A stretch of DNA of 64,000 nucleotides from a bacterium (GTDB lineage Bacteria; Actinomycetota; Acidimicrobiia; Spongiisociales; Spongiisociaceae). The DNA lies in contig JAPOQZ010000266.1 in NCBI GenBank assembly GCA_026710435.1, positions 1 through 64,000 of the forward strand, in the 5' to 3' direction. The first letter of the stretch is position 1. Each line of letters begins with the position of its first letter. The position numbers and the translations under genes are program-made. A model generated the notes under the pieces. The model ran no database searches. It saw nothing but the letters and a program-made list of their open reading frames with translations, and was not told where the DNA came from. Positions 1 through 64,000 of this stretch are shown in pieces.

Positions 1-136
1 ACGGTCCGGTCGGTACCGAAAGCGGACCGTTGGCGCTTTGCGGTTACCTACAAGCATGCAACAGGCCTGTGACACAACCAACCCGTCGCATGACTGCACG
101 TCTTCCAAACACAACCGAACTAAAGACTCGGGACAC
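1..136. repeat. Right part of MITE-like family 2, truncated by the window edge
   Basis: Nearly identical over about 135 bp to 47478..47609 (acggtccggtcggtaccg.aagcggaccgttggcgctttgcggtta...actcgggaca). Ends at a TA dinucleotide at 137-138. Confidence 0.85.
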
Positions 137-261
137 TAGGGAGCGATGACTGCAACGGTTGACGCGTGTATGTCAGTGGCCGCCGGCTTTCCTGGGTTCG
201 AACGGCCTATGGCCTTGTGGATGACGGCGGTCGTGTCCACCTCTCCGCGCACCCTCGTACC

Positions 262-543
262 TTATTGCTTGGTCAGGAAATCGACGCTGCGGTTGGCGAG
301 GAGCGGGCGGATCTGCTGAACGGCGATCTCGTCGAAGTGATCGGCGGCGATGTGGGCATCGACTGCTGCCTGGCCGGTGTACTGCTCCACCAGCACGAAC
401 CTGTTCGGGTTGTCGATGCTGCGGTAGACATCGAAGGCGATGCATCCCGGTTCGGTGAGCACCCTGGGCACGTAGCCTTCCAGTAGCTCAGCCACCTTGT
501 CCCCGTTGCCCTCCGAGACGTCGTACGTTGCGATGATGGTCAT
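262..543 (-). CDS. Antibiotic biosynthesis monooxygenase (ABM)-domain small protein
   Basis: MTIIATYDVSEGNGDKVAELLEGYVPRVLTEPGCIAFDVYRSIDNPNRFVLVEQYTGQAAVDAHIAADHF is a typical dimeric alpha/beta ABM pattern. Internal ATG chosen as start. Confidence 0.75.
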   Translation of the reverse strand: MTIIATYDVSEGNGDKVAELLEGYVPRVLTEPGCIAFDVYRSIDNPNRFVLVEQYTGQAAVDAHIAADHFDEIAVQQIRPLLANRSVDFLTKQ

Positions 544-598
544 CGTGATCGTTCCCTTCCGCTTCGCTGTCGTGTTCGAATCTGGATCCGGCGCACCC

Positions 599-919
599 TC
601 ACATCGATGCGAACCCGATCGAGCGGAGCTGCTTCCGGCCCTCCTCGGAGACTTGATCCGGACACCAGGGAGGGTCGAACACCCAGCTGACCTCGAAGTC
701 CTCGAGCACCCCCTCACCAACCAGTTCGTTCCTCATCTGGTCCTCGATGACCGATGTCAGTGGGCAGAAAGGGTTGGTCAGGGTCACGTCCAGCGACGCT
801 TGGCGGCCATCTACGTGAACTTCGCGAACGAAGCCGAGGTCGACGATGTTGACGCCGAGGTCGGGGTCGATCACCTTGCGCAGGGATTCGATGATGTGGC
901 TCTCGATGGCGTCCATCAC
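599..919 (-). CDS. DUF59/MIP18-family (PaaD-like) metal-sulfur cluster assembly protein
   Basis: ESLRKVIDPDLGVNIVDLGFVREVHVDGRQASLDVTLTNPFCPLTSVIEDQMRN matches the DUF59 signature. Confidence 0.85.
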   Translation of the reverse strand: MMDAIESHIIESLRKVIDPDLGVNIVDLGFVREVHVDGRQASLDVTLTNPFCPLTSVIEDQMRNELVGEGVLEDFEVSWVFDPPWCPDQVSEEGRKQLRSIGFASM

Positions 920-1344
920 GTAACCTTCTTTCCGTCGTTCGCGGCACTGTCCTCGGGGTACGACTCGTCAGGAGTCGTATGCCAAGTGACCACGCGTAGC
1001 CTTATCTCTACCCGGGTGGTTGTAGTCGTGATCCAGTCGGCTATACCGTGGGCCATCCGCCGGAGCCGCGTGATCACATCCCCCTTCTCGACTGTCCACG
1101 TCCCGACCTCCATCTCGTGGCTCCGGATCCCGAACCGGGCGGCTTCGGCAAGTCCTTGCTCCAGTACCCGGGCCAGTGGTGCCGAAGCCAGACCGGGCCG
1201 GAACTTGAGAGCTCGGTGGGCTTCCTCGGCGTTCATGTTCTCCAGCCGCGCCAGGATACGCTTTGCTTCGTCCTGGTCGATCCGCACGTTGGTCTTGAGA
1301 GCGGTAACGGTCGGTTCGGGAAGCCCGGCACCGCTCATCGCCAT
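916..1344 (-). CDS. Ribosomal protein uL22-like protein in monooxygenase operon
   Basis: VRIDQDEAKRILARLENMNAEEAHRALKFRPGLASAPLARVLEQGLAEAARFG...RLRRMAHGIADWITTTTTRVEIRLRVV resembles the uL22 fold motifs (AL.F.PKKAA..V.KVL.SAIANAE ... PRARGRAD.I.KRTSHITVVV). Overlaps the DUF59 start. Confidence 0.7.
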   Translation of the reverse strand: MAMSGAGLPEPTVTALKTNVRIDQDEAKRILARLENMNAEEAHRALKFRPGLASAPLARVLEQGLAEAARFGIRSHEMEVGTWTVEKGDVITRLRRMAHGIADWITTTTTRVEIRLRVVTWHTTPDESYPEDSAANDGKKVT

Positions 1345-1535
1345 CTCCTGGGCTTAGCGAGGCGTCGGAGATCGGTGGATACGCCGATTTGCTGGGGCCA
1401 AACGGAGACTCCCGCCCCCGTCGGCTTGCGGGCGGCGAAGACATCACGGGGTCGGCCGATGGTCAGCACCGCTCCTAATCTTATCCGCTCCCGACCCCCC
1501 ACCGGACCTCTGGAAGGCGGAGAATGACCTTTCCT
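1345..1535 (-). pseudogene. Remnant of ferredoxin-reductase C-terminus
   Basis: The reverse complement reads AVLTIGRPRDVFAARKPTGAGVSVWPQQIGVSTDLRRLAKPRRWR*, homologous to VAVLTIGRPRDIFAARKLMRAGTAVTAEQVEDLSTDLRRIGRPRRRR* of the intact reductase. Preceded by a frame-disrupted FSAFQ segment. Confidence 0.85.
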
Positions 1536-1573
1536 GGGGCGATCCCCCGATTACGTGGGGATCGAACTCGCCT

Positions 1574-1740
1574 GGTGTCCCGAGCCGGGATTCGGTGAAG
1601 ATTGCCGTGACTACCCGACCGCAGCGACCACCGGTCGAGACCGCGCGAATCGCCGGGTGGTCGCCCCCGGCGGGTCCCTCCCCCGGCCGCGCCCTCCCCG
1701 GCGCCTGAGCGCGTTCCGCCGTGTCGAGGAGGCCGGGACC
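1574..1740. repeat. Degenerate left half of MITE-like family 2
   Basis: gtgtcccgagccgggattcggtgaagattgccg...ccaccggtcgagaccgcg...ggtggtcgcccccggcgggtccctccccc resembles 47280..47410 by eye. Confidence 0.45.
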
Positions 1741-1872
1741 TTGACCTCCGCCGGCGCCACGTTGGATCGCGACCCAAGGCCTGTTTCTTCACACGGTCCC
1801 CTGATGGTGGGGTTGAAGGAGATACGGTTCGGCGAGCCGCACGCGTGGGAACGATCTGGCGGATCGCTCACC

Positions 1873-2145
1873 CTACTGGTTGAGGACCACCGTGATGATG
1901 AGGCCGCCGACAACGGTCACCCATCCGACCACCCAAAGCGTGTGTTGGTTGATACGGCGTTCCATCTCGCTGAAACGGCGTTCCATTTCGCCGAAGCGAC
2001 GCTCCAAGGCCGCCACGGCTCGCTCGATTTTCGATTCGAGGCGCGCCTCTACCGCCGCGTCCTTGGCGTCCACCAACGACTCGCTGACCGTCATCGCAGC
2101 CCCGCGATGGGAGCTGCGGAAGCGAGGTTGGCTACGAATGGCCAT
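1873..2145 (-). CDS. Small coiled-coil protein with C-terminal transmembrane helix
   Basis: SESLVDAKDAAVEARLESKIERAVAALERRFGEMERRFSEMERRINQHTLWVVGWVTVVGGLIITVVL. Paralogous to 24920..25129. Confidence 0.6.
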   Translation of the reverse strand: MAIRSQPRFRSSHRGAAMTVSESLVDAKDAAVEARLESKIERAVAALERRFGEMERRFSEMERRINQHTLWVVGWVTVVGGLIITVVLNQ

Positions 2146-2339
2146 CTCGCCCGGGAAGCGAACCTGGTGTCGATCTTGTGCAATGCCCCGACGAGGTCAG
2201 CATGACTGCCGGCCTGGGGGTCACCCTCTGTCATCTCACCTTCCCCAAGTGCTGTGACCCAATCTAGTCGATATACAAAGGTCTGCCAACCTAAAATCAA
2301 TGGTTATCCGATGATAGAAGTCTTTAACCCTTGGTCACC

Positions 2340-2591
2340 CCTCGACAGCCAGGATCCGACCCGGAGTCTCGCCGGAGCGTATACCGAACCGGATCGACTG
2401 GGCGATCCCCTCTTCGAGAACCTGCGCGAGGGCACCGACACCGTTGTGGTCCGGAGCTTGAGAGCCCGGTGGGCCTGGTCGGTGGAGATGCCTTCGACCC
2501 GGGCGAGGATGCGCCGCGCCTCGCCCTAGTCGATGCGTTACTTGGCCTGGCTGGTAGTGACGGTCGGTTGCGGTGGCCGGGTTACGGTCAT
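2340..2591 (-). pseudogene. Decayed second copy of the uL22-like gene
   Basis: The reverse complement starts ATGACCGTAACC, overlapping the reductase stop. It reads ...AK*RID*GEARRILARVEGISTDQAHRALKLR (frameshift) GVGALAQVLEEGIAQSIRFGIRSGE, with two in-frame stops and one frameshift relative to 916..1344. Confidence 0.85.
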
Positions 2592-3832
2592 CGTCTTCTC
2601 CTCGGCCTGCCGATGCGGCGCAGATCCGTCGACAGGTCCTCCACCTGCTCCGCGGTGACCGCTGTGCCCGCCCTCATGAGTTTGCGGGCCGCGAATATGT
2701 CGCGGGGTCTGCCGATGGTCAGCACGGCCACGATCTTCTTGGTATCACCGTCGGCGTCCGACAGCTGGAACGCGGAAAACGCACGGTCCTCGATCGAGCC
2801 GCGTATCACGTGTCGGGCATGGGGGTCGAAGTGGCCTAGCGACTGGATGGTCAAGTCGTACTGGTCGGACCAGAACCAGTGGGGAGAATCATCCACGGCG
2901 TTCTCGCCGACGATGTTGCGGGCCACGACAGCGCCCTGCCTCATCGCGTTCTCATGATGCTCGACCCGCAGGTAGCCTCCGCCGGGCTGCTGTCCCGACG
3001 CCACGTCTCCGGCCGCGTACACATTGAGCACCGATGTCCGGCAGTGCCGGTCCACCCGGATTCCCCCTTCCACCTCGATGGCGGTTCGGTGTGCCAACTC
3101 GGTGTTGGGGATCATCCCTGCCGCTACCAGCAGCCACTCGCACTCCACACGACCCCGGTCGGTGGTCACGGCTAGGCCGTCCGGGGTCTCGACCACGCTC
3201 GTAACTCGCTCCCCCAGGCGCAGCGTGCAGCCCGCGTCACGATGGATTTCCGTTATTGCCCGGCCGTACCTCTCCCCCAGGGGAGCGCGCAGGCACTGCT
3301 CTTCCATCTCGATGATGGTGACTTCCACCCCCAGCCCGCGGGCGGTGGCCGCCACCTCGCAGCCGATGAACCCTCCCCCGAGCACCACCGCCCGGCTGCC
3401 GTCGCGCAGCCTGCGGGCCAGTTTCTCGGAGTCACCGCGGGTGCGCAGATGCAGTATCCGGTCCCCCTCGAAGCCCGGTAGCCTCCGGGCCCGGCCGCCG
3501 GTTGCCACCAGGAGATGGTGGTAGGGGATCGTCCCGGCGCCGACCGTCTCGATAGCCGAGCTATCCACGTCTATCGCTATGGCCCGGGTACCGAGGACCA
3601 GGTCGACGTCGTTGTCCCGGTACCACTCCTCGGCCCGGATGGTGGCGTCGCCCGAAGCCATCGATCCGGCGAGCACCTCCTTGGACAGAGGGGGACGCTC
3701 ATAGGGCGGCACGTCCTCCTCGGACACCAGCACGACTCGTCCGTCGAACCCGAGATGCCTCAGGTTCGACGCGGCTGCTGCCGAGGCCGTACCGCCACCC
3801 AGCAACACGACGGTCTCCGGGAGACCAGCCAT
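2588..3832 (-). CDS. FAD-dependent ferredoxin/rubredoxin reductase
   Basis: GGGTASAAAASNLRHLGFDGRVVLVSEEDVPPYERPPLSKEVL; second dinucleotide motif VVLGGGFIGCEVAATARGLGVEVT; NVYAAGDVA. Confidence 0.92.
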   Translation of the reverse strand: MAGLPETVVLLGGGTASAAAASNLRHLGFDGRVVLVSEEDVPPYERPPLSKEVLAGSMASGDATIRAEEWYRDNDVDLVLGTRAIAIDVDSSAIETVGAGTIPYHHLLVATGGRARRLPGFEGDRILHLRTRGDSEKLARRLRDGSRAVVLGGGFIGCEVAATARGLGVEVTIIEMEEQCLRAPLGERYGRAITEIHRDAGCTLRLGERVTSVVETPDGLAVTTDRGRVECEWLLVAAGMIPNTELAHRTAIEVEGGIRVDRHCRTSVLNVYAAGDVASGQQPGGGYLRVEHHENAMRQGAVVARNIVGENAVDDSPHWFWSDQYDLTIQSLGHFDPHARHVIRGSIEDRAFSAFQLSDADGDTKKIVAVLTIGRPRDIFAARKLMRAGTAVTAEQVEDLSTDLRRIGRPRRRR

Positions 3833-3833
3833 G

Positions 3834-4154
3834 TCAGCTAGGCGGCGCTACACAGATGACACCATCCTCCACCTTGCACGGAACGGCGAACAGGGAACTG
3901 TCGGCCGGATTGATGCCCGCGCCGGTGACAGCGTTGAACTCCCACAGGTGGTTGGTGCAGGTCAGCACGTCGCCGTCCAGGTCCCCGTCCGAGAGCGGCC
4001 AAGCCTGGTGGGGGCAACGGTCACGGTAGGCCCGCACCTCTCCGTCCACGTTGACGAGGATCAGCTTGTGGCCACGTACCTCGACCCCTTCGAGGTCACC
4101 CTCCCAGAGGTCATCCAGCTCCATGGCCTCCAGCCACCGGGTTGGTTCGGCCAT
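3834..4154 (-). CDS. Rieske ferredoxin (TmoC-like)
   Basis: CPHQAWPLSDGDLDGDVLTCTNHLWEF Rieske CxH...CxxH motifs. Confidence 0.9.
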   Translation of the reverse strand: MAEPTRWLEAMELDDLWEGDLEGVEVRGHKLILVNVDGEVRAYRDRCPHQAWPLSDGDLDGDVLTCTNHLWEFNAVTGAGINPADSSLFAVPCKVEDGVICVAPPS

Positions 4155-4161
4155 GGACCTC

Positions 4162-5196
4162 TCAACCAGTGCTCTGGAGGGCCGGCTCGCCCAGACCGGC
4201 TACAGCGAGAACCTGCTGCCTGGCCTCTGCAGCCTCGGCGGCTACCGTCTCGGCGTCGACGTCTCCGTTCGGCGCTCCGGCCAGAATGCCTCCCAGCGCG
4301 AGCGCGGCGGCGTCGGCTCTCGGCGCCCACTTCGCGATCCAGCTTTCAAAGGCAGGCTTGTTCTCCGCACGGCCTTCCACCGCCAGGCTCGCCACTGCGG
4401 ACGACCATCTGGCCCGCCGGGCGGAGTCCTCGTGCAGGTTCTGGCACAGCAGCCAGGTGAGGTCGTCGCCGTTGGCACGGGCTACGTCGCCCAGCTGACG
4501 GTTGAGAACGTCGTCCAGCGTGGGAGCGATAACCAGGTTGGCGGCGGTCAGCGCCTCGCCCCAGTCGTAGGCGATCAGCGCCCGCTCGAGAAGCTCTCGC
4601 GTCGGTTGCCATCCATCGTGGCCTTCCCAGACATCCCGTTCACCGGTGGCGAAACCTGCGTCGGGGTAGCCCAGTTGCAACTCCCGCGTGCGGATCGACA
4701 CCACTGTCACCCGCCGGAGCTGGTCCGCCATCGACAAGGATGCCGCATTGGTGATGTACGCCGTGGGCGACATGTGCGCCACGTAGGCCTGCAGCATCTG
4801 CAATGCATGGGCGGGGTACCGGATCGGCGTGTAGAACGTACGGAGTATCCCCACCCATCCGGGGGAGAGGGACTGGTCGTGGCCGATGTTCGAATAGCTG
4901 TCCATCAGACCGGCGACCTTCGTCTCCTGGGCGGCCTGCTTGGCCACGTACGCCCGGTACGTCAGCTGGTCCGGATCCCTGTACACCTCCCAGTCGTCGA
5001 GCTGGAGGGGCGAGTTGTCACGATAGGCCAGGAACCACAGGTTGCCCGGCGAGGACGGGTTCTGCTCCAACGGCGCCATCCTGTCCCGGCGAACCGTGTA
5101 GTTGGCGGCGTGGGCGCCGATCTCGTACTCGGTAGGCCGGCGGCGAATGTCGCCGAACTCGCTCCAAGTGCGCAGCTTCCGCTTCTTGGCGCTCAT
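4162..5196 (-). CDS. Aromatic/alkene monooxygenase hydroxylase beta subunit (TmoE-like)
   Basis: MSAKKRKLRTWSEFGDIRRRPTEYEIGAHAANYTVRRDRMAPLEQNPSSPGNLWF. Operon context. Confidence 0.85.
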   Translation of the reverse strand: MSAKKRKLRTWSEFGDIRRRPTEYEIGAHAANYTVRRDRMAPLEQNPSSPGNLWFLAYRDNSPLQLDDWEVYRDPDQLTYRAYVAKQAAQETKVAGLMDSYSNIGHDQSLSPGWVGILRTFYTPIRYPAHALQMLQAYVAHMSPTAYITNAASLSMADQLRRVTVVSIRTRELQLGYPDAGFATGERDVWEGHDGWQPTRELLERALIAYDWGEALTAANLVIAPTLDDVLNRQLGDVARANGDDLTWLLCQNLHEDSARRARWSSAVASLAVEGRAENKPAFESWIAKWAPRADAAALALGGILAGAPNGDVDAETVAAEAAEARQQVLAVAGLGEPALQSTG

Positions 5197-5498
5197 GATG
5201 TGACGTCCTCCTCGGTCGCCCCGCCCAGCGACCAACTCGTCTGGTCGCTGCGGGAGGTATTGATACGTCCGGCGTTGGCGGTCAACAGGTTCTCCAGCGA
5301 CCGCAGCTGGTAGTCGGGTCCCAGATGGCGCTTGAGCGACTCGGCCGTCACCTTGAGGAAGGAGGACGCGTGGACGCGCACGTAGGCGCCCCGGTCGATC
5401 ACCTCGATCTCGCGACCCGGATTGTCGTCCTCGATGGCGCTGATGATCTCCTCGATCAGGTCGCTCATCCGCAGGATCGGCCCTACAGGATTATCCAT
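5193..5498 (-). CDS. Monooxygenase effector/coupling protein (TmoD/MmoB-like)
   Basis: 101 aa, DLIEEIISAIEDDNPGREIEVIDRGAYVRVHASSFLKVTAESLKRHLG. Between the beta and gamma subunits. Confidence 0.85.
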   Translation of the reverse strand: MDNPVGPILRMSDLIEEIISAIEDDNPGREIEVIDRGAYVRVHASSFLKVTAESLKRHLGPDYQLRSLENLLTANAGRINTSRSDQTSWSLGGATEEDVTS

Positions 5499-5508
5499 AT
5501 CGACCCTC

Positions 5509-5784
5509 CTACTCCACCCAATCGACGCGGATGTGGTCGAGCGGGCCTATGCCCGCATCGGCCACCGTCACGTCTTCGGGCACTATCCGGTTGTTGTGGA
5601 CGACCATCTTGGGCAGGCCACGGTCCCGCACTCGCACTCCCACCGTATGGTGGGCGACCGCCTCCGCCACCTCCGCCATGGTGTTGTTGGACATCACGGG
5701 GATGAGCAACTCGACGAAGTCGTCGGCGAAGATGGCGTTGAGCGGGACGAGTTGGGGTTCGGCGGAGGCGCCGTTGTCGCTCAT
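5509..5784 (-). CDS. Monooxygenase gamma subunit (TmoB-like)
   Basis: 91 aa, VPLNAIFADDFVELLIPVMSNNTMAEVAEAVAHHTVGVRV. Position next to the alpha subunit. Confidence 0.85.
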   Translation of the reverse strand: MSDNGASAEPQLVPLNAIFADDFVELLIPVMSNNTMAEVAEAVAHHTVGVRVRDRGLPKMVVHNNRIVPEDVTVADAGIGPLDHIRVDWVE

Positions 5785-7289
5785 CCACCCACCCCCGCGA
5801 CGACCGGCTCGGTCTTCGCGTAGGCCTCGGTCCAGTCGTAGGCGCCGGCGTCGTCACCCATGACGTCGGGCGTGAGTCCCATGTACCCGAGTATCCCGGG
5901 GACGTCCATCGGCTGGATCATTCCGGCGAGGAAACGCTCCACCACCGTCTTGCTGTTGAGAGCGTCCCGATCCTCCCACCAGATCTGGCGGCAGCCCTTG
6001 GTGCAGAAGTGGTACGTCACGCCGTTGTGCTTGAGCGAATGGTTGCGTACCCGCCACTTGCCGTCCCGTCCGTACGTTGCGTTGCAGGTCGGGAGGTGGC
6101 AGTAGTTGCACAGCCACGGGAGCGTCTCGGGTAGGGCACGGTGCATGTTTCCGGCGTTGATGTTCTCCGCCAGTAGCTTCCACTTGTCACCGTAGAGGAC
6201 ATCCCAGTTGGGATACTTCTCGATCAGCCACTCGCGGGACTCGGGCGATACCCCGACCGGCTTCCACCACAGGGTCGGGCGCCAGAACCACTCACCCATC
6301 TGCAGCGAGTGATGCCACACGTCGAGGCCCTCGATGAACTCGTCCCAGTACCAGGGGCGCTTGAGGCCGTAGTCCTGGATGGTGCGGACGAACTGGTCGA
6401 TGATCCACTCTTCCATGAACTCCCGGTAGCTGTACTTGCGGGACTCGACCGGGGTGTTGTAGTCCATCGACGGTCCGGTGAGGGCGGCGAAAGCCCGCGC
6501 AGAGAGCCAGAAGAACTTGTCGACCGTCCACTGCGCCCGCACCGGATCGTGCTCCACCAGGACCTCAAGTGTGGGTCCGCCCTGCTGCGAGTGGCGAGCC
6601 TCGTCGGTCTGGATCGAGGAGATCAGGTTGGCGAAGGCCACGTCACCGGCCTCGAGGGCGTCGGACGCCAGCGCCACGAACTGGATGTTGGTGAAGCCGG
6701 TCTCGAAGGCGAACGGAAGCTGGATGGCGATGTCCACCACGCTGCCACCGATCATCATGTTGTCGATCAGCGCCCGCAGAGCGATGGCTACCCAGTCGTT
6801 GGTGAGCAACGCCCTGTGAGCCCAATCGAACTGGGGATCGCGTTCCACCAACTCGTGGGCGAACGACAAGCTGAGCTGGCCGTGTCGGATCTCGTCGAGG
6901 GTGCCCATCACGGCCATGTTGCGCCACGCGGGGCTCAACCCGAAGCGGGCCATGCGGCTTTCCCCGTACACGGCTGCATACTCGACCAGGGCAATCCCGC
7001 CGAGGTGCATCTTGACCGACGACCTCCACGCCTCGTCCAACTGTTCGTACTGGTTCGACCGGCTCAGGGCGGCCTTCACCGCGTAGGCGGAGGTTTCCTT
7101 TTCGTCCTGGGTGGCGACGTATTCGGGGTAGGCGACCTTGTAGCTCTCCTCCCAGGCCGACCAAGCCTCACGGGGAACCTTGCCCGTTCCGCTCAGCCAG
7201 TCGGGGTAGACGGCTTCGTCGTCCACGTAACCGAGAGTCCAGTCGACATCCCGGACGATCCCTTGCCATTCTTCACGTCTAAGGGTCAT
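5781..7289 (-). CDS. Soluble di-iron monooxygenase alpha subunit (TmoA-like)
   Basis: Di-iron motifs DEIRHGQ and DEARHSQQ. C-terminal YHS-like Cys cluster CNYCHLPTC...YHFCTKGC. Confidence 0.93.
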   Translation of the reverse strand: MTLRREEWQGIVRDVDWTLGYVDDEAVYPDWLSGTGKVPREAWSAWEESYKVAYPEYVATQDEKETSAYAVKAALSRSNQYEQLDEAWRSSVKMHLGGIALVEYAAVYGESRMARFGLSPAWRNMAVMGTLDEIRHGQLSLSFAHELVERDPQFDWAHRALLTNDWVAIALRALIDNMMIGGSVVDIAIQLPFAFETGFTNIQFVALASDALEAGDVAFANLISSIQTDEARHSQQGGPTLEVLVEHDPVRAQWTVDKFFWLSARAFAALTGPSMDYNTPVESRKYSYREFMEEWIIDQFVRTIQDYGLKRPWYWDEFIEGLDVWHHSLQMGEWFWRPTLWWKPVGVSPESREWLIEKYPNWDVLYGDKWKLLAENINAGNMHRALPETLPWLCNYCHLPTCNATYGRDGKWRVRNHSLKHNGVTYHFCTKGCRQIWWEDRDALNSKTVVERFLAGMIQPMDVPGILGYMGLTPDVMGDDAGAYDWTEAYAKTEPVVAGVGG

Positions 7290-7302
7290 GGTTCCTCCTT
7301 CC

Positions 7303-7767
7303 TCAGTCGACTTCCATGTGGCCGAGTTGGCGATAGATGGAGGCGCTGTCCCAGTAGGCGGTCAGGCTCTCGATCTTGCCGCCGTCGTTGACATCGAAGA
7401 TGAACGCGTGGGGCTCCCAGTACTTCTTGCCCTGGGGGGCGATCGGTCCCCACGCCTTCTCCTGGCAGCCGCCGATGCTCACCACCGCAGCCACCTTCCC
7501 GTCGTCGGAGGCGGTGATGGAGTGGACCTCGTTGGTTAGGTCGGGGAAGGAGTTGATCAGTCCCTCCCAAATGGGCCGGCCGAGTGTGGCCACCTTCCCG
7601 TCGCCCCTGATGACCCTTTGCTTGGTCCATATCTCGAACGGGACGTACGAGAAGTCGGCGTTGTCGGTACAGAGATCTACCATCGACAGCGTGTCGTGTC
7701 GCCGGTAGGCATCGAAGAAGGCTTCAACCGTTGTGACGGGGTCCGCCTTCGTAGCAGTTGCAGTCAT
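7303..7767 (-). CDS. SnoaL/NTF2-like protein
   Basis: VTTVEAFFDAYRRHDTLSMVDLCTDNADFSYVPFEIWTKQRVIRGDGKVATLGRPIWEGLINSFPDL. Confidence 0.8.
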   Translation of the reverse strand: MTATATKADPVTTVEAFFDAYRRHDTLSMVDLCTDNADFSYVPFEIWTKQRVIRGDGKVATLGRPIWEGLINSFPDLTNEVHSITASDDGKVAAVVSIGGCQEKAWGPIAPQGKKYWEPHAFIFDVNDGGKIESLTAYWDSASIYRQLGHMEVD

Positions 7768-7780
7768 GGGCACTCCCTTC

Positions 7781-8206
7781 CTAAATGATCGACACCGCGT
7801 CGAGGCGCTTGACCGCCAGCCTGCGGTAGAGAATGTTCTGATCCCAGAAGCCACGGATCGACGTGATACGTCCATCGGACGTACCGAGCATCCACACCTG
7901 GTCGAGATCGATGTGTTTTTCCTGGTTCACGACACCTAGATAGTCGGCCGCCTGCGTTCCCTCCATCTTCATCTCGGTTACGGCAGTTCCGTCGGTTCCA
8001 GTGAAGTGGTTCTTGGTCGTCAGTAGCAGATCCGGGAAGGCCATGACCGTGGCTGCGAAGAAGCCCCGGGCCTCCTCCTTGCCTCCGTTGACTTTGGCCG
8101 GAAGCAGGTTGATGGTGACGTCGTCGGAGACCAACTCCATCGCGCTATTGACATCGCCGGTACGGATCGCATCCCAGAAGTCAGCAGCTGGGTCGGACAT
8201 CGGCAT
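7781..8206 (-). CDS. SnoaL/NTF2-like protein (paralog)
   Basis: FWDAIRTGDVNSAMELVSDDVTINLLPAKVNGGKEEARGFFAATVMAFPDLLL...ITSIRGFWDQNILYRRL. Confidence 0.75.
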   Translation of the reverse strand: MPMSDPAADFWDAIRTGDVNSAMELVSDDVTINLLPAKVNGGKEEARGFFAATVMAFPDLLLTTKNHFTGTDGTAVTEMKMEGTQAADYLGVVNQEKHIDLDQVWMLGTSDGRITSIRGFWDQNILYRRLAVKRLDAVSII

Positions 8207-8214
8207 CACCCCCG

Positions 8215-9234
8215 TCAGAGTACTTCCAGGCTCTTGAGCACCGCGTCCGCCACAGCGTCCGCGGAGCCCGGATTCTGGGCCGTGATCAGGTTGCGGTCGA
8301 CGACGACGTGGGACGCCCAGGCGTTGCGCCCGTCGTCGAACACGGCGCCCGCATTCCGCAGCGCGCTCTCCAAGTACCAGGAGAGGCCGTGCTGGCCGGG
8401 TCTGGTCTGGTCCTCCTCCTCGTCTGTGAACGACGTGACCCGGTAGCCGTCGAACAGCCACTGGCCGTCCATGTTGGCGGGTGCGGAGAGCAGGAAGGCG
8501 GGTCCGTGGCAGACCGAGGCGATCGCAGCTTGCTTTTCGTGCAGGATGGTGATCACACGGGTCACGTCGGGGTTGTCTGCCATATCGACCATCGGGCCAT
8601 GGCCGCCGGGAACGAAGACAGCGTCGAACTCGGCTATCTCCTCGTCGGTCATGGTCGACAGGTTTGTAGGCGTTAGGAAGCCCGAGATGGCGTCGAGGGC
8701 GTCCTTGACGCGTTGGGCTTCGTCGTTGCTTTCGGCGATCACCTCGGCCAAGGCAGTTTCGAGATCATCACGGACCACCGATTCCGGGAGGTCCTCGGCT
8801 TCCAGGGAGTCGAGGAACTGGTTGTCGTTGCGCCAGGAGTGGGCGGCGGCGCGTGATATCAGCTTGCGGGCTTCCATCGGATGCATGCCGGCCTCTTTGA
8901 GAAGGCCGAACACCCGCCGGGCCGAGATCATGCCCAGTTCGGTGAGATGGTGCAGGGTGAGGCGGATGTCATCCACATCGTGCGCAAAGGTCCGGGTGAT
9001 GCTATTCAGGAAGTCCTCGTCATCGTCCGGATAGTGGAAGATCTCCTCCAATCCATATGGATCGGCGTATGGCGAGCGTCCGTCTGGGGTTGCGACGAGC
9101 ACTTCGACCCCCGCCTCGACGAAGCGTTCGAAGGGAGTCAAGGCCTCGTCGGCAAAATACCCCGTTTCGTGCATGTTTCCGTTGGCGAGTTCCATCTCCC
9201 GCGCGCTTGAGACCAGGAACAGCAATCGTGGCAT
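8215..9234 (-). CDS. DJ-1/PfpI family protein with large internal insertion
   Basis: FDAVFVPGGHGPMVDMADNP and ASVCHGPAFLL nucleophile elbow. About 140 extra residues between the first strand region and the core. Confidence 0.85.
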   Translation of the reverse strand: MPRLLFLVSSAREMELANGNMHETGYFADEALTPFERFVEAGVEVLVATPDGRSPYADPYGLEEIFHYPDDDEDFLNSITRTFAHDVDDIRLTLHHLTELGMISARRVFGLLKEAGMHPMEARKLISRAAAHSWRNDNQFLDSLEAEDLPESVVRDDLETALAEVIAESNDEAQRVKDALDAISGFLTPTNLSTMTDEEIAEFDAVFVPGGHGPMVDMADNPDVTRVITILHEKQAAIASVCHGPAFLLSAPANMDGQWLFDGYRVTSFTDEEEDQTRPGQHGLSWYLESALRNAGAVFDDGRNAWASHVVVDRNLITAQNPGSADAVADAVLKSLEVL

Positions 9235-9513
9235 GGCAAGTCATCCTTTCCGCGTCGTTGCCGGTCCGGTTTCCACTACCCGCTATGCCAGACTGTCGAT
9301 GCCTCCACCGCGGCCCACTTCCACGGGTCTCCGGATCAAACCGACTCTGCCAGACACTATCAGACCGATTGGCCGATTGGGATTCGAATTCTCTCTGCTC
9401 GGCGACGTCGCCAGACTTCCGAGGGCCGGCCCACACCCTCAACGCCCAATCGCCCTCGACCGGGAAGCTCCAAGGCCTGACGCAACCACGTTCTCTGGGG
9501 TAGGGTCTGGCAC

Positions 9514-9897
9514 ATGAGACGATCGCTATCAACCCTGTTGTTTCTGTTGTTAGTCCTGATGGTTACCGCATGCGGCGGGGAGGATACAGAGGCATCCGTC
9601 GACCCGGAAGCGGAGAGGAGCCCCCTGGGTTCGGAGGAAGCCCAAGCCTCCTTCGAGGGTTTTCTCGACAGTCCGTTCATCAGTGATTCACAGGCAGCCT
9701 CGACCAGGGACATGGTGTGGAGCGCATGCGCCGCATTCGCTGAGGGGACCACCTGGCAGGAGTTCGAGGAACAGACAAAAGCCGATGCGGAAGCGCAGGG
9801 CACCCCGCTCAGCGCCCTGGAGTTGGCCGGCCTGCGCACGGCCGCCGGTCTGGGAATTCTGGCGTACTGTCCCGAGCACTCCGACAAGGGGCCCTGA
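9514..9897 (+). CDS. Secreted lipoprotein, DUF732-like
   Basis: Lipobox VTACGG. AFAEGTTWQEFEEQTK...AAGLGILAYCPEH. Confidence 0.65.
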   Translation: MRRSLSTLLFLLLVLMVTACGGEDTEASVDPEAERSPLGSEEAQASFEGFLDSPFISDSQAASTRDMVWSACAAFAEGTTWQEFEEQTKADAEAQGTPLSALELAGLRTAAGLGILAYCPEHSDKGP

Positions 9898-9906
9898 CCT
9901 ACGTTC

Positions 9907-10215
9907 GTGCGTGTTGGGTGTCCGGCTGGAAGGGATCTGGCCAGCGTCGGCTTGGGCGATGCGGCTGCATTGCCGAAGGCGTTCTCCGCGCCCGACCACA
10001 CCCACCGCGCCGAGGAGACCGCCACGGTGCTCGAGGGTATCGGTTCCACCAGTATCGACGGAACGACCATCGATGTGGCGCAGAGGCCGGTGGTCGTGAC
10101 ACCGCCCCATGCGCACCATGTGACCATCGCGGGTCGGGATGGACCGATGGTGGTCTTCCGGATGTACGTGCCGGCCCGTAGCGAGCAGCGCTGGCTGGCA
10201 CAGAGTAGGGACTGA
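9907..10215 (+). CDS. Cupin-like protein (short; may be truncated)
   Basis: DHTHRAEETATVLEGIGSTSIDGTTIDVAQRPVVVTPPHAHHVTIAGRDGPMVVFRMYVP. Confidence 0.5.
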   Translation: MRVGCPAGRDLASVGLGDAAALPKAFSAPDHTHRAEETATVLEGIGSTSIDGTTIDVAQRPVVVTPPHAHHVTIAGRDGPMVVFRMYVPARSEQRWLAQSRD

Positions 10216-10234
10216 AGGTGGAGGAGAGGGTCGC

Positions 10235-11095
10235 GTGAGCAGGCTTTACATCGTCGGTGCCGGAACGCCGACGCCGACGCCGCAGCGATTCGGTACGGCC
10301 TATGTGGTCGATACCGGGTCTGATCTGGTGATGTTCGATTGCGGTCCGGCTGCCACCCACAAGCTGGTGAAGGCCGGCCTGTGGCCGACCCGCATCGATC
10401 ATCTCTTCTTTACCCACCACCACTTCGACCATGACGCCGACTATCCGTGCTTTCTCCTTTGCCGGTGGGACCAGAGCATCGGCCGGGAGGGCTTGCTCAC
10501 GGTGCGGGGACCCACTCTCACGGCCAGGATCACAGAAGGTCTCATCGGCGACGACGGGGTCTTCGCTCATGACTGGAAGGCCCGGGTCGGGGCGCCGGTG
10601 AGCCAGCGGGTGTTCGTGAACCGGGGCGGTGTGCTTCCGCGCCCGGCGCCCGTCGTGGATGCCGCCGATATCGGGCCCGGTATGGTCATCGAGGGTCCCG
10701 ACTGGTTGGTGCGGTCCACAGAGGCGGTACATGTACAGCCGTTCCTCGACTCTCTCGCATACCGGATCGAGACACCGACCGCGAGCATCGTCGTCACCGG
10801 GGATACGGAGCCGTGCAGCTCCGTGATCGAGCTTGCCAGGGGGGCGACCGCCCTGGTCAGCATGTGCTGGGATCACCAGGAGGCGATGCAGGAATGCGGT
10901 GAGGCTCCGGGGCAGACCGGGACGACCGGAGCGGCACGGATGGCCCATCGAGCGGGCGTGGAGAAACTCATCCTGGTCCATAGAGGGCCCGGTCTTGAGG
11001 GTGAAGAGTCCGAGGCGCGGGCCCGAGCCGATGTCGGGCGGATCTTCGCCGGCGAGGTGATCCTTGCCGACGAACTGGATGTGATAGACATCTGA
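10235..11095 (+). CDS. MBL-fold metallo-hydrolase
   Basis: GTG start; GAGTPTPTPQRFGTAYVVDTG...IDHLFFTHHHFDHDADYP (HxHxDH). Confidence 0.88.
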   Translation: MSRLYIVGAGTPTPTPQRFGTAYVVDTGSDLVMFDCGPAATHKLVKAGLWPTRIDHLFFTHHHFDHDADYPCFLLCRWDQSIGREGLLTVRGPTLTARITEGLIGDDGVFAHDWKARVGAPVSQRVFVNRGGVLPRPAPVVDAADIGPGMVIEGPDWLVRSTEAVHVQPFLDSLAYRIETPTASIVVTGDTEPCSSVIELARGATALVSMCWDHQEAMQECGEAPGQTGTTGAARMAHRAGVEKLILVHRGPGLEGEESEARARADVGRIFAGEVILADELDVIDI

Positions 11096-11376
11096 GCGGC
11101 AACCCTCGGACCGGCGATCTGTGGCAGCTTCCGGGCACGATCTGATCGAGCTTCCGAGTAGAGGAATCGAAGGGCCTCGCAACCGCAGGAATTTGCATAT
11201 GCCCACCCCGGCGTGGCGCTTCAAGCCGGCGGAGGCAAGATCGCCGGCGATGCCTCCCCTGGCCGACGCACCTGCCGACCGTGCTCTGCGAGAATTGATC
11301 CGCTCGATGGACCGGGCCACACCGGGAAAGGGGGAGCGTCGTATTCTCCGAGTGACGCTATCGAGGAGGAGTCGGT

Positions 11377-12663
11377 ATGGGCGACTATCCACAAGTCCAC
11401 GTTGCGAGGGCCGGGTCAATGCTCGTCGACGATACTGACGTCCCTCGCGCGAAGGGATTCCCACTCAGTGCCGGCGACGCGACCGGATGGTCGATCTTCG
11501 ACCGCGACATCCCGTACCCGATCGCCTTGATGTCCGAGTCGGCTCTCGATCACAACGGCGCGACAATGCGCGCGTTCTGCCTGCGCAATGGAGTTGACCT
11601 GGCGCCCCACGGCAAGACCACCATGTCGCCCGAGTTGTTCCGCCGCCAGATCGACGACGGGGTCTGGGCTATCACCGCCGCTACCACCTGGCAGGCCATG
11701 GTCATGCAGGAGTGCGGCGTTCCCAGGGTGCTGATCGCCAATGAGGTCGTGTCCCCCGGTGAGATCGAATGGTTGGCCGGGGCTCGGGGCGACGGGTTCG
11801 ACGTCATGTGCTACGTCGACTCGCTCGACGGAGTAGCCGTCTTCGACGAGGTCCTGGGCAGGTTGCAACCCGCCCGGCCGTTCCCGGTCCTGGTCGAGAT
11901 GGGAGTCCCCGCAGGACGGGCGGGCGTGAGAAGCATCGAGCAGGGCCTGGCGGTTGCGGGCGCGGCGGCCTCCTCCGTCCATCTTGCGTTAACGGGAGTA
12001 GCCGGTTTCGAAGGTCTCCTGGGAGCTAGGGGAGACCGGAGCGCCCTCCAGGTGGTCGACGATTTCCTTGATCAGATCGTTGATCTGGCCTGCGAGATTG
12101 CCCGGCGTGGCTGGTTCGAGCCCAGCCCCGACCTGATCCTCACCGCTGGCGGTAGCTTGTACTTCGACCGTGTGGTCTCACGGTTCTCCCGCGCGGAGTT
12201 GGGCGGGCCTTACCGGTTGGTTATCCGCAGCGGCTGCTACCTGACCCACGATGACGGTTCGGTGCATCGGTCTTCCCCTATGGGAGAGGCGAGTAGGACA
12301 GGATATCCCGAGCATCTGGTCCCTGCCATCGAGGTATGGGGAACGGTCCTTTCACGCCCGGAACCGACCAGGGCGATCGTGGGGGTGGGACGCCGCGATG
12401 TCTCCTTCGACGGGCTTCTGCCGGTTGCCAAGAGAGTTCGCGGGAGGGACCAGACGACGGTCGAGGTGGCGCCTCCGATGCGAACGGTGGCGCTCAACGA
12501 CCAGCATGCATTCATTGACCTGGAAGAAGATACGCCGCTGGCGGTGGGTGATCTCGTGGGGTTCGGCATCTCGCATCCGTGCACTACTTTCGACAAGTGG
12601 AGGGCGATCCCGATCGTGGGAGACGACTACCGGGTCGTCTCGGTCGCGCGGACCCTGTTCTGA
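11377..12663 (+). CDS. PLP-dependent D-amino-acid lyase/deaminase-like (alanine racemase N-terminal fold)
   Basis: FCLRNGVDLAPHGKTTMSPELFRRQIDDGVWAITAATTWQAMVMQECGVPRVLIANEVV...GVGRRDVSFDGLLP...NDQHAFIDLE. Confidence 0.85.
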   Translation: MGDYPQVHVARAGSMLVDDTDVPRAKGFPLSAGDATGWSIFDRDIPYPIALMSESALDHNGATMRAFCLRNGVDLAPHGKTTMSPELFRRQIDDGVWAITAATTWQAMVMQECGVPRVLIANEVVSPGEIEWLAGARGDGFDVMCYVDSLDGVAVFDEVLGRLQPARPFPVLVEMGVPAGRAGVRSIEQGLAVAGAAASSVHLALTGVAGFEGLLGARGDRSALQVVDDFLDQIVDLACEIARRGWFEPSPDLILTAGGSLYFDRVVSRFSRAELGGPYRLVIRSGCYLTHDDGSVHRSSPMGEASRTGYPEHLVPAIEVWGTVLSRPEPTRAIVGVGRRDVSFDGLLPVAKRVRGRDQTTVEVAPPMRTVALNDQHAFIDLEEDTPLAVGDLVGFGISHPCTTFDKWRAIPIVGDDYRVVSVARTLF

Positions 12664-12911
12664 GTCGGGAGCACTTCCCGCAGATGTCACCAGCACCCCT
12701 CCTGATTGGGGTCCGCCACTCCGGCCCGGTTATCCGGGAGGATGTGGCTGTGGGCCGGTCGGCCGGTGAGTGCCCATTTGGCCGCGCAGGCGGAATCCGG
12801 ATGGTTCCGGAGCGGTTCGTAGGTCCCGATCGGGTGTCCGGTTGCGGGTATCCGAATCTCCTCCGACTCCGAGCGTGCCGGCAGTAGTCGGGCGGCCAAC
12901 CGAAGGCAGGC

Positions 12912-14963
12912 TCAGTCCCTCCAAGCCTCGAGTTCGCCTGCCCCGATGTGGCGTTCCTGCAGGGACCACTCCTCGCGTCCTGCCACGAAGCCCTCGTAGA
13001 TCGCATGGTCGAGCGAGCGGGGCGCGACACAGTCCCCGATCCGGTGGAGATGCTCGAGGTGGCCCTTCAACTCCCTGTACAGACCGTCGTCGGCGACGCG
13101 TCCCGTGATCAGCACCACAGCGGCTATTCCATCCAGTCTCTCAGCCTCGCCGGAGTAGAGGTTGCACGCGGTTACGGTGTCGTTGCCGATCTCCGAGACC
13201 CATGAGTTCAACCGGTAGCGAAGCCCCTTGGAGAAGAGGCGCTGGTACACGAAGCTCCGGTCGAGGGTGGTGACGGTGGCCGGGAACAGATCGGCATGGG
13301 GACTGATGAGTTCTACCTCCGCTCCCCGGTTCACCAGCACCTCGGTGGTCCCGGCCGCGTAGCGTGATCCGTCCCCGTCAAGCACCACCACCCGGCCGCC
13401 CGTGACATGGCCTTCCCCGAGGACCTCCCATGGGGTAACCACATGGGGTAGCTCTGCTCCGGGAATCCGGCGGGTCAGGGGAGCGGCATACGAGTAGCCG
13501 TCCCTCCCTGGCAGTGCTCCGGTGGCGATTACCACTCCATGGGGGTTCTCCTGCGCCACCAGCTCGGCCGTGGCTCGCACGCCGAGACGGACTTCCACCC
13601 CGAGTTTCTCCAGATGGTTATGGAGGTCCGTGACGATCCACCCGAAGGTTTCCCTGCCGGGTGTCTCCATGGCCAGGTTCACCTGCCCTCCCAGCCGATC
13701 CTCCGCTTCGAGCAGCAGGACCCTGTGTCCGGCGCGCCCAAGCCCTTCGGCTGCCTTCAGCCCGGCCGGACCCCCACCGACCACTAGCCAGCGGTGTGGG
13801 GCCGCGGTCAACTTCAGGCTCCGGGCGCCGAACTTCCCCTCGCGACCGGTAGCCGGGTTCACGGTGCATGCCACCGCGAGCCCCCGGAACACCCGCGATA
13901 TGCACCCCTGGTTGGCCCGGATGCAGCGGTAGACCTCGTTCTCGCGTCCTTCCCGGACCTTGTTCGGATACTCGGGGTCAGCGATCATCGTGCGGGTCAT
14001 CGCCACCATGTCCGCCTGGCCGGTCCTGACCATCTCCTCGGCCTGTGCCGGATCGTTGAGTCCCCCGATGGCGAACGTGACCAGCCCCGGTACCGCTGCC
14101 TTGATATCGGCCGCCATCGCCACCATGTGGCCGCTCGGGACATCCGAGGGGGCTATCTCCAAGCCCTTGTTGAAGCCGGCGGCGGACAGGCTCACGTAGT
14201 CGATGTATCCGCTGTCCCGGAGGGCGGTGACGATGGCGATCGTGTCGCTCACGTCATGGGCCCCTTCCAGGAAGTCGGTCATCCCGAGCCGGACACCCAC
14301 CACGTAGTCAGGGCCCACCGCTGACCGCACCGACTCGATGATCCTCATCGGGAGCCGGAGGCGGTTCTCCACCGGACCTCCGTACTCGTCCGTGCGGCGG
14401 TTGAACATCGAGGAGAGGAACTGGTGGATCAGGTAGCTGTGGGCGAAGTGGAGCTCCACCCCTTGGTAGCCCCCCGTACGGATGATCTCCGCCGAACTGC
14501 GGTAGGACTCGACCAACTCGTCCATTTCCTCCGGTTCCATCGCCTTGGCCATCTCCGATGGGTGCGGAGAGGGAATGGCCGACGCGCTCCACAACACGCG
14601 GGGGTCGTCGTTCGCGTCGCTGGGCATCATCATCCCCACATGGGCGAGTTGGCCGAAGATGACCGCCCCGTAGCCCTGGATCGCCGCGGTGAGCCGGCGA
14701 TCGTACGGGATTCCCTCGTGTAGGTAGGCGAGAGTGGCCCCGCGCTGCGCTCCGGTCGGGTGTACCGGCCGGCTCCCCGTGATCATGAGACCGACGCCGC
14801 CGGCCGCTCTGGCAACCTTGTAGTCGTAGTCTCTCTGCGAAACGAGGTTACGCACCGAATATGCTTTGCCGTGAGCAGTCTGCATGAGCCGGTTGCGAAC
14901 TGTCGCATTGCCGATATCGAGAGGGCTGAACAGGTGCGGGTATTGCGTCACGAGAACTCCCAA
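12912..14963 (-). CDS. NADH:flavin oxidoreductase (2,4-dienoyl-CoA reductase / trimethylamine dehydrogenase-like)
   Basis: HLFSPLDIGNATVRNRLMQTAHGKAY...CIRANQGCISRVFRGLAVACTVNPATGRE...WLVVGGGPAGLKAAEGLGRAGHRVLLLEA. Confidence 0.92.
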   Translation of the reverse strand: MGVLVTQYPHLFSPLDIGNATVRNRLMQTAHGKAYSVRNLVSQRDYDYKVARAAGGVGLMITGSRPVHPTGAQRGATLAYLHEGIPYDRRLTAAIQGYGAVIFGQLAHVGMMMPSDANDDPRVLWSASAIPSPHPSEMAKAMEPEEMDELVESYRSSAEIIRTGGYQGVELHFAHSYLIHQFLSSMFNRRTDEYGGPVENRLRLPMRIIESVRSAVGPDYVVGVRLGMTDFLEGAHDVSDTIAIVTALRDSGYIDYVSLSAAGFNKGLEIAPSDVPSGHMVAMAADIKAAVPGLVTFAIGGLNDPAQAEEMVRTGQADMVAMTRTMIADPEYPNKVREGRENEVYRCIRANQGCISRVFRGLAVACTVNPATGREGKFGARSLKLTAAPHRWLVVGGGPAGLKAAEGLGRAGHRVLLLEAEDRLGGQVNLAMETPGRETFGWIVTDLHNHLEKLGVEVRLGVRATAELVAQENPHGVVIATGALPGRDGYSYAAPLTRRIPGAELPHVVTPWEVLGEGHVTGGRVVVLDGDGSRYAAGTTEVLVNRGAEVELISPHADLFPATVTTLDRSFVYQRLFSKGLRYRLNSWVSEIGNDTVTACNLYSGEAERLDGIAAVVLITGRVADDGLYRELKGHLEHLHRIGDCVAPRSLDHAIYEGFVAGREEWSLQERHIGAGELEAWRD

Positions 14964-15031
14964 CGGGCCGCTGCGGCACCCGTCAAGTTAGCCGCCCCGC
15001 GGTGGGTCCGCCCGGTCCGGACTCCGGGATC

Positions 15032-16471
15032 ATGAGTGACCGCAGCCTCGCTTGCGACGTCTTGGTGGCAGGTTCCGGGATCGGGGGGATGAGCGCCGCC
15101 GTAGCGGCCGCCCAGGCGGGGGCCGACGTGCTGGTGGTCGAGAAGGACATGACGGTTGGAGGCAACGCCCGCTGGGCGGGAGGCTTTGATATCGAGTCGG
15201 ACAGCTTCGGCGGGATGCGTGACGGCAACCCGGAGGGCGATCCCGACCTGCAGAGGGCCTTGGTCCACGACTTCCCCGTGGCGCTCGACTGGTTGCGCTC
15301 CTTCGGAGTCAAGTTGGTGCCGGATCCCCTCAGCCCCGGTCGGTTCAACTACCACCCCCACCAGGGGTTGGGCGGCATTCGCATGTTCACCACTCTTCGT
15401 AGCCGCTTGGAGGCCGATGGTGGCCGCATCCTGCTCGGAACGGGGCTCGCGCACTTGCTTACAGGTGATCGCGGGGAGGTCGTTGGAGCAGTTTGTAGCG
15501 GAGACGGAGGTGTCCTCCGAGTCGAGGCGGGGGCAACCATCCTGGCGACCGGCAGCTTCAGCCGGAACACCGAGATGAAGGTCCGCTACTTCGGCGCGAC
15601 CGGCGACCGGACCAGCTACTACGGCTCGCGCCATCACGACGGGGACGGGATCCTTGCCGCGCTAGCCGTGGGGGCGTCGCTCAGCACCGGTGTATCGGTC
15701 AGTACCGGGGGGTGCGTATTCGCTCCGCCGTTCGAACCGCCGGATGACCTGCGCGAGTTCCTGGGAGGGGGGAGCGGGCTCTCTGAGGAGGAACGACGGA
15801 TGCCGGAGCCGGTTCCGTCAGGTGTACAGCGGCTCAGCCTCCGCCCGCCGATCTGGGGTGACGAGCCGTCGATCCTCGTGAACCTCGGCGGTGATCGGTA
15901 CGTCGACGAGTCCTCCCGATACACGGTGATCGGCTGGGCGACTACCGGCCAGCGGGAAGGTCTGGGTTTCTGCGTCTTCGACCACCCGCTGTACGTGGAG
16001 TTCGAGGAGACCATCGAGGTTGCCCGAGGTTGGGGTGCTCGGATAGTGCAAGCCGACACGGTGGAGGAGCTTGCAGCCCGGCTGGCAGCCTGGCGCGCAA
16101 CCCCGTCCTACAACGAAGGCGTCAACCCCCGACGGCTGGTGCGGACCCTCGCCGAGTACAACCTGGAGGCTCGGGGCGGTCGTCTCCACGAGTTGTGGCC
16201 ACCCCGTAGAGAAGGTGGCCGACCGATCAACCGACCCCCTTTCTACGCGGCGCCAGTCGTTCAGGGCGTGGTGGACCCGGCCGGAGGGTTGCGCATCGAC
16301 TCTGATGCCCGGGTCCTTGATCGGGGTGGAAGGCCCATCGAGGGACTGTTCGCGGCGGGTGCCGATGCCGGCCGCGCCTACACGAGGGAACACGGGGGCC
16401 TTGCCTTCGGTCTGATCTTCGGCCGCCGCGCCGGTGGGAACGCCGCACGCTCGAGCAGCGGAGGCGGTTGA
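15032..16471 (+). CDS. FAD-binding dehydrogenase (fumarate reductase / 3-ketosteroid dehydrogenase family)
   Basis: CDVLVAGSGIGGMSAAVAAAQAGADVLVVEKDMTVGGNARWAGG...LFAAGADAGRAYTREHGGLAFGLIFGRRAG. Confidence 0.9.
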   Translation: MSDRSLACDVLVAGSGIGGMSAAVAAAQAGADVLVVEKDMTVGGNARWAGGFDIESDSFGGMRDGNPEGDPDLQRALVHDFPVALDWLRSFGVKLVPDPLSPGRFNYHPHQGLGGIRMFTTLRSRLEADGGRILLGTGLAHLLTGDRGEVVGAVCSGDGGVLRVEAGATILATGSFSRNTEMKVRYFGATGDRTSYYGSRHHDGDGILAALAVGASLSTGVSVSTGGCVFAPPFEPPDDLREFLGGGSGLSEEERRMPEPVPSGVQRLSLRPPIWGDEPSILVNLGGDRYVDESSRYTVIGWATTGQREGLGFCVFDHPLYVEFEETIEVARGWGARIVQADTVEELAARLAAWRATPSYNEGVNPRRLVRTLAEYNLEARGGRLHELWPPRREGGRPINRPPFYAAPVVQGVVDPAGGLRIDSDARVLDRGGRPIEGLFAAGADAGRAYTREHGGLAFGLIFGRRAGGNAARSSSGGG

Positions 16472-16525
16472 CGAACACCGGCACGAGAGGCCGGGGTGAG
16501 ATGGTCTTGAAGATTGCGGTGACAC

Positions 16526-16561
16526 GAGAGAGGCGGCCCCGCTCGGCGGGCCGCCTCTCTT
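16526..16561. terminator. Putative bidirectional intrinsic terminator between convergent genes
   Basis: gagagaggcggccc-cgctcggc-gggccgcctctct, perfect 13-bp stem. Confidence 0.75.
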
Positions 16562-16589
16562 CGTTTGGTCGTTTGTGCTTCCGGTGCCT

Positions 16590-17504
16590 TCAGCGCCCGT
16601 ACCCGTCCCATGGGCCGATCGAGCGTGAACGGTTGGGGATACCGGCAATCTCGGGTGCCTGCATCGGGTCGTCCGGGTCGTAGTTATCGGCGATTCCCTT
16701 GACGATGAAGTCGGGCTCGAGCGTCACCCAGTTGATCAGGTCCCCGTCGAGGCGGAAGATCCAGGTGGTGCCCTCTTCGTTGTCGGCGAGGAACGAACCA
16801 TGCTTGACCCGGGCGGGCCGCCAGAAGTAGACGCCGGGGGAGATTGGGCCGTAGTTGTAGGTCATGCTCCCCGACAGGCAGTAGGCCTCTTCGAACACCG
16901 GATGGTGCATTAGCCGCTCGTCACCCCAGCCGGCCGGAGCGTGGCATACGAAGGTGCGGAAGCCCTTGGTCTGGTAGTTGGGGTCCCAGTCGAAGAAAAG
17001 GTCCTTCTTCTGGAGGAACTGCTGCGTGAGTCCCCTTTCGGGCTTGTTCTGGATGAAGTCCATCTTCTCGGTGTGCATGATGGTGAGCTCACCAGGTTCT
17101 TCGGAGACCGTGTTACCGCCCTTGGGGACGAAATCGCTCTCGTCACGGTCGGAAATAGAGAAGCCCCAGTCGCCGTACTCGCGGAAAATCAGAACCTCGC
17201 TGCCCGACTCCACTCGCATGTGCGGGACTCGCAGGCCCGCCGGAGCCCGCCAGTATCCACCCGGCCCGAAGTCGGTGTCGCCCAAATGGACCCGACCCTC
17301 GAGGACGAACCACTCGGTGTCGGCGCTGTGATAACCGCCCGGGCGTCCCCAGTCGGATTCGAAGAAGACCTTGAAGGATCCTGCCCCGTTTTCCTCGTCG
17401 TAGGACAGGTTCTGTTGGCGTGCCCGACCCTCGCCGCGGGGGAGCTCGGGCGCATGCCAGATGAGGTCCCGCTGATGTACCATTTCGACGTGCGGTCGCA
17501 TATC
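16590..17504 (-). CDS. Bicupin protein (DUF4437-like)
   Basis: GYHSADTEWFVLEGRVHLGDTDFGPGGYWRAPAGLRVPHMRVESG and FEEAYCLSGSMTYNYGPISPGVYFWRPARVKHGSF. Paralog of 26817..27581. Internal ATG chosen. Confidence 0.75.
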   Translation of the reverse strand, partial: DMRPHVEMVHQRDLIWHAPELPRGEGRARQQNLSYDEENGAGSFKVFFESDWGRPGGYHSADTEWFVLEGRVHLGDTDFGPGGYWRAPAGLRVPHMRVESGSEVLIFREYGDWGFSISDRDESDFVPKGGNTVSEEPGELTIMHTEKMDFIQNKPERGLTQQFLQKKDLFFDWDPNYQTKGFRTFVCHAPAGWGDERLMHHPVFEEAYCLSGSMTYNYGPISPGVYFWRPARVKHGSFLADNEEGTTWIFRLDGDLINWVTLEPDFIVKGIADNYDPDDPMQAPEIAGIPNRSRSIGPWDGYGR

Positions 17505-17617
17505 CACTCCTTCTCGCACCTTGCAGGGCCGAGTTTCGATTGCCGGAGGTCAGGTGTCAAGCGCGTCTCCGAGAAGGGTCGGCTACGCGGCGCGATCGTC
17601 ATGGGAGAGGAGCCAGG

Positions 17618-17959
17618 GTGGGAATCACCGAGCTCACGGAGCAGATCCAGAGGTTTCTCGACTCGGTGCCGGAGAAGGACGATGTCCGGGCATTTTTGAG
17701 AGCGGTCGAACGCGTGTCGGACGTGGCGGTTCCGGTCTACGACGGGCCCGTGGAACTGCTGGTACCTCCGTCGGCAATCATCGGTAACGACGGATCGCCC
17801 ATCATCACCAAGGATGCCACCCGGGGCCAGTTGATCGATGCCGGAACCGGTTTCCGGACCAATGCGGAGAAGCTGATCTCCGAAGCGGGCCGGGCTATGT
17901 CAACCGCCATCACGCTCGAGCAGTTGGCCGACAGCCTCGCCCCCGGACGGCGCCGCTAG
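17618..17959 (+). CDS. Hypothetical protein
   Basis: GTG start, VGITELTEQIQRFLDSVPEKDDVRAFLRAVERVSDVAVPVYDG. Its stop codon lies at the boundary of MITE family 1. Confidence 0.55.
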   Translation: MGITELTEQIQRFLDSVPEKDDVRAFLRAVERVSDVAVPVYDGPVELLVPPSAIIGNDGSPIITKDATRGQLIDAGTGFRTNAEKLISEAGRAMSTAITLEQLADSLAPGRRR

Positions 17960-18059
17960 GTGGGTGCTGAACAATGACGATTGCTCGGGCCTGCCGCCCG
18001 CCAGCCCAGGCATTTTGCCGGCGGTTGGCAGGCCGCTGGTGGATTGCTCAGTACCCTCC
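17959..18059. mobile_element. MITE-like family 1, copy 1 (101 bp, TA-flanked)
   Basis: TA|ggtgggtgctgaacaatgacgattgctcgggcctgccgcccgccagccc...ggattgctcagtaccctcc|TA. Inverted ends. Confidence 0.9.
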
Positions 18060-19591
18060 TAGGTGCCCAGCACTCCAGGGTTCATTATCCCGTTCGGGTC
18101 GAGGGTTTGTTTCAGGGACCGGACGTAGTCCGAATAGGTGTCGGAGACGTGACCCGCGAAGTCGTAGTAGCGCCCGATCTGGAAGTTGACGCTGCCATGA
18201 TCCTGGTAGATCTGCGCCACATCGTTACGGAAGTCGGAGGCGACCCTTCTAGCCTCGTCGAAACGTCCCCTGCGGCGGGTTATGCCTTTGAACAGTGCTT
18301 TGACCGCCATTCCTGAAGGTACCTTGCCGAGCATCTTCACGTTGCGGGGATCGAGTACGTAGGCCCTGCGAAGCGGGTCGAGTTCGTCCGGCCACACGAT
18401 GTTCGTCTCGACAAGTATCTGTCCCTTGACGGCGCACATAAGGTGGTAGTGATACACGTGCTCGCGTTCGAAGGCCTCCGCGTAGGTCTCGGCCAGCTTG
18501 TCGACCTTCTCGGTCAGTTCCAGCACCGCCGCGAAAGGCACGATGCCATGCACCGGGGCCCACACCTCACCGTTGACCGTTACCAGCGAGGAGGCTATAC
18601 CACCCACGAAACCCATGTACGGTTCGTCTCGCCACTTGCCTGCCAGTTCACCGGCCAGTTCCCGACCACCGTGCTGTTTCACGATGTCACGGATAGCGTC
18701 GGAATTGGCCGCCACTACCCCCGCATCCGTTCCCTCCGTGGAGGCGTGCAAGACCTCGGTGGCGCCGGCGAGGAAGGTGTATCCGGCCTTTATAAGGGAG
18801 TCGAGCCGCTTGCTGGACAGGTAGAAGACCTCGGTCGCCAGTCTCGAATGGGCTATCTCCGCCATACCTGCCAGGAGATCGCCCAGAGTGGGGAAGTCGA
18901 AACTCATCGATTGGTGGCCGTGGGGCTCGGGAATCAACTCCAGAGTGGCTTCCGTCTTGACCCCGAACGCTCCGCAGTCCCCGACGAACATACCGGTCAG
19001 GTCCGGCCCGTAGTAGCGGAAGTGACGCCACCCGTCGACATGGGCGCCCGAGCCGGTCCTTATCGCCTCGCCGGTCGGGGTCACCACCTCCAATCCGAGG
19101 AGCGAGTCACCGACGGTGCCGTATTTGCCGGATCCGTACCAGACGACGTTATTAGATATGCATCCGCCCAGCGTCGAACCCTCACCGGACAGCGGACCCC
19201 AGAACGCCATGCGGAGGCCACTGTCCTTTAGTGCCTTGTGAAGCTCCAACCACGTGCAGCCGGTCTGGGCGGTGATCGACATCGAGTCGGTGTCGATCTC
19301 GGTGATCGTGTTGAGCCGCGACGTGTCGAGCAGGATCCCGCCCGGGGTGATCGGTGTGTATCCGAGCGTGTAGGAAAGACCCCCGCCCCGAGGGTATACG
19401 GGCAGGGCTTGGTCGTTGGCAAGACGGACGACAGCGGCCACTTCCCCGGTCGTGGACGGCTGGACGACGAGGTCGGCCGAAGCCACCTCTCGCAGGCTCA
19501 GGTCGGTTCCGTAGTACGCCAGATCCTTCTTGGCAGCCGACACGTACCGGTGCCCGACGATCTGCTTCAGGTCGCTTTCCAGTTGCTTCAC
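18059..19591 (-). CDS. FAD-linked oxidase (GlcD/4-cresol dehydrogenase-type)
   Basis: VVQPSTTGEVAAVVRLANDQALPVYPRGGGLSYTLGYTPITPGGILLDTSRLN...GLRMAFWGPLSGEGSTLGGCISNNVVWYGSGKYG. Confidence 0.88.
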   Translation of the reverse strand: MKQLESDLKQIVGHRYVSAAKKDLAYYGTDLSLREVASADLVVQPSTTGEVAAVVRLANDQALPVYPRGGGLSYTLGYTPITPGGILLDTSRLNTITEIDTDSMSITAQTGCTWLELHKALKDSGLRMAFWGPLSGEGSTLGGCISNNVVWYGSGKYGTVGDSLLGLEVVTPTGEAIRTGSGAHVDGWRHFRYYGPDLTGMFVGDCGAFGVKTEATLELIPEPHGHQSMSFDFPTLGDLLAGMAEIAHSRLATEVFYLSSKRLDSLIKAGYTFLAGATEVLHASTEGTDAGVVAANSDAIRDIVKQHGGRELAGELAGKWRDEPYMGFVGGIASSLVTVNGEVWAPVHGIVPFAAVLELTEKVDKLAETYAEAFEREHVYHYHLMCAVKGQILVETNIVWPDELDPLRRAYVLDPRNVKMLGKVPSGMAVKALFKGITRRRGRFDEARRVASDFRNDVAQIYQDHGSVNFQIGRYYDFAGHVSDTYSDYVRSLKQTLDPNGIMNPGVLGT

Positions 19592-19650
19592 GACTCACCT
19601 CCCTCGGCGGGGTACCGGTTCCAATGAGACTACCGCCAACCGGGTGTCGA

Positions 19651-20577
19651 TCACCGTCCTAACAATTCGAAGGTCTCGGCCATCAGTTCCTCGTCCCATG
19701 CTCCGATGGCCTGGAGGTAGAACCGGCTGACACCCGCCTCGGCCAAGCGGGCCATCTGCTCCGCCACCTGGTCCGGGGTTCCGTGGGGTAGCGAGCACTC
19801 CGCGAAGCTGGCCTCCAGATCGTCGGGATCCATCCTCCGGTAGGCGGCGCCCTCCTCCAGCCTTTTCCGGTAGGTCGTCCGGTCCGACGCCACGATCGCG
19901 GTTCCCATCGCGCTTATCCGCACCGCTTCGGGCGAGCGCCCAGCGGCTACGGCGGCTTCCCTGGCCCGCTCGATCCGGATTTCGAGATCGTCGATCGGGA
20001 CCAGCAGGGCCAGGTTGTATTCGTCGGCGTAGGTCCCCCCCAGGTAAGGGGACCGCTTGGGGCCGAATCCCCCCACCATCAGCGGGAGATCCCCTGTCGG
20101 GGCCGGCTCGACAGGCTTCGCGTCAAGGTAGTAGTGCTTTCCCGAGAATCCGGGTGGGGCTTTGCCGAACGCGGCCCGCAGATAGCGAAGCGCCTCCTCC
20201 AAGCGTTCCCACCGCTCAGGCCAGGGCGGGTAGGGGATGCCGAATCGTCGGTGTTCCTCCTCCAGCCATCCGGTTCCCAAGCCCAGGGTGAAGCGACCGC
20301 CGGACATGTGGTCGATGGTCGCCGACTGCTTGGCGAGAACCGAGGGGTGACGGAAGGTGATCGGGCTGACGAGTACCACCAATTCGATGCGCTCGGTAGC
20401 TCGGGCGAGCCCGGCCAGGATGATAAGGGTGTCGTAGAGGCCAGCGTCCTTACCGGCCATGGTGTGCACCAGGTAGTGGTCCGCCCGAGCATACGCAGCC
20501 AAGCCCTGCTTCTCGGCCCATCGGGCCGCGGTGACCGCCAAGCTGTAATCACCGCCCACCTGTATTCCGAATTCCAT
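19651..20577 (-). CDS. LLM-class (F420-dependent type) oxidoreductase
   Basis: MEFGIQVGGDYSLAVTAARWAEKQGLAAYARADHYL...ELVVLVSPITFRHPSVLAKQSATIDHMSGGRFTLGLGTGWLEEEH. Confidence 0.9.
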   Translation of the reverse strand: MEFGIQVGGDYSLAVTAARWAEKQGLAAYARADHYLVHTMAGKDAGLYDTLIILAGLARATERIELVVLVSPITFRHPSVLAKQSATIDHMSGGRFTLGLGTGWLEEEHRRFGIPYPPWPERWERLEEALRYLRAAFGKAPPGFSGKHYYLDAKPVEPAPTGDLPLMVGGFGPKRSPYLGGTYADEYNLALLVPIDDLEIRIERAREAAVAAGRSPEAVRISAMGTAIVASDRTTYRKRLEEGAAYRRMDPDDLEASFAECSLPHGTPDQVAEQMARLAEAGVSRFYLQAIGAWDEELMAETFELLGR

Positions 20578-20886
20578 CCGACCCTCCGGCTGTGAGTCAT
20601 CAGCATCTGGGGGCTGATGCTACGGCAAAGGGAGAAGATCGGTTCCACCGACCGGTGGGGCAACCTCCATTCCTGTCATTCGGCGTCCTATTCGAGCGCA
20701 ACGCCGACACCTCTGCTAGGACCGCCTTGTACAGCAGCTCAATCGCAGTGGTGGCGTGGGCCGCAGAGTCCTCCCAGTCGCACTGCTCATCACACGCAAG
20801 GGCATGATGGGCTCGTGCGCTGCTACAGAGAGGCCGTGAACTCCTCGATCGTTTGGTCAGGTGACGAGACTCCTAGCCCTGATTCT

Positions 20887-21080
20887 TCATGCTTCCAGAC
20901 ACACCGACTGCAGCATGCCACATCAACCACATCATCGCGACCGGGCTGGGCTTCACCTAAGGGTGCAGGTCGCGCCGGGCCGATACGATACAATCGACGG
21001 GGCCGTTATCCCTGGTCAGAAGCAGATATCGACACGCCGTTCGCCCCAGTACAAACCCCCGCGTGAAAAATCGGGGCTAG
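20887..21080 (+). repeat. Dispersed repeat family 3, copy A
   Basis: catgcttccagacacaccg..gcagcatgccacatcaaccacatcatcgcgaccggg...ttatccctggtcagaagc...gtgaaaaatcggggctag. Shared with 39747.., 49970.. and 60671... Confidence 0.85.
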
Positions 21081-21246
21081 CCGAATACCTCTGGCTGCTC
21101 AGCTCTCCTATTCGCTCAAGCAGCTTGGTCAAGGGAGAAGTGGCACGACAGGCGATGTCGATCCTGGCCTGCCAGTCCAACTACTAAATCTGTATCAACT
21201 AGTAGGCTTTGTGCATTGATCTGAGTTTCCTCGAAGCTTGAGCTAC

Positions 21247-22584
21247 CTAGATGTCCCGCGTGAGGATGTCGACGAGTAGATCGGACGGGTAGAACCAGAA
21301 CTGACGACCAACGGTGTGGTGTTCCAGGAACTCGCGGGACTCTAGGTCGAGCAGATCTACCCGAGCCGTCTGGTAGGTGACGTTGTGGCTCGCACGGTGG
21401 CTTTCTATCGTGTAAGAGCCGTCCGGGTGGCGGAGAGCATGGCTCAACAGAGCCAGTTGGCGGTGGTTGAGGCCGGGGACCTTCCGGAGGACATGCTCGA
21501 CCGAACGGAGTTCGTCCGTCTTGCGTTCGAGATAGGCGAACAGGTGATCTATCGCCTTGCACAGCACATCGAGTTGATGCAGCAGGAAGTAGGTGAAGTC
21601 CGCATCGTCGGTCTCCACGTAAAGGAAGGCTCGGCCGTACTGGGCCGGCGCCTTCCGCAGGAGAGGTGAGATGGAGATGAACTCGGCCAGCCAGTAGTCC
21701 TGGCGCAGCAGTGATCGGTAGAACAGGGCTCGGGCGGTCCTACCGTTTCCGTCAACGAACGGATGAACGTATGCCAGGTAGAAGTGCAGAGCGATGGCCC
21801 GGATAACGGGGTGTACGAACGGTTGCTCGCCGACCGTGTTGCTCCACTCGACCAGGTCGCTGAGCAGGTTGTCGAGTTCTTCTGCGGGTGGAGGGCGGTG
21901 GAATACGACGTCTGGATCGTGTGGGTGGCCGATGTCGACCCGCTTGTCTCCTGGCTGCTGGAACCGTCCTGCGTGATCGGGGTTGGCCAGAGTTCCCTCA
22001 GTCACCGTGCGGTGGAGATCCTTGACCATCTCGATCGACAGAGGGAGCGTCAGGTCCTGGGTGATCTGCTGCATGGTGAGGTAGTTGTTGACGACCATGC
22101 GCTCGGCCCGGGTGCGGGGTCTCCTGCGTGACCGAAGGAGGACCTTGGCCTCGCGTCTCGTGGTAGCAGCCCCCTCCAGAAGGCTCGATCCTATGGCCTC
22201 TTCCATCAGCGAGGTGACTACGTACCGGTCACGGGTGGCCGGGTTGGTGATCGCGTCCGGCGCCTCGACCCAACCGGCGGCATGCCGGTCGATCTTGTGG
22301 ATCATCTCCTGGGCTTCATCGGTGAGGATGTAGTCGAACCTCCGTCCGTTCACATCCGTGAACGGCAACTGCTTGCGTCCTGCGGCCCGCGCAACCTTGA
22401 GTGCAAGCCACCACTCCTCGACCGAGAGGCCATCGGGCGATGGACGCCACCGGAGTTCGTCCCAATGAAGGTAACGACCGCCAACCGTGGAAGCACCGAT
22501 GTGCTTCAGAACCGCCGAGGACCGCTCCGGGGGCAGTTGGGCGATCAGGGTCTGTACCGAAGGAGCGCTCTGAGGGACCTTCAC
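21247..22584 (-). CDS. Fic family protein (AMPylase-type)
   Basis: Fic core HPFVDGNGRTARALFY. Upstream putative inhibitory helix SSLLEGAATTRREAK ([S/T]xxxE[G/N]). Confidence 0.92.
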   Translation of the reverse strand: MKVPQSAPSVQTLIAQLPPERSSAVLKHIGASTVGGRYLHWDELRWRPSPDGLSVEEWWLALKVARAAGRKQLPFTDVNGRRFDYILTDEAQEMIHKIDRHAAGWVEAPDAITNPATRDRYVVTSLMEEAIGSSLLEGAATTRREAKVLLRSRRRPRTRAERMVVNNYLTMQQITQDLTLPLSIEMVKDLHRTVTEGTLANPDHAGRFQQPGDKRVDIGHPHDPDVVFHRPPPAEELDNLLSDLVEWSNTVGEQPFVHPVIRAIALHFYLAYVHPFVDGNGRTARALFYRSLLRQDYWLAEFISISPLLRKAPAQYGRAFLYVETDDADFTYFLLHQLDVLCKAIDHLFAYLERKTDELRSVEHVLRKVPGLNHRQLALLSHALRHPDGSYTIESHRASHNVTYQTARVDLLDLESREFLEHHTVGRQFWFYPSDLLVDILTRDI

Positions 22585-22814
22585 GTCTCTAGATCCTCCT
22601 GCATTTACTAATTACATCTAGTTTAGTAGACAGAGCACCCATGATCTACTTATTCTTTTCTATTAGTACTGTTTACCTAGTTGATCGTGGTCGGTCTGCG
22701 TTGCGGGCGGCGCGCTCTGGACCGCCATCCACGCCTCTGGCTGCTTCCTGCCTCCTCAACGTACCCTGCGGGTACGCCTTCGTCGGCAAGTCCTTGCCAT
22801 AGACGCCGCTTGCG

Positions 22815-23045
22815 GCGCCATATCCCACCGCCGCCCCACAGACCAACCACGGGAGCCGTGGTTCCAAACGACTGTGCGTAGCGTGAACCCGCCCTAGCCC
22901 CGACTTTTCGTGCGGGGGCTTGGACTGGGCGAGCAGTGGCGTGGGATATGAGCTTCTGACCAGGGACTACGGCCATCTCCACAGTCCCGTCTCGGCCCCC
23001 CGGCACTGGGGACCACCACATCATCGCAGCAACCCCCCACAAACA
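22815..23045 (-). repeat. Dispersed repeat family 3, copy B (extended and divergent)
   Basis: The reverse complement shares ccctggtcagaagctcatatcccac and cacgaaaagtcggggctag with the other copies. Continues into SRYAQ..G..APVVGL, shared with 28735..28805. Confidence 0.7.
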
Positions 23046-23171
23046 GGGCACCTTCAGTATGAGTGAATCAGGGCTAGTTTGTGGTCCGAGGGCTGTCGGA
23101 CTTCGAATGGTCTCGGGATCCGGCTCCTACAATCAGCTTCGGTCTTGAGGAAATCTCGACGGGAGGACCAC

Positions 23172-24044
23172 GTGCAGAGCGGTGCCGAACCACATCTCGC
23201 CCCTCGGCCGCTCGTGATCGACCCGTCGGTCAACTTCCGGCCCTCCACACGGCTCGGCCGGTACGGATACTTCGGGATGGACGACTCGGTCGGTGGGGGG
23301 AGCGCCGAGTTCTTCCTCGAGATGATGGAGGAAGGCGGGGTCGACATGGCCGGCATCATCGCCAACCGGGCGGCGGACGGCGTCGGCGGGGAGGAGATGG
23401 GCAACCATGTCGACCGGGTCTCTCCGCTGCTCGAGTCCCATCCCGACCGGTTCTTCGGATGGGTCGGAATCAATCCTCTCCTGGGAATGGAGACCATCCG
23501 CTACATCCGGTACGGCATCGAGACGCTGGGTTTCACAGGTGTTCATGTTTACCCGCATTGGTTCGGGCTCGACATCAACCATCGCCGCTACTACCCCGTC
23601 TACTCGTTGTGCGCCGAACTGGGTGTCCCTATTGCCATGCAGGTCGGAAGCCAGTCGATGCGGTCGAGGGCGAAGCTGGTGGCCACCCCGGAGATGGTCG
23701 ACGATGTGGCGTTCGACTTTCCCGAGTTGACCTTCGTGGCCATCCACAACGGTTGGCCCTACGAGCGGGAGACGGTCATGCTCGCCAAGAACTACGAGAA
23801 CGTGTACATCCTGGCCGACGGGCACCCGCCCCGCACGTGGCCGCCCGACATCATCGACTACATCACCGAGGCGCAGTGGTGGAACCGGGACGGGTCGCGG
23901 AAGGTCATGTGGGGCACCGACTGGCCGGTGCAGCGGATGAAGGAGTCGCTCGACGAGGTGCGAGGTCTGGGGCTCCCAGACGATGTGTACAGCAGGCTGG
24001 TCGGCGGCAACGCGGTGCAGATTCTTGGGCTGGGAGCGGGATAG
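23172..24044 (+). CDS. Amidohydrolase-family (TIM-barrel) protein
   Basis: GTG start; GFTGVHVYPHWFGLDINHRRYYPVYSLCAELGVPIAMQVGSQ...VMWGTDWPVQRMKESLDEVRGLGL. Confidence 0.85.
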   Translation: MQSGAEPHLAPRPLVIDPSVNFRPSTRLGRYGYFGMDDSVGGGSAEFFLEMMEEGGVDMAGIIANRAADGVGGEEMGNHVDRVSPLLESHPDRFFGWVGINPLLGMETIRYIRYGIETLGFTGVHVYPHWFGLDINHRRYYPVYSLCAELGVPIAMQVGSQSMRSRAKLVATPEMVDDVAFDFPELTFVAIHNGWPYERETVMLAKNYENVYILADGHPPRTWPPDIIDYITEAQWWNRDGSRKVMWGTDWPVQRMKESLDEVRGLGLPDDVYSRLVGGNAVQILGLGAG

Positions 24045-24823
24045 TGGACCTCGGATTGGACGGGCGTGTTGTTGCCGTCGCGGGCGCCGGGATCGGCATC
24101 GGCAGGGCGGTGGCGCTAGAGGTAGCGCGGGGCGGGGCCGCGGTGGTGGTCGGCGCTCGGGATCGTGAGGCCTTGCTCGAAGTCACCGGTGCGGTACGAG
24201 CCTTGGGCGGCCAGGCTGGCGCAGCGGTCGGAGATCTCGCAACGGATCGGGGAGTGAACGAGTTGGCCCGGGCAGCGGTTGAAACCTTCGGGAGGCTGGA
24301 CGGTCTGGTCTGCTGCGTCGGATCGACTCCTCTCGGTGACTTCTCGGCTGTGACCGACGGCCAATGGCAGCAGGCCTTCGAGATGAAGATGCTGGCGACC
24401 ATCAGGGCGATCAGAGCGGCTCGCCCTCACCTGGCGCTGAGCGGTGACGGTCGGGTGGTGGTGATCACCGGTAACGCTTCCCGTGTTCGCTTTCCCTTCC
24501 TCCTCACGTCCACCGTCATGAACTCGGGGCTTGAGAGCCTGGTGTCGTCTCTGGCCGGCCAACTCGCCGGTGACGGGATCGCCATCAACGCGGTGTCGCC
24601 GGGTCCCGTCGACACGAGGCGGTACGAAGGGCTGGTCGAGGCGGTGGCGGTCCACGCGGACCTGGATCCGTCGTCGGCCCGCCGGAGTATCGAGGCCTCC
24701 ATCCCGACCGGGCGGATCAACCAGCCCGAAGAGGTGGCCCGCCTGGTCGCCTACCTCGTCTCACCCGCCGCGGCCTCGGTCACCGGGGCCACCTACGTGA
24801 TCGACGGCGGCCAGAGCTGTTGA
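24044..24823 (+). CDS. Short-chain dehydrogenase/reductase
   Basis: LDGRVVAVAGAGIGIGRAVALEVARGGAAVVVGARD; C-terminal TGATYVIDGGQS. GTG start overlaps the previous stop. Confidence 0.9.
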   Translation: MDLGLDGRVVAVAGAGIGIGRAVALEVARGGAAVVVGARDREALLEVTGAVRALGGQAGAAVGDLATDRGVNELARAAVETFGRLDGLVCCVGSTPLGDFSAVTDGQWQQAFEMKMLATIRAIRAARPHLALSGDGRVVVITGNASRVRFPFLLTSTVMNSGLESLVSSLAGQLAGDGIAINAVSPGPVDTRRYEGLVEAVAVHADLDPSSARRSIEASIPTGRINQPEEVARLVAYLVSPAAASVTGATYVIDGGQSC

Positions 24824-24919
24824 TGCGGCGAGGAGTGCCGGCCAACTGCCGAAGCTCTGCATCCGGGAACAACGACACCAATCCGTCCGTGTGCCAGGTA
24901 GAACGCCTCCCACAAGACA

Positions 24920-25129
24920 TCACGGAAGCCGGGACAGAATGATGGACACGGCGACGGCCATCGCGCCCAGGAGAATGCTCCCGAGACCAAGGAGAATGCC
25001 CACAATCCACATGGTCTGGCGGAAGATCGTTTGCTCAACTCCCCGCAACGCCTCAGAGAGGTCACCTCGCACTTCTGCCTGGCGCGCTTCATCCTTGGCA
25101 TCCACTAGTGACTCGGAGACGACGACCAT
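24920..25129 (-). CDS. Small coiled-coil/transmembrane protein
   Basis: MVVVSESLVDAKDEARQAEVRGDLSEALRGVEQTIFRQTMWIVGILLGLGSILLGAMAVAVSIIL. Shares SESLVDAKD with 1873..2145. Confidence 0.6.
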   Translation of the reverse strand: MVVVSESLVDAKDEARQAEVRGDLSEALRGVEQTIFRQTMWIVGILLGLGSILLGAMAVAVSIILSRLP

Positions 25130-25198
25130 CGCACCTCCCTCGGTATCTTTGACATGGATAGTCCGGTAGTTCAGTACAGAGAAGTTAACGATAGCTGT

Positions 25199-26743
25199 CT
25201 ATCCGGAGAAGAAGTGCTCCCGCAGGTTGCGCTTCAACACCTTCATGCCGGCGTTTCGAGGTAGCGCGTCGATCGTCTCGTAGCGTCGGGGGAGCTTGTA
25301 ACGGGCCAGCTGCGAGCGGCACAAACCGTCCAGTTGGTCCACCGGGAGTGGTTCCCCGGGGCGGGTGACGATCACCGCGGTTACCTGTTCGCCCCACCGC
25401 TCGGAGGGGAGCCCGATAACGGCGACGTCGAGGACCGCCGGGTGCCGCAGCAGCACTTCCTCGACATCTCGGGGGTAGATGTTGGCGCCGCCCGAGATGA
25501 TCATGTCCTTTTTGCGATCGACGATGTAGTAGTAGTTCTCGTCGTCGACCATCGCCAGGTCGCCGGCCGAGAAGAATCCGTCTTCGGTGGTCGACTCGGC
25601 AGTGGCTTCCGGATTCTTGTAGTACCCGTTCATCAGGTAGGGGGAGCGTGAGTACAGTTCGCCGATCTCTCCGGGACCCACCTGGTTCCCGTCTTCGTCC
25701 ACGACCCGCACCTCGGTCATGAACCACGCCGGACCTACGCACCTTTCCTTCCGCATGATGTCGGGTGGCCTCAGGTTGGTGACGATGGCCGCCTCGGTCG
25801 ATCCGTAGAGTTCGTGCAGACCGACATCGGGGAACATCCCGTGCACCCACTCCTTGAGCGCCTGCGGGAGGGGCGCGGCGTTGAAGTAGATCACTTCCAG
25901 AGAGGACGTATCGAAGGACGAGATGGTGTCCTCACCGAGGGAACGGACTATGGCTGCGTGGGTAGGAACGAGGAACACGCTGTGAGGTCGGTCCCGCTCG
26001 ATCATCGACAGCAGGCCTTCCGGATCGAAGGCCCGGAGCATGGAAACGGTGCCTCCCGTGTGAACCGCCGCGTATGCGAAGGCGAACCCCGCCCCGTGGT
26101 ACATGGGAGCCACCGCGATGGTGCGCCTTCCCGGCCCCAGGCCCCACTCCAGTGCGGTTGCGTAGAAGGTCAGGGTCCGGGAACGATGGCTGATGACCAC
26201 TCCCTTGGGATTCCCGGTCGTGCCGGACGTGTAGGCGATGGCGAAGGGATCGGTCTCCGCCACGGGGATCCGCGGGTCGGTGCTCCCCGTAGTCCGGAGG
26301 GCATCCTCGTAACTCGACCCGACCTGTTCCCCTCCCATCGACAGCACGATCGCCGGGTCCTGGGACTCGATCGCATCAGCGGCGCTGGGGGCCAGCGAGT
26401 CATCGAGGATAAGGGCCCGTGCATCCGAGTGGTCGAAGATGAAGTCGACCTCCGGCGCCGGGGACCGCGGGTTCAGGGGGATCATCACCATGCCCGCCTT
26501 GGCGATACCGGCTGCCACCTCGCAGTACTCGAGCCGGTTGCCGCTCAGGAAACCGACGTGGTCGCCGGGTCGGAGGCCGGCTCCGATCAGGACGTTGGCG
26601 ACTCGGTTGGACCGTTCATCGAGTTCGGCATACGTCTGGGCCCGGTCGCCGTCGATCACCGCGGTGGCGCTCGGTGTGGCGATCGCGAACTCACGGATAC
26701 CGTTAGCTATGTGGAGGTCCGCGCCTCTGGGAAGTATTGCCAT
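25199..26743 (-). CDS. AMP-dependent acyl-CoA synthetase/ligase
   Basis: AIAYTSGTTGNPKGVVISHRS; LYGSTEAAIVTN; YYYIVDRKKDMIISGGANIYPRDVEEVL. Confidence 0.95.
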   Translation of the reverse strand: MAILPRGADLHIANGIREFAIATPSATAVIDGDRAQTYAELDERSNRVANVLIGAGLRPGDHVGFLSGNRLEYCEVAAGIAKAGMVMIPLNPRSPAPEVDFIFDHSDARALILDDSLAPSAADAIESQDPAIVLSMGGEQVGSSYEDALRTTGSTDPRIPVAETDPFAIAYTSGTTGNPKGVVISHRSRTLTFYATALEWGLGPGRRTIAVAPMYHGAGFAFAYAAVHTGGTVSMLRAFDPEGLLSMIERDRPHSVFLVPTHAAIVRSLGEDTISSFDTSSLEVIYFNAAPLPQALKEWVHGMFPDVGLHELYGSTEAAIVTNLRPPDIMRKERCVGPAWFMTEVRVVDEDGNQVGPGEIGELYSRSPYLMNGYYKNPEATAESTTEDGFFSAGDLAMVDDENYYYIVDRKKDMIISGGANIYPRDVEEVLLRHPAVLDVAVIGLPSERWGEQVTAVIVTRPGEPLPVDQLDGLCRSQLARYKLPRRYETIDALPRNAGMKVLKRNLREHFFSG

Positions 26744-26816
26744 TTCACCTCACAGCGTCGTCAAAACAGACTACCGAAGCCGTGGTGTCATCCGAGTTGG
26801 CAGCGGGCTCGAAGCT

Positions 26817-27581
26817 TCACTGCGGTGGCGGGAGTTCGTATCCGTCCACAGGTTCGTAGGTGTTGCCGATCGGTCCCCGTACGATCACGAAGAACATGCA
26901 CCCGTCCACCGAGTGCATAGGTCCGTGCACGTCTTCGGGAGGGTGAGCCAGGTAGGCCCCCTCGGTCATCTTTCCGAACGTGGTGTCGATCGTTCCTTCC
27001 AGGATGTAGACCTCCTCCGAGAAGGTGTGCCATTCCGTGTATGGGCTGATCCATTGCGGCAGCAGGCCGTTGATGGATGCTCCCTGCTGGGCGCCGGGGT
27101 CGTTCCGCAGCGCTTTGCGGGAGGCCCCGGCCGGAAAGTCGTCGAACCGAGGCGACTCCCATGGGACCTTCCGGATGTCCACGTAGGACACGTCTCGTTC
27201 GGGCTGGAACATGGGGCCGGGCCGATCGGACGGATGCCAGTGGGGGGTCTCGGTGAATGAAGCGAAGACAACGGTGCCGGCGGCGGTGCGTATCGGCTCC
27301 CGGAGCTTCCCGGCCGGGTGGAAGGCGTAGCAGTGAGGGTGTAACGTCCGGTCGCCCCAGGTCATCTCGCCCTCGAGGTAGAAGAGGTCCTCGTCCGAAG
27401 AGTTGTAGCCGGTCTCACGCCGCTCGAAGCCAGGTGGAAACTCGACGATGGCCGTTACTCCACCGGTGTCAGCGTCCCGGCTGAGGGGCTTCATCCGGAC
27501 GGGCTTGTTGCCACCTGGCAGGTCCAGTTCTACCCAGGCGATGTCGTCGACGTGGATGAAGTCGATGTGCGGACGAGCCAT
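26817..27581 (-). CDS. Cupin-domain protein (DUF4437-like)
   Basis: FERRETGYNSSDEDLFYLEGEMTWGDRTLHPHCYAFHPAGKLREPI...WHTFSEEVYILEGTIDTTFGKMTEGAYLAHPPEDVHGPM. Confidence 0.75.
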   Translation of the reverse strand: MARPHIDFIHVDDIAWVELDLPGGNKPVRMKPLSRDADTGGVTAIVEFPPGFERRETGYNSSDEDLFYLEGEMTWGDRTLHPHCYAFHPAGKLREPIRTAAGTVVFASFTETPHWHPSDRPGPMFQPERDVSYVDIRKVPWESPRFDDFPAGASRKALRNDPGAQQGASINGLLPQWISPYTEWHTFSEEVYILEGTIDTTFGKMTEGAYLAHPPEDVHGPMHSVDGCMFFVIVRGPIGNTYEPVDGYELPPPQ

Positions 27582-27613
27582 AGTGGTTCCTTCCTCCTTA
27601 CTGGTGAGAAATC

Positions 27614-28462
27614 TCAGTTACCGGTGATGATGTACCCGAGGACTCGGTCCACGTTCTTAGGTACCCAGGCGTCGAATCCCGGCCAGGACCCGTACCGCGC
27701 ACGGAGTTCATCGGTCACTGTCAGACAGACGTTATCCCGGAAGCGCTCGGTCATGGCGATTCCGTCCTCGCCGGGCAGGGGATTCTGGCCGCCACCCCTG
27801 CGGAACGCGGCCTCGGTGCGCTCGACGAGGTCCTCGAAATACCTAAGGTAACCGGTGACCCACTCCGGATCTCCCGGCCCCCGGTGCCCACCCATCACCG
27901 TGGCGAATTCGAGTTCGGAAGCGGCCCGCAGGCTTCGAATGGTTCCCATGATGTCGGTGTCCGGGAGTTCCCGGTAAGGGGTCACGCCCGGTTCCACCAG
28001 ATCCACGAAGGTGAGCATCGGTCCTCCGGCGGTCGGGAAGACAAGCGCCGAATTGGTGCGGGAGTGGTTCGGGCCGAAGTGATGGAGCGAGACGCGATAG
28101 CTGTCGAACTCCAGCAGGTCGATGTCCTCGAGGTGGCGGGTCGGGGCCGGGATGTCCTCATCGCCGCGGTAGGCGAGCCAATCAGCCACAGAATGGTGGG
28201 CGATCACCTCCGCGTCCGGGGCCAGCACATCCGCGCCGGTTATGTGATCCCGATGGTCATGGCTGTACAGGATCCACCTGACCGGTTGGGAGGTGACCGT
28301 TCCGATCGCCTCCCGGTAGGCCCGGGCAGCCACCGGATCGATGGGGTCGGTGGCGATGACGCCGGCACCCGTGACCGCGAAGATGCTGGCGTAGAAGCCC
28401 GGGCGCCAGCGGAAGACGTGGGTTCCCTCACCAAGGTCTTCCACTGTCCAGATGTCGCCCAT
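27614..28462 (-). CDS. MBL-fold metallo-hydrolase
   Basis: VRWILYSHDHRDHITGADVLAPDAEVIAHHSVADWLAYRGDEDIPAPTR. Paralog of 55849..56706. Confidence 0.88.
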   Translation of the reverse strand: MGDIWTVEDLGEGTHVFRWRPGFYASIFAVTGAGVIATDPIDPVAARAYREAIGTVTSQPVRWILYSHDHRDHITGADVLAPDAEVIAHHSVADWLAYRGDEDIPAPTRHLEDIDLLEFDSYRVSLHHFGPNHSRTNSALVFPTAGGPMLTFVDLVEPGVTPYRELPDTDIMGTIRSLRAASELEFATVMGGHRGPGDPEWVTGYLRYFEDLVERTEAAFRRGGGQNPLPGEDGIAMTERFRDNVCLTVTDELRARYGSWPGFDAWVPKNVDRVLGYIITGN

Positions 28463-28474
28463 CGGTGAATCCTA

Positions 28475-28575
28475 GGAGGGTGCTGACCAATGACGATTGC
28501 TCGGGCCTGCCGCCCGCCAGCCCAGGAATAATGCCGGCGGTTGCCAGGCCGCTGGTGGATTGCTCAGCACCCTCC
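28475..28575. mobile_element. MITE-like family 1, copy 2 (101 bp, TA-flanked)
   Basis: cc|TA|ggagggtgctgaccaatgacgattgctcgggcctgccgcccgccagcccaggaataatgccggcggttgccaggccgctggtggattgctcagcaccctcc|TA|gg. Confidence 0.92.
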
Positions 28576-28734
28576 TAGGACGCTCTGGAATCCTCCGATC
28601 CCCGGCTCGAATCACCGCGGTCTTCTGTGCTTGACTCCGTCACCGTCGAGCGAACCCACCGTTTGAGAGTGCTGCTTTAGATCCTGGGTACGCCTTTGAG
28701 AGTCGTGTTCCGAATAACTCAGTGTTCGGGCGAC

Positions 28735-28805
28735 GGATCGCTTGCAGACCAACCACGGGAGCCGCGATACCAGCCGGCTGCGCATAGCGTGAACGCGCTC
28801 TTGTC
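28735..28805 (-). repeat. Partial repeat related to the extension of family 3, copy B
   Basis: cagaccaaccacgggagccgcgataccagccggctgcgcatagcgtgaacg compared with 22819..22890. The reverse frame reads RSRYAQPAGIAAPVVGL versus GSRYAQSFGTTAPVVGL. Confidence 0.65.
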
Positions 28806-28873
28806 TGGACCAGGTACAAACGGAGAGTCCCGCCTATACGGGTAGTGTCATCCGGAAGCGTCCGGGAGCCAGG

Positions 28874-29662
28874 ATGACCATTCGCCGCAGCATCGTCGAT
28901 ACCCCGCATGGCCAGCTTCATGTGCGGGCCATCGCCGGGGAGGGGCGGCCGCTGCTGCTCCTCCACCAGTCGCCCCGGAGCGGGCGCATGTTCGAACCGT
29001 TGATGGAGCGGGTCGGTCGCCCGTCCATGGCGCCGGACCGGATCGGCTACGGGTTCTCCGACCCGGGACCTACCGAACCGACTATCGAGACTTATGCCGA
29101 GTCCACCATGGCGGTAGTTGACACCGCCGGGTGGGACACCTTCGATGTCCTCGGTATCCACACCGGCTCCATGGAGGCGGTAGCTATCGGAATCGGCTGG
29201 CCGGAACGCGTGAACAGGGTAGCCATCGTGGCGGTGCCCGTGTTCAGCTCGGAGGAGGCCGCCGAGATCGCCTCCCTGTACGCCGAGCCCCGGGCGGTGC
29301 CGGTCGAGGACGGATCCCACCTGCTCGAGTACTGGCAGGCCCGGCTCGTCTGGAGGGACCCTCCCTACGACCTGGCCCACCTCCAGACCCTGACCGTGGA
29401 GGAACTCCTCATAGCCGATCGGGCTCACATCGCCTACCGGGCAGTGGTCGGTTGGCCGATGCAGGAGAAACTTACGCAGCTAGCGGCACCGCTGGTGGTC
29501 TTCGCTCCGCACGACGATCTGGTGGTCCAGACTGCGCACATGCGGGACCGGCTTCCGGGAGGAACGGTCTACTTGGACCTACCCCACATGGATATGGACA
29601 TCTTTCACCGCCATCCCGACGAGATGGCATCGCTGGTCAGGAAGTACCTACCTGCTCGTTAG
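28874..29662 (+). CDS. Alpha/beta hydrolase-fold protein with GIHTG elbow
   Basis: RPLLLLHQSPRSGRMFEPLMERVG...DVLGIHTGSMEAVAIGIGWPERVNRVAIVAVP...LPHMDMDIFHRHPDEM. Confidence 0.85.
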   Translation: MTIRRSIVDTPHGQLHVRAIAGEGRPLLLLHQSPRSGRMFEPLMERVGRPSMAPDRIGYGFSDPGPTEPTIETYAESTMAVVDTAGWDTFDVLGIHTGSMEAVAIGIGWPERVNRVAIVAVPVFSSEEAAEIASLYAEPRAVPVEDGSHLLEYWQARLVWRDPPYDLAHLQTLTVEELLIADRAHIAYRAVVGWPMQEKLTQLAAPLVVFAPHDDLVVQTAHMRDRLPGGTVYLDLPHMDMDIFHRHPDEMASLVRKYLPAR

Positions 29663-29748
29663 CCGGGAAGTGCGCCGAGGTGCCGGTGGTAGTGGTTGTC
29701 GGCAACGAGATCGACGCGCGGACGCTACTGGCTCCCCCGTACCGTGCC

Positions 29749-30606
29749 CTATCGATCGATGCGCCACCACACGGTGCAGTGGTGCCCCACCCGGTCCCCG
29801 ACGTACATCCGGCCGTTCTCCTCGGTGACCTGGGACTCCAGGAGTGGCCGTAACTCGGGGCGTCGGGCGATGGGCAAGGTCACCCGCTGCCCGTAGAAGG
29901 CGATAATCTCATCCCAGTTCCGGAACCAGAGGGTTGAAGGTCGTTCCCACCGTTCCACATCCGGGCGGATACCGAGTTCCTCGATGATCACCTCCACCAG
30001 ATCATCGACCGAAGGGCCTCCCGGCCGGTCGACACCGTGAACAGCTGTGAAGAGAGGCGCTGTAACGACTCGGGGGTGACGCTGCGTCATCTCGATCACA
30101 ACGCCGCGCCGGGCGGTGTCGTTGAGAGCCCTGATGAAGGGGCCGATGCCCGGCACGTCGTAGACGACGTGGGCCGAGATGACAACATCTGCCTGCTCGA
30201 CGTCGGCCGCTGCTTCAGGCCATCGTCCCCGGACCAGCCTGGCGGCAACCCCCAGCCGGGCCGCGTCCTCCTCGAATCCGCCGGCCATTCCGTCATCGGG
30301 CTCCACTGCGGTGAGGTTGTAGCCCAACTCGGCCAGCGGGAGGGAGGCCCGTCCCCTCCCCGCTCCGACATCAAGCACGGAGCCATGGTCACCGAGCAAG
30401 TTCCGGGCGATATCGCGGGTGACCGGGGGTGGTGCAGAGCGAGCAACCGCGGACATGCGTTCCCAGATCCAGGGTTGCCAGCCGTAAGGTGATTCCTCCG
30501 CGGCATCGAGCAGGCTCCGGGGGATCGCCCACGCCTCCAACTCGGCCCGCCAGCGATCGGTGGCTCTCAACCCTGCACCTCCTGGCCGGATCCCGGCCGC
30601 GGGCAT
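29749..30606 (-). CDS. SAM-dependent methyltransferase
   Basis: GSVLDVGAGRGRASLPLAELGYNLTAVEPDDGMA motif I; internal ATG start. Confidence 0.85.
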   Translation of the reverse strand: MPAAGIRPGGAGLRATDRWRAELEAWAIPRSLLDAAEESPYGWQPWIWERMSAVARSAPPPVTRDIARNLLGDHGSVLDVGAGRGRASLPLAELGYNLTAVEPDDGMAGGFEEDAARLGVAARLVRGRWPEAAADVEQADVVISAHVVYDVPGIGPFIRALNDTARRGVVIEMTQRHPRVVTAPLFTAVHGVDRPGGPSVDDLVEVIIEELGIRPDVERWERPSTLWFRNWDEIIAFYGQRVTLPIARRPELRPLLESQVTEENGRMYVGDRVGHHCTVWWRIDR

Positions 30607-30747
30607 CCCGACACCTTCACTCGCTCCATTCGAGGACACTCTATCCGCTCTGCAGCGACCATGACCCGGTATCCGGATCGGGCGCCTGGTCTCGAGATCG
30701 ATGTACGCGGATCCGCTCCGGTCCACCGACCACCAACCGGTAACGGA

Positions 30748-32235
30748 TCACCGCCTGACGGCCGACCTGCGGATCAGGGGGAGGGCTATCACCACGCCGA
30801 GGGCGAAGAGGGCTGCAGCGATGAGCATCAGATCGCCGAAGGCGTCGGCGGAGGCCGAGCGGATCACATGCTCGACTTGGTCAGTCATCTCCCCGTCAAA
30901 GGTTGCAAAGCGGACCTGGGAGAGGTCGTATCCCGAGAGTTCCAGCCCCACGCGGGAGCGAAATTGGGTCGAGAACGTGGCCACGGTTCCGAATAGGGCT
31001 ACCGACACGGAGGCCCCCACCTGGCGCACCGCACTCAGGGAGGCGGTACCGGCCGAAGCGAACGTCGGGGGTACGCTGCTGACCACCGCAGTGCTCTCGG
31101 TGGAGAAGTGCCATCCGAGGCCGAGGCCGAACAGGGCGAGCGGAATGGTGATCATCATCGCCGAGGAGTCGGCGGTTGCCACGAGGCCCAGCCAGACGAG
31201 CGTCAGCGACATGAAGCCCATGCCCGCGACGAGGGGGCGAGCGAATCCGAGCCGGTCGCTCACCGAGCCGGCTATGTAGGGGCTGAAGATCATCGGTACG
31301 AAGACGATGGCGAGGATCACCGCTGCGGTCCAGGGGCTCATCGAGAGCAAGGCCTGCAGATAGAGGGTGATCAGGAAGAACACCCCGGTCACTGCGATGT
31401 TGACGAATACGCCTATTCTCAGCAGGGTTCCGAAGGATGATCCGGTGAACAGGGCCGGGTCGATCATCGGGTGGCTCGAACGTCGCTCCACCAAGACGAA
31501 CGCAACAATAGCCACGAGGGCCAACGCCAGGCTGCCCACGACGATCGGCGCTGTCAAGCCGCGCCTGCCTGCCTCGACGAAGCCGAAACTGAGGAAGAAG
31601 AGAGCCACGGTGGCGGTTGCTATCCCTGGGTAGTCGACCGTGGTCTGGCGCCGTACTCGGTCGTCGGGAACGACCCTGAACAGCCCGAGCGCCCCGACGA
31701 CGGTGAACGCGGCCGTGGTCCAGAAGATGGAGGGCCATGCCAGGTTCTCGACCAGCCAGCCTGCCATCAAAGGACCGGCGATCAGGGCGCCGGAGGAGAG
31801 TCCGATCCATATCCCGACCGCGCGGCCCCGCTCCCGCTCCGTGAAGACAACTCCGATGTTGGCGAGCGCATTCGGAAACAGCAGCGCCATGCCGAAGCCC
31901 TGCACCGCCCGTGCGCCGAGCAACGGTCCCACCGAGGGTGCGAAAGCCGCCGCGACCGTCCCCGCCAGGTAGAGCCAGTAACCGATGAGCATCGCGCGGC
32001 GCCGGCCGTACACGTCCCCCAGTGAAGCGCTCACCGGTAGCAGGGTGGCGTTGCCCAGTGCGAACATGACGGTGATCCACTGCAGGTCCGAGATGGACGC
32101 CCCCAGATCAGCCCCCATCGTGGGCAGCGCGACGATGACCATCGTGCCGTCGAGGTTCGGGATTGCCAGCGCGGGGAGGAGGGCTACGAGCACCCACCAC
32201 CGGTCGCGACCGGACGGAGTGGGCGGTGACACCAA
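30748..32235 (-). CDS. MFS transporter, DHA2-like
   Basis: LDGTMVIVALPTMGADLGASISDLQWITVMFALGNATLLPVSASLGDVYGRRRAMLIGYWLYLAGT. About 14 hydrophobic segments. Confidence 0.9.
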   Translation of the reverse strand: MVSPPTPSGRDRWWVLVALLPALAIPNLDGTMVIVALPTMGADLGASISDLQWITVMFALGNATLLPVSASLGDVYGRRRAMLIGYWLYLAGTVAAAFAPSVGPLLGARAVQGFGMALLFPNALANIGVVFTERERGRAVGIWIGLSSGALIAGPLMAGWLVENLAWPSIFWTTAAFTVVGALGLFRVVPDDRVRRQTTVDYPGIATATVALFFLSFGFVEAGRRGLTAPIVVGSLALALVAIVAFVLVERRSSHPMIDPALFTGSSFGTLLRIGVFVNIAVTGVFFLITLYLQALLSMSPWTAAVILAIVFVPMIFSPYIAGSVSDRLGFARPLVAGMGFMSLTLVWLGLVATADSSAMMITIPLALFGLGLGWHFSTESTAVVSSVPPTFASAGTASLSAVRQVGASVSVALFGTVATFSTQFRSRVGLELSGYDLSQVRFATFDGEMTDQVEHVIRSASADAFGDLMLIAAALFALGVVIALPLIRRSAVRR

Positions 32236-32306
32236 GGCACGTTACTACCTAGTAGCGGAGGCCGCGTGGCTGCGAGGGTGCTATCTTCCCGCGGGGCTCT
32301 TTTCTA

Positions 32307-32397
32307 GGAGGGTGCTGAGCAATCCACCAGCGGCCTGCCAAATGCCGGGGCTGGCGGGCGGCAGGTCCGAGCAATCGTCATTGTTCAGCACCGTCCT
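32307..32397. mobile_element. MITE-like family 1, copy 3 (internally deleted, right TA changed)
   Basis: TA|ggagggtgctgagcaatccaccagcggcctgccaa..atgccggggctggcgggcggcaggtccgagcaatcgtcattgttcagcaccgtcc|TT. Confidence 0.85.
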
Positions 32398-32416
32398 TGG
32401 GGTCCGCGGTCGGAAC

Positions 32417-33151
32417 ATGACCGATGTCCGCTTGGAGGGTGACGTGTTCGAACCTTACGCACTCCTGAAGACCCTGCATATCTTGCTGATCGCCACCTGG
32501 TTGGGGATGGACTTCGGCACCTTCATCTCCTACAAGAAGATGCGGGATCCGTCGCTCTCGATCGACACCCGCAAGCAGATGTATCGCGTGTTCGCGTTGA
32601 TCGACATGGGTCCTCGGTCCTCGCTGGTCCTGATGCTGACCCTCGGAGTAGCTCTCAGCCACATGGGTAGCTGGGCCTTCGCCGGTGCCGGAGGCCGCGC
32701 CTTCGCCATTGTCACGGCCATAGTCGGGATCCTCTGGGTGGCCGGACTGTGGCACCAGTACTGGGTCCATGAAGCTCTCCCCGACAATCCACGCCCGGAA
32801 CTTCACGTCAGGGCGCAAAAGGTATTCCGCCCCGTCGACATCTGGCTGAGGGTGGGGCTGGCCGGGGGACTGGCGGTCGCCGCGGTGGTCTCCCTCGCCG
32901 GTGCGGAAGGACCGATCTACGCCGACTGGCTGGCCTGGAAGCTCATCCTGTTCGCGGGAATCGTCATGTCGGGTGTGGGGATCAGGATGTTCCTACCTGC
33001 GGTCGCGTCAGCGGTGAAAGACATCTTCACCAAGGGATCGACGCCTGAGAGGGAGGCGGCGCTGACCGAGGGATCGAGGCGAACCGTCCGGTTCGTCTAC
33101 GCCATCTGGGTGCTGATCATCGCCATCACCTGGGTGGCGATCGCGGGGTAG
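32417..33151 (+). CDS. Integral membrane protein
   Basis: MTDVRLEGDVFEPYALLKTLHILLIATWLGMDFGTFISYKKMRDP... Multiple TM segments; start uncertain. Confidence 0.65.
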   Translation: MTDVRLEGDVFEPYALLKTLHILLIATWLGMDFGTFISYKKMRDPSLSIDTRKQMYRVFALIDMGPRSSLVLMLTLGVALSHMGSWAFAGAGGRAFAIVTAIVGILWVAGLWHQYWVHEALPDNPRPELHVRAQKVFRPVDIWLRVGLAGGLAVAAVVSLAGAEGPIYADWLAWKLILFAGIVMSGVGIRMFLPAVASAVKDIFTKGSTPEREAALTEGSRRTVRFVYAIWVLIIAITWVAIAG

Positions 33152-33157
33152 TCCGAA

Positions 33158-33589
33158 GTGAGCGAACTCAAGGAACGCCTCACTCGAGTCGTCGGCGTCT
33201 GGGAGGGTACCTACACGTCCGTGACCCCCACCGGAGAGTTGATCGAGCGGTACCGGAGCCGCCAGGAAACAAGTTTCGACGGCAACCGATGGCGGGAGCG
33301 CATCACCTACTTCCGGGACGGCCGGGAGCCCGAAACACACGATTTCGCCGGCCGCTTCGAGGATGGGTTGCTCCTGTTCGAGGACGACGACATCCTGGGC
33401 GACACCTACTTCGTGAGCGAAGACATCCTCGTGTTGCCGTACACCTGGAAGTCACGGCCCCACGAGAAGGTCGTCGAGACCGTCATCCTCGCGTCGGCGA
33501 CGCACAAGGCGCGGGTCTGGCAGGTGTTCTCGGATGAAGAGTTGGTAAGGGTCATGATCATCAGCGAGCACCTGGTCGCAGTTCCTTGA
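33158..33589 (+). CDS. Hypothetical lipocalin-like (DUF3598-type) protein
   Basis: GTG start, RVVGVWEGTYTSVTPTGELIERYRSRQETSFDGNRWRERITYFRDG. Confidence 0.55.
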   Translation: MSELKERLTRVVGVWEGTYTSVTPTGELIERYRSRQETSFDGNRWRERITYFRDGREPETHDFAGRFEDGLLLFEDDDILGDTYFVSEDILVLPYTWKSRPHEKVVETVILASATHKARVWQVFSDEELVRVMIISEHLVAVP

Positions 33590-33778
33590 CATCATACGGG
33601 TTCACGACATGGGGGTTCCCACGCAAGCTGTTCTCGGGTTGAGTAGAAGTATGCGGACCAACCTGGCTTCTGTGGGGTTCGCCATTGAGCGTAGTAACCG
33701 GTGTGACAGCTATCCAGAGCCTCTCTCATCGTTATGCACTGGGTGTTCCGCAGCAGCTAACACCGTGCCCCTACGCAT

Positions 33779-35335
33779 ATGCTCGGCTTCGTTCCGTCGC
33801 GAGTGACGCGACCGGAGCGGCCATACATCGATCTTATCCAAAGGCGGGCCCTGACGTTCGCCCTTCTAGACAACACACGCGATTGGCGCCAGCGGGCGGT
33901 ACATGAGATCGTACTACGAGACAGCGACCATGTGTACGCCTCGACGGTGTACCAGATAAGGCTACCGCTGGAAATAGTTCAAGTCTTCGCGCCCTCTGCG
34001 AGAGTGGGGGATCTGGCGAGGGTTCTTCTCCCGTTTACCGTCCGGCCGAACCAACTACTCCTGAACGTCGACTTCGAGGGGATAAAGGACAAGCCACCGG
34101 CGCTGCTGCTCCGTCGCGAGATTGCAAAGCTCCAGGCCGAGTACTTAGCTCACGTTGGCGGGCGGCCTCTCGACGACCAGCCGCTGGCCCAAGAACTGTG
34201 GGAGGCGGTGTCGTCATACACAACCTTCTCATGGTGGGAGCATCTCGGGCGTACGAAACCACCCGCTTGGCGGCGACTATGGCCCCGATACTTGGACTCG
34301 TGGCGTCAGCGTGCCCTCGTCGCCTACCTGAACGATTGGCTCGACTTCAAGATCAAACCGTGCCATGTCAGCGACTGGTTGCTCAGGATAGAGGACGCGC
34401 GTGTTGCGTTGGTTGAGGCATTAGGGGAGGGCGAGGACTCAGACTCAGCCGCGGAGTGCATCCTGCTGGCGATTCCGTTCATGCCTGTTCAGATCAAAGG
34501 AGTCGCTGACATCGATCGGAGAATCGACGCGTTCCGATCTGCTGTCATGGAGATGGATTCACGAACCCGTCAAGTCTTGGCGGAGTACGGACGCCGTTGG
34601 GAGGTATTCGTCGAATCGGTTGTGCCTGTCGGACAGGCCTGCTCACTAAGGCTGTCCGAGTAACGTCCCTGGGTAGTGGCACCCTCGCCGACCACTCGGC
34701 AGGCGGTCATATTGCTCGGTACACAGTTCCGTGTCCCGATCCCGCGTTGGTTCCGAGTTTCGTCAACCATGAAGCAGGAGATTCCATTCGGCGATGCGGA
34801 GACTACGCATGTTGAGATCAGGGCTGCGGATCACAGCGTGGTGATAGACCGGCCACGCATCCAGATCATTGAATGGCCTCGCATCAGCAACCTCGATGGT
34901 ACACGTGTCGACTTTGCTGTCGCCGACGCTATTCGAGAGACTCCTGATGCCATCGCAATCTACGCCTCTACGCCCGATCGCCCGTACATTGCACGGATAA
35001 TTGTTCGAGCCAGAGTCCGCTGGGTGCATCGTCTCCTGGTTATGTGTCTGCTCTTGCTAACGACAGCTACTGCAGCGGTGACGGTTGTTCTTCCCGAGAG
35101 TGCCGATCTGGTTGCATCCCTGGCGCTCCTGGTGTTCCCACTCACCCTGGCTGGCACAGTTGCCCTCGGTCGCGAGACGACCTCATTAGCCGAACGGCTC
35201 CTCCGCTCAAGGAGGATCGGTCTACTGCTCAGTATTCTCGTCCTCTGGAGCCTGACCCTGCTCCGGCTGCTCTCAAAGGCGGGCGTGGAGTTCGCGGAGT
35301 CTTGGTGGCACGCGGTGAAACACCTAGCCGGATGA
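33779..35335 (+). other. Interrupted ORF: cytosolic/beta-rich domain plus C-terminal TM domain, split by one in-frame TAA
   Basis: ORF 33779..34663 and ORF 34676..35335 are in the same frame, separated only by TAA at 34661-34663. The second part has HVEIRAADHSVVI...YIARIIVRARVRWVHRLLVMCLLLLTTATAAVTVVL... Confidence 0.6.
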
Positions 35336-35386
35336 TACGGAAGCCGGTAACCTGGGCTGACAACGTTGCAAGGCAAAGGACACACC

Positions 35387-35557
35387 ATGGCCAAGAACGG
35401 AGCCAGGGGCGGCGGTCGGTATGGTGCCGTATCGCGTCGGAGCCAAGTTCAGAATCCGAAGACCGGGGGCTGGCCGAAGCGGGACACCTCGACGGGGCGC
35501 TTCGTGGCAACGAGGAAGTCCGGCGGACCCTTCAAGGGCGTACGCCGCGAGCGCTGA
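35387..35557 (+). CDS. Small conserved basic protein
   Basis: MAKNGARGGGRYGAVSRRSQVQNPKTGGWPKRDTSTGRFVATRKSGGPFKGVRRER. Resembles a widespread small-protein family recalled from memory. Confidence 0.65.
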   Translation: MAKNGARGGGRYGAVSRRSQVQNPKTGGWPKRDTSTGRFVATRKSGGPFKGVRRER

Positions 35558-35751
35558 GCCATTGGGTAAACCTTCTCACCGAGCCGGCTTACCCATGCCT
35601 GCGGACCGGTCGGCGATAATGCTCGCTTGGCCGGTTTGGTCATCCCGCTCTCGGTACATCGCTGCAGGTGGAGTCAAGCCGGTGTAGTTGGGCGGACAGC
35701 TCGGGGAGTGGTCGTATTCTGTTTTCCGAAGTAAGGCTAGGAACGATCTCG

Positions 35752-36660
35752 GTGGCGGACCTGGAGAGGTCCCAGGACTTCTATCACGGCGCATTCGGTT
35801 ACCTGGCCAAGGGGACCGGTGTCCTGCGTGCTGAGGACGACGGCGGTCGGGTGGGGGAATCTTGGATGATGCCCGATGGCATGACAGCCCGCTTTGCGGT
35901 CGTCGGGCCGGCCCGCTGTGACAGTTGCCTGCTCCGCATCGTGGAGTTCGACGCGCCGGGTCAACCGATCTGGGATGACTTGCCGGCCGGGAAGGTGATA
36001 GGTCATTACGCGCTGAACATACGGGTTCCCGAGATCCACACCGGCTGGGAGCGGATCGTCGCTGCCGGGGGGCGGATCAAGTCACCCCCGACGCACTGGC
36101 ACCTGAGCGACGGCTCGGCCTGGGACTCCCAGATCTACGACCCCGATGGGATCCTGATCGATGCCTGGAGCGTGGAGGGGGAGATCGCGGAGAGGTTGGG
36201 AGCCGCGATGGATCCGGCCAGCGAGTTGCAGACCATGGCACTCCACGTGGGTGATGCGGTCCGTTCGAAGGAGTTCTATCTGGGGTTCGGATACGGCGTC
36301 CTGTACGACCAGCAAGTCAAAGGTCTGGAGGAGTTCTTCGGTGTGCCCGACGGTGTCGTCATGCACAACGTGAATCTGATCATGGAGCACACACCGGTCG
36401 GCAGGATGGAGATGAGCCAGTACCTCGGCCATCCGGGGATCGAGGTCAAGCCCCGGGCGGTTCCGCCGAACCACGGGATCCTGTCGGTCACCTTCGAGGC
36501 AGGCGATCTGCCGTCCGCTTCTGCCCATGTGGTCGACCTTGGCGCCGAGCCGATCGGGGGTCCGGCGACCTATGCAGTGCTCCCCTACGGACAGGTGGCG
36601 GCGTCCACCTTCTTCGGACCGGACGGCGAGATGGTCGAAATCTTCGAAAGGATCGGATAG
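35752..36660 (+). CDS. Two-domain VOC (glyoxalase/dioxygenase fold) protein
   Basis: ISVADLERSQDFYHGAFGYLAKGTG...IGHYALNIRVPEIHTGWERIVAAGGRIKS...ELQTMALHVGDAVRSKEFYLGFGYGVLYD. Start uncertain (ORF opens at 35668). Confidence 0.8.
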   Translation: MADLERSQDFYHGAFGYLAKGTGVLRAEDDGGRVGESWMMPDGMTARFAVVGPARCDSCLLRIVEFDAPGQPIWDDLPAGKVIGHYALNIRVPEIHTGWERIVAAGGRIKSPPTHWHLSDGSAWDSQIYDPDGILIDAWSVEGEIAERLGAAMDPASELQTMALHVGDAVRSKEFYLGFGYGVLYDQQVKGLEEFFGVPDGVVMHNVNLIMEHTPVGRMEMSQYLGHPGIEVKPRAVPPNHGILSVTFEAGDLPSASAHVVDLGAEPIGGPATYAVLPYGQVAASTFFGPDGEMVEIFERIG

Positions 36661-36664
36661 GGAC

Positions 36665-38080
36665 ATGGCAACCGTATGGGATGCCGTTGTCGTAGGAGCC
36701 GGGACGGCAGGCCTGCCCGCCGCCATATTCGCTGCCCGTCGCGGGATGCGGGTACTCGCCGTGGAGAAGAGCCACCAGGTCGGCGGAACCCTTTACCTCT
36801 CGGGTGGCCACATGAGCGCGGCCGGGACCCGCCACCAGGAGCGTCACGGGGTGGAGGACTCCCCCGAGGAGCACTTCCGCGACGTCATGGCTTTTTCGGA
36901 AGGCAAGGCCAACCGGGACCTGGTCCGTCTCGCCACCGGCAACGCCGCGGGCACTATCGACTGGCTCGACGATCTGGGCTTCGACTTCTCGCCGGAGTGC
37001 CCCGCTCCGACCGTCCATTTCCACCACAACCCCTACTCCAAGGCACGCATGCACTGGGGAACGCGCGCCGGGTACTCGATCCTGGACCTGGTGGTCCCGG
37101 AGTTCGAGTCCGTGGTCGCCGACGGCTCGGTCGAGTTGGCGCTCAACACCAGCCTTGTTGGGCTGGACCGGAGGGGCAATCGGGCATGGGGCGTTCTGGT
37201 TGACGGGCCGGACGGCCGGACGGTACACACCGCTCGGGCGGTTGTTCTCACTGCCGGTGGCTATACGGCCAATCCCGAAATGTTCAGGGATCTGAGCAGC
37301 GGCCGGCTGGTTTCTCCCGGGCTGCTCACCGTGACCGGGGACGCTCACCGCATCGTCGCCGAGTTGGGTGGAAGCCTGCGCAACGGTCACCGCTGGCTGC
37401 CGACCTTCGGCGGTATCGAAGATCCGGATACACCGCATCGGGCTGTTCACACCGACTACTGGGCATCCCTCGCTCCCCAGGTCCGACCGCCCTGGGAGGT
37501 CTACGTGAACCGAGCCGGAAGGCGGTTCATGTCGGAGGAGGAGGGCGACGAGGTCACACGGGGTAGAGCCCTCCGAGCGCAGCCGGGTCAGGTCTTCTGG
37601 GTGGTGTTCGACGAGGCTGCCCTCGACCGCGCGCCACCCCTGCTCCCCGGCTGGGGTGCCGAAGGGGTCCGTTCCCGGGCCGGAGACTCCCCTCCACTGT
37701 TCAAGGGCGGATCGCTGGAGGACTTGGCGGCTGTGGCCGGGATCGATCCTGCCGGCCTCGTTGCGACCGTCTCGGCCTACAACGCAGCAATCGGTGGTGC
37801 GCCCGACGAGTTGGGGCGGAGGCACCTGCCCCTTGCCATCGAGACACCGCCTTTCTACGCGGTGGAGAACCATGCCACGACGCTGCGCACCCCGGCCGGC
37901 GCGACGGTCGACGCCGCTCTCCGGGTGCTCGACGCCAAGGGTCGTCCATTCGGCGGGCTGTACGCCGCGGGCGAGACTCTGGGTAGTGCGGTGTTCAGTG
38001 GTGGTGGAGCAGCGGCCGGGATGAGCATCACGCCGGCGATGACGTTCGGCCGGTTGCTGGGATCGAGCCTGATCTCGTAG
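36665..38080 (+). CDS. FAD-binding dehydrogenase (fumarate reductase/KSTD-like)
   Basis: WDAVVVGAGTAGLPAAIFAARRGMRVLAVEKSHQVGGTLYLSGGHMSAAG...GLYAAGETLGSAVFSGGGAAAGMSITPAMTFGRLLG. Confidence 0.9.
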   Translation: MATVWDAVVVGAGTAGLPAAIFAARRGMRVLAVEKSHQVGGTLYLSGGHMSAAGTRHQERHGVEDSPEEHFRDVMAFSEGKANRDLVRLATGNAAGTIDWLDDLGFDFSPECPAPTVHFHHNPYSKARMHWGTRAGYSILDLVVPEFESVVADGSVELALNTSLVGLDRRGNRAWGVLVDGPDGRTVHTARAVVLTAGGYTANPEMFRDLSSGRLVSPGLLTVTGDAHRIVAELGGSLRNGHRWLPTFGGIEDPDTPHRAVHTDYWASLAPQVRPPWEVYVNRAGRRFMSEEEGDEVTRGRALRAQPGQVFWVVFDEAALDRAPPLLPGWGAEGVRSRAGDSPPLFKGGSLEDLAAVAGIDPAGLVATVSAYNAAIGGAPDELGRRHLPLAIETPPFYAVENHATTLRTPAGATVDAALRVLDAKGRPFGGLYAAGETLGSAVFSGGGAAAGMSITPAMTFGRLLGSSLIS

Positions 38081-38105
38081 GTTTCTTTGATCGTAAGGAG
38101 TTCCA

Positions 38106-39251
38106 ATGCCTGAGAACGGACGCCGCGCTATCGACGCAGACTCCCATGTGGGTCTGGCGCTGGACACATGGGACCGCTTCCTCGATCCGAGCCTGAGGGA
38201 TCATCCCCGGCGCCCCCGCTTCGAGGAGGCCGACGGCATCCACTACTTCCTGGCGGACCGGTACCGGTGGCCGTCGCATACGGGACGGTTGCCGTACCGC
38301 ACCCCCTCCGGTTACGCGCCGGGTCCCCGGGGAGGCGTGGACGCCGACTACCGCATGGAGGACTTCATGGACCCCGAAGGAGTCGATCGGGGAATGCTCA
38401 TGCCGGGCCGGTTCATGTCGGCGGTTTCCTACTTCGAGGACATCGAGATCGGCAACGCCCAGGCCAGGGCCTACAACGACTGGCTGGCTGACTTCTGCAG
38501 CTCCCACCCGAACCGGCTGTTCGGGTTCGGGGTGATCAACGTGGCCGATCCATCCGGGGCGGTGGAGGAGATGCGCCGCTGCGTCCATGAACTGGGTTTT
38601 CCAGCCATCTACATGTCGCCTTCGGTGGTCGGACGGGATCCGGACGAGTACCGGGTCATGTCCGACGAGCACTTCTATCCCATGTACGAGGAAGCCGCCC
38701 GGCTCGACGTTCCGCTGTCGATCCACGCCTTCAGCGATCCCAACGTCGAAGGACATTCCCACAACTGGCCGAGATCCGGCTCCCTTCTTTGGAGCGACAT
38801 CGTCGGCTTCCCGTTCCAGGGCATGCAGGTGTTCGTCAACCTGGTGCTCGGCGGAGTGTGCGACGCCTTCCCCGAGACCAAGTTCGGGATCTTCGAATCG
38901 GGTCTCGGATGGATGCCGATGGTCATAGACCGCATCCACGAACGTCGGGAGAAGTTCACCGAACTGGTCAGGATGGCGGCTCCGGACATGGAACTCCTCC
39001 CCGAGGAGTACATCCAGCGCCAGATCTGGATGGGCTTCGAGCCCGAGGATCCGTTCCTACCTGACTTCATCAAATGGACGGGGGCGCCGGAGCGGACCCT
39101 ACTCTCGATCGACTACCCCCACCTCGACTACGAGCCCGGCCAGCTCGAGGGATTCCGCGCCCGAGGCGATGTGTCGGAGGACCACATCAGGCTGGCCGAG
39201 TGGGACAACTCCATCGAGTACTTCAAGTGGGAGGGAACAGCGGCCCGGTAG
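38106..39251 (+). CDS. Amidohydrolase-family protein
   Basis: RRAIDADSHVGLALDTWDRFLDPSLRDH...RLFGFGVINVADPSGAVEEMRRCVHELGFPAIYMSPSVVGRDPDEYRV...RTLLSIDYPHLDY. Confidence 0.88.
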   Translation: MPENGRRAIDADSHVGLALDTWDRFLDPSLRDHPRRPRFEEADGIHYFLADRYRWPSHTGRLPYRTPSGYAPGPRGGVDADYRMEDFMDPEGVDRGMLMPGRFMSAVSYFEDIEIGNAQARAYNDWLADFCSSHPNRLFGFGVINVADPSGAVEEMRRCVHELGFPAIYMSPSVVGRDPDEYRVMSDEHFYPMYEEAARLDVPLSIHAFSDPNVEGHSHNWPRSGSLLWSDIVGFPFQGMQVFVNLVLGGVCDAFPETKFGIFESGLGWMPMVIDRIHERREKFTELVRMAAPDMELLPEEYIQRQIWMGFEPEDPFLPDFIKWTGAPERTLLSIDYPHLDYEPGQLEGFRARGDVSEDHIRLAEWDNSIEYFKWEGTAAR

Positions 39252-39290
39252 CGGTCGCGCGGATAGCATTCACCCGGTTGGAGGTAAGAG

Positions 39291-39682
39291 TTGTCCGTTC
39301 CAGTCCGGTTGACCGGGGTCACCAAACGCTATGGAAAGGCGAGGGGGGTCATAGACCTCGATCTGGAGGTGCGGGCAGGGGAGGTTTTCGGGTACGGGGC
39401 CTCTCTGCGGGGGTGGTGAGCTTTGTGGCCGCCGGGTCTTACCTGATCAACTCCCTGGGAGGCTTGGTGGAGGGATTGGAGACTTTGAGGCCCTTCTCTC
39501 CCTTTTACTACTCCGGCGCCTCCAATCCCCTTCGCAACGGTCTCGATGGTCGGCACGCTCTGGTACTGGCGGGGGCTGCGGTTCTCTTGCTCGGCCTAGC
39601 CGTGCTGGCCGTGCGCAGCCGCGACTTAGGGATTGGTGGGATACGACTGCCGGTACTTCGGGTCGGAAAGGCGTCCGGCTGA
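39291..39682 (+). pseudogene. ABC exporter relic: ATPase N-terminus joined to permease C-terminus by an internal deletion
   Basis: TTG-start VRLTGVTKRYGKARGVIDLDLEVRAGEVFGY stops just before the expected Walker A. Shortly after comes GVVSFVAAGSYLINSLGGLVEGLETLRPFSPFYYSGASNPLRNGLDGRHALVLAGAAVLLLGLAVLAVRSRDLG, typical of an ABC-2 permease end. Confidence 0.75.
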
Positions 39683-39746
39683 GTACCTGGCCGGGGTCAC
39701 GGCGGACCGCTGAATCGCGCAGCCTCATCAAGTCTTCCTCACTCTT

Positions 39747-39941
39747 CCTGTTTCCAGGTAGACCCGTGGCAGCATGCACATCAACCACATCCATCGCGAC
39801 CGGGCCTGGCATCACCCCACGGGTGCAGGTCGCGCCGGGCCGCGAACGGACAATCGAGGGGGCCGGAATCCCTGGTCAGAAGCTCGTATCCCACCACCTC
39901 ATTCGCCCGGTGCAAACCCGTGGATGAAGAGTCGGGGCTAG
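39747..39941 (+). repeat. Dispersed repeat family 3, copy C
   Basis: tttccaggtagacccgtggcagcatgcacatcaaccacatccatcgcgaccgggcctgg...atccctggtcagaagctcgtatcccac...agtcggggctag. Confidence 0.85.
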
Positions 39942-39953
39942 CAAACCAGCGCA

Positions 39954-39987
39954 AGAGAAGCGGCGCCTCGAAAGGCGCCGCTTCTCT
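39954..39987. terminator. Putative intrinsic terminator
   Basis: agagaagcggcgcct-cgaa-aggcgccgcttctct, perfect 15-bp stem downstream of the minus-strand SBP gene. Confidence 0.75.
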
Positions 39988-40008
39988 CTCACATGGTGAG
40001 GTCTTCGT

Positions 40009-41727
40009 CTAGGCGAAGCTCCACTCCTGCTGGCGGACGTGGTTTACCTGTAGCAGGCCCTGGTCTATGCCCTGCAGGTTGTTGGCATGCGCCGCAATCA
40101 GCGGCGGGTACACCGGGGGGACCGATACGGCATCCTCGGCGACGAGCCGGTTGCCTTCCTTCCACAGCTCGATCTGGCGGTTCACGTCGTCGGTGGCGTC
40201 CACCTCGTCGAGGATCGCGTCGAGCCGGGGGTTGTTGTACTTATGGAAGTTCGCCGGGTCCTGCGAATGGTTGACCCCTAGGACCACCCATGGGGTGTTC
40301 CCCGCCGAGTAGCCCTCCTGGCTGGCTACCGAGATCACGTTGAACCCTCCGGTGACCCAGCGGTTCACCCATGGGCCGCTGTCCAGGATGACCAGGTTGG
40401 CCTTCAGGCCCGCTGCCAGCCAGTCGTTGGTCATGGCGACCATCGTGTCCCGGGTGAGGTTGTCGTTCTGGATCACGACGTCGAAGTCAATGACATCGTC
40501 CTCGCCGTAGCCTGCCTGGGAAAGGAGCGCGCGTGCCTGCTCGATGTCCGGATCGTCCGGGTAGGGCCGGTAGTCGGGGTCGTACCCCAGGGAGGCCGAG
40601 TGGAGAGGCCCGGAAGCCGTTACCGCTTTGCCCTGGAAGACCACGTCGTTGACCCGTCGCCGGTTCATCGAGAAGGCGATCGCCTGGCGGACCAGCAGGT
40701 TGTCCGTCGGTGGGTTCTCCACCTGCTCGAACCACAGGATGTCCACCGGTGCGTTGGCCACGAGGGTGGTCAGGTTTGCCTGAGCCTCCAAGACGGGCAA
40801 GTCGCTGAACCTCGGATCCCCTAGGTAATGGGACCGGCCACTGAGTAGGTTGACCAGGCGCGCTCCGGGATCGGGGACGAAGTTGAAGCGGATGTCCCTG
40901 ATGGCGGGCACATGCCCCGACCAGTGGTTCTCGTTGGCTGCCAACGTGGCGAACTGGCCGTCCACGAACTCGCTGAAGACGTAAGGGCCGGAACCCATGT
41001 GGCTGTCGTTGACCTCGAACCAGTCACGGTGCCGGATGTTGATCAGGGCCATCTTCGACAGCAGGAAGCTGTACGGCCGGTTCAGGTTGAAACGTACAGT
41101 CAGGTTGTCAACCGCTTCTATCGAGTCCACCGCACGCAGGTGGGAGCGCCAGATCCCGTTGTTCTGGACGAACGTATACAGATCCGCCACTGCCTGAGCG
41201 TCGAGAGCATCGCCGTTGTGGAACGTGACACCGTCCTTGATCGTTACCTCCACCGTGAGGTCGTCGATCTTGTTGGGCATGCCGGCTGCGAGCCGGGGGA
41301 CGATGTTGACGTTGCTGTCCCAGTCGTACAGCTTGTCCTCGACCATGTCCGCTATCCACTTCTGGTTCTGGATGTTCTGGACTGTCGAGTTGATGACCCT
41401 CGGTTGGATACCCATCTCGAAGATCAGCGTTGGCTGGACAGCGGCCGGGGCCTGGGACGTCGTCGTGGCCGGAGCCGCAGTCGTGGTGGTGGTCTCCGGA
41501 GCCGCGGCTGCCGCGGTCGTAGTGGTCGCGGCGGCCGTTGTGGCCGGAGCCGTTGTCGCGGGAGCCACCGTTGTCGTACCCGAGTCCGTACCGCAGGCGA
41601 CAAGCGTGAGGCCCGCCGCGCTTGCCCAGGCCGATGTCTTGAGGAAGTCGCGGCGGGACATCCCGAGGGCCCGCCGACCTTCCTCGATGACGGACTCCTG
41701 CCTCTCGCGTCTCTTACGCTCTGACAT
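40009..41727 (-). CDS. ABC transporter substrate-binding protein (family 5, peptide-type), Tat/lipoprotein signal
   Basis: MSRRDFLKTSAWASAAGLTLVACG; Thr/Ala linker; VEVTIKDGVTFHNGDALDAQAVADLYTFV... Confidence 0.9.
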   Translation of the reverse strand: MSERKRRERQESVIEEGRRALGMSRRDFLKTSAWASAAGLTLVACGTDSGTTTVAPATTAPATTAAATTTTAAAAAPETTTTTAAPATTTSQAPAAVQPTLIFEMGIQPRVINSTVQNIQNQKWIADMVEDKLYDWDSNVNIVPRLAAGMPNKIDDLTVEVTIKDGVTFHNGDALDAQAVADLYTFVQNNGIWRSHLRAVDSIEAVDNLTVRFNLNRPYSFLLSKMALINIRHRDWFEVNDSHMGSGPYVFSEFVDGQFATLAANENHWSGHVPAIRDIRFNFVPDPGARLVNLLSGRSHYLGDPRFSDLPVLEAQANLTTLVANAPVDILWFEQVENPPTDNLLVRQAIAFSMNRRRVNDVVFQGKAVTASGPLHSASLGYDPDYRPYPDDPDIEQARALLSQAGYGEDDVIDFDVVIQNDNLTRDTMVAMTNDWLAAGLKANLVILDSGPWVNRWVTGGFNVISVASQEGYSAGNTPWVVLGVNHSQDPANFHKYNNPRLDAILDEVDATDDVNRQIELWKEGNRLVAEDAVSVPPVYPPLIAAHANNLQGIDQGLLQVNHVRQQEWSFA

Positions 41728-41935
41728 TGTGGACTGTCCCTCCTCCGCGCCGCCCGCGCGTCGCCAATACGACGGTCGCTGCGAATACTAACCCCTCCCC
41801 ATTTTGCGTGTACTGCCTGGCTGCGACGCATCGGGTGCCTACGGCTAGCGTTGGGTGTAGGAGCATCCGTGGGGTTGTTGTGGCCGGGGGTAAGTCCTCG
41901 CTCAGGCTGTGGCAACGGGCAGCAGGGAGGTCTCG

Positions 41936-42595
41936 GTGGATGTTTTCGACGTGATGCGAACCCAGCGAAGCGTCAAGCGGTTCCGCTCCGATCCGGTCGA
42001 TCGGGCGGACATAGAGGCGATGATCACCGCGGCGACCTGGGCGCCCAACGGCAGCAACCGCCAAGCGTGGGAATTCATCGTGGTCGACGATCCCGTCACG
42101 AAGAAGGCCTTGGCGGATGTCTACCGGGATGCCTGGAATCTGCTGTACGAGCAAAGGAGCACCCGGCGCAGTTTCCACGACCCGCGAACGGCTCCGGCCA
42201 AGATGATGAGCGACTCGCAACACCTCTGCGAGCATCTCGAGCAGGTGCCCGTTCTCATCCTCGTCTGCATGGACACCGACCGGAACCTGGTTTCCACCGA
42301 CGGCGTCATGCGGATGTACTGGGAGGAGGGAAACTACACATCCACCCTTCCCGGCGTCCAGAATCTGATGATCGCCGCCCGCGCCCTCGGCATCGGGACC
42401 TGCCTGACGACAGCCCTGAACGTGTTCGGCGAGAAGGCCAAGGACATACTCGGGCTTCCCGACGCGCTCCGCACCATAGCTCTCATCCCGGTGGGGTATC
42501 CGGAGGTCGACTTCAAGCCGGTCAACCGGATACCGGCCGAGGAATCGACACATTGGAACCGTTGGGGCCGACGTAGCCCCTCCGGGTCGGGGTAG
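41936..42595 (+). CDS. Nitroreductase family protein
   Basis: GTG start, VFDVMRTQRSVKRFRSDPVDRADIEAMITAATWAPNGSNRQAWEFIVVDDP...ARALGIGTCLTT. Confidence 0.9.
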   Translation: MDVFDVMRTQRSVKRFRSDPVDRADIEAMITAATWAPNGSNRQAWEFIVVDDPVTKKALADVYRDAWNLLYEQRSTRRSFHDPRTAPAKMMSDSQHLCEHLEQVPVLILVCMDTDRNLVSTDGVMRMYWEEGNYTSTLPGVQNLMIAARALGIGTCLTTALNVFGEKAKDILGLPDALRTIALIPVGYPEVDFKPVNRIPAEESTHWNRWGRRSPSGSG

Positions 42596-42632
42596 GGTCG
42601 GCGAATCCGGACGCGGGGGAGGAGGACGGCTC

Positions 42633-43313
42633 GTGCGGCACAGGATGTACAGGGGACGGATCGACTACGTTCATCGTTCCGACGGGGAGATCGGCCGGGA
42701 GTGGTTCAGTGTGACCGTCCAGCCCAACGGGGACCGGACGTTGCGCGCCCACTGCGAGATGGACGATGTGGAACTACTGCGCGACGTCGTGCAGACTCTC
42801 GACGGCGACTGGCTTCTGGTGGACGTCTTCGTGAGGCTCACCCAGTATGGACGGTTCGTCGGGAGCGGCTGGTTCAACTTCGAGGATGACGGCATCCAGT
42901 GCGAGTCGGTCACCGCCGACGCCGGCCGCGTATCCCAGTGGGTTCCCACGGAGGGCCGGGTGCGGCTCTTTGCCAGCCACCCTCTGGCGGCGGACGGGAT
43001 GCAGTGCGCTGGTTACGACCATGGATCCGACGAGCGGATTCAGACCATCCGTCCCTGGGCCAATCCGTCTCCCCGGCCGGACGGAGCTTCGGGTCCCATC
43101 GCCGCGATCGGCAAGAAGGTAATCGAATATGTGGGGGAGGAGGAGATCACCGTCCCGGCCGGGACGTTCGAGACGCGGCACTACCTGCTCCATCCGTCCA
43201 GGCCCGAATGGACGCCGCTGGAGACGTGGGTCACCGGACCCGACTACGTATTCGTCAAGTTGAGCTGGGACGTTCTGGAAGCCGATTACGTCTTGGCGGA
43301 ACTGGAACTCTGA
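42633..43313 (+). CDS. Hypothetical protein (DUF3108-like beta-rich)
   Basis: YVGEEEITVPAGTFETRHYLLHPSRPEWTPLETWVTGPDYVFVKLSWDVLEADYVLAELEL. Confidence 0.6.
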   Translation: MRHRMYRGRIDYVHRSDGEIGREWFSVTVQPNGDRTLRAHCEMDDVELLRDVVQTLDGDWLLVDVFVRLTQYGRFVGSGWFNFEDDGIQCESVTADAGRVSQWVPTEGRVRLFASHPLAADGMQCAGYDHGSDERIQTIRPWANPSPRPDGASGPIAAIGKKVIEYVGEEEITVPAGTFETRHYLLHPSRPEWTPLETWVTGPDYVFVKLSWDVLEADYVLAELEL

Positions 43314-44959
43314 TCGCCGCGGAGGCGGTACGGCGCCGGTTCATCGACATCGGTGGGCGGCGGCTCCAGTACCGGATCGCCGGTGAAGGGCCGCCGGTGG
43401 TCGTGCTCCACGACGTACCCGGCTCATCGACCCAAGTGGCCGGCCTAGCGGCCGAGTTGGCCAGAACCAGACGGGTGTACGTTCCGGACGCACCCGGTCA
43501 CGGACTCTCATCCTCCACAGGCTCGGCCGAGGACCTGCCTGCCTTCTCCGAGTCGATCGTAGGGTTCGTCGAAGCTCTCGGTCTTGGCAGGGTCCCGCTG
43601 GTCGCCCCCGGCGTCGGGGGGCTCCTCGCGTTGACGGTGGCAGCCACCGACCCGGCGCGGTTCCCCGTCGTGGCCGACGACACCGTACTCACCTCCCGTG
43701 AGCGGCGGGTCCGGCTAGCGGAACACGGATACCCGTCTTTCTCCCCGCGTCTCGACGGCAGCCATCTTCCGGCGGCATGGCACTGGGCGCGAAGCCGCTT
43801 CATGTACCGGGCGCCTTCCGGTGGTACCGCCGAGGACCGGGTCCGGGCCGACCTTCCGTCTCCGGAATGGCTCAGTGACCTGGTGGTGGCGATCCTCCGG
43901 ACCGGAGACGGCTACGCGGACCTCGCCCGCCGGGCGCTGCTGCAGGATCCCGGTCCGGCGCTCCGGGCCTTGGAGGAAGGCGGCACGTTGCACGTGGCCG
44001 ACTTCGGTCCTCCGGAATCCCCTTCGGATGCTGTCCTGCAGGCGGTGGAAGCCGTCGGCGATCTCTCGCCCGCTCCCGCACTTCCGTCCCAACCCGGGTC
44101 ATTGCGCGGTTCCATCTCGCGGATGTTCGTCGACACCCCGCAGGGCCAACTGCATCTGAGACGATCGGGTAGCGGTGGTACGCCCCTGTTGATGATCCAC
44201 CAGTCGCCCGGTTCGGCCGAGAGTCTGGAGACCATGATCTCCTGCCTAGCATCCGACCGGCTCGTCCTGGCGCCCGACACGCTCGGAAACGGCCACTCGG
44301 ACAAACCTCCGGTGGACAGCGCCGACATCGGCTACTACTCCGACGTCTTGTCGGATGCCTTGAGCGAGCTGGGCATCGAAAGGGTCGACGTCTGGGGATC
44401 TCACACCGGAGCTCTCATCGCGATGGAGTTCGCCGTCCGGTATCCGGAACGGGTTCGGGCGGTCGGCATGGACGGGATCACGTTGTTCGATCCCGCCTTC
44501 GTCCGGGAGGCCCTCGCCAACTACTTCCCGCCTCTGGAGCCGGACATGCACGGGCTGCACCTCCTCCGAGCCTGGCTTATCCGTCTGGACATGTACCTGT
44601 ACTGGCCCTGGTACAACCACACCGCCGCGGGCTCCAACATACGACCGCTACCCGATGTCGCAGCTCTGAAACAGTGGGCCGACGACCTGCTGGCGAGCGG
44701 GCGCAGCTGGCGCGTTGCCTACCGGGCCGCCTTCGAGTACCAGACTCGGGACCGCCTCCCGCTGCTGGCCCGGCCGACCCTCCTGGCCACGTCGCCGGTC
44801 GATCCGCTCCGTTTCTACTCCCAGGAGGCGGCACGGATCAGCAGCGCCGTCACGCTGGCCGAATCGGAAGGCTACGCCACTCCGGAGGCCTCGCGGCGCA
44901 CCGCCGAGGTATACAGGGGTTTCTTCGACCGTCACGACGAACAGGAGTGCCATGTCTGA
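43310..44959 (+). CDS. Tandem-duplicated alpha/beta hydrolase-fold protein
   Basis: Domain 1 RRRFIDIGGRRLQYRIAGEGPPVVVLHDVPGSS...VPLVAPGVGGLLALTVAA. Domain 2 FVDTPQGQLHLRRSGSGGTPLLMIHQSPGSAESLETMI...VDVWGSHTGALIAMEFAVRYPERV. Start codon uncertain. Confidence 0.8.
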   Translation: MIAAEAVRRRFIDIGGRRLQYRIAGEGPPVVVLHDVPGSSTQVAGLAAELARTRRVYVPDAPGHGLSSSTGSAEDLPAFSESIVGFVEALGLGRVPLVAPGVGGLLALTVAATDPARFPVVADDTVLTSRERRVRLAEHGYPSFSPRLDGSHLPAAWHWARSRFMYRAPSGGTAEDRVRADLPSPEWLSDLVVAILRTGDGYADLARRALLQDPGPALRALEEGGTLHVADFGPPESPSDAVLQAVEAVGDLSPAPALPSQPGSLRGSISRMFVDTPQGQLHLRRSGSGGTPLLMIHQSPGSAESLETMISCLASDRLVLAPDTLGNGHSDKPPVDSADIGYYSDVLSDALSELGIERVDVWGSHTGALIAMEFAVRYPERVRAVGMDGITLFDPAFVREALANYFPPLEPDMHGLHLLRAWLIRLDMYLYWPWYNHTAAGSNIRPLPDVAALKQWADDLLASGRSWRVAYRAAFEYQTRDRLPLLARPTLLATSPVDPLRFYSQEAARISSAVTLAESEGYATPEASRRTAEVYRGFFDRHDEQECHV

Positions 44960-45944
44960 ACACGGAACCGCTCTCGGGGTCTCCGTATGCGGGGTCGACA
45001 ACCTCGAGGGATCGCTGGAGTACTACCGGGACCTGGTCGGCCTCGATGTCGTCGATAGGGGAACCTGGTCTGGTCGGGAGTTCGAGGATCACTGGCACCT
45101 GCCCGCCGGGAGTTCGGCCCGGACCGCCCTGCTCGGCTTCGGTGGCAGTCCTGTGGGCCGCGTACTGCTTCTCGAGTTCGACGCCTCCCAACGTCTGCGG
45201 GTACGGCCGCAGAAGGAGCGGGCCTTCTACGGGTTGTTCAACCTCAACTTCTACTGCTACGACATCCCGGCGGCGGTAGTGGAACTGAAGGAGCGCGGCT
45301 ACGACGTGTGGAGCGATCCGCTCACCTACGATGTCTCGGCCCAGGCCGGCCAACCCACCGAGGTCCTGTACGACGGGCCTGACGGGGTCATCATCAACCT
45401 CGTCCAGCCGGCTGGCGGGGGAGGGACCGCCGTGGGCGAGATGAAGGCTTACCTGGACTCTCACGGTGTCACGCAGCGGGGCTTCACAGAGGTGGCGACC
45501 TCGTCCCATCGGGTCAAGGACCGGGAGGCGGCTTTTGCCTTCCACCGCGATGTCCTCGGCCAGGACGTGTTCATAGACGCCACCCTCGGATCCGAGACCA
45601 GTAACCAACTGTGGGCCCTCCCGGACGAGGCTCGTACGAGGGCTACGTTCATGCGGGGTGCCCATCCGTTCGGCAAGGTCGTCCTGAGCCAACCCCTCAA
45701 CTACCGGCCACCCGACTTCGTCCCTCGCGCGGTCGCTCCCAACATCGGCTACCTGGCGATGGTGTTCCCGGTATCGGATCTCGGCACTGCTCTGGGTGCG
45801 GCCGACCTGGGTGACGACGGAGTAATAAACCCACCCGCGGAGATGCTGCTCCCAGGCGTGGGTAGGAGGGCCGTGGCCGCCATCAGGGCTCCCGGCAGTG
45901 GGGCACGCTACGAACTCATGGAGGACGAGGTCCCTCTGCCCTGA
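44952..45944 (+). CDS. Two-domain VOC family protein
   Basis: LGVSVCGVDNLEGSLEYYRDLVGLDVVDRGTW...FTEVATSSHRVKDREAAFAFHRDVLGQDVFID. ATG overlaps the previous stop. Confidence 0.85.
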   Translation: MSEHGTALGVSVCGVDNLEGSLEYYRDLVGLDVVDRGTWSGREFEDHWHLPAGSSARTALLGFGGSPVGRVLLLEFDASQRLRVRPQKERAFYGLFNLNFYCYDIPAAVVELKERGYDVWSDPLTYDVSAQAGQPTEVLYDGPDGVIINLVQPAGGGGTAVGEMKAYLDSHGVTQRGFTEVATSSHRVKDREAAFAFHRDVLGQDVFIDATLGSETSNQLWALPDEARTRATFMRGAHPFGKVVLSQPLNYRPPDFVPRAVAPNIGYLAMVFPVSDLGTALGAADLGDDGVINPPAEMLLPGVGRRAVAAIRAPGSGARYELMEDEVPLP

Positions 45945-46022
45945 GTCAACACAGCAACCGGAGAACGTCGGTTCATGGCGCATGCTTGGTCGCTGCGCCA
46001 CCGTAGCTGTACAGTCCATCTG

Positions 46023-47063
46023 GTGCGGGGCGCCATATACCGGGAGTTCAACGGGCCGATCACGGTGCAGGAATTGCCCGATCCGCTGCTGCCCGACGAC
46101 GGGGTACTGATCGAGGTGAGGGCTTCGGGGCTGTGCCGGAGCGATCTGTTCGCCTGGCACGGCCACGACCGCGACATCTCGTTGCCGCACGTACCAGGGC
46201 ACGAGTTCGCCGGAGTGGTCGCAGGAGTAGGTGCAGGCGTAGCGCGCTGGTCGGTGGGTGACCGGGTGACCGCACCTTTCTGCTGCGGTTGCGGCGCCTG
46301 CGACCAGTGCGACGCGGGTAACGAGCAGATCTGCGACAACTACTTCCAGCCCGGATTCACCCATTGGGGCGCCTTCGCCCGCCTTTGCGCAATCCCCCAC
46401 GCCGATACCAACCTGGCGGAACTCCCGGAGGAACTGTCGTTCGAGCATGGCGCCATCCTCGGCTGCCGCATGATCACCGCTTACCGGGCCCTTGTCGAGC
46501 GGGCCCGGCTTGTCTCGGGCGAGTGGCTGGCCGTCCACGGATGTGGAGGACTCGGACTGTGCATGGTGATGATCGGCGCGGCTGTCGGCGCCCGGGTGGT
46601 GGCTGTGGACATCGACGAGGACGCTCTGGCTCTGGCGAGGGCTGCGGGCGCGGTCTCGGCCGTCACCGCCGATCCCGACAACGGCCGGGCCACGGTGGGA
46701 GCGGTGCGCGACGCCACAGCCGGGGGCGCCCACGTGTCGGTCGATGCCCTGGGAAACGCCGAGGTGGCCGCCAACTCGATCCGGAGCCTGCGCAAGCAAG
46801 GACGCCATGTGCAGGCGGGGCTGGTGGCCCGGCGTGCGACGGCGCTACCGATCGCAACGGTCGTGGCCAAGGAGCTCGAAGTGCTCGGAACGAAGGGGAT
46901 GTCGGCTCGCCGTTACCCGGCCCTCATGGAGTTGATCCGAGCCTCGCGCATCGACCTGAGCCTCCTGGTCCAGCGGACTATGGGGCTTGGCGACCTGCCT
47001 GAGGCGTTCGAGGCCATGGAGCGCTTCGGTGGAAGCGGCGTCGCGGTTGTCAACGACTTCTGA
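46023..47063 (+). CDS. Zinc-dependent alcohol dehydrogenase (MDR)
   Basis: VLIEVRASGLCRSDLFAWHGHDRDISLPHVPGHEFAGVVAGVGAGV; CGCGACDQCDAGNEQIC structural Zn motif. GTG start. Confidence 0.93.
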   Translation: MRGAIYREFNGPITVQELPDPLLPDDGVLIEVRASGLCRSDLFAWHGHDRDISLPHVPGHEFAGVVAGVGAGVARWSVGDRVTAPFCCGCGACDQCDAGNEQICDNYFQPGFTHWGAFARLCAIPHADTNLAELPEELSFEHGAILGCRMITAYRALVERARLVSGEWLAVHGCGGLGLCMVMIGAAVGARVVAVDIDEDALALARAAGAVSAVTADPDNGRATVGAVRDATAGGAHVSVDALGNAEVAANSIRSLRKQGRHVQAGLVARRATALPIATVVAKELEVLGTKGMSARRYPALMELIRASRIDLSLLVQRTMGLGDLPEAFEAMERFGGSGVAVVNDF

Positions 47064-47173
47064 ACTTCAAGCAGGGGTCAGCGGAAAACCGACTCTCTGT
47101 CGACAGTACGGTCGTGCGGCCAGAGAGTTGTACTCGAGCATCTTCACCAGACCTGACATCGTCAGATTGTTTA

Positions 47174-47277
47174 TGGCAGGCTGCTGAACAACGACGATTG
47201 CTCGGGCCTTCCGCCTGCCGACCCAGGAGTCATTCCGACGATTGTCGTGCCGCTCGTGGATTGCGCAGTATTCCTCC
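47174..47277. mobile_element. MITE-like family 1, copy 4 (degenerate)
   Basis: tggcaggctgctgaacaacgacgattgctcgggccttccgcctgccgacccaggag...gtggattgcgcagtattcctcc|TA. Abuts family 2. Confidence 0.75.
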
Positions 47278-47279
47278 TA

Positions 47280-47609
47280 GTGTCCTGTATCGGGAGTTCG
47301 CTGGAGATAGCCGCCTCCGCCTGACATGCACCGGTTCCGGGGGTGCCGAGACCGCGAAAACCGTCGAGGTGGTCTCCTCCGGCGGGCCCTCCCCCAACCG
47401 CCACCTCCTCGGCGTCGAACGCGTCCCGCCGTACCCTCTGCGAGGGGCTGGGTGGGCAAACATGAACCAAGTCACGGTCCGGTCGGTACCGGAAGCGGAC
47501 CGTTGGCGCTTTGCGGTTATCTACAAGCATGCAACAGGCCTGTGACACAACCATCCCGTCGCATGACTGCACGTCTTCTGGACACAACCGAACTAAAGAC
47601 TCGGGACAG
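47280..47609. mobile_element. MITE-like family 2, full copy (330 bp, TA-flanked)
   Basis: TA|gtgtcctgtatcgggagtt...aaagactcgggacag|TA. Inverted ends. Right part matches window positions 1..136. Confidence 0.8.
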
Positions 47610-47695
47610 TAGGAGGGGTGCGCGGCTTGCGACGTTTGGACGGCTGGATGGCTGCGACCGGCGGCTTTCGGCGTTCTTCCTTTACGGGTGGACGT

Positions 47696-48745
47696 TCAGA
47701 CCGGGGGTGGGGAAGGGGTTCGGGAAGTGTGCTCGGCCGACAGCAGGGCTTTCCCGGAGGGGCTCATCAGGGCGGCCGCCACCCCTATGAGGGTTACCGC
47801 TCCGCCGCCGACATGGACCAGCGTCACAGTTTCTCCGAGGAAGAACCAGGCCATGGCTCCTGCCAGGAAGGGAAGGGCGAGGTTCATGAGCGGAGGTACG
47901 TTGGCCGGCACCCAGCGCAGGCTCCAAGTCAGCAGGATGGCGCCGAGGCCGCCCGGTATGACGACCAGGCCCAGGACGTAGAACATGTCGGTGCTCGTAA
48001 CTTGCCAGATGTCCTGGCGGGTGACGAGACAGAACAGCGACACGAACAGGGCGCTGACCAGGAGATAGCCCATCGTCAACGGCATGGTGTCCATCGTTCC
48101 CCTGGCCAGCTTCAGGGTTACGAACTGCAGCGAGTAGGCGATCACGGACACGACGCCCAGAGCGATACCGAATGGGTTGCCGTCCGCTCCGGTGGACCCC
48201 CCAAGGATCACCACGGACGAACCAAGAATCGCCACCAGCGTCCACAGTCGGAAGCGTATGCCTGGACGTTCCCCGAACAGCGGGATGGCCCACAGCGCGA
48301 TGAGGACCGGATTGAGCATGGTCAGCAGCGAGATGTCCGCAACGGACGTGAACTTGACCGCGATCATGAACATAGTGGTGGACACCGCATTGAAGAAACC
48401 CGCCCAAGCCGGGATCTTCCACTCCCGGCCGCCTGGCAGGGCGAGATCGAGACGCCCGGCTAGGGCGACCACTGCGAAGGTCACCGCGATCCCGATCCAG
48501 GAGCGCCAGAACGCGAACACCGGACCGCTCGTCGATGACGCTTGGACGAAGACCGGAGCGGTGCTGAAGGCGACCACCGACAGCCCGATCATTATCAGAG
48601 GTCGGCGCGTGCCGAGGTCACGCAGCCTTCGTGCTGCGGAGGGGGGGTTCAGCACTTCACTCGAGTGCTGAACACGGTGCGGGGGTCGTTCTCCATTTCG
48701 CCCTCTCGGAGGGTGCGCGGATGGGCGGGCGCGACCTTCTCCCAA
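47696..48745 (-). CDS. EamA/DMT-family transporter
   Basis: PLIMIGLSVVAFSTAPVFVQASSTSGPVFAFWRSWIGIAVTFAVVALAG... ten TM pattern. Start uncertain. Confidence 0.85.
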   Translation of the reverse strand: MGEGRARPSAHPPRGRNGERPPHRVQHSSEVLNPPSAARRLRDLGTRRPLIMIGLSVVAFSTAPVFVQASSTSGPVFAFWRSWIGIAVTFAVVALAGRLDLALPGGREWKIPAWAGFFNAVSTTMFMIAVKFTSVADISLLTMLNPVLIALWAIPLFGERPGIRFRLWTLVAILGSSVVILGGSTGADGNPFGIALGVVSVIAYSLQFVTLKLARGTMDTMPLTMGYLLVSALFVSLFCLVTRQDIWQVTSTDMFYVLGLVVIPGGLGAILLTWSLRWVPANVPPLMNLALPFLAGAMAWFFLGETVTLVHVGGGAVTLIGVAAALMSPSGKALLSAEHTSRTPSPPPV

Positions 48746-48844
48746 GGGGAGTGCCGAACAGTGACGATTGCTCGGGCCTGCCGCCCGCCGACCCAGGAAC
48801 CATGCCGGCGATGGCAGGCGCTGGTGGATTGCTCGGCACCCTCC
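48746..48844. mobile_element. MITE-like family 1, copy 5
   Basis: ggggagtgccgaacagtgacgattgctcgggcctgccgcccgccgacccaggaaccatgccggcg...ctggtggattgctcggcaccctcc|TA. Confidence 0.88.
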
Positions 48845-48976
48845 TAAACTCTACGCAGTCCGCATGTGAAACACCGCCGGATGTTTCTGAGTTGTCGCTA
48901 AGCGTCGCCGCCACCGTTGTTCCCGGGTGAGCAACACCCCTCAGCGCGCCCTCCACGAGCGCCTCGCCTGGCTCCA

Positions 48977-49933
48977 TCACAGGGGTTGGCGGATCTCGAA
49001 GCGTTCCTCGTTGGGTCCGGCCAGGATCGCGATCCTGTACCGATCACCTCCCACCGGCACTTCCGATGGGCCGGCGAGGATCTCGTCGGGGTTGGCCCGG
49101 TCCAGGACCTCGTCCAGGTCCGCCACATCGTGGGTATAGAGGGAGATTCCGAGGTTGCGGGGATGCATGCGACCTGTGAGCCGGCGTCCGGTGCCCTCGT
49201 AGAAGTGGACGAGGAGGTACTTGCCGCTCGGGTCCGGCGGTGCATTGAATACCAGGAAGTGCATAGGTGTGCCGGGAGGAGCTCCCACCAGTTCGTTGGC
49301 GACGTCGAGCAGGTCGTCGGCGACGTCGGCCGCGCTGCGGACATTCAATCCCAGCACCTCCCCGTAGAAACGTCTACTGGTGTCGGGATCGTCGCATATG
49401 ACCGAAACCGTGGCGATCTCGCTGTAGCGGGCGCCGGGTGGTTGAACCCGGTGCGAGCTGGCCGGGTGGTTGACCGCCACCATGAGCAGGAAGGGAACCC
49501 CGTCCGGGCCGGTGAACAGCAGTTCCTCCGTCTCGGTAGGTCCGATCACGTAGTGGATCGGTCGCGAACGGGGAGGGAAGCCGGCGGCGGTCATCTCGGC
49601 GATGGCCTCGGCCAGGTCATGGTTCGCGTAGAAGTCGATCGCCTTGGGACCCACGTCCACGGCCGCGTCCGGACCGTCAAGGTCATCTCGCACCCGCTGC
49701 GTGGCAGGCGGGTCGTGTTCCACCAACCGGAGGTGGCCACTCGGGTAGCCCTGATAGGAGAGGTGAGTGACCCGCGCTGTGGTCTCCGGGTCCAGACCCC
49801 AGAGGTCGAGGAGTGGGCGGCTTGCCTCCCACTGAGACTCGATGCGAAGGCCTACCACGTCACGGAACAGGCGTAGGGCTGCCCCGGTTTCGCTTACACC
49901 GATGGTCACTATCCGCAACGGTCCTACGGACAT
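48977..49933 (-). CDS. Two-domain VOC family protein
   Basis: RIVTIGVSETGAALRLFRDVVGLRIESQWEASRP...EIATVSVICDDPDTSRRFYGEVLGLNVRSAAD. Confidence 0.85.
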   Translation of the reverse strand: MSVGPLRIVTIGVSETGAALRLFRDVVGLRIESQWEASRPLLDLWGLDPETTARVTHLSYQGYPSGHLRLVEHDPPATQRVRDDLDGPDAAVDVGPKAIDFYANHDLAEAIAEMTAAGFPPRSRPIHYVIGPTETEELLFTGPDGVPFLLMVAVNHPASSHRVQPPGARYSEIATVSVICDDPDTSRRFYGEVLGLNVRSAADVADDLLDVANELVGAPPGTPMHFLVFNAPPDPSGKYLLVHFYEGTGRRLTGRMHPRNLGISLYTHDVADLDEVLDRANPDEILAGPSEVPVGGDRYRIAILAGPNEERFEIRQPL

Positions 49934-49969
49934 GTCGCGTCCTTTCCGGAGGATAGGTTCGATCCTACT

Positions 49970-50165
49970 CCGAGCCCCGATTGTCCATCGGGGTTTGCAC
50001 CGGAGGAACGGGGTGTGGGATGTGAGCTTCTGGCGAGGGACTCCGGCCCCCTCGATAGTCTCGTTTCGGCCCGGTGCCACCTTCACCTGTTGAATGAAGC
50101 CCGGCCCGATCGCGATGGACTGGCTGATGCGGCATGTTGCCCCGGGCATGTCTGGAAACACGAAG
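49970..50165 (-). repeat. Dispersed repeat family 3, copy D
   Basis: The reverse strand reads MFPDMPGATCRISQSIAIGPGFIQQVKVAPGRNETIEGAGVPRQKLTSHTPF, matching copy E MFPDIPTAACHINHITAAGPGFTRRVKVTPGRDGTVETAVIPGQKLISHTPF. Confidence 0.85.
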
Positions 50166-50167
50166 AT

Positions 50168-51187
50168 TCAGCGCTGGGTACCTGCCAGGATCGCCTCGCG
50201 GAGTTCGGCTCTCGCCACCGCGGCATCCTGCCGGGTCAGCCCGAAGGGTTCCGGCAGGTGCGAGTAGAAGTTTCCGCATCCCACGGGCACCACCTCGTCA
50301 ACCTCATCCACTGCCGCCAGATTCATCATGACCCGATCCGGCGTGCTGACCAGGATGAAGTCACGTACCAGATCGTCGGTCAGCAGCCGGGCCGCATCCT
50401 TCCAACGTCCGAGCCCCACGAGCCCGGCGAATTCGTCGCTCAGCTCCCGGCCCGCAGCTTCGGCGAGGCGCTCCTTGTACCAGGGCCTCGACATAGCCAC
50501 GGTGAGATCAGCACGCGCCAGGTGGAGTGCCCTCTCCTCGTCTGGATCCACGGAGACCACCATTCCCGTGCTGAGATGGAACGGCCGGGCCCGATCCCGG
50601 TTGACGCTGATAATGGATATCCGGTTCCGTAGGACGGGGCGGGCTGTCATGAGATGCAGGATCACGCCGTCGCTGTGGCGGGCCGCCCACCGGAGGGTCT
50701 TGGGACCCTGCGCTCCGATCACGACCGGGACCCGGTCCGCGCCGAGACCCAATCCCGGCGAAGCAGCGCGGTGGTGATCGGTCACTATCTCGACCGGTTC
50801 GCCGGCACGTCCCCGCAGCACGGCTAGGACGCACTCGGTGAAGCTGCGCAGGCGCGCCAGGGGAGGCCGGTATCCCACGCCATGGGAGTGTTCGTTCGTG
50901 GTCGGTGTTCCGATTCCCAGGCCGAGGACGAGCCTGCGTCCGAAACTTGCGATGCTCGCGGCCGCGAGTGCGGTCTGGAGGGGTGAGCGGGTGGGCAGCG
51001 CGACTCCGATCGAGAGCGGGACGTGCTCGGTGGCGGTCAAGGCCAGAGTGGCATCGACGAAGCCGTCCCGGCCCGGTACATCTGCCGACAGGATACTGCT
51101 GGATCGGCCAAGCTCGGCCCGTCGACAATCATCGAACCAGTCACGCGAAGACTCGGACAGCGCCCGGCAATAGGAGACATGTGCCAT
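50168..51187 (-). CDS. LLM-class (F420-dependent type) oxidoreductase
   Basis: VDATLALTATEHVPLSIGVALPTRSPLQTALAAASIASFGRRLVLGLGIGTPTTNEHSHGVGYRPPLARLRSFTECVLAVLRG. Confidence 0.85.
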   Translation of the reverse strand: MAHVSYCRALSESSRDWFDDCRRAELGRSSSILSADVPGRDGFVDATLALTATEHVPLSIGVALPTRSPLQTALAAASIASFGRRLVLGLGIGTPTTNEHSHGVGYRPPLARLRSFTECVLAVLRGRAGEPVEIVTDHHRAASPGLGLGADRVPVVIGAQGPKTLRWAARHSDGVILHLMTARPVLRNRISIISVNRDRARPFHLSTGMVVSVDPDEERALHLARADLTVAMSRPWYKERLAEAAGRELSDEFAGLVGLGRWKDAARLLTDDLVRDFILVSTPDRVMMNLAAVDEVDEVVPVGCGNFYSHLPEPFGLTRQDAAVARAELREAILAGTQR

Positions 51188-51443
51188 TGGTGATCTCGTC
51201 TTCTCGTGGTCGGGCATGCGGAACAACACGTAAACGCCCGCGGAGTCCTGCTTGTTCCGACTATGGGAACCATAGCTAACGCCAGAGAATAACCAACGGA
51301 CACAAGGCGAGGTGATGATCCGATACGATAGGCAAAGGTTCGAGGATATCCCCCGACGATCCTGGAAATGATCGCCGTTTACAGACTTTTGAACTAGAAA
51401 CCTGTAAGAAGGTTGAAGCTGGTGGGGCAGAGTATCGATTCTC

Positions 51444-52050
51444 ATGCAATTGGACAACACGGATCTGGAGATTGTTCGCCTGCTAGGAGGGTGCTGAGCA
51501 ATCCACCAGCGGCCTGCCAACCGCCGGCATAATTCCTGGGCTGGCGGGCGGCAGGCCCGAGCAATCGTCATTGTTCAGCACCCTGCTAAGTGAAGACGGC
51601 CGGGCAAGTTACAGCGATATATCGAAATCCATCAGGGTTAGCGCGGGGACCGTTCGCAATCGAATCAACCACATGCGCTCAGCTGGCTTTCTCCATGTCA
51701 AGGGATGGCTCTATCCCTATCGTTCTGGGGTTGGCGTCCATGCGATCCTGCTGGTCAAGGTTCGATGCGGGCGGGTCGACGAGGCAATTTCGGCCCTCGT
51801 AGACCTCGACGAGACCGGCTACGTGGCGACTCCGGCAGGTTCCTGGGACGCAGTGGTCGACGTATTCTGTGACGATGTGGCGCATCTACGTCGGTTTATA
51901 CACGACAAGATTCAGAGGATCGATGGTGTCCTGGACTTCTCCACCCATCTCGTAACAGAGACCAAATACGAGTCGAGCGTCAACTTTCTCGGAATCTACT
52001 CTGACTCCAGGGGTGGAACTGCTCCGTCAGTGCCCCCAACCCGAGTCTGA
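51444..52050 (+). pseudogene. Lrp/AsnC-family regulator interrupted by MITE family 1
   Basis: MQLDNTDLEIVRLL | 103-bp insertion | SEDGRASYSDISKSIRVSAGTVRNRINHMRSAGFLHVKG... Removing the element plus one TA restores an uninterrupted Lrp N-terminus. The remaining ORF could start at TTG 51571 inside the element. Confidence 0.85.
51486..51586. mobile_element. MITE-like family 1, copy 6 (101 bp, TA-flanked, gene-disrupting)
   Basis: cctgc|TA|ggagggtgctgagcaatccaccagcggcctgccaaccgccggcataattcctgggctggcgggcggcaggcccgagcaatcgtcattgttcagcaccctgc|TA|agtgaagac. Confidence 0.93.
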
Positions 52051-52193
52051 CCAGCGCGGGGCGGGACTACCTGCCTGTGGAGGCGCTGGCGACCGGGTAG
52101 CATGAGGTGCCGCGGAGGCGGTTTCCGACTGTCGCCGGCCCGGAGAGTCCGTCCTTCGCATCTTGGTCAGAATGGACATCCCGGGGAGTACCG

Positions 52194-53120
52194 ATGATCT
52201 CACCTATATCGGTTGCCACGATCGGGGTCAGCGACCTCGAGAGATCGGCCAGGTTCTACCGACACCTGCTGGATTGGGAGTTGGTGGCGGCAGGGGACGT
52301 GGACGGGCCCGATCTCGAGGCCCTATGGCGAATGCCCGCCGGCCTGCGTGGTCGGGCGGTGGTGATAGGTGCTCCCGGCACCGCCCTGGGTCGCGTCCGG
52401 CTCATCGAATGGGCGAAGCCGGGAGAGATGGTGCGCGATCCCGCCCGGAACCAGGACTTCGGGCACTACGCCCTCAACTTTCGGGTTGGCGATCTGGAGT
52501 CGGTCTGGGAACGCCTCGAGGAGATCGGGGGCAGCGCCAGGTCGAGGCCCAACACATGGGTGGTGGCTGAAGGTATCCTCGCCCATGACTCGCTGTGCTA
52601 CGACCCCGACCGCATTACATGTGACGTGTTCGAGCTTCCCGACGAGGGCCCACTCGGTCCTCTGGGCGATCGCCCGTCCAGCGAACTCCAGACGATGGCG
52701 ATCCGTCCGAGCGACATTGCTGCTTCAGTGGCGTTCTACCAGGGCTTGGGATATGAGGTTTGGTACGACCACAAGACCGACGGGATAGAGGGATTCCTCC
52801 ATCTCCCGGAGGGCACCACGCTCCACAATGTGAACTTCCACATGCCGCGGCAGAGCCGTAACGGGCGCGTCGAGCTGGCCGCTTACCTCGGGTTTCCCGG
52901 AGTGCCGACTTCGCATCTGGCGGTGCCTCCCAATATCGGCATCATGTCGATCACGTTCGAGAGCGATGACTTCGACCACGACGTGAGCCTCTTGGAGAAG
53001 GTGGGAGGCTTCCCGGTTGCTACTTCTGACGGGGTGGAGATCGTACCTTATGGGCCAACCAGGGTCGCCACGTACTTGGGACCCGACGGCGAGGCCATCG
53101 AATTGGTGGAGGTCGGATGA
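52194..53120 (+). CDS. Two-domain VOC family protein
   Basis: ISVATIGVSDLERSARFYRHLLDWELVAAGDVDG...FGHYALNFRVGDLESVWERLEEIGG...ELQTMAIRPSDIAASVAFYQGLGYEVWYDHK. Confidence 0.85.
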   Translation: MISPISVATIGVSDLERSARFYRHLLDWELVAAGDVDGPDLEALWRMPAGLRGRAVVIGAPGTALGRVRLIEWAKPGEMVRDPARNQDFGHYALNFRVGDLESVWERLEEIGGSARSRPNTWVVAEGILAHDSLCYDPDRITCDVFELPDEGPLGPLGDRPSSELQTMAIRPSDIAASVAFYQGLGYEVWYDHKTDGIEGFLHLPEGTTLHNVNFHMPRQSRNGRVELAAYLGFPGVPTSHLAVPPNIGIMSITFESDDFDHDVSLLEKVGGFPVATSDGVEIVPYGPTRVATYLGPDGEAIELVEVG

Positions 53121-53695
53121 ACATACGTGGGATTCCATTCGAGGAGATGGACTCCTCGATGCGCCGCAGGGCTGAGGCGGCCGCAGAACTCAGCGGCGAC
53201 ATGCGGTTCATCCGGGCAATAGCAGCAGCTCCCCACATGGTCGACTTCTACTTCGGCGGCTTCTACGAAGATGTGTTCTTCGGTGGCGAGGTTCCGATCA
53301 TCACCAAGGAATTGGTCCGGCTGAGGCTCTCGAACCTGCACGGGTGTGCCTTCTGAAACCGCACCAATCCCGTCTCGGCGAGACGGAACGGAGTAAGCGA
53401 GGAACAGATCGAAGCAGTGGCTGGAGACATCCGATCTGGTCCCTTCACCGAGGCCGAGAAGGCGGCTCTGGCTCTAGCCACGGTCCTGTCCAACGCGGTT
53501 CAGGATGGGTTGGTGGATGAACAGCTGGCGGCCGAGTTGCACCGCCACTACACGGACGGCCAGATCATGGAACTGGCGATGGTGATCGCCATACTCACCG
53601 GCATGGCCCGCATGCTGTTTGCCTTCGACCTCGCGGATCGAGAGCAGGCTTGTCCGGTCGGTGGTTTGTCCGGGGGTCAGAGCAACGACAACTGA
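53117..53695 (+). CDS. Candidate selenoprotein: carboxymuconolactone decarboxylase/AhpD-like with in-frame UGA (CxxU)
   Basis: Continuous frame across TGA 53354-53356: ...KELVRLRLSNLHGCAF(U)NRTNPVSARRNGVSEEQIEAVAGDIRSGPFTEAEKAALALATVLSNAVQDGLVDEQLAAELHRHYTDGQIMELAMVIAILTGMARMLFAFDL... A hairpin follows the UGA. Confidence 0.75.
53370..53386 (+). promoter_or_regulatory. Candidate bacterial SECIS hairpin
   Basis: CCGTCTC-GGC-GAGACGG: perfect 7-bp stem, loop starting with G, loop beginning 20 nt after the UGA. Confidence 0.6.
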
Positions 53696-54723
53696 CTCGA
53701 TGTTTCATCCACGCACCGGAGGGGAGAGTATCCGGGCGTGAGGGCGTGAGAGGTGTCGAGGTAGACCTTGGCCTCGGGCGCGCCGCTGAACCGGCCGTGA
53801 CTCCACCGCACCTCTACGTGCCCGTCCACACGCCGTGGTGTCCCAGAAGTCCTGTCCATGAGTTCGGCCCACCACCTGACTACGGGCTGTCCGGCGCTCG
53901 TATCGGGTTCTGCCTCGAATGCCCGGAACCCGTAACGCTGCCGGAAGTCCCATGGCGTACCGACCCGGAAGCGCACCGGCTGTCCGGCCGACGCCGTGCC
54001 CAGGATGAAGTAGGGCGCGGCTTGGAGGCGGAGCAGGCGCCACAGCATCTCCTCGCGCGCTAAACGGTCGGTGCCGAGAGCCCTCTGCCACCGGGTGGCA
54101 GACGCGCTAGAGACAGCCGCGCAGAACCGCCGGTAGGGACCGGCAATGTCAGGCGGCCACGTGCGTTCGAAGCGTCCCTTCAACCTGAGGCGGTCGGTAC
54201 TGGTGAGCCGATCGAGAGTTGACGGAAGATCGCCGCTGCCGAAGTGCTTCCGGCATGCGCGGTACAGCTCCTGGTATTCGGTTGGGGCCGCCTCAAGGTA
54301 CCAATCGGTCCCGTCCCCTCGGCGGTTGGCCAGCAGGCGGTCGAACAGGTGAGCGGGAGAGACGTTGTAGAGCACATTCGATCTGTATTTGCAGCTTATG
54401 AGGAAGACGTAGTCGACGCGGAGATCAACGGGGATCTGCTCGTAGCCAGGGGGATTCTGGTTTCCTTTCCATTCAACCCTTTCCGGCACCCGATCCTTCA
54501 ATCCGTCCGCTGACGACGCGAAGGCCCGACCGTTTTCCCAAGCGTCCTCGAACAGCTGGTGCTGTTCCCCAGCAGCCCGCGCATCCTTCAATTGGTTGAA
54601 GTGCCGTCCGGCGACGTTGAGCATCTCTCTCGGGCGCGCATCCAGGGCTTCGTCCAGGCACTCGATTCCAAGCATGGCCAGACCTGTAACGATCTCCGAT
54701 ATCTCGGTGCGGAGGCTGGCCAC
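53677..54723 (-). CDS. Probable type II restriction endonuclease
   Basis: Adjacent to a DNA methyltransferase on the same strand. VDLRVDYVFLISCKYRSNVLYN resembles a PD-(D/E)XK variant with SCK in the catalytic strand. Confidence 0.6.
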   Translation of the reverse strand: MASLRTEISEIVTGLAMLGIECLDEALDARPREMLNVAGRHFNQLKDARAAGEQHQLFEDAWENGRAFASSADGLKDRVPERVEWKGNQNPPGYEQIPVDLRVDYVFLISCKYRSNVLYNVSPAHLFDRLLANRRGDGTDWYLEAAPTEYQELYRACRKHFGSGDLPSTLDRLTSTDRLRLKGRFERTWPPDIAGPYRRFCAAVSSASATRWQRALGTDRLAREEMLWRLLRLQAAPYFILGTASAGQPVRFRVGTPWDFRQRYGFRAFEAEPDTSAGQPVVRWWAELMDRTSGTPRRVDGHVEVRWSHGRFSGAPEAKVYLDTSHALTPGYSPLRCVDETSSQLSLL

Positions 54724-54802
54724 AATCCGATCGGCCTACTGCGAGCGGTTCGGCCTGGCGCGCCCAAGCATTTCAGTAGGCGTGGATGCTGTCCTGCCCA
54801 TC

Positions 54803-55744
54803 TCAACCCTCACCAGTACCCGCCTGAGCTATCCGTGTCCTCGCCAGCTCCACGTAGGTCGGGTCGATGTCATAGCCCACCGCGCGGCGGTTGGCTTCGA
54901 CCGCCGCCACCAGGGTGGTACCGGAACCCATGAACGGGTCCAGCACCAGATCCTGTTCGTACGTGTACAACTGGATCAGGCGGGCTGGCAACTCCACCGG
55001 GAAAGGTGCCGGATGCCCGATCCTGCTCGCATGGGCGGGAGGAATCTCCCAGACATCCAGGGTCGCTTCCATGAACTCGTCCCGGCCGATCGTTGCCTTG
55101 TGGGGGAGTCCGTCCTCCCGGCGCCGGGCGGGAGACAGAGCACGATTGAACCGGCCCTTGCCGGCGATAACGACCCGTTCGGTGACGTCCCGCAAGACGG
55201 GGTTGGTCGGGCTGCGCCACGACCCCCAAGCGCAGGATCCGCTGGAGGCCTTGGCCTTGCGCCAGATGACCTCTCCGCGCAGCAGAAGACCCAGGTCGTC
55301 CTGGAGGATGCGGATCACATCGGCGCTGAGGCTGCGGTATGGCTTACGTCCCAGGTTGGCGACGTTGACCGCGATCCGTCCACCTGGCTCGAGAACCCGC
55401 AGGCACTCTCCGAAGACATCGCGAAGAAGGGTCAGATAGTCGACGTAGGATTCGGGAACCTGCCGGCCCGCCACTGCCTGCTCGTAGTCCTTCCCGACGA
55501 AGTACGGCGGTGAGGTCACGACCAGAGCGACGCTGTTGTCAGGGAGTTGCTCCATCTTCCGGCTATCGCCATGGATGGGCTGGGGCTGGTCGAACCCGTC
55601 GGCCGGCTTGACACGATCGTCGGTAGACAGCTCTGGTGGAGCGAACCGGGCGTAGAAGGCGGAGGCATCGTGACCCTCGCGCCGGCCCGCTCCGAAGCTC
55701 GATGTGGCTGTGCTCCTCCGAGAATCCTGTGTGTGGTGCGCCAC
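54803..55744 (-). CDS. DNA methyltransferase (m4C/m6A, beta-type motif order)
   Basis: VVTSPPYFVGKDYEQ (motif IV) precedes DLVLDPFMGSGTTLVAAVEANRRAVGYDID (motif I). Confidence 0.92.
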   Translation of the reverse strand: MAHHTQDSRRSTATSSFGAGRREGHDASAFYARFAPPELSTDDRVKPADGFDQPQPIHGDSRKMEQLPDNSVALVVTSPPYFVGKDYEQAVAGRQVPESYVDYLTLLRDVFGECLRVLEPGGRIAVNVANLGRKPYRSLSADVIRILQDDLGLLLRGEVIWRKAKASSGSCAWGSWRSPTNPVLRDVTERVVIAGKGRFNRALSPARRREDGLPHKATIGRDEFMEATLDVWEIPPAHASRIGHPAPFPVELPARLIQLYTYEQDLVLDPFMGSGTTLVAAVEANRRAVGYDIDPTYVELARTRIAQAGTGEG

Positions 55745-55848
55745 GTATCATCTCCTCCCCACACCGATCTTACATGCTTGTCATTAGCCAGGTTAGGTCC
55801 CGGGTGTGACAGGATGGACGGTCAGTGCCTGATCCCTCCTTGCGCCGG

Positions 55849-56706
55849 TCAATTGCCCGTTATCAGGTAGGAGAGGGTGCGGTTGGCATTCATCGGAGCC
55901 CACTGCTTGAAGCCGGGCCAGTGCCCGTAGCGGGGCCTGAGGCGTTCAGCCACACGGGCGCATGTCTCGTTGCGGACCCGCTCGGTCATCTGGACCCCGT
56001 CCTCGCCGGGTAGCGGCTTCTGCCCACCCATCGAGGCGAACTCCTGGGCGGAGATGTCGATGAGTTCGTGGAAGTAGGCCCGGTAGTCCTCGGCCCAGGA
56101 ACGTTCGCCCGGGCCGAGATGGCCGCCCATGACGATGTCGAACTGCTCCTCCTCGAGAGCGTCGAGGGTGGAGACTATCCCGGCCAGGTCCGAGTCGGCC
56201 AGGTCCCGATACGGGGCCACTCCCGGCTCGATGACGTCGGAGAACACCAGCAGCCTGCCCCCGTCGGTATCGGCGAACAGAGCGATGTTCGAGTCCGAGT
56301 GGTTGGGCCCGAAGTACTTGGTCCTGATGCTCACGCCGCCGAACACCAGAACCTCCTCGTCGGCGACCAGCCGGGTGGGGATTCGGATATCGCCTGCGGC
56401 CCTACGCACGATTCGCTCCGCTGCCTGGGGATGGGCGATCACTTCCGCGTCTTCGCTGAGTACACGGGCGCCGCAGGCGTGATCGCGATGGTCGTGGGTG
56501 TAGACGATGGCCACCACCGGCGCGTCGGTAACGGTTGAGATCGCGGTGCGGTAGGCCGAGGCGGCGTGGTCGTCGATCGGGTCCACGGCACACACACCAT
56601 CCGGCGTCACGAAGAAGGGACTGGAGTAGAACCCGGTCCGCCATCTGAAGACGTACACTCCGCCTCCGAGGTTGTCCACTTCCCAATCACGAGTTGTCGA
56701 CGTCAT
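55849..56706 (-). CDS. MBL-fold metallo-hydrolase
   Basis: VVAIVYTHDHRDHACGARVLSEDAEVIAHPQAAERIVRRAAGDIRIPTR. Paralog of 27614..28462. Confidence 0.88.
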   Translation of the reverse strand: MTSTTRDWEVDNLGGGVYVFRWRTGFYSSPFFVTPDGVCAVDPIDDHAASAYRTAISTVTDAPVVAIVYTHDHRDHACGARVLSEDAEVIAHPQAAERIVRRAAGDIRIPTRLVADEEVLVFGGVSIRTKYFGPNHSDSNIALFADTDGGRLLVFSDVIEPGVAPYRDLADSDLAGIVSTLDALEEEQFDIVMGGHLGPGERSWAEDYRAYFHELIDISAQEFASMGGQKPLPGEDGVQMTERVRNETCARVAERLRPRYGHWPGFKQWAPMNANRTLSYLITGN

Positions 56707-56819
56707 GATCCTTCCTCACTTTTCCCTCCCCGGTATGTACAGGGCGATGCCGGATGATGATAGGTTTAGCTGGCTCACCCGTTCGGAGCGACCGGCGGAC
56801 TCGTAAGAGGAGAGACCCA

Positions 56820-57791
56820 GTGACGTCATTCATCCTGCGAAGAGCGGTGGGCAGCGTGCTGGTGTTCTTCGCAGTGGCCATTCTCGTCTTCGCGATGATC
56901 CACCTCGCCCCCGGTGACATAGCTCAGCTCATGCTCGGAGTGAATCTCGACGCCACCATCATCGAGGAACTTGCCCAGGAACTCGGTCTGCGGCGACCCT
57001 TCATCGTCCAGTTCGGTTCCTATCTCGGTGACTTGCTGACAGGTGAGCTGGGGGAGTCGGCCTTCTCGAAGAGGCCCGTCTGGGAGATGCTCAAGGAGCG
57101 CGCGCCCGTCACCCTGGAACTCGGTCTGGTGACGGCGGCATTCGCCACGATCATCGCGCTGGTACTCGGTCTGATCGCTGCGGCCCTCCCCGGCAGTTTC
57201 CTTGACGGGCTGATACGCGTGGTGACCATCGTCGGGATCTCGATCCCCAACTTCTGGCTGGGCCTGGTCCTGATCATGGTGTTCGCCATCTACATCCCCG
57301 GGATCCTTCCGCCGGGCGGGTGGGTCGCCTTCACCCAGGACTGGGTTCTGAACCTCAAGAGTCTGGTGCTGCCCGGCCTCGTGCTCAGCGTCGGAACGGT
57401 CGCCGTGGTCGCCCGCACGTTGCGAGCCTCGATGCTCGACGCGCTCGAGCGCGACTACGTGATGTTTGCCCGTTCGATGGGGCTCAGGCGCCGCCGAGTG
57501 ATCGGGACCGTGGCCTTCCCTAACGCCATGCTGCCCACGACCACCGTGATCGGTCTCCTGGTCGGGTACCTGGTGAGTGGCTCCGTTATCGTCGAGACGG
57601 TGTTCACCATTCCCGGCGTCGGTCAGTTACTGGTCACCGCGTTGCGGACCCAGGACATCCCGGTGGCGATCGGAGCGACCATGTTCGTGGCTGCCCTGTT
57701 CCTGTTGATCAATCTGCTGGTCGACATCTCCTACGCAGTGCTGAACCCCAGAATCCGTGAACTGTACCTGCGGCGGGGAGCGGCCCGATGA
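56820..57791 (+). CDS. ABC transporter permease (oligopeptide/nickel type, DppB-like)
   Basis: ILRRAVGSVLVFFAVAILVFAMIHLAPGD...RTLRASMLDALERDYVMFARSMGLRRRRVIGTVAFPNAMLP. GTG start. Confidence 0.93.
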   Translation: MTSFILRRAVGSVLVFFAVAILVFAMIHLAPGDIAQLMLGVNLDATIIEELAQELGLRRPFIVQFGSYLGDLLTGELGESAFSKRPVWEMLKERAPVTLELGLVTAAFATIIALVLGLIAAALPGSFLDGLIRVVTIVGISIPNFWLGLVLIMVFAIYIPGILPPGGWVAFTQDWVLNLKSLVLPGLVLSVGTVAVVARTLRASMLDALERDYVMFARSMGLRRRRVIGTVAFPNAMLPTTTVIGLLVGYLVSGSVIVETVFTIPGVGQLLVTALRTQDIPVAIGATMFVAALFLLINLLVDISYAVLNPRIRELYLRRGAAR

Positions 57792-58726
57792 CCTCGACCT
57801 CAGGCGGTGCGGCGGGCGCCGACCAGACGGTTGCCCACCGACCGCGAACCTTCCGGCGCTCCCTAACCCTGGCCTTCCAGACCCTCAACCACAATTGGCT
57901 CACCAGGGTCGGGGCGGTCCTGGGTTTTGCATACATCCTGTTCGCACTGGTGGGACCGGTCCTAACCCCCGATCCGCTCCAGCAGAGCAACGACATCCTG
58001 CAAGGCCCGAACGGGACGTACTTCTTTGGCACCGACCAATTGGGGAGGGACATGCTGTCGCGTGCCGCGGCAGGAGCTCGGGTGTCACTCCTGGTGGCGA
58101 TAGCGAGTGTGATCGTGGGGCTGCTGCTCGCAGTCCCGGCGGGAATGCTGGCCGGATTTCGCGGGGGGACCCTCCTGGACGAGATCATCATGAGGTCGGT
58201 GGACGTTCTACTGGCGCTGCCGCTGTTCGTGCTCGGCATGTTCGTCCTGGGCGTGTTCGGCACTGGCGATACGCAGATTGGTTTCCTGACCATCCCCGCT
58301 GCCTGGAAGGTAGTGGTGCTGATCGCCATCGCCGCGACACCCTTCTTTGCTCGCGTGGCGCGTGCCGCCACCCTGACCGAGGTCGAGGAGGACTACGTGG
58401 ACGCACTCCGGGTGGTAGGCGTGCCGCGCCGGGTGATTCTGTCCAAGGAGATACTCGTCAATGTCCTGCCGCCGGTGCTGGTGCAGGCCTTCCTCTGGAT
58501 TGCCATCGCCATCTTCGCAGAGGCGGCGCTCAGCTTCCTCGGTCTCGGGATCCAGGCGCCCCAACCCACCTTGGGCAACATTCTCTTCGACGCCACCAGC
58601 TACATGTTCGCCGGGGCGTGGTGGTTCTCAGTTCTTCCGGGTCTGGTGCTCCTAATGGCCACCGTCGCCTTCAACCTGGTGGGTGACGGCCTCAACGACC
58701 TACTGGATCCGCGTCTCCGGCAGTAG
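57788..58726 (+). CDS. ABC transporter permease (DppC-like)
   Basis: GPNGTYFFGTDQLGRDMLSRAAAGARVSLLVAIASVIVGLLLAVPAGMLAGF...LVGDGLNDLLDPRLRQ. Confidence 0.93.
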   Translation: MTSTSGGAAGADQTVAHRPRTFRRSLTLAFQTLNHNWLTRVGAVLGFAYILFALVGPVLTPDPLQQSNDILQGPNGTYFFGTDQLGRDMLSRAAAGARVSLLVAIASVIVGLLLAVPAGMLAGFRGGTLLDEIIMRSVDVLLALPLFVLGMFVLGVFGTGDTQIGFLTIPAAWKVVVLIAIAATPFFARVARAATLTEVEEDYVDALRVVGVPRRVILSKEILVNVLPPVLVQAFLWIAIAIFAEAALSFLGLGIQAPQPTLGNILFDATSYMFAGAWWFSVLPGLVLLMATVAFNLVGDGLNDLLDPRLRQ

Positions 58727-58769
58727 CGGAAGATCCCTCCGCCAGGTGAGTCAATCAGGCCTGAACGGA

Positions 58770-60614
58770 TCAGACCGGCAGCCACTTGATAGTCATAAGG
58801 AATACGTAGATACCGATGATCGCGAGACCTATAACGACTGAGAGCACTCGTTCTATCTTGGGGCTCTGTTCCACGGTTCGCGCGGTATCGCGGAACAGAA
58901 CCGAACCGGTCTCTGTAATCAGAGGATCGTCACGTTCGGAGCGTTGGCCAAACAGATGAATAGTCATGAATACCACTACTGACGCGAGCAGCATCGATAC
59001 TACATCGTTCAGTAGCGCAGGCCATGCGGCGGCTTCGGTACGGGCGAACACCGCCATACCTGCCACGACGAGCGCCGAGATGACAATTACTACCAATTCA
59101 GCCATGTTTCGTCCACGCTGCTTGCTGTTTACTAGCGTGTCAAGGCTTGCTTGCAGGCGCGCGGTTTCGGAACGGTCCAATCCGGCAATTCCTATCTGAT
59201 GGCTTACGTATTCGTAGGCTTCGGTCAGTCTGGTGACGTCGTTGGTCGTGTTGATCGTACGAACACTCTTCAGCATCGTTGCGCGGTTCTCCTCGTCGGC
59301 CTGCAGTCCGACCAGTTTCCGATATAGCGCGTAGGTTTGCTGCTCTTCGTTGATCATATGGGCATTGAGGCGCGAGGTGCGGAACAACAGGATGAGAACG
59401 AACACAGTAGCGCCTGCACCCAACAATCCGTAGTAGTTGCCGAACACCGAAAACCATCCGTATTCGGGGATGTGGGTGAACCACTCATCACGCATATAGA
59501 CGATGAACCCGAAACCGAGCAGACTGAGGATGAGCCACCTAACATCGGCCCGTTCCTCGGATCGAAAGTTGATAAGGGCGTTCACCGCGATCACCGCAGT
59601 GGCACCGATCCAGAGGAAGTCGGTTCGGTAGACGGTCACAGTAGCGAAGGATCCCAACCATATCAGAGACAGAACCGGGCGAAGATACTGTATGACGTTC
59701 ACACCCAGGTGTTTAGTTTGCGGATTCGCGTAACGGAAAGCGATGTTTCCGAACGAACTGACTATCCCGGTAACAATTACCCAGATGACTGCAATCGATG
59801 CGAATCCGCCCAGATATATGCCCGGGCCGGTAAGTCCAGGAAAGAAGGTTAGGCCGACTATAAGACTGCCTAATATGCCAGCTACATTTGTTACTATCGA
59901 AACAGCAAGTATGCAGCCTAACTCATCCTTGGGATCGTCAGGTAATTCCGTCGTACCCTTGCATATACTATGGTACAAGGCCGTTCCCAACTTAAACCTA
60001 AAGGATATCCAGGAGAGACAGACGGCCGTAGATGCTGCCAACAAGAGACCCCATAGGAGCTTCCATCCACCCCCTTCAGTCGTTATACCACCGCTCTGTG
60101 ACAACGTGACAAGCGCAATACCAGCCATAGCTGTAGCTATCAACAGCCAATCCTGCACGACCATAGTCCGGTAGCGACTACGAGTATCATGCCGTTTCTG
60201 ATAAGCAACGAAGAGGATAAGCCATCCGCCGGTAATAACGGTTACTAAAGCAGTATCGAGAAATAGAGTGGCCCAAACAAAGAGTGCCCAAATGAAGCCG
60301 TTTAGCATTGCTGGCACACCATCACGTGTGGGAAGGCGCCGAACGATCCAAGTCCAGACGTCTCTACGTCTTATGAGGTCCGGGCAAGTCAACATTAGAT
60401 AGACGAACCAGACAATGGATATTATGAGGTGGAACCAGAATTGGAATACAAACGGGCCAACGGTTGTACCTACAAGTGCCACTACGAGCGGAACCCAAGA
60501 CATCAAGAATACTGAAACACCCATCCACGATGCCGCCCTTGTGTCCGGCTTCAGCCTCCTGATATCCATCATAAGGAGCCCTTCTGATTCCGTAGGGCCC
60601 GGCATCGTGGCCAT
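58770..60614 (-). CDS. Large multi-TM protein, EamA-like membrane region with C-terminal soluble and TM region
   Basis: 614 aa with many hydrophobic segments, then a helical soluble segment (INEEQQTYALYRKLVGLQADEENRATMLKSVRTINTTNDVTRLTEAYEYVS) and further TM helices. Visibly lower GC than its neighbours. Confidence 0.7.
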   Translation of the reverse strand: MATMPGPTESEGLLMMDIRRLKPDTRAASWMGVSVFLMSWVPLVVALVGTTVGPFVFQFWFHLIISIVWFVYLMLTCPDLIRRRDVWTWIVRRLPTRDGVPAMLNGFIWALFVWATLFLDTALVTVITGGWLILFVAYQKRHDTRSRYRTMVVQDWLLIATAMAGIALVTLSQSGGITTEGGGWKLLWGLLLAASTAVCLSWISFRFKLGTALYHSICKGTTELPDDPKDELGCILAVSIVTNVAGILGSLIVGLTFFPGLTGPGIYLGGFASIAVIWVIVTGIVSSFGNIAFRYANPQTKHLGVNVIQYLRPVLSLIWLGSFATVTVYRTDFLWIGATAVIAVNALINFRSEERADVRWLILSLLGFGFIVYMRDEWFTHIPEYGWFSVFGNYYGLLGAGATVFVLILLFRTSRLNAHMINEEQQTYALYRKLVGLQADEENRATMLKSVRTINTTNDVTRLTEAYEYVSHQIGIAGLDRSETARLQASLDTLVNSKQRGRNMAELVVIVISALVVAGMAVFARTEAAAWPALLNDVVSMLLASVVVFMTIHLFGQRSERDDPLITETGSVLFRDTARTVEQSPKIERVLSVVIGLAIIGIYVFLMTIKWLPV

Positions 60615-60670
60615 ACACAGAGCGTAGAATACATCTTGGGACGGGTCGATCTACGCATTAACCCTGATGT

Positions 60671-60866
60671 TCATGTTTCCCGACATACCCACGGCAGCAT
60701 GCCACATCAACCACATCACCGCGGCCGGGCCGGGCTTTACCCGACGGGTGAAGGTCACGCCGGGCCGAGACGGGACTGTCGAAACGGCCGTTATCCCTGG
60801 TCAGAAGCTCATATCCCACACCCCGTTCGCCCCGGTAAAGCCCCCGCATGAAAAATCGGGGTTAAT
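60671..60866 (+). repeat. Dispersed repeat family 3, copy E
   Basis: tcatgtttcccgacatacccacggcagcatgccacatcaaccacatcaccgcggccgggccgggc...ttatccctggtcagaagctcatatcccacacc...catgaaaaatcggggttaa. Confidence 0.87.
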
Positions 60867-60996
60867 GGGTGCAAGAATGCACCTGGTTCGTACAACGGTG
60901 TCTAATACCCGTTATCAGCTTGGAAGCCGGTCGAATCAGGGAAGCCTCGGTCCATCGTGTGTTCTGATCGCCATCGCGAGAGTGCCCATTGAGTAT

Positions 60997-62322
60997 TCAA
61001 CTGAACCGCACGGCTAGTTCGGTTACGTCCTCGACATCTTCGAGGTTCCATAGGAGTTCGACGATCTCTCGGGCCTTGGCCGGACCGACGACCGGTACAG
61101 CCTGATCCAAGAACTTCCGTTCGCAATCGTCCCGGCTCATCGGTGCCAGTGGCGAACCGTGAAACCGGCTCCGGTGGATCGAGCGGGCGATGGTCCGACC
61201 TCGGGCCTTCACCTCCACCTCGTTCATCTCCGGGTCCTCGTGGGCGGCCACAGAGACGCGGGCGGCGATAGCGGCGCGTTCGGGCTCTCCCAGCCCGGCT
61301 GGATCAACCCACGCCTTTCCGGAGGGGATATCCAGGAGGATGCTGGCGAATGCCAGCGGGATGCTGCCCTGGGCCTCCCAGAAGGTCCGGGGGGACGGGT
61401 TGGCAAACGGTACGTAGATGTCCGGACCTCGGAACACCACCGCTTCCACCTCGTCGACCGCCAACTGCTCGCTTTCGATGATCCCGGCGAACAATTCGAG
61501 ACCGCCCTGGAAGCCCCAACTGCCCACCCTGGGCTTCATCGAGAGACGGTCATGAACGGAGAGGAAACGGTTCGCGGAGTCAAGCATCACCTCGGCCCGG
61601 TACTCGTCGCCGATGGTGGCTTCGATGATGCCCGGCAGGCCCCCGCCGGCCTCAGCTGCCAGCAGGACAGACTGGAGCCCTATCTGGCAGGCATGCAGGT
61701 GGGGACTCACCCGGTAGGCGTTCTCGTTACCCAGCCCGAACGTCACCTCCATGCGGGGAGGCATCGCGGTCACCCAGGCGAGGCCGATCGCCCTCTCGAC
61801 CGTCTCGAGGTCGAGTCCCAGCATCCGGGCTGCGACCACGGCGGTGTTGAAGTACAGGTGGCGGCGGGGATGTCCCCGGTAGACGCTGAAGACCCTCTCG
61901 GTAGCGGTGGCCGCGTCGAACACGCGGGTGTTGAGTTCGTAGCCGAGGGCGGTAGCGGTGATGACTTCCCGGCCGGACGCGCCGACCATCTCGCCCAAGG
62001 CCAGTGCCATCGCCGAGATCGGTGCGAACATGTGAACGCCCGGTCCCTGTTCCTCGAAGTCGGAGTCGGAAGCCATCTGGGAGTTGATGCCCGCGGCAAG
62101 GCCGGCCCCGACCCGGGCCCCGTCCCCGACGATCGTCGCCTGGGGAGGGCCACCTAGCGACCTGCCCAGCGCCGCGAACCGACGGTCGGCGATGTCGTAA
62201 CTGAAGAAGGTGATGGCCAGGTTGTCGAGGGTGGCGCGCTTGATGCTCTCAACCGACTCCGGTGGAATGTCGTCGATCGTGGTGGTGGCGATCTCTTCGG
62301 CGAATGTCCGCGATACCGGCAT
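60997..62322 (-). CDS. MmgE/PrpD family protein
   Basis: RTFAEEIATTTIDDIPPESVESIKRATLDNLAITFFSY...NSQMASDSDFEEQGPGVHMFAPISAMALALGEMVGASGREVITATALGYEL. Confidence 0.9.
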   Translation of the reverse strand: MPVSRTFAEEIATTTIDDIPPESVESIKRATLDNLAITFFSYDIADRRFAALGRSLGGPPQATIVGDGARVGAGLAAGINSQMASDSDFEEQGPGVHMFAPISAMALALGEMVGASGREVITATALGYELNTRVFDAATATERVFSVYRGHPRRHLYFNTAVVAARMLGLDLETVERAIGLAWVTAMPPRMEVTFGLGNENAYRVSPHLHACQIGLQSVLLAAEAGGGLPGIIEATIGDEYRAEVMLDSANRFLSVHDRLSMKPRVGSWGFQGGLELFAGIIESEQLAVDEVEAVVFRGPDIYVPFANPSPRTFWEAQGSIPLAFASILLDIPSGKAWVDPAGLGEPERAAIAARVSVAAHEDPEMNEVEVKARGRTIARSIHRSRFHGSPLAPMSRDDCERKFLDQAVPVVGPAKAREIVELLWNLEDVEDVTELAVRFS

Positions 62323-62447
62323 GGGAACCTCCTTGCAGTTGGAGAGCGTGATTCGGCTGGACAGTTGGCGGAGTGAACTCCATGGATGGCTTCCCCATCA
62401 CCGACCGGCGCGGAACCCGAGGGGGTGTGCGCTTCCCGGCGGCCTCC

Positions 62448-64000
62448 TCATGGAAGAGCGTCCTGCAGGAAGGCTCGGTACAGGGCGATCGTGCTCTCGG
62501 GTGACACCAACTCCCTGTACCGGCTGTGGATCGGGACGGCAAGGTCCTCCGTCTGCTCGATGCGGGCGGTTGGCAGGATCCGGGAAGCTGCTTCGAGGTG
62601 CACGATCCAGGGGTCGGTAGGCCGGGCACAGATGAGCATCTCGGCCTTGATGAGGGGCAGGCGCTCGGTGGTGGGATATTCCCAGAGGGCGACGAAGTTG
62701 TGGTGGTAGGTGCGCCCTCCTTTCAGGAACTCCACCAGGCTGTGATGGATGTCGGCCGCGGGAGCGAACCTGCCCACGCGTGTACCGGCGGCGGTCCGAG
62801 CGTAGAACGGCCACCACAGCAGCACGTCCCTCAGGTAGTTCCAGGCCCAGAGGAGGTGCGAACCGTCCCACGAGGGAACCATCGGCGGTTGGTAGTTGTC
62901 GATGAAGTCCTGGCTCTCGTCGGGTGTGTATATCGGGATGCCGTCCAGGATCAGGTGACGTACCAGGGAGGGCCTCTCGATCGCCAGTTGCATGCCGAGC
63001 ACCGCGCCGGTGTGGTTGCCGTACACGTCGTAGTCCTCGTGGCCCTCCGCATCGCACACTTCCCCCACCAGACGGGCTAGATCCGCCATATCAGGCTTCC
63101 CGGAGAACGGCGCCGAGTCCCCGTTCCCCGGTGTGTCCAGCGCCAGCGCCGGCCGGTCGGCGCCCATCGCCCGCATGAGAGGTTCGAGCGCCGCGCCGGA
63201 ACCGGGTGGCGATGCCTGCAGGAGCAGGAGGGGTCTCCCCTCGCCCGGGATGCGTCGCACGAGCATCTGCCCGGCCGAGGTGGCGACGTACCCCCGCTGG
63301 ACGGTCCCCGGATCGAGCGCCGCCCGGCGCGGTGGCGGGGCGTCGGGCAGGTCGGGATCCGCTAGAAATGACTGAACCAGGTCGGCCAGGTCGGCCAGGT
63401 CGGAGGTACGCCGCATCCTGATCTCGGCGTTCTCGACCCGATCCGGGAGGCGTCCCAGATGCTCCGCGAGCGGGTCGTCCGGACCCACCGTGATCATCGT
63501 CGGCACGGACAAGCGGGCGAGGGCCTCGGTTGGCTCGTAGCGGAAGGACGCATGGTAGAGCTGCCAGTAGAGAGGCCCGGCCCTCATCATGTCCAGGACC
63601 TTGTCGTGCAGCCCGCCGGCCGTGGGCATGTCGAGCACTCGCCGCGCCTCGGGGGTCCTCCGGTACCAGGGCCAGAACAGCAACATGTCGCGGCGCATCG
63701 CCCAGGTCCGTACCAGATGGGACCCGTCCCACTGCGGTTTAAGGGATGGCGCGTAGTTGGCCACCAGGTCGGTGCGCTCGTCCTCCGTATAGGCCGCGAG
63801 AGCATTGAGGATCACGCGGTTGACCCGTCTCGCATGCCGGTGGGCGAAGTCCAGAGCCAGGGTGGCGCCTGTATGCGATCCGTAGAGATCGACCCGGTCC
63901 AGCCCCATCCAATCGAGCGTCTTGGCCAGGGCGTCCGAGTAGTCGGCGCACGACGGAGCTGCGAGCCCGAGGCCCGCCGACTCGCCTGCTCCCGGGGTGT
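62448..64000 (-). CDS. Tandem alpha/beta hydrolase-fold protein (N-terminus beyond window)
   Basis: Domain 1 RVDLYGSHTGATLALDFAHRHARRVNRVILN. Domain 2 YVATSAGQMLVRRIPGEGRPLLLLQASPPGSGAALEPLMRAMG...DYDVYGNHTGAVLGMQLAIERPSLVRHLILDGIP. The frame stays open to the window edge. Confidence 0.85.
   Translation of the reverse strand, partial: TPGAGESAGLGLAAPSCADYSDALAKTLDWMGLDRVDLYGSHTGATLALDFAHRHARRVNRVILNALAAYTEDERTDLVANYAPSLKPQWDGSHLVRTWAMRRDMLLFWPWYRRTPEARRVLDMPTAGGLHDKVLDMMRAGPLYWQLYHASFRYEPTEALARLSVPTMITVGPDDPLAEHLGRLPDRVENAEIRMRRTSDLADLADLVQSFLADPDLPDAPPPRRAALDPGTVQRGYVATSAGQMLVRRIPGEGRPLLLLQASPPGSGAALEPLMRAMGADRPALALDTPGNGDSAPFSGKPDMADLARLVGEVCDAEGHEDYDVYGNHTGAVLGMQLAIERPSLVRHLILDGIPIYTPDESQDFIDNYQPPMVPSWDGSHLLWAWNYLRDVLLWWPFYARTAAGTRVGRFAPAADIHHSLVEFLKGGRTYHHNFVALWEYPTTERLPLIKAEMLICARPTDPWIVHLEAASRILPTARIEQTEDLAVPIHSRYRELVSPESTIALYRAFLQDALP

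Follow-up and report, generated by a model that had tools for sequence, protein, structure and literature searches.

Selenoproteins of CMD and AhpD-like type with a CxxU motif were reported in 2005 and 2008 in the Sargasso Sea and GOS surveys (PMC1088965, PMC2398784), and a 2026 catalogue also holds CMD-like selenoproteins, MBW1767730.1 being a CMD-like example (PMC13188914). In AhpD itself, the proton relay consists of Glu, Cys, His (Tyr in PA0269), Cys and His (PMC3141380). Within the bacterial DNA analysed here (the window, i.e. the whole stretch of 64,000 nucleotides), we identified a gene which is almost certainly an intact member of this type, with an in-frame UGA that would be read as Sec by way of a hairpin downstream (Table 1). 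The initial annotation had put forward the Sec reading of the UGA from the letters of the window, and it now gains support from the Sec machinery of the genome, the conservation of the UGA, the Cys homologues and the covarying hairpin.

Reading frame and neighbouring genes

The two open reading frames described initially form one continuous frame with a single TGA as the sole break, as confirmed on the sequence, and the residues around the UGA read NLHGCAF-U-NR. In the read-through protein, the match to the Pfam CMD family (PF02627) spans the TGA with 53.7 bits (cut-off 23). The NCBIfam models matched were all far under their cut-offs, the best being NF053654 (YciW-related (seleno)protein) with 49.8 vs 310 bits.

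Table 1. Positions of the predicted selenoprotein gene, its elements and the upstream gene in the window.
Feature	Position	Strand	Remarks
VOC/glyoxalase-family gene	52107..53120	+	stop overlaps the start of the predicted selenoprotein gene (ATGA, 53117-53120); real start possibly downstream of 52107
Predicted CMD/AhpD-like selenoprotein gene	53117..53695	+	192 residues, predicted Sec at position 80, single internal TGA
Cys77 codon, first residue of CxxU	53345..53347	+	invariant in the 16-homologue alignment
UGA codon, predicted Sec80	53354..53356	+	UGA of the relative, Cys in 13 orthologues, Sec machinery of the genome
Predicted SECIS hairpin	53370..53386	+	arms 53370-53376 and 53380-53386; loop GGC 53377-53379; covariation

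Since the stop of the VOC gene lies inside the start codon of the selenoprotein gene, the two are probably co-translated, and they probably share one transcript; the overlap is present in locus L072 too. Genes near the selenoprotein gene encode VOC, luciferase-like, Lrp/AsnC, metallo-beta-lactamase-fold and ABC-transporter proteins, which suggests a gene set for small-molecule oxidation or detoxification. On the opposite strand, an ORF of 348 residues (53677-54723, -) has no Pfam match, is conserved in L072 and adjoins a gene for a DNA N6/N4 methylase (54803-55744, -); together they could make up a restriction-modification pair, with the ORF as the endonuclease.

Hairpin downstream of the UGA codon

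The stem noted initially, CCGTCTC-GGC-GAGACGG with 7 bp and 20 nt between the UGA and the loop, was confirmed at its position. Its core energy is -9.4 kcal/mol and, in agreement with the original claim that it fits the bacterial SECIS rule, the hairpin falls within the bSECIS limits, i.e. a loop of 3-9 nt, G in the first two loop positions, a spacing of 16-37 nt and an energy <= -7.5 (PMC13188914). Folding of the single sequence gave no significant stability, the z-scores being only 0.3 to -1.2, and was set aside for the covariation analysis; an Rfam search of the hairpin region gave no match. We rejected the hairpin rule as sole evidence, as it is unspecific in this GC-rich DNA: about 60 TGAs in the window that are flanked in both directions by at least 40 open codons possess a rule-meeting hairpin of at least 6 bp, and a hairpin of at least 7 bp is found at 1.5% of all TGAs.

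That the hairpin stands above chance follows from the comparison with relatives and from a synonymous-codon test at fixed geometry. Among 16 distinct Sec-CMD sequences, the stem occupies identical columns, and its 3-nt loop (GGC or GGG) begins 20 nt past the UGA; 112/112 pair cells are standard, and in five of the seven pairs both partners have changed (31 cells). Covariation scored 0.717 vs 0.333 in shuffles, none of the 500 being as high, a comparison that overstates the significance because related sequences are not independent. Shifting the partner by 1-3 columns lowers pairing to 28-55%, and the stem sequence differs among at least four groups (CCGTCTC, TCYGCTTC, TCTGTTTC, CCGTCCA) with pairing kept in each. 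The same columns rarely pair in 15 Cys homologues (one stem pair in only 1/15), and a further Sec sequence, L069, has another hairpin geometry (18 nt, 5-nt loop). Random synonymous recoding yielded 7 bp at the fixed geometry in 0.2-0.9% of the trials per sequence (P ~0.004). The comparative evidence for regarding the hairpin as a bacterial SECIS element is strong.

Conservation of the UGA codon, homologues and Sec machinery

An independent genome of the same genus (G001; gene in the public record JAPPFW010000024.1, isolate RHO1_bin_3) encodes a protein 82% identical to the predicted selenoprotein, with the UGA at the identical codon and likewise a VOC neighbour; apart from this TGA, no disabling change was found in the relative's gene. 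Contamination is estimated at 6-8% for the two genomes of the genus, which are both draft assemblies. By codon position, the two genes differ at 11, 8 and 35 sites before the TGA and at 13, 6 and 42 after it, and the NG86 dN/dS ratio is ~0.10 (0.128/1.226) before and ~0.14 (0.096/0.692) after. With dN much lower than dS before as well as after the TGA, the C-terminal half is conserved, as the initial annotation had held, and this protein-level selection on the downstream half argues strongly against a pseudogene. Furthermore, synonymous sites over the hairpin are nearly frozen (P 0.008 with the place fixed beforehand, 0.33 if any place counts). A Cys codon of a Cys-type CMD gene could have become TGA by one base change, through mutation or through a sequencing error in draft assemblies, leaving a 79-residue fragment as the only product; with the TGA shared at 82% protein identity, purifying selection past it, hairpin sites that hardly vary and covariation of the hairpin across the family, such a pseudogene or error is very improbable.

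The UGA had been said to replace the second redox Cys, and in the alignment of homologues Cys falls at exactly that column: it is present in 13 orthologues from Actinomycetota and Pseudomonadota (39-46% identity), nine of which have HGCAFCN around it. Distant CMD homologues of the same order read CNYU, CDYU, CHYU or CGYU at the UGA column and others CEYC or CGYC; as judged from these sequences, Sec and Cys interchange at the second redox site among CMD homologues. The tree has at least three Sec/Cys changes and long branches, and does not settle whether the ancestral state was Sec or Cys. In the collections searched here, Sec among close orthologues is limited to the genus itself, and further Sec orthologues may exist, since the search used few patterns per protein. 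No orthologue beyond that of the genome itself was found among 398 genomes of the phylum searched at E 1e-15, and the Sec motif, searched as degenerate DNA, had no exact match in viral contigs. Gene context is not conserved among the orthologues compared; those of the HGCxTC branch adjoin thiolase and Rieske ring-hydroxylase genes.

In five related genomes (G019, G032, G057, G058 and G020), a Sec-CMD gene with CNYU lies immediately ahead of another CMD gene, whose motif DPYF is devoid of both redox residues (loci L052, L051, L053, L045 and L022). The two form a conserved pair of an active and an inactive protein, judging by their motifs, and perhaps a heteromer. An Acidobacteria gp1 sequence (L087 6070-6129, QIAP01000033.1) contains a CMD gene with CDYU and a hairpin of the same type 20 nt past the UGA; in related acidobacterial copies (L086, L089, L090), Cys and Sec are both missing from the UGA column.

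The genome that harbours the window (4.9 Mb, 270 contigs, 95% complete, estimated contamination 7.6%) was found to contain the full set of selA, selB, selD and tRNA-Sec(UCA), the presence of which had been named initially as a check of the Sec reading. The genes selA (427 bits) and selB (345 bits), both over cut-off, are adjacent on contig C124, selD (375 bits) is on contig C88 and the tRNA-Sec (73.7 bits, anticodon TCA (UCA)) on contig C237. Contamination is an unlikely source of this machinery, because the GC contents of its stretches agree (64-66%) and the same-genus genome has selB as well. As selB is present in 50/59 relatives, its co-occurrence with Sec-CMD genes is uninformative. Decoding of the UGA as another residue, through a changed genetic code or non-specific read-through, would likewise account for a frame that stays open past the TGA, but with selA, selB, selD and tRNA-Sec at hand and Cys at the UGA site in the homologues it is barely conceivable. 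A changed genetic code was ruled out: TGA is a stop elsewhere, since it terminates both the selenoprotein gene and the preceding VOC gene.

The selD gene of the genome also has an in-frame UGA (L065 1531-1533, contig C88), situated in GGG-U-ACK and followed by a strong stem-loop. This position is the known Sec/Cys site of SelD, so that UGA seems to stand for Sec in a second gene of the genome as well, and selD is probably itself a selenoprotein gene.

Active site, predicted chemistry and known relatives

The structure model (mean pLDDT 81) has an AhpD-like fold; its fold matches are 2PRR, 3C1L and 6K40, and the sequence matches PA0269, Atu0492 and Bmp8. Relay members present are Glu65 (12 residues before the first Cys), Cys77 and the predicted Sec80; those replaced are His/Tyr by Phe79 and the last His by Asn84. 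A His four residues past the second redox residue is absent from the predicted selenoprotein and from the Cys orthologues, which have Asn or Asp there, and His75, two residues before Cys77, is conserved in orthologues. The original designation CMD/AhpD-like stands for family, fold and motif, by the Pfam and fold matches, but does not extend to the relay His of AhpD proper, for which reason the AhpD assignment is limited to fold and motif. A third Cys near the C-terminus, Cys179 (window 53651-53653), is present in 15/15 homologues that reach there and may serve as an additional resolving Cys or act between subunits.

From comparative genomics, the hairpin 20 nt downstream would recruit SelB with Sec-tRNA(UCA), the UGA would be read as Sec, and the CxxU would sit in the AhpD two-helix active-site motif of the product. 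If the AhpD mechanism applies, the Sec selenolate would most likely attack a peroxide or a similar oxidised substrate; Cys77 would then resolve Sec80, giving a selenenylsulfide that is re-reduced by a thiol system of the cell. Probably co-translated with the VOC-family enzyme, the selenoprotein may act within the small-molecule oxidation/detoxification set. Thiol/selenol peroxidase-type redox chemistry appears most likely but is a tentative assignment, because the last relay His is Asn84.

AhpD serves AhpC as a disulfide reductase or adaptor. Sec could also be inserted into a protein that is no peroxidase. Such a protein might work as AhpD does for AhpC, might protect against HOCl-type oxidants in the way of RclX, or might be a dehalogenase comparable to Bmp8. 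This would suit the exchange of the last relay His for Asn84, with the conserved His two residues before Cys77 instead, and the occurrence of Bmp8 (6OHI/6OHJ) among the sequence and fold matches, as well as the HOCl sensitivity of mutants in RclX, an AhpD-like protein of P. aeruginosa needed for HOCl and HOSCN resistance (PMC7950407). The best matches, however, are AhpD-like proteins, including PA0269, a weak H2O2 reducer (PMC3141380), and we regard a non-peroxidase role as a serious but tentative possibility. Peroxidase-type chemistry in a selenoprotein of known type is the reading we prefer. A reading that goes further seems improbable: the protein would stand for a CMD selenoprotein subfamily missing from the catalogue, its active site rearranged (no His past the redox pair, a conserved His two residues ahead of Cys77) and its selenol carrying out a reaction other than peroxide reduction, e.g. 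reductive dehalogenation by analogy with the CMD-fold debrominase Bmp8.

Standard gene calling, the default ORF list used here included, cuts this selenoenzyme gene in two at the UGA. As a clean natural set, the Sec and Cys homologues of the family, together with a hairpin whose geometry is constant (20 nt from the UGA, loop GGC or GGG), help to find such selenoprotein genes in draft genomes and serve the question why one genus has Sec where the orthologues found have Cys.

The best solved relative by sequence is PA0269 of Pseudomonas aeruginosa (2IJC, 2O4D, 7XW1), in which the Glu and the CxxC/CxxU align; it differs by Cys in place of Sec and by Tyr50 and His55 where the selenoprotein has Phe79 and Asn84. 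The debrominase Bmp8 (6OHI, 6OHJ) shares the fold over ~170 residues (TM 0.71) and a sequence match, but is only 21-22% identical. With the catalogued CMD/AhpD-like selenoproteins (PF02627, COG2128), the predicted protein has in common the Pfam family, the CxxU, the SECIS-like hairpin past the UGA and widespread Cys homologues; it differs in scoring far under the NCBIfam cut-offs and in the Cys of the close orthologues recovered in this analysis. The kind, CMD/AhpD-like CxxU selenoproteins, is already known, and the gene described here adds one member to it.
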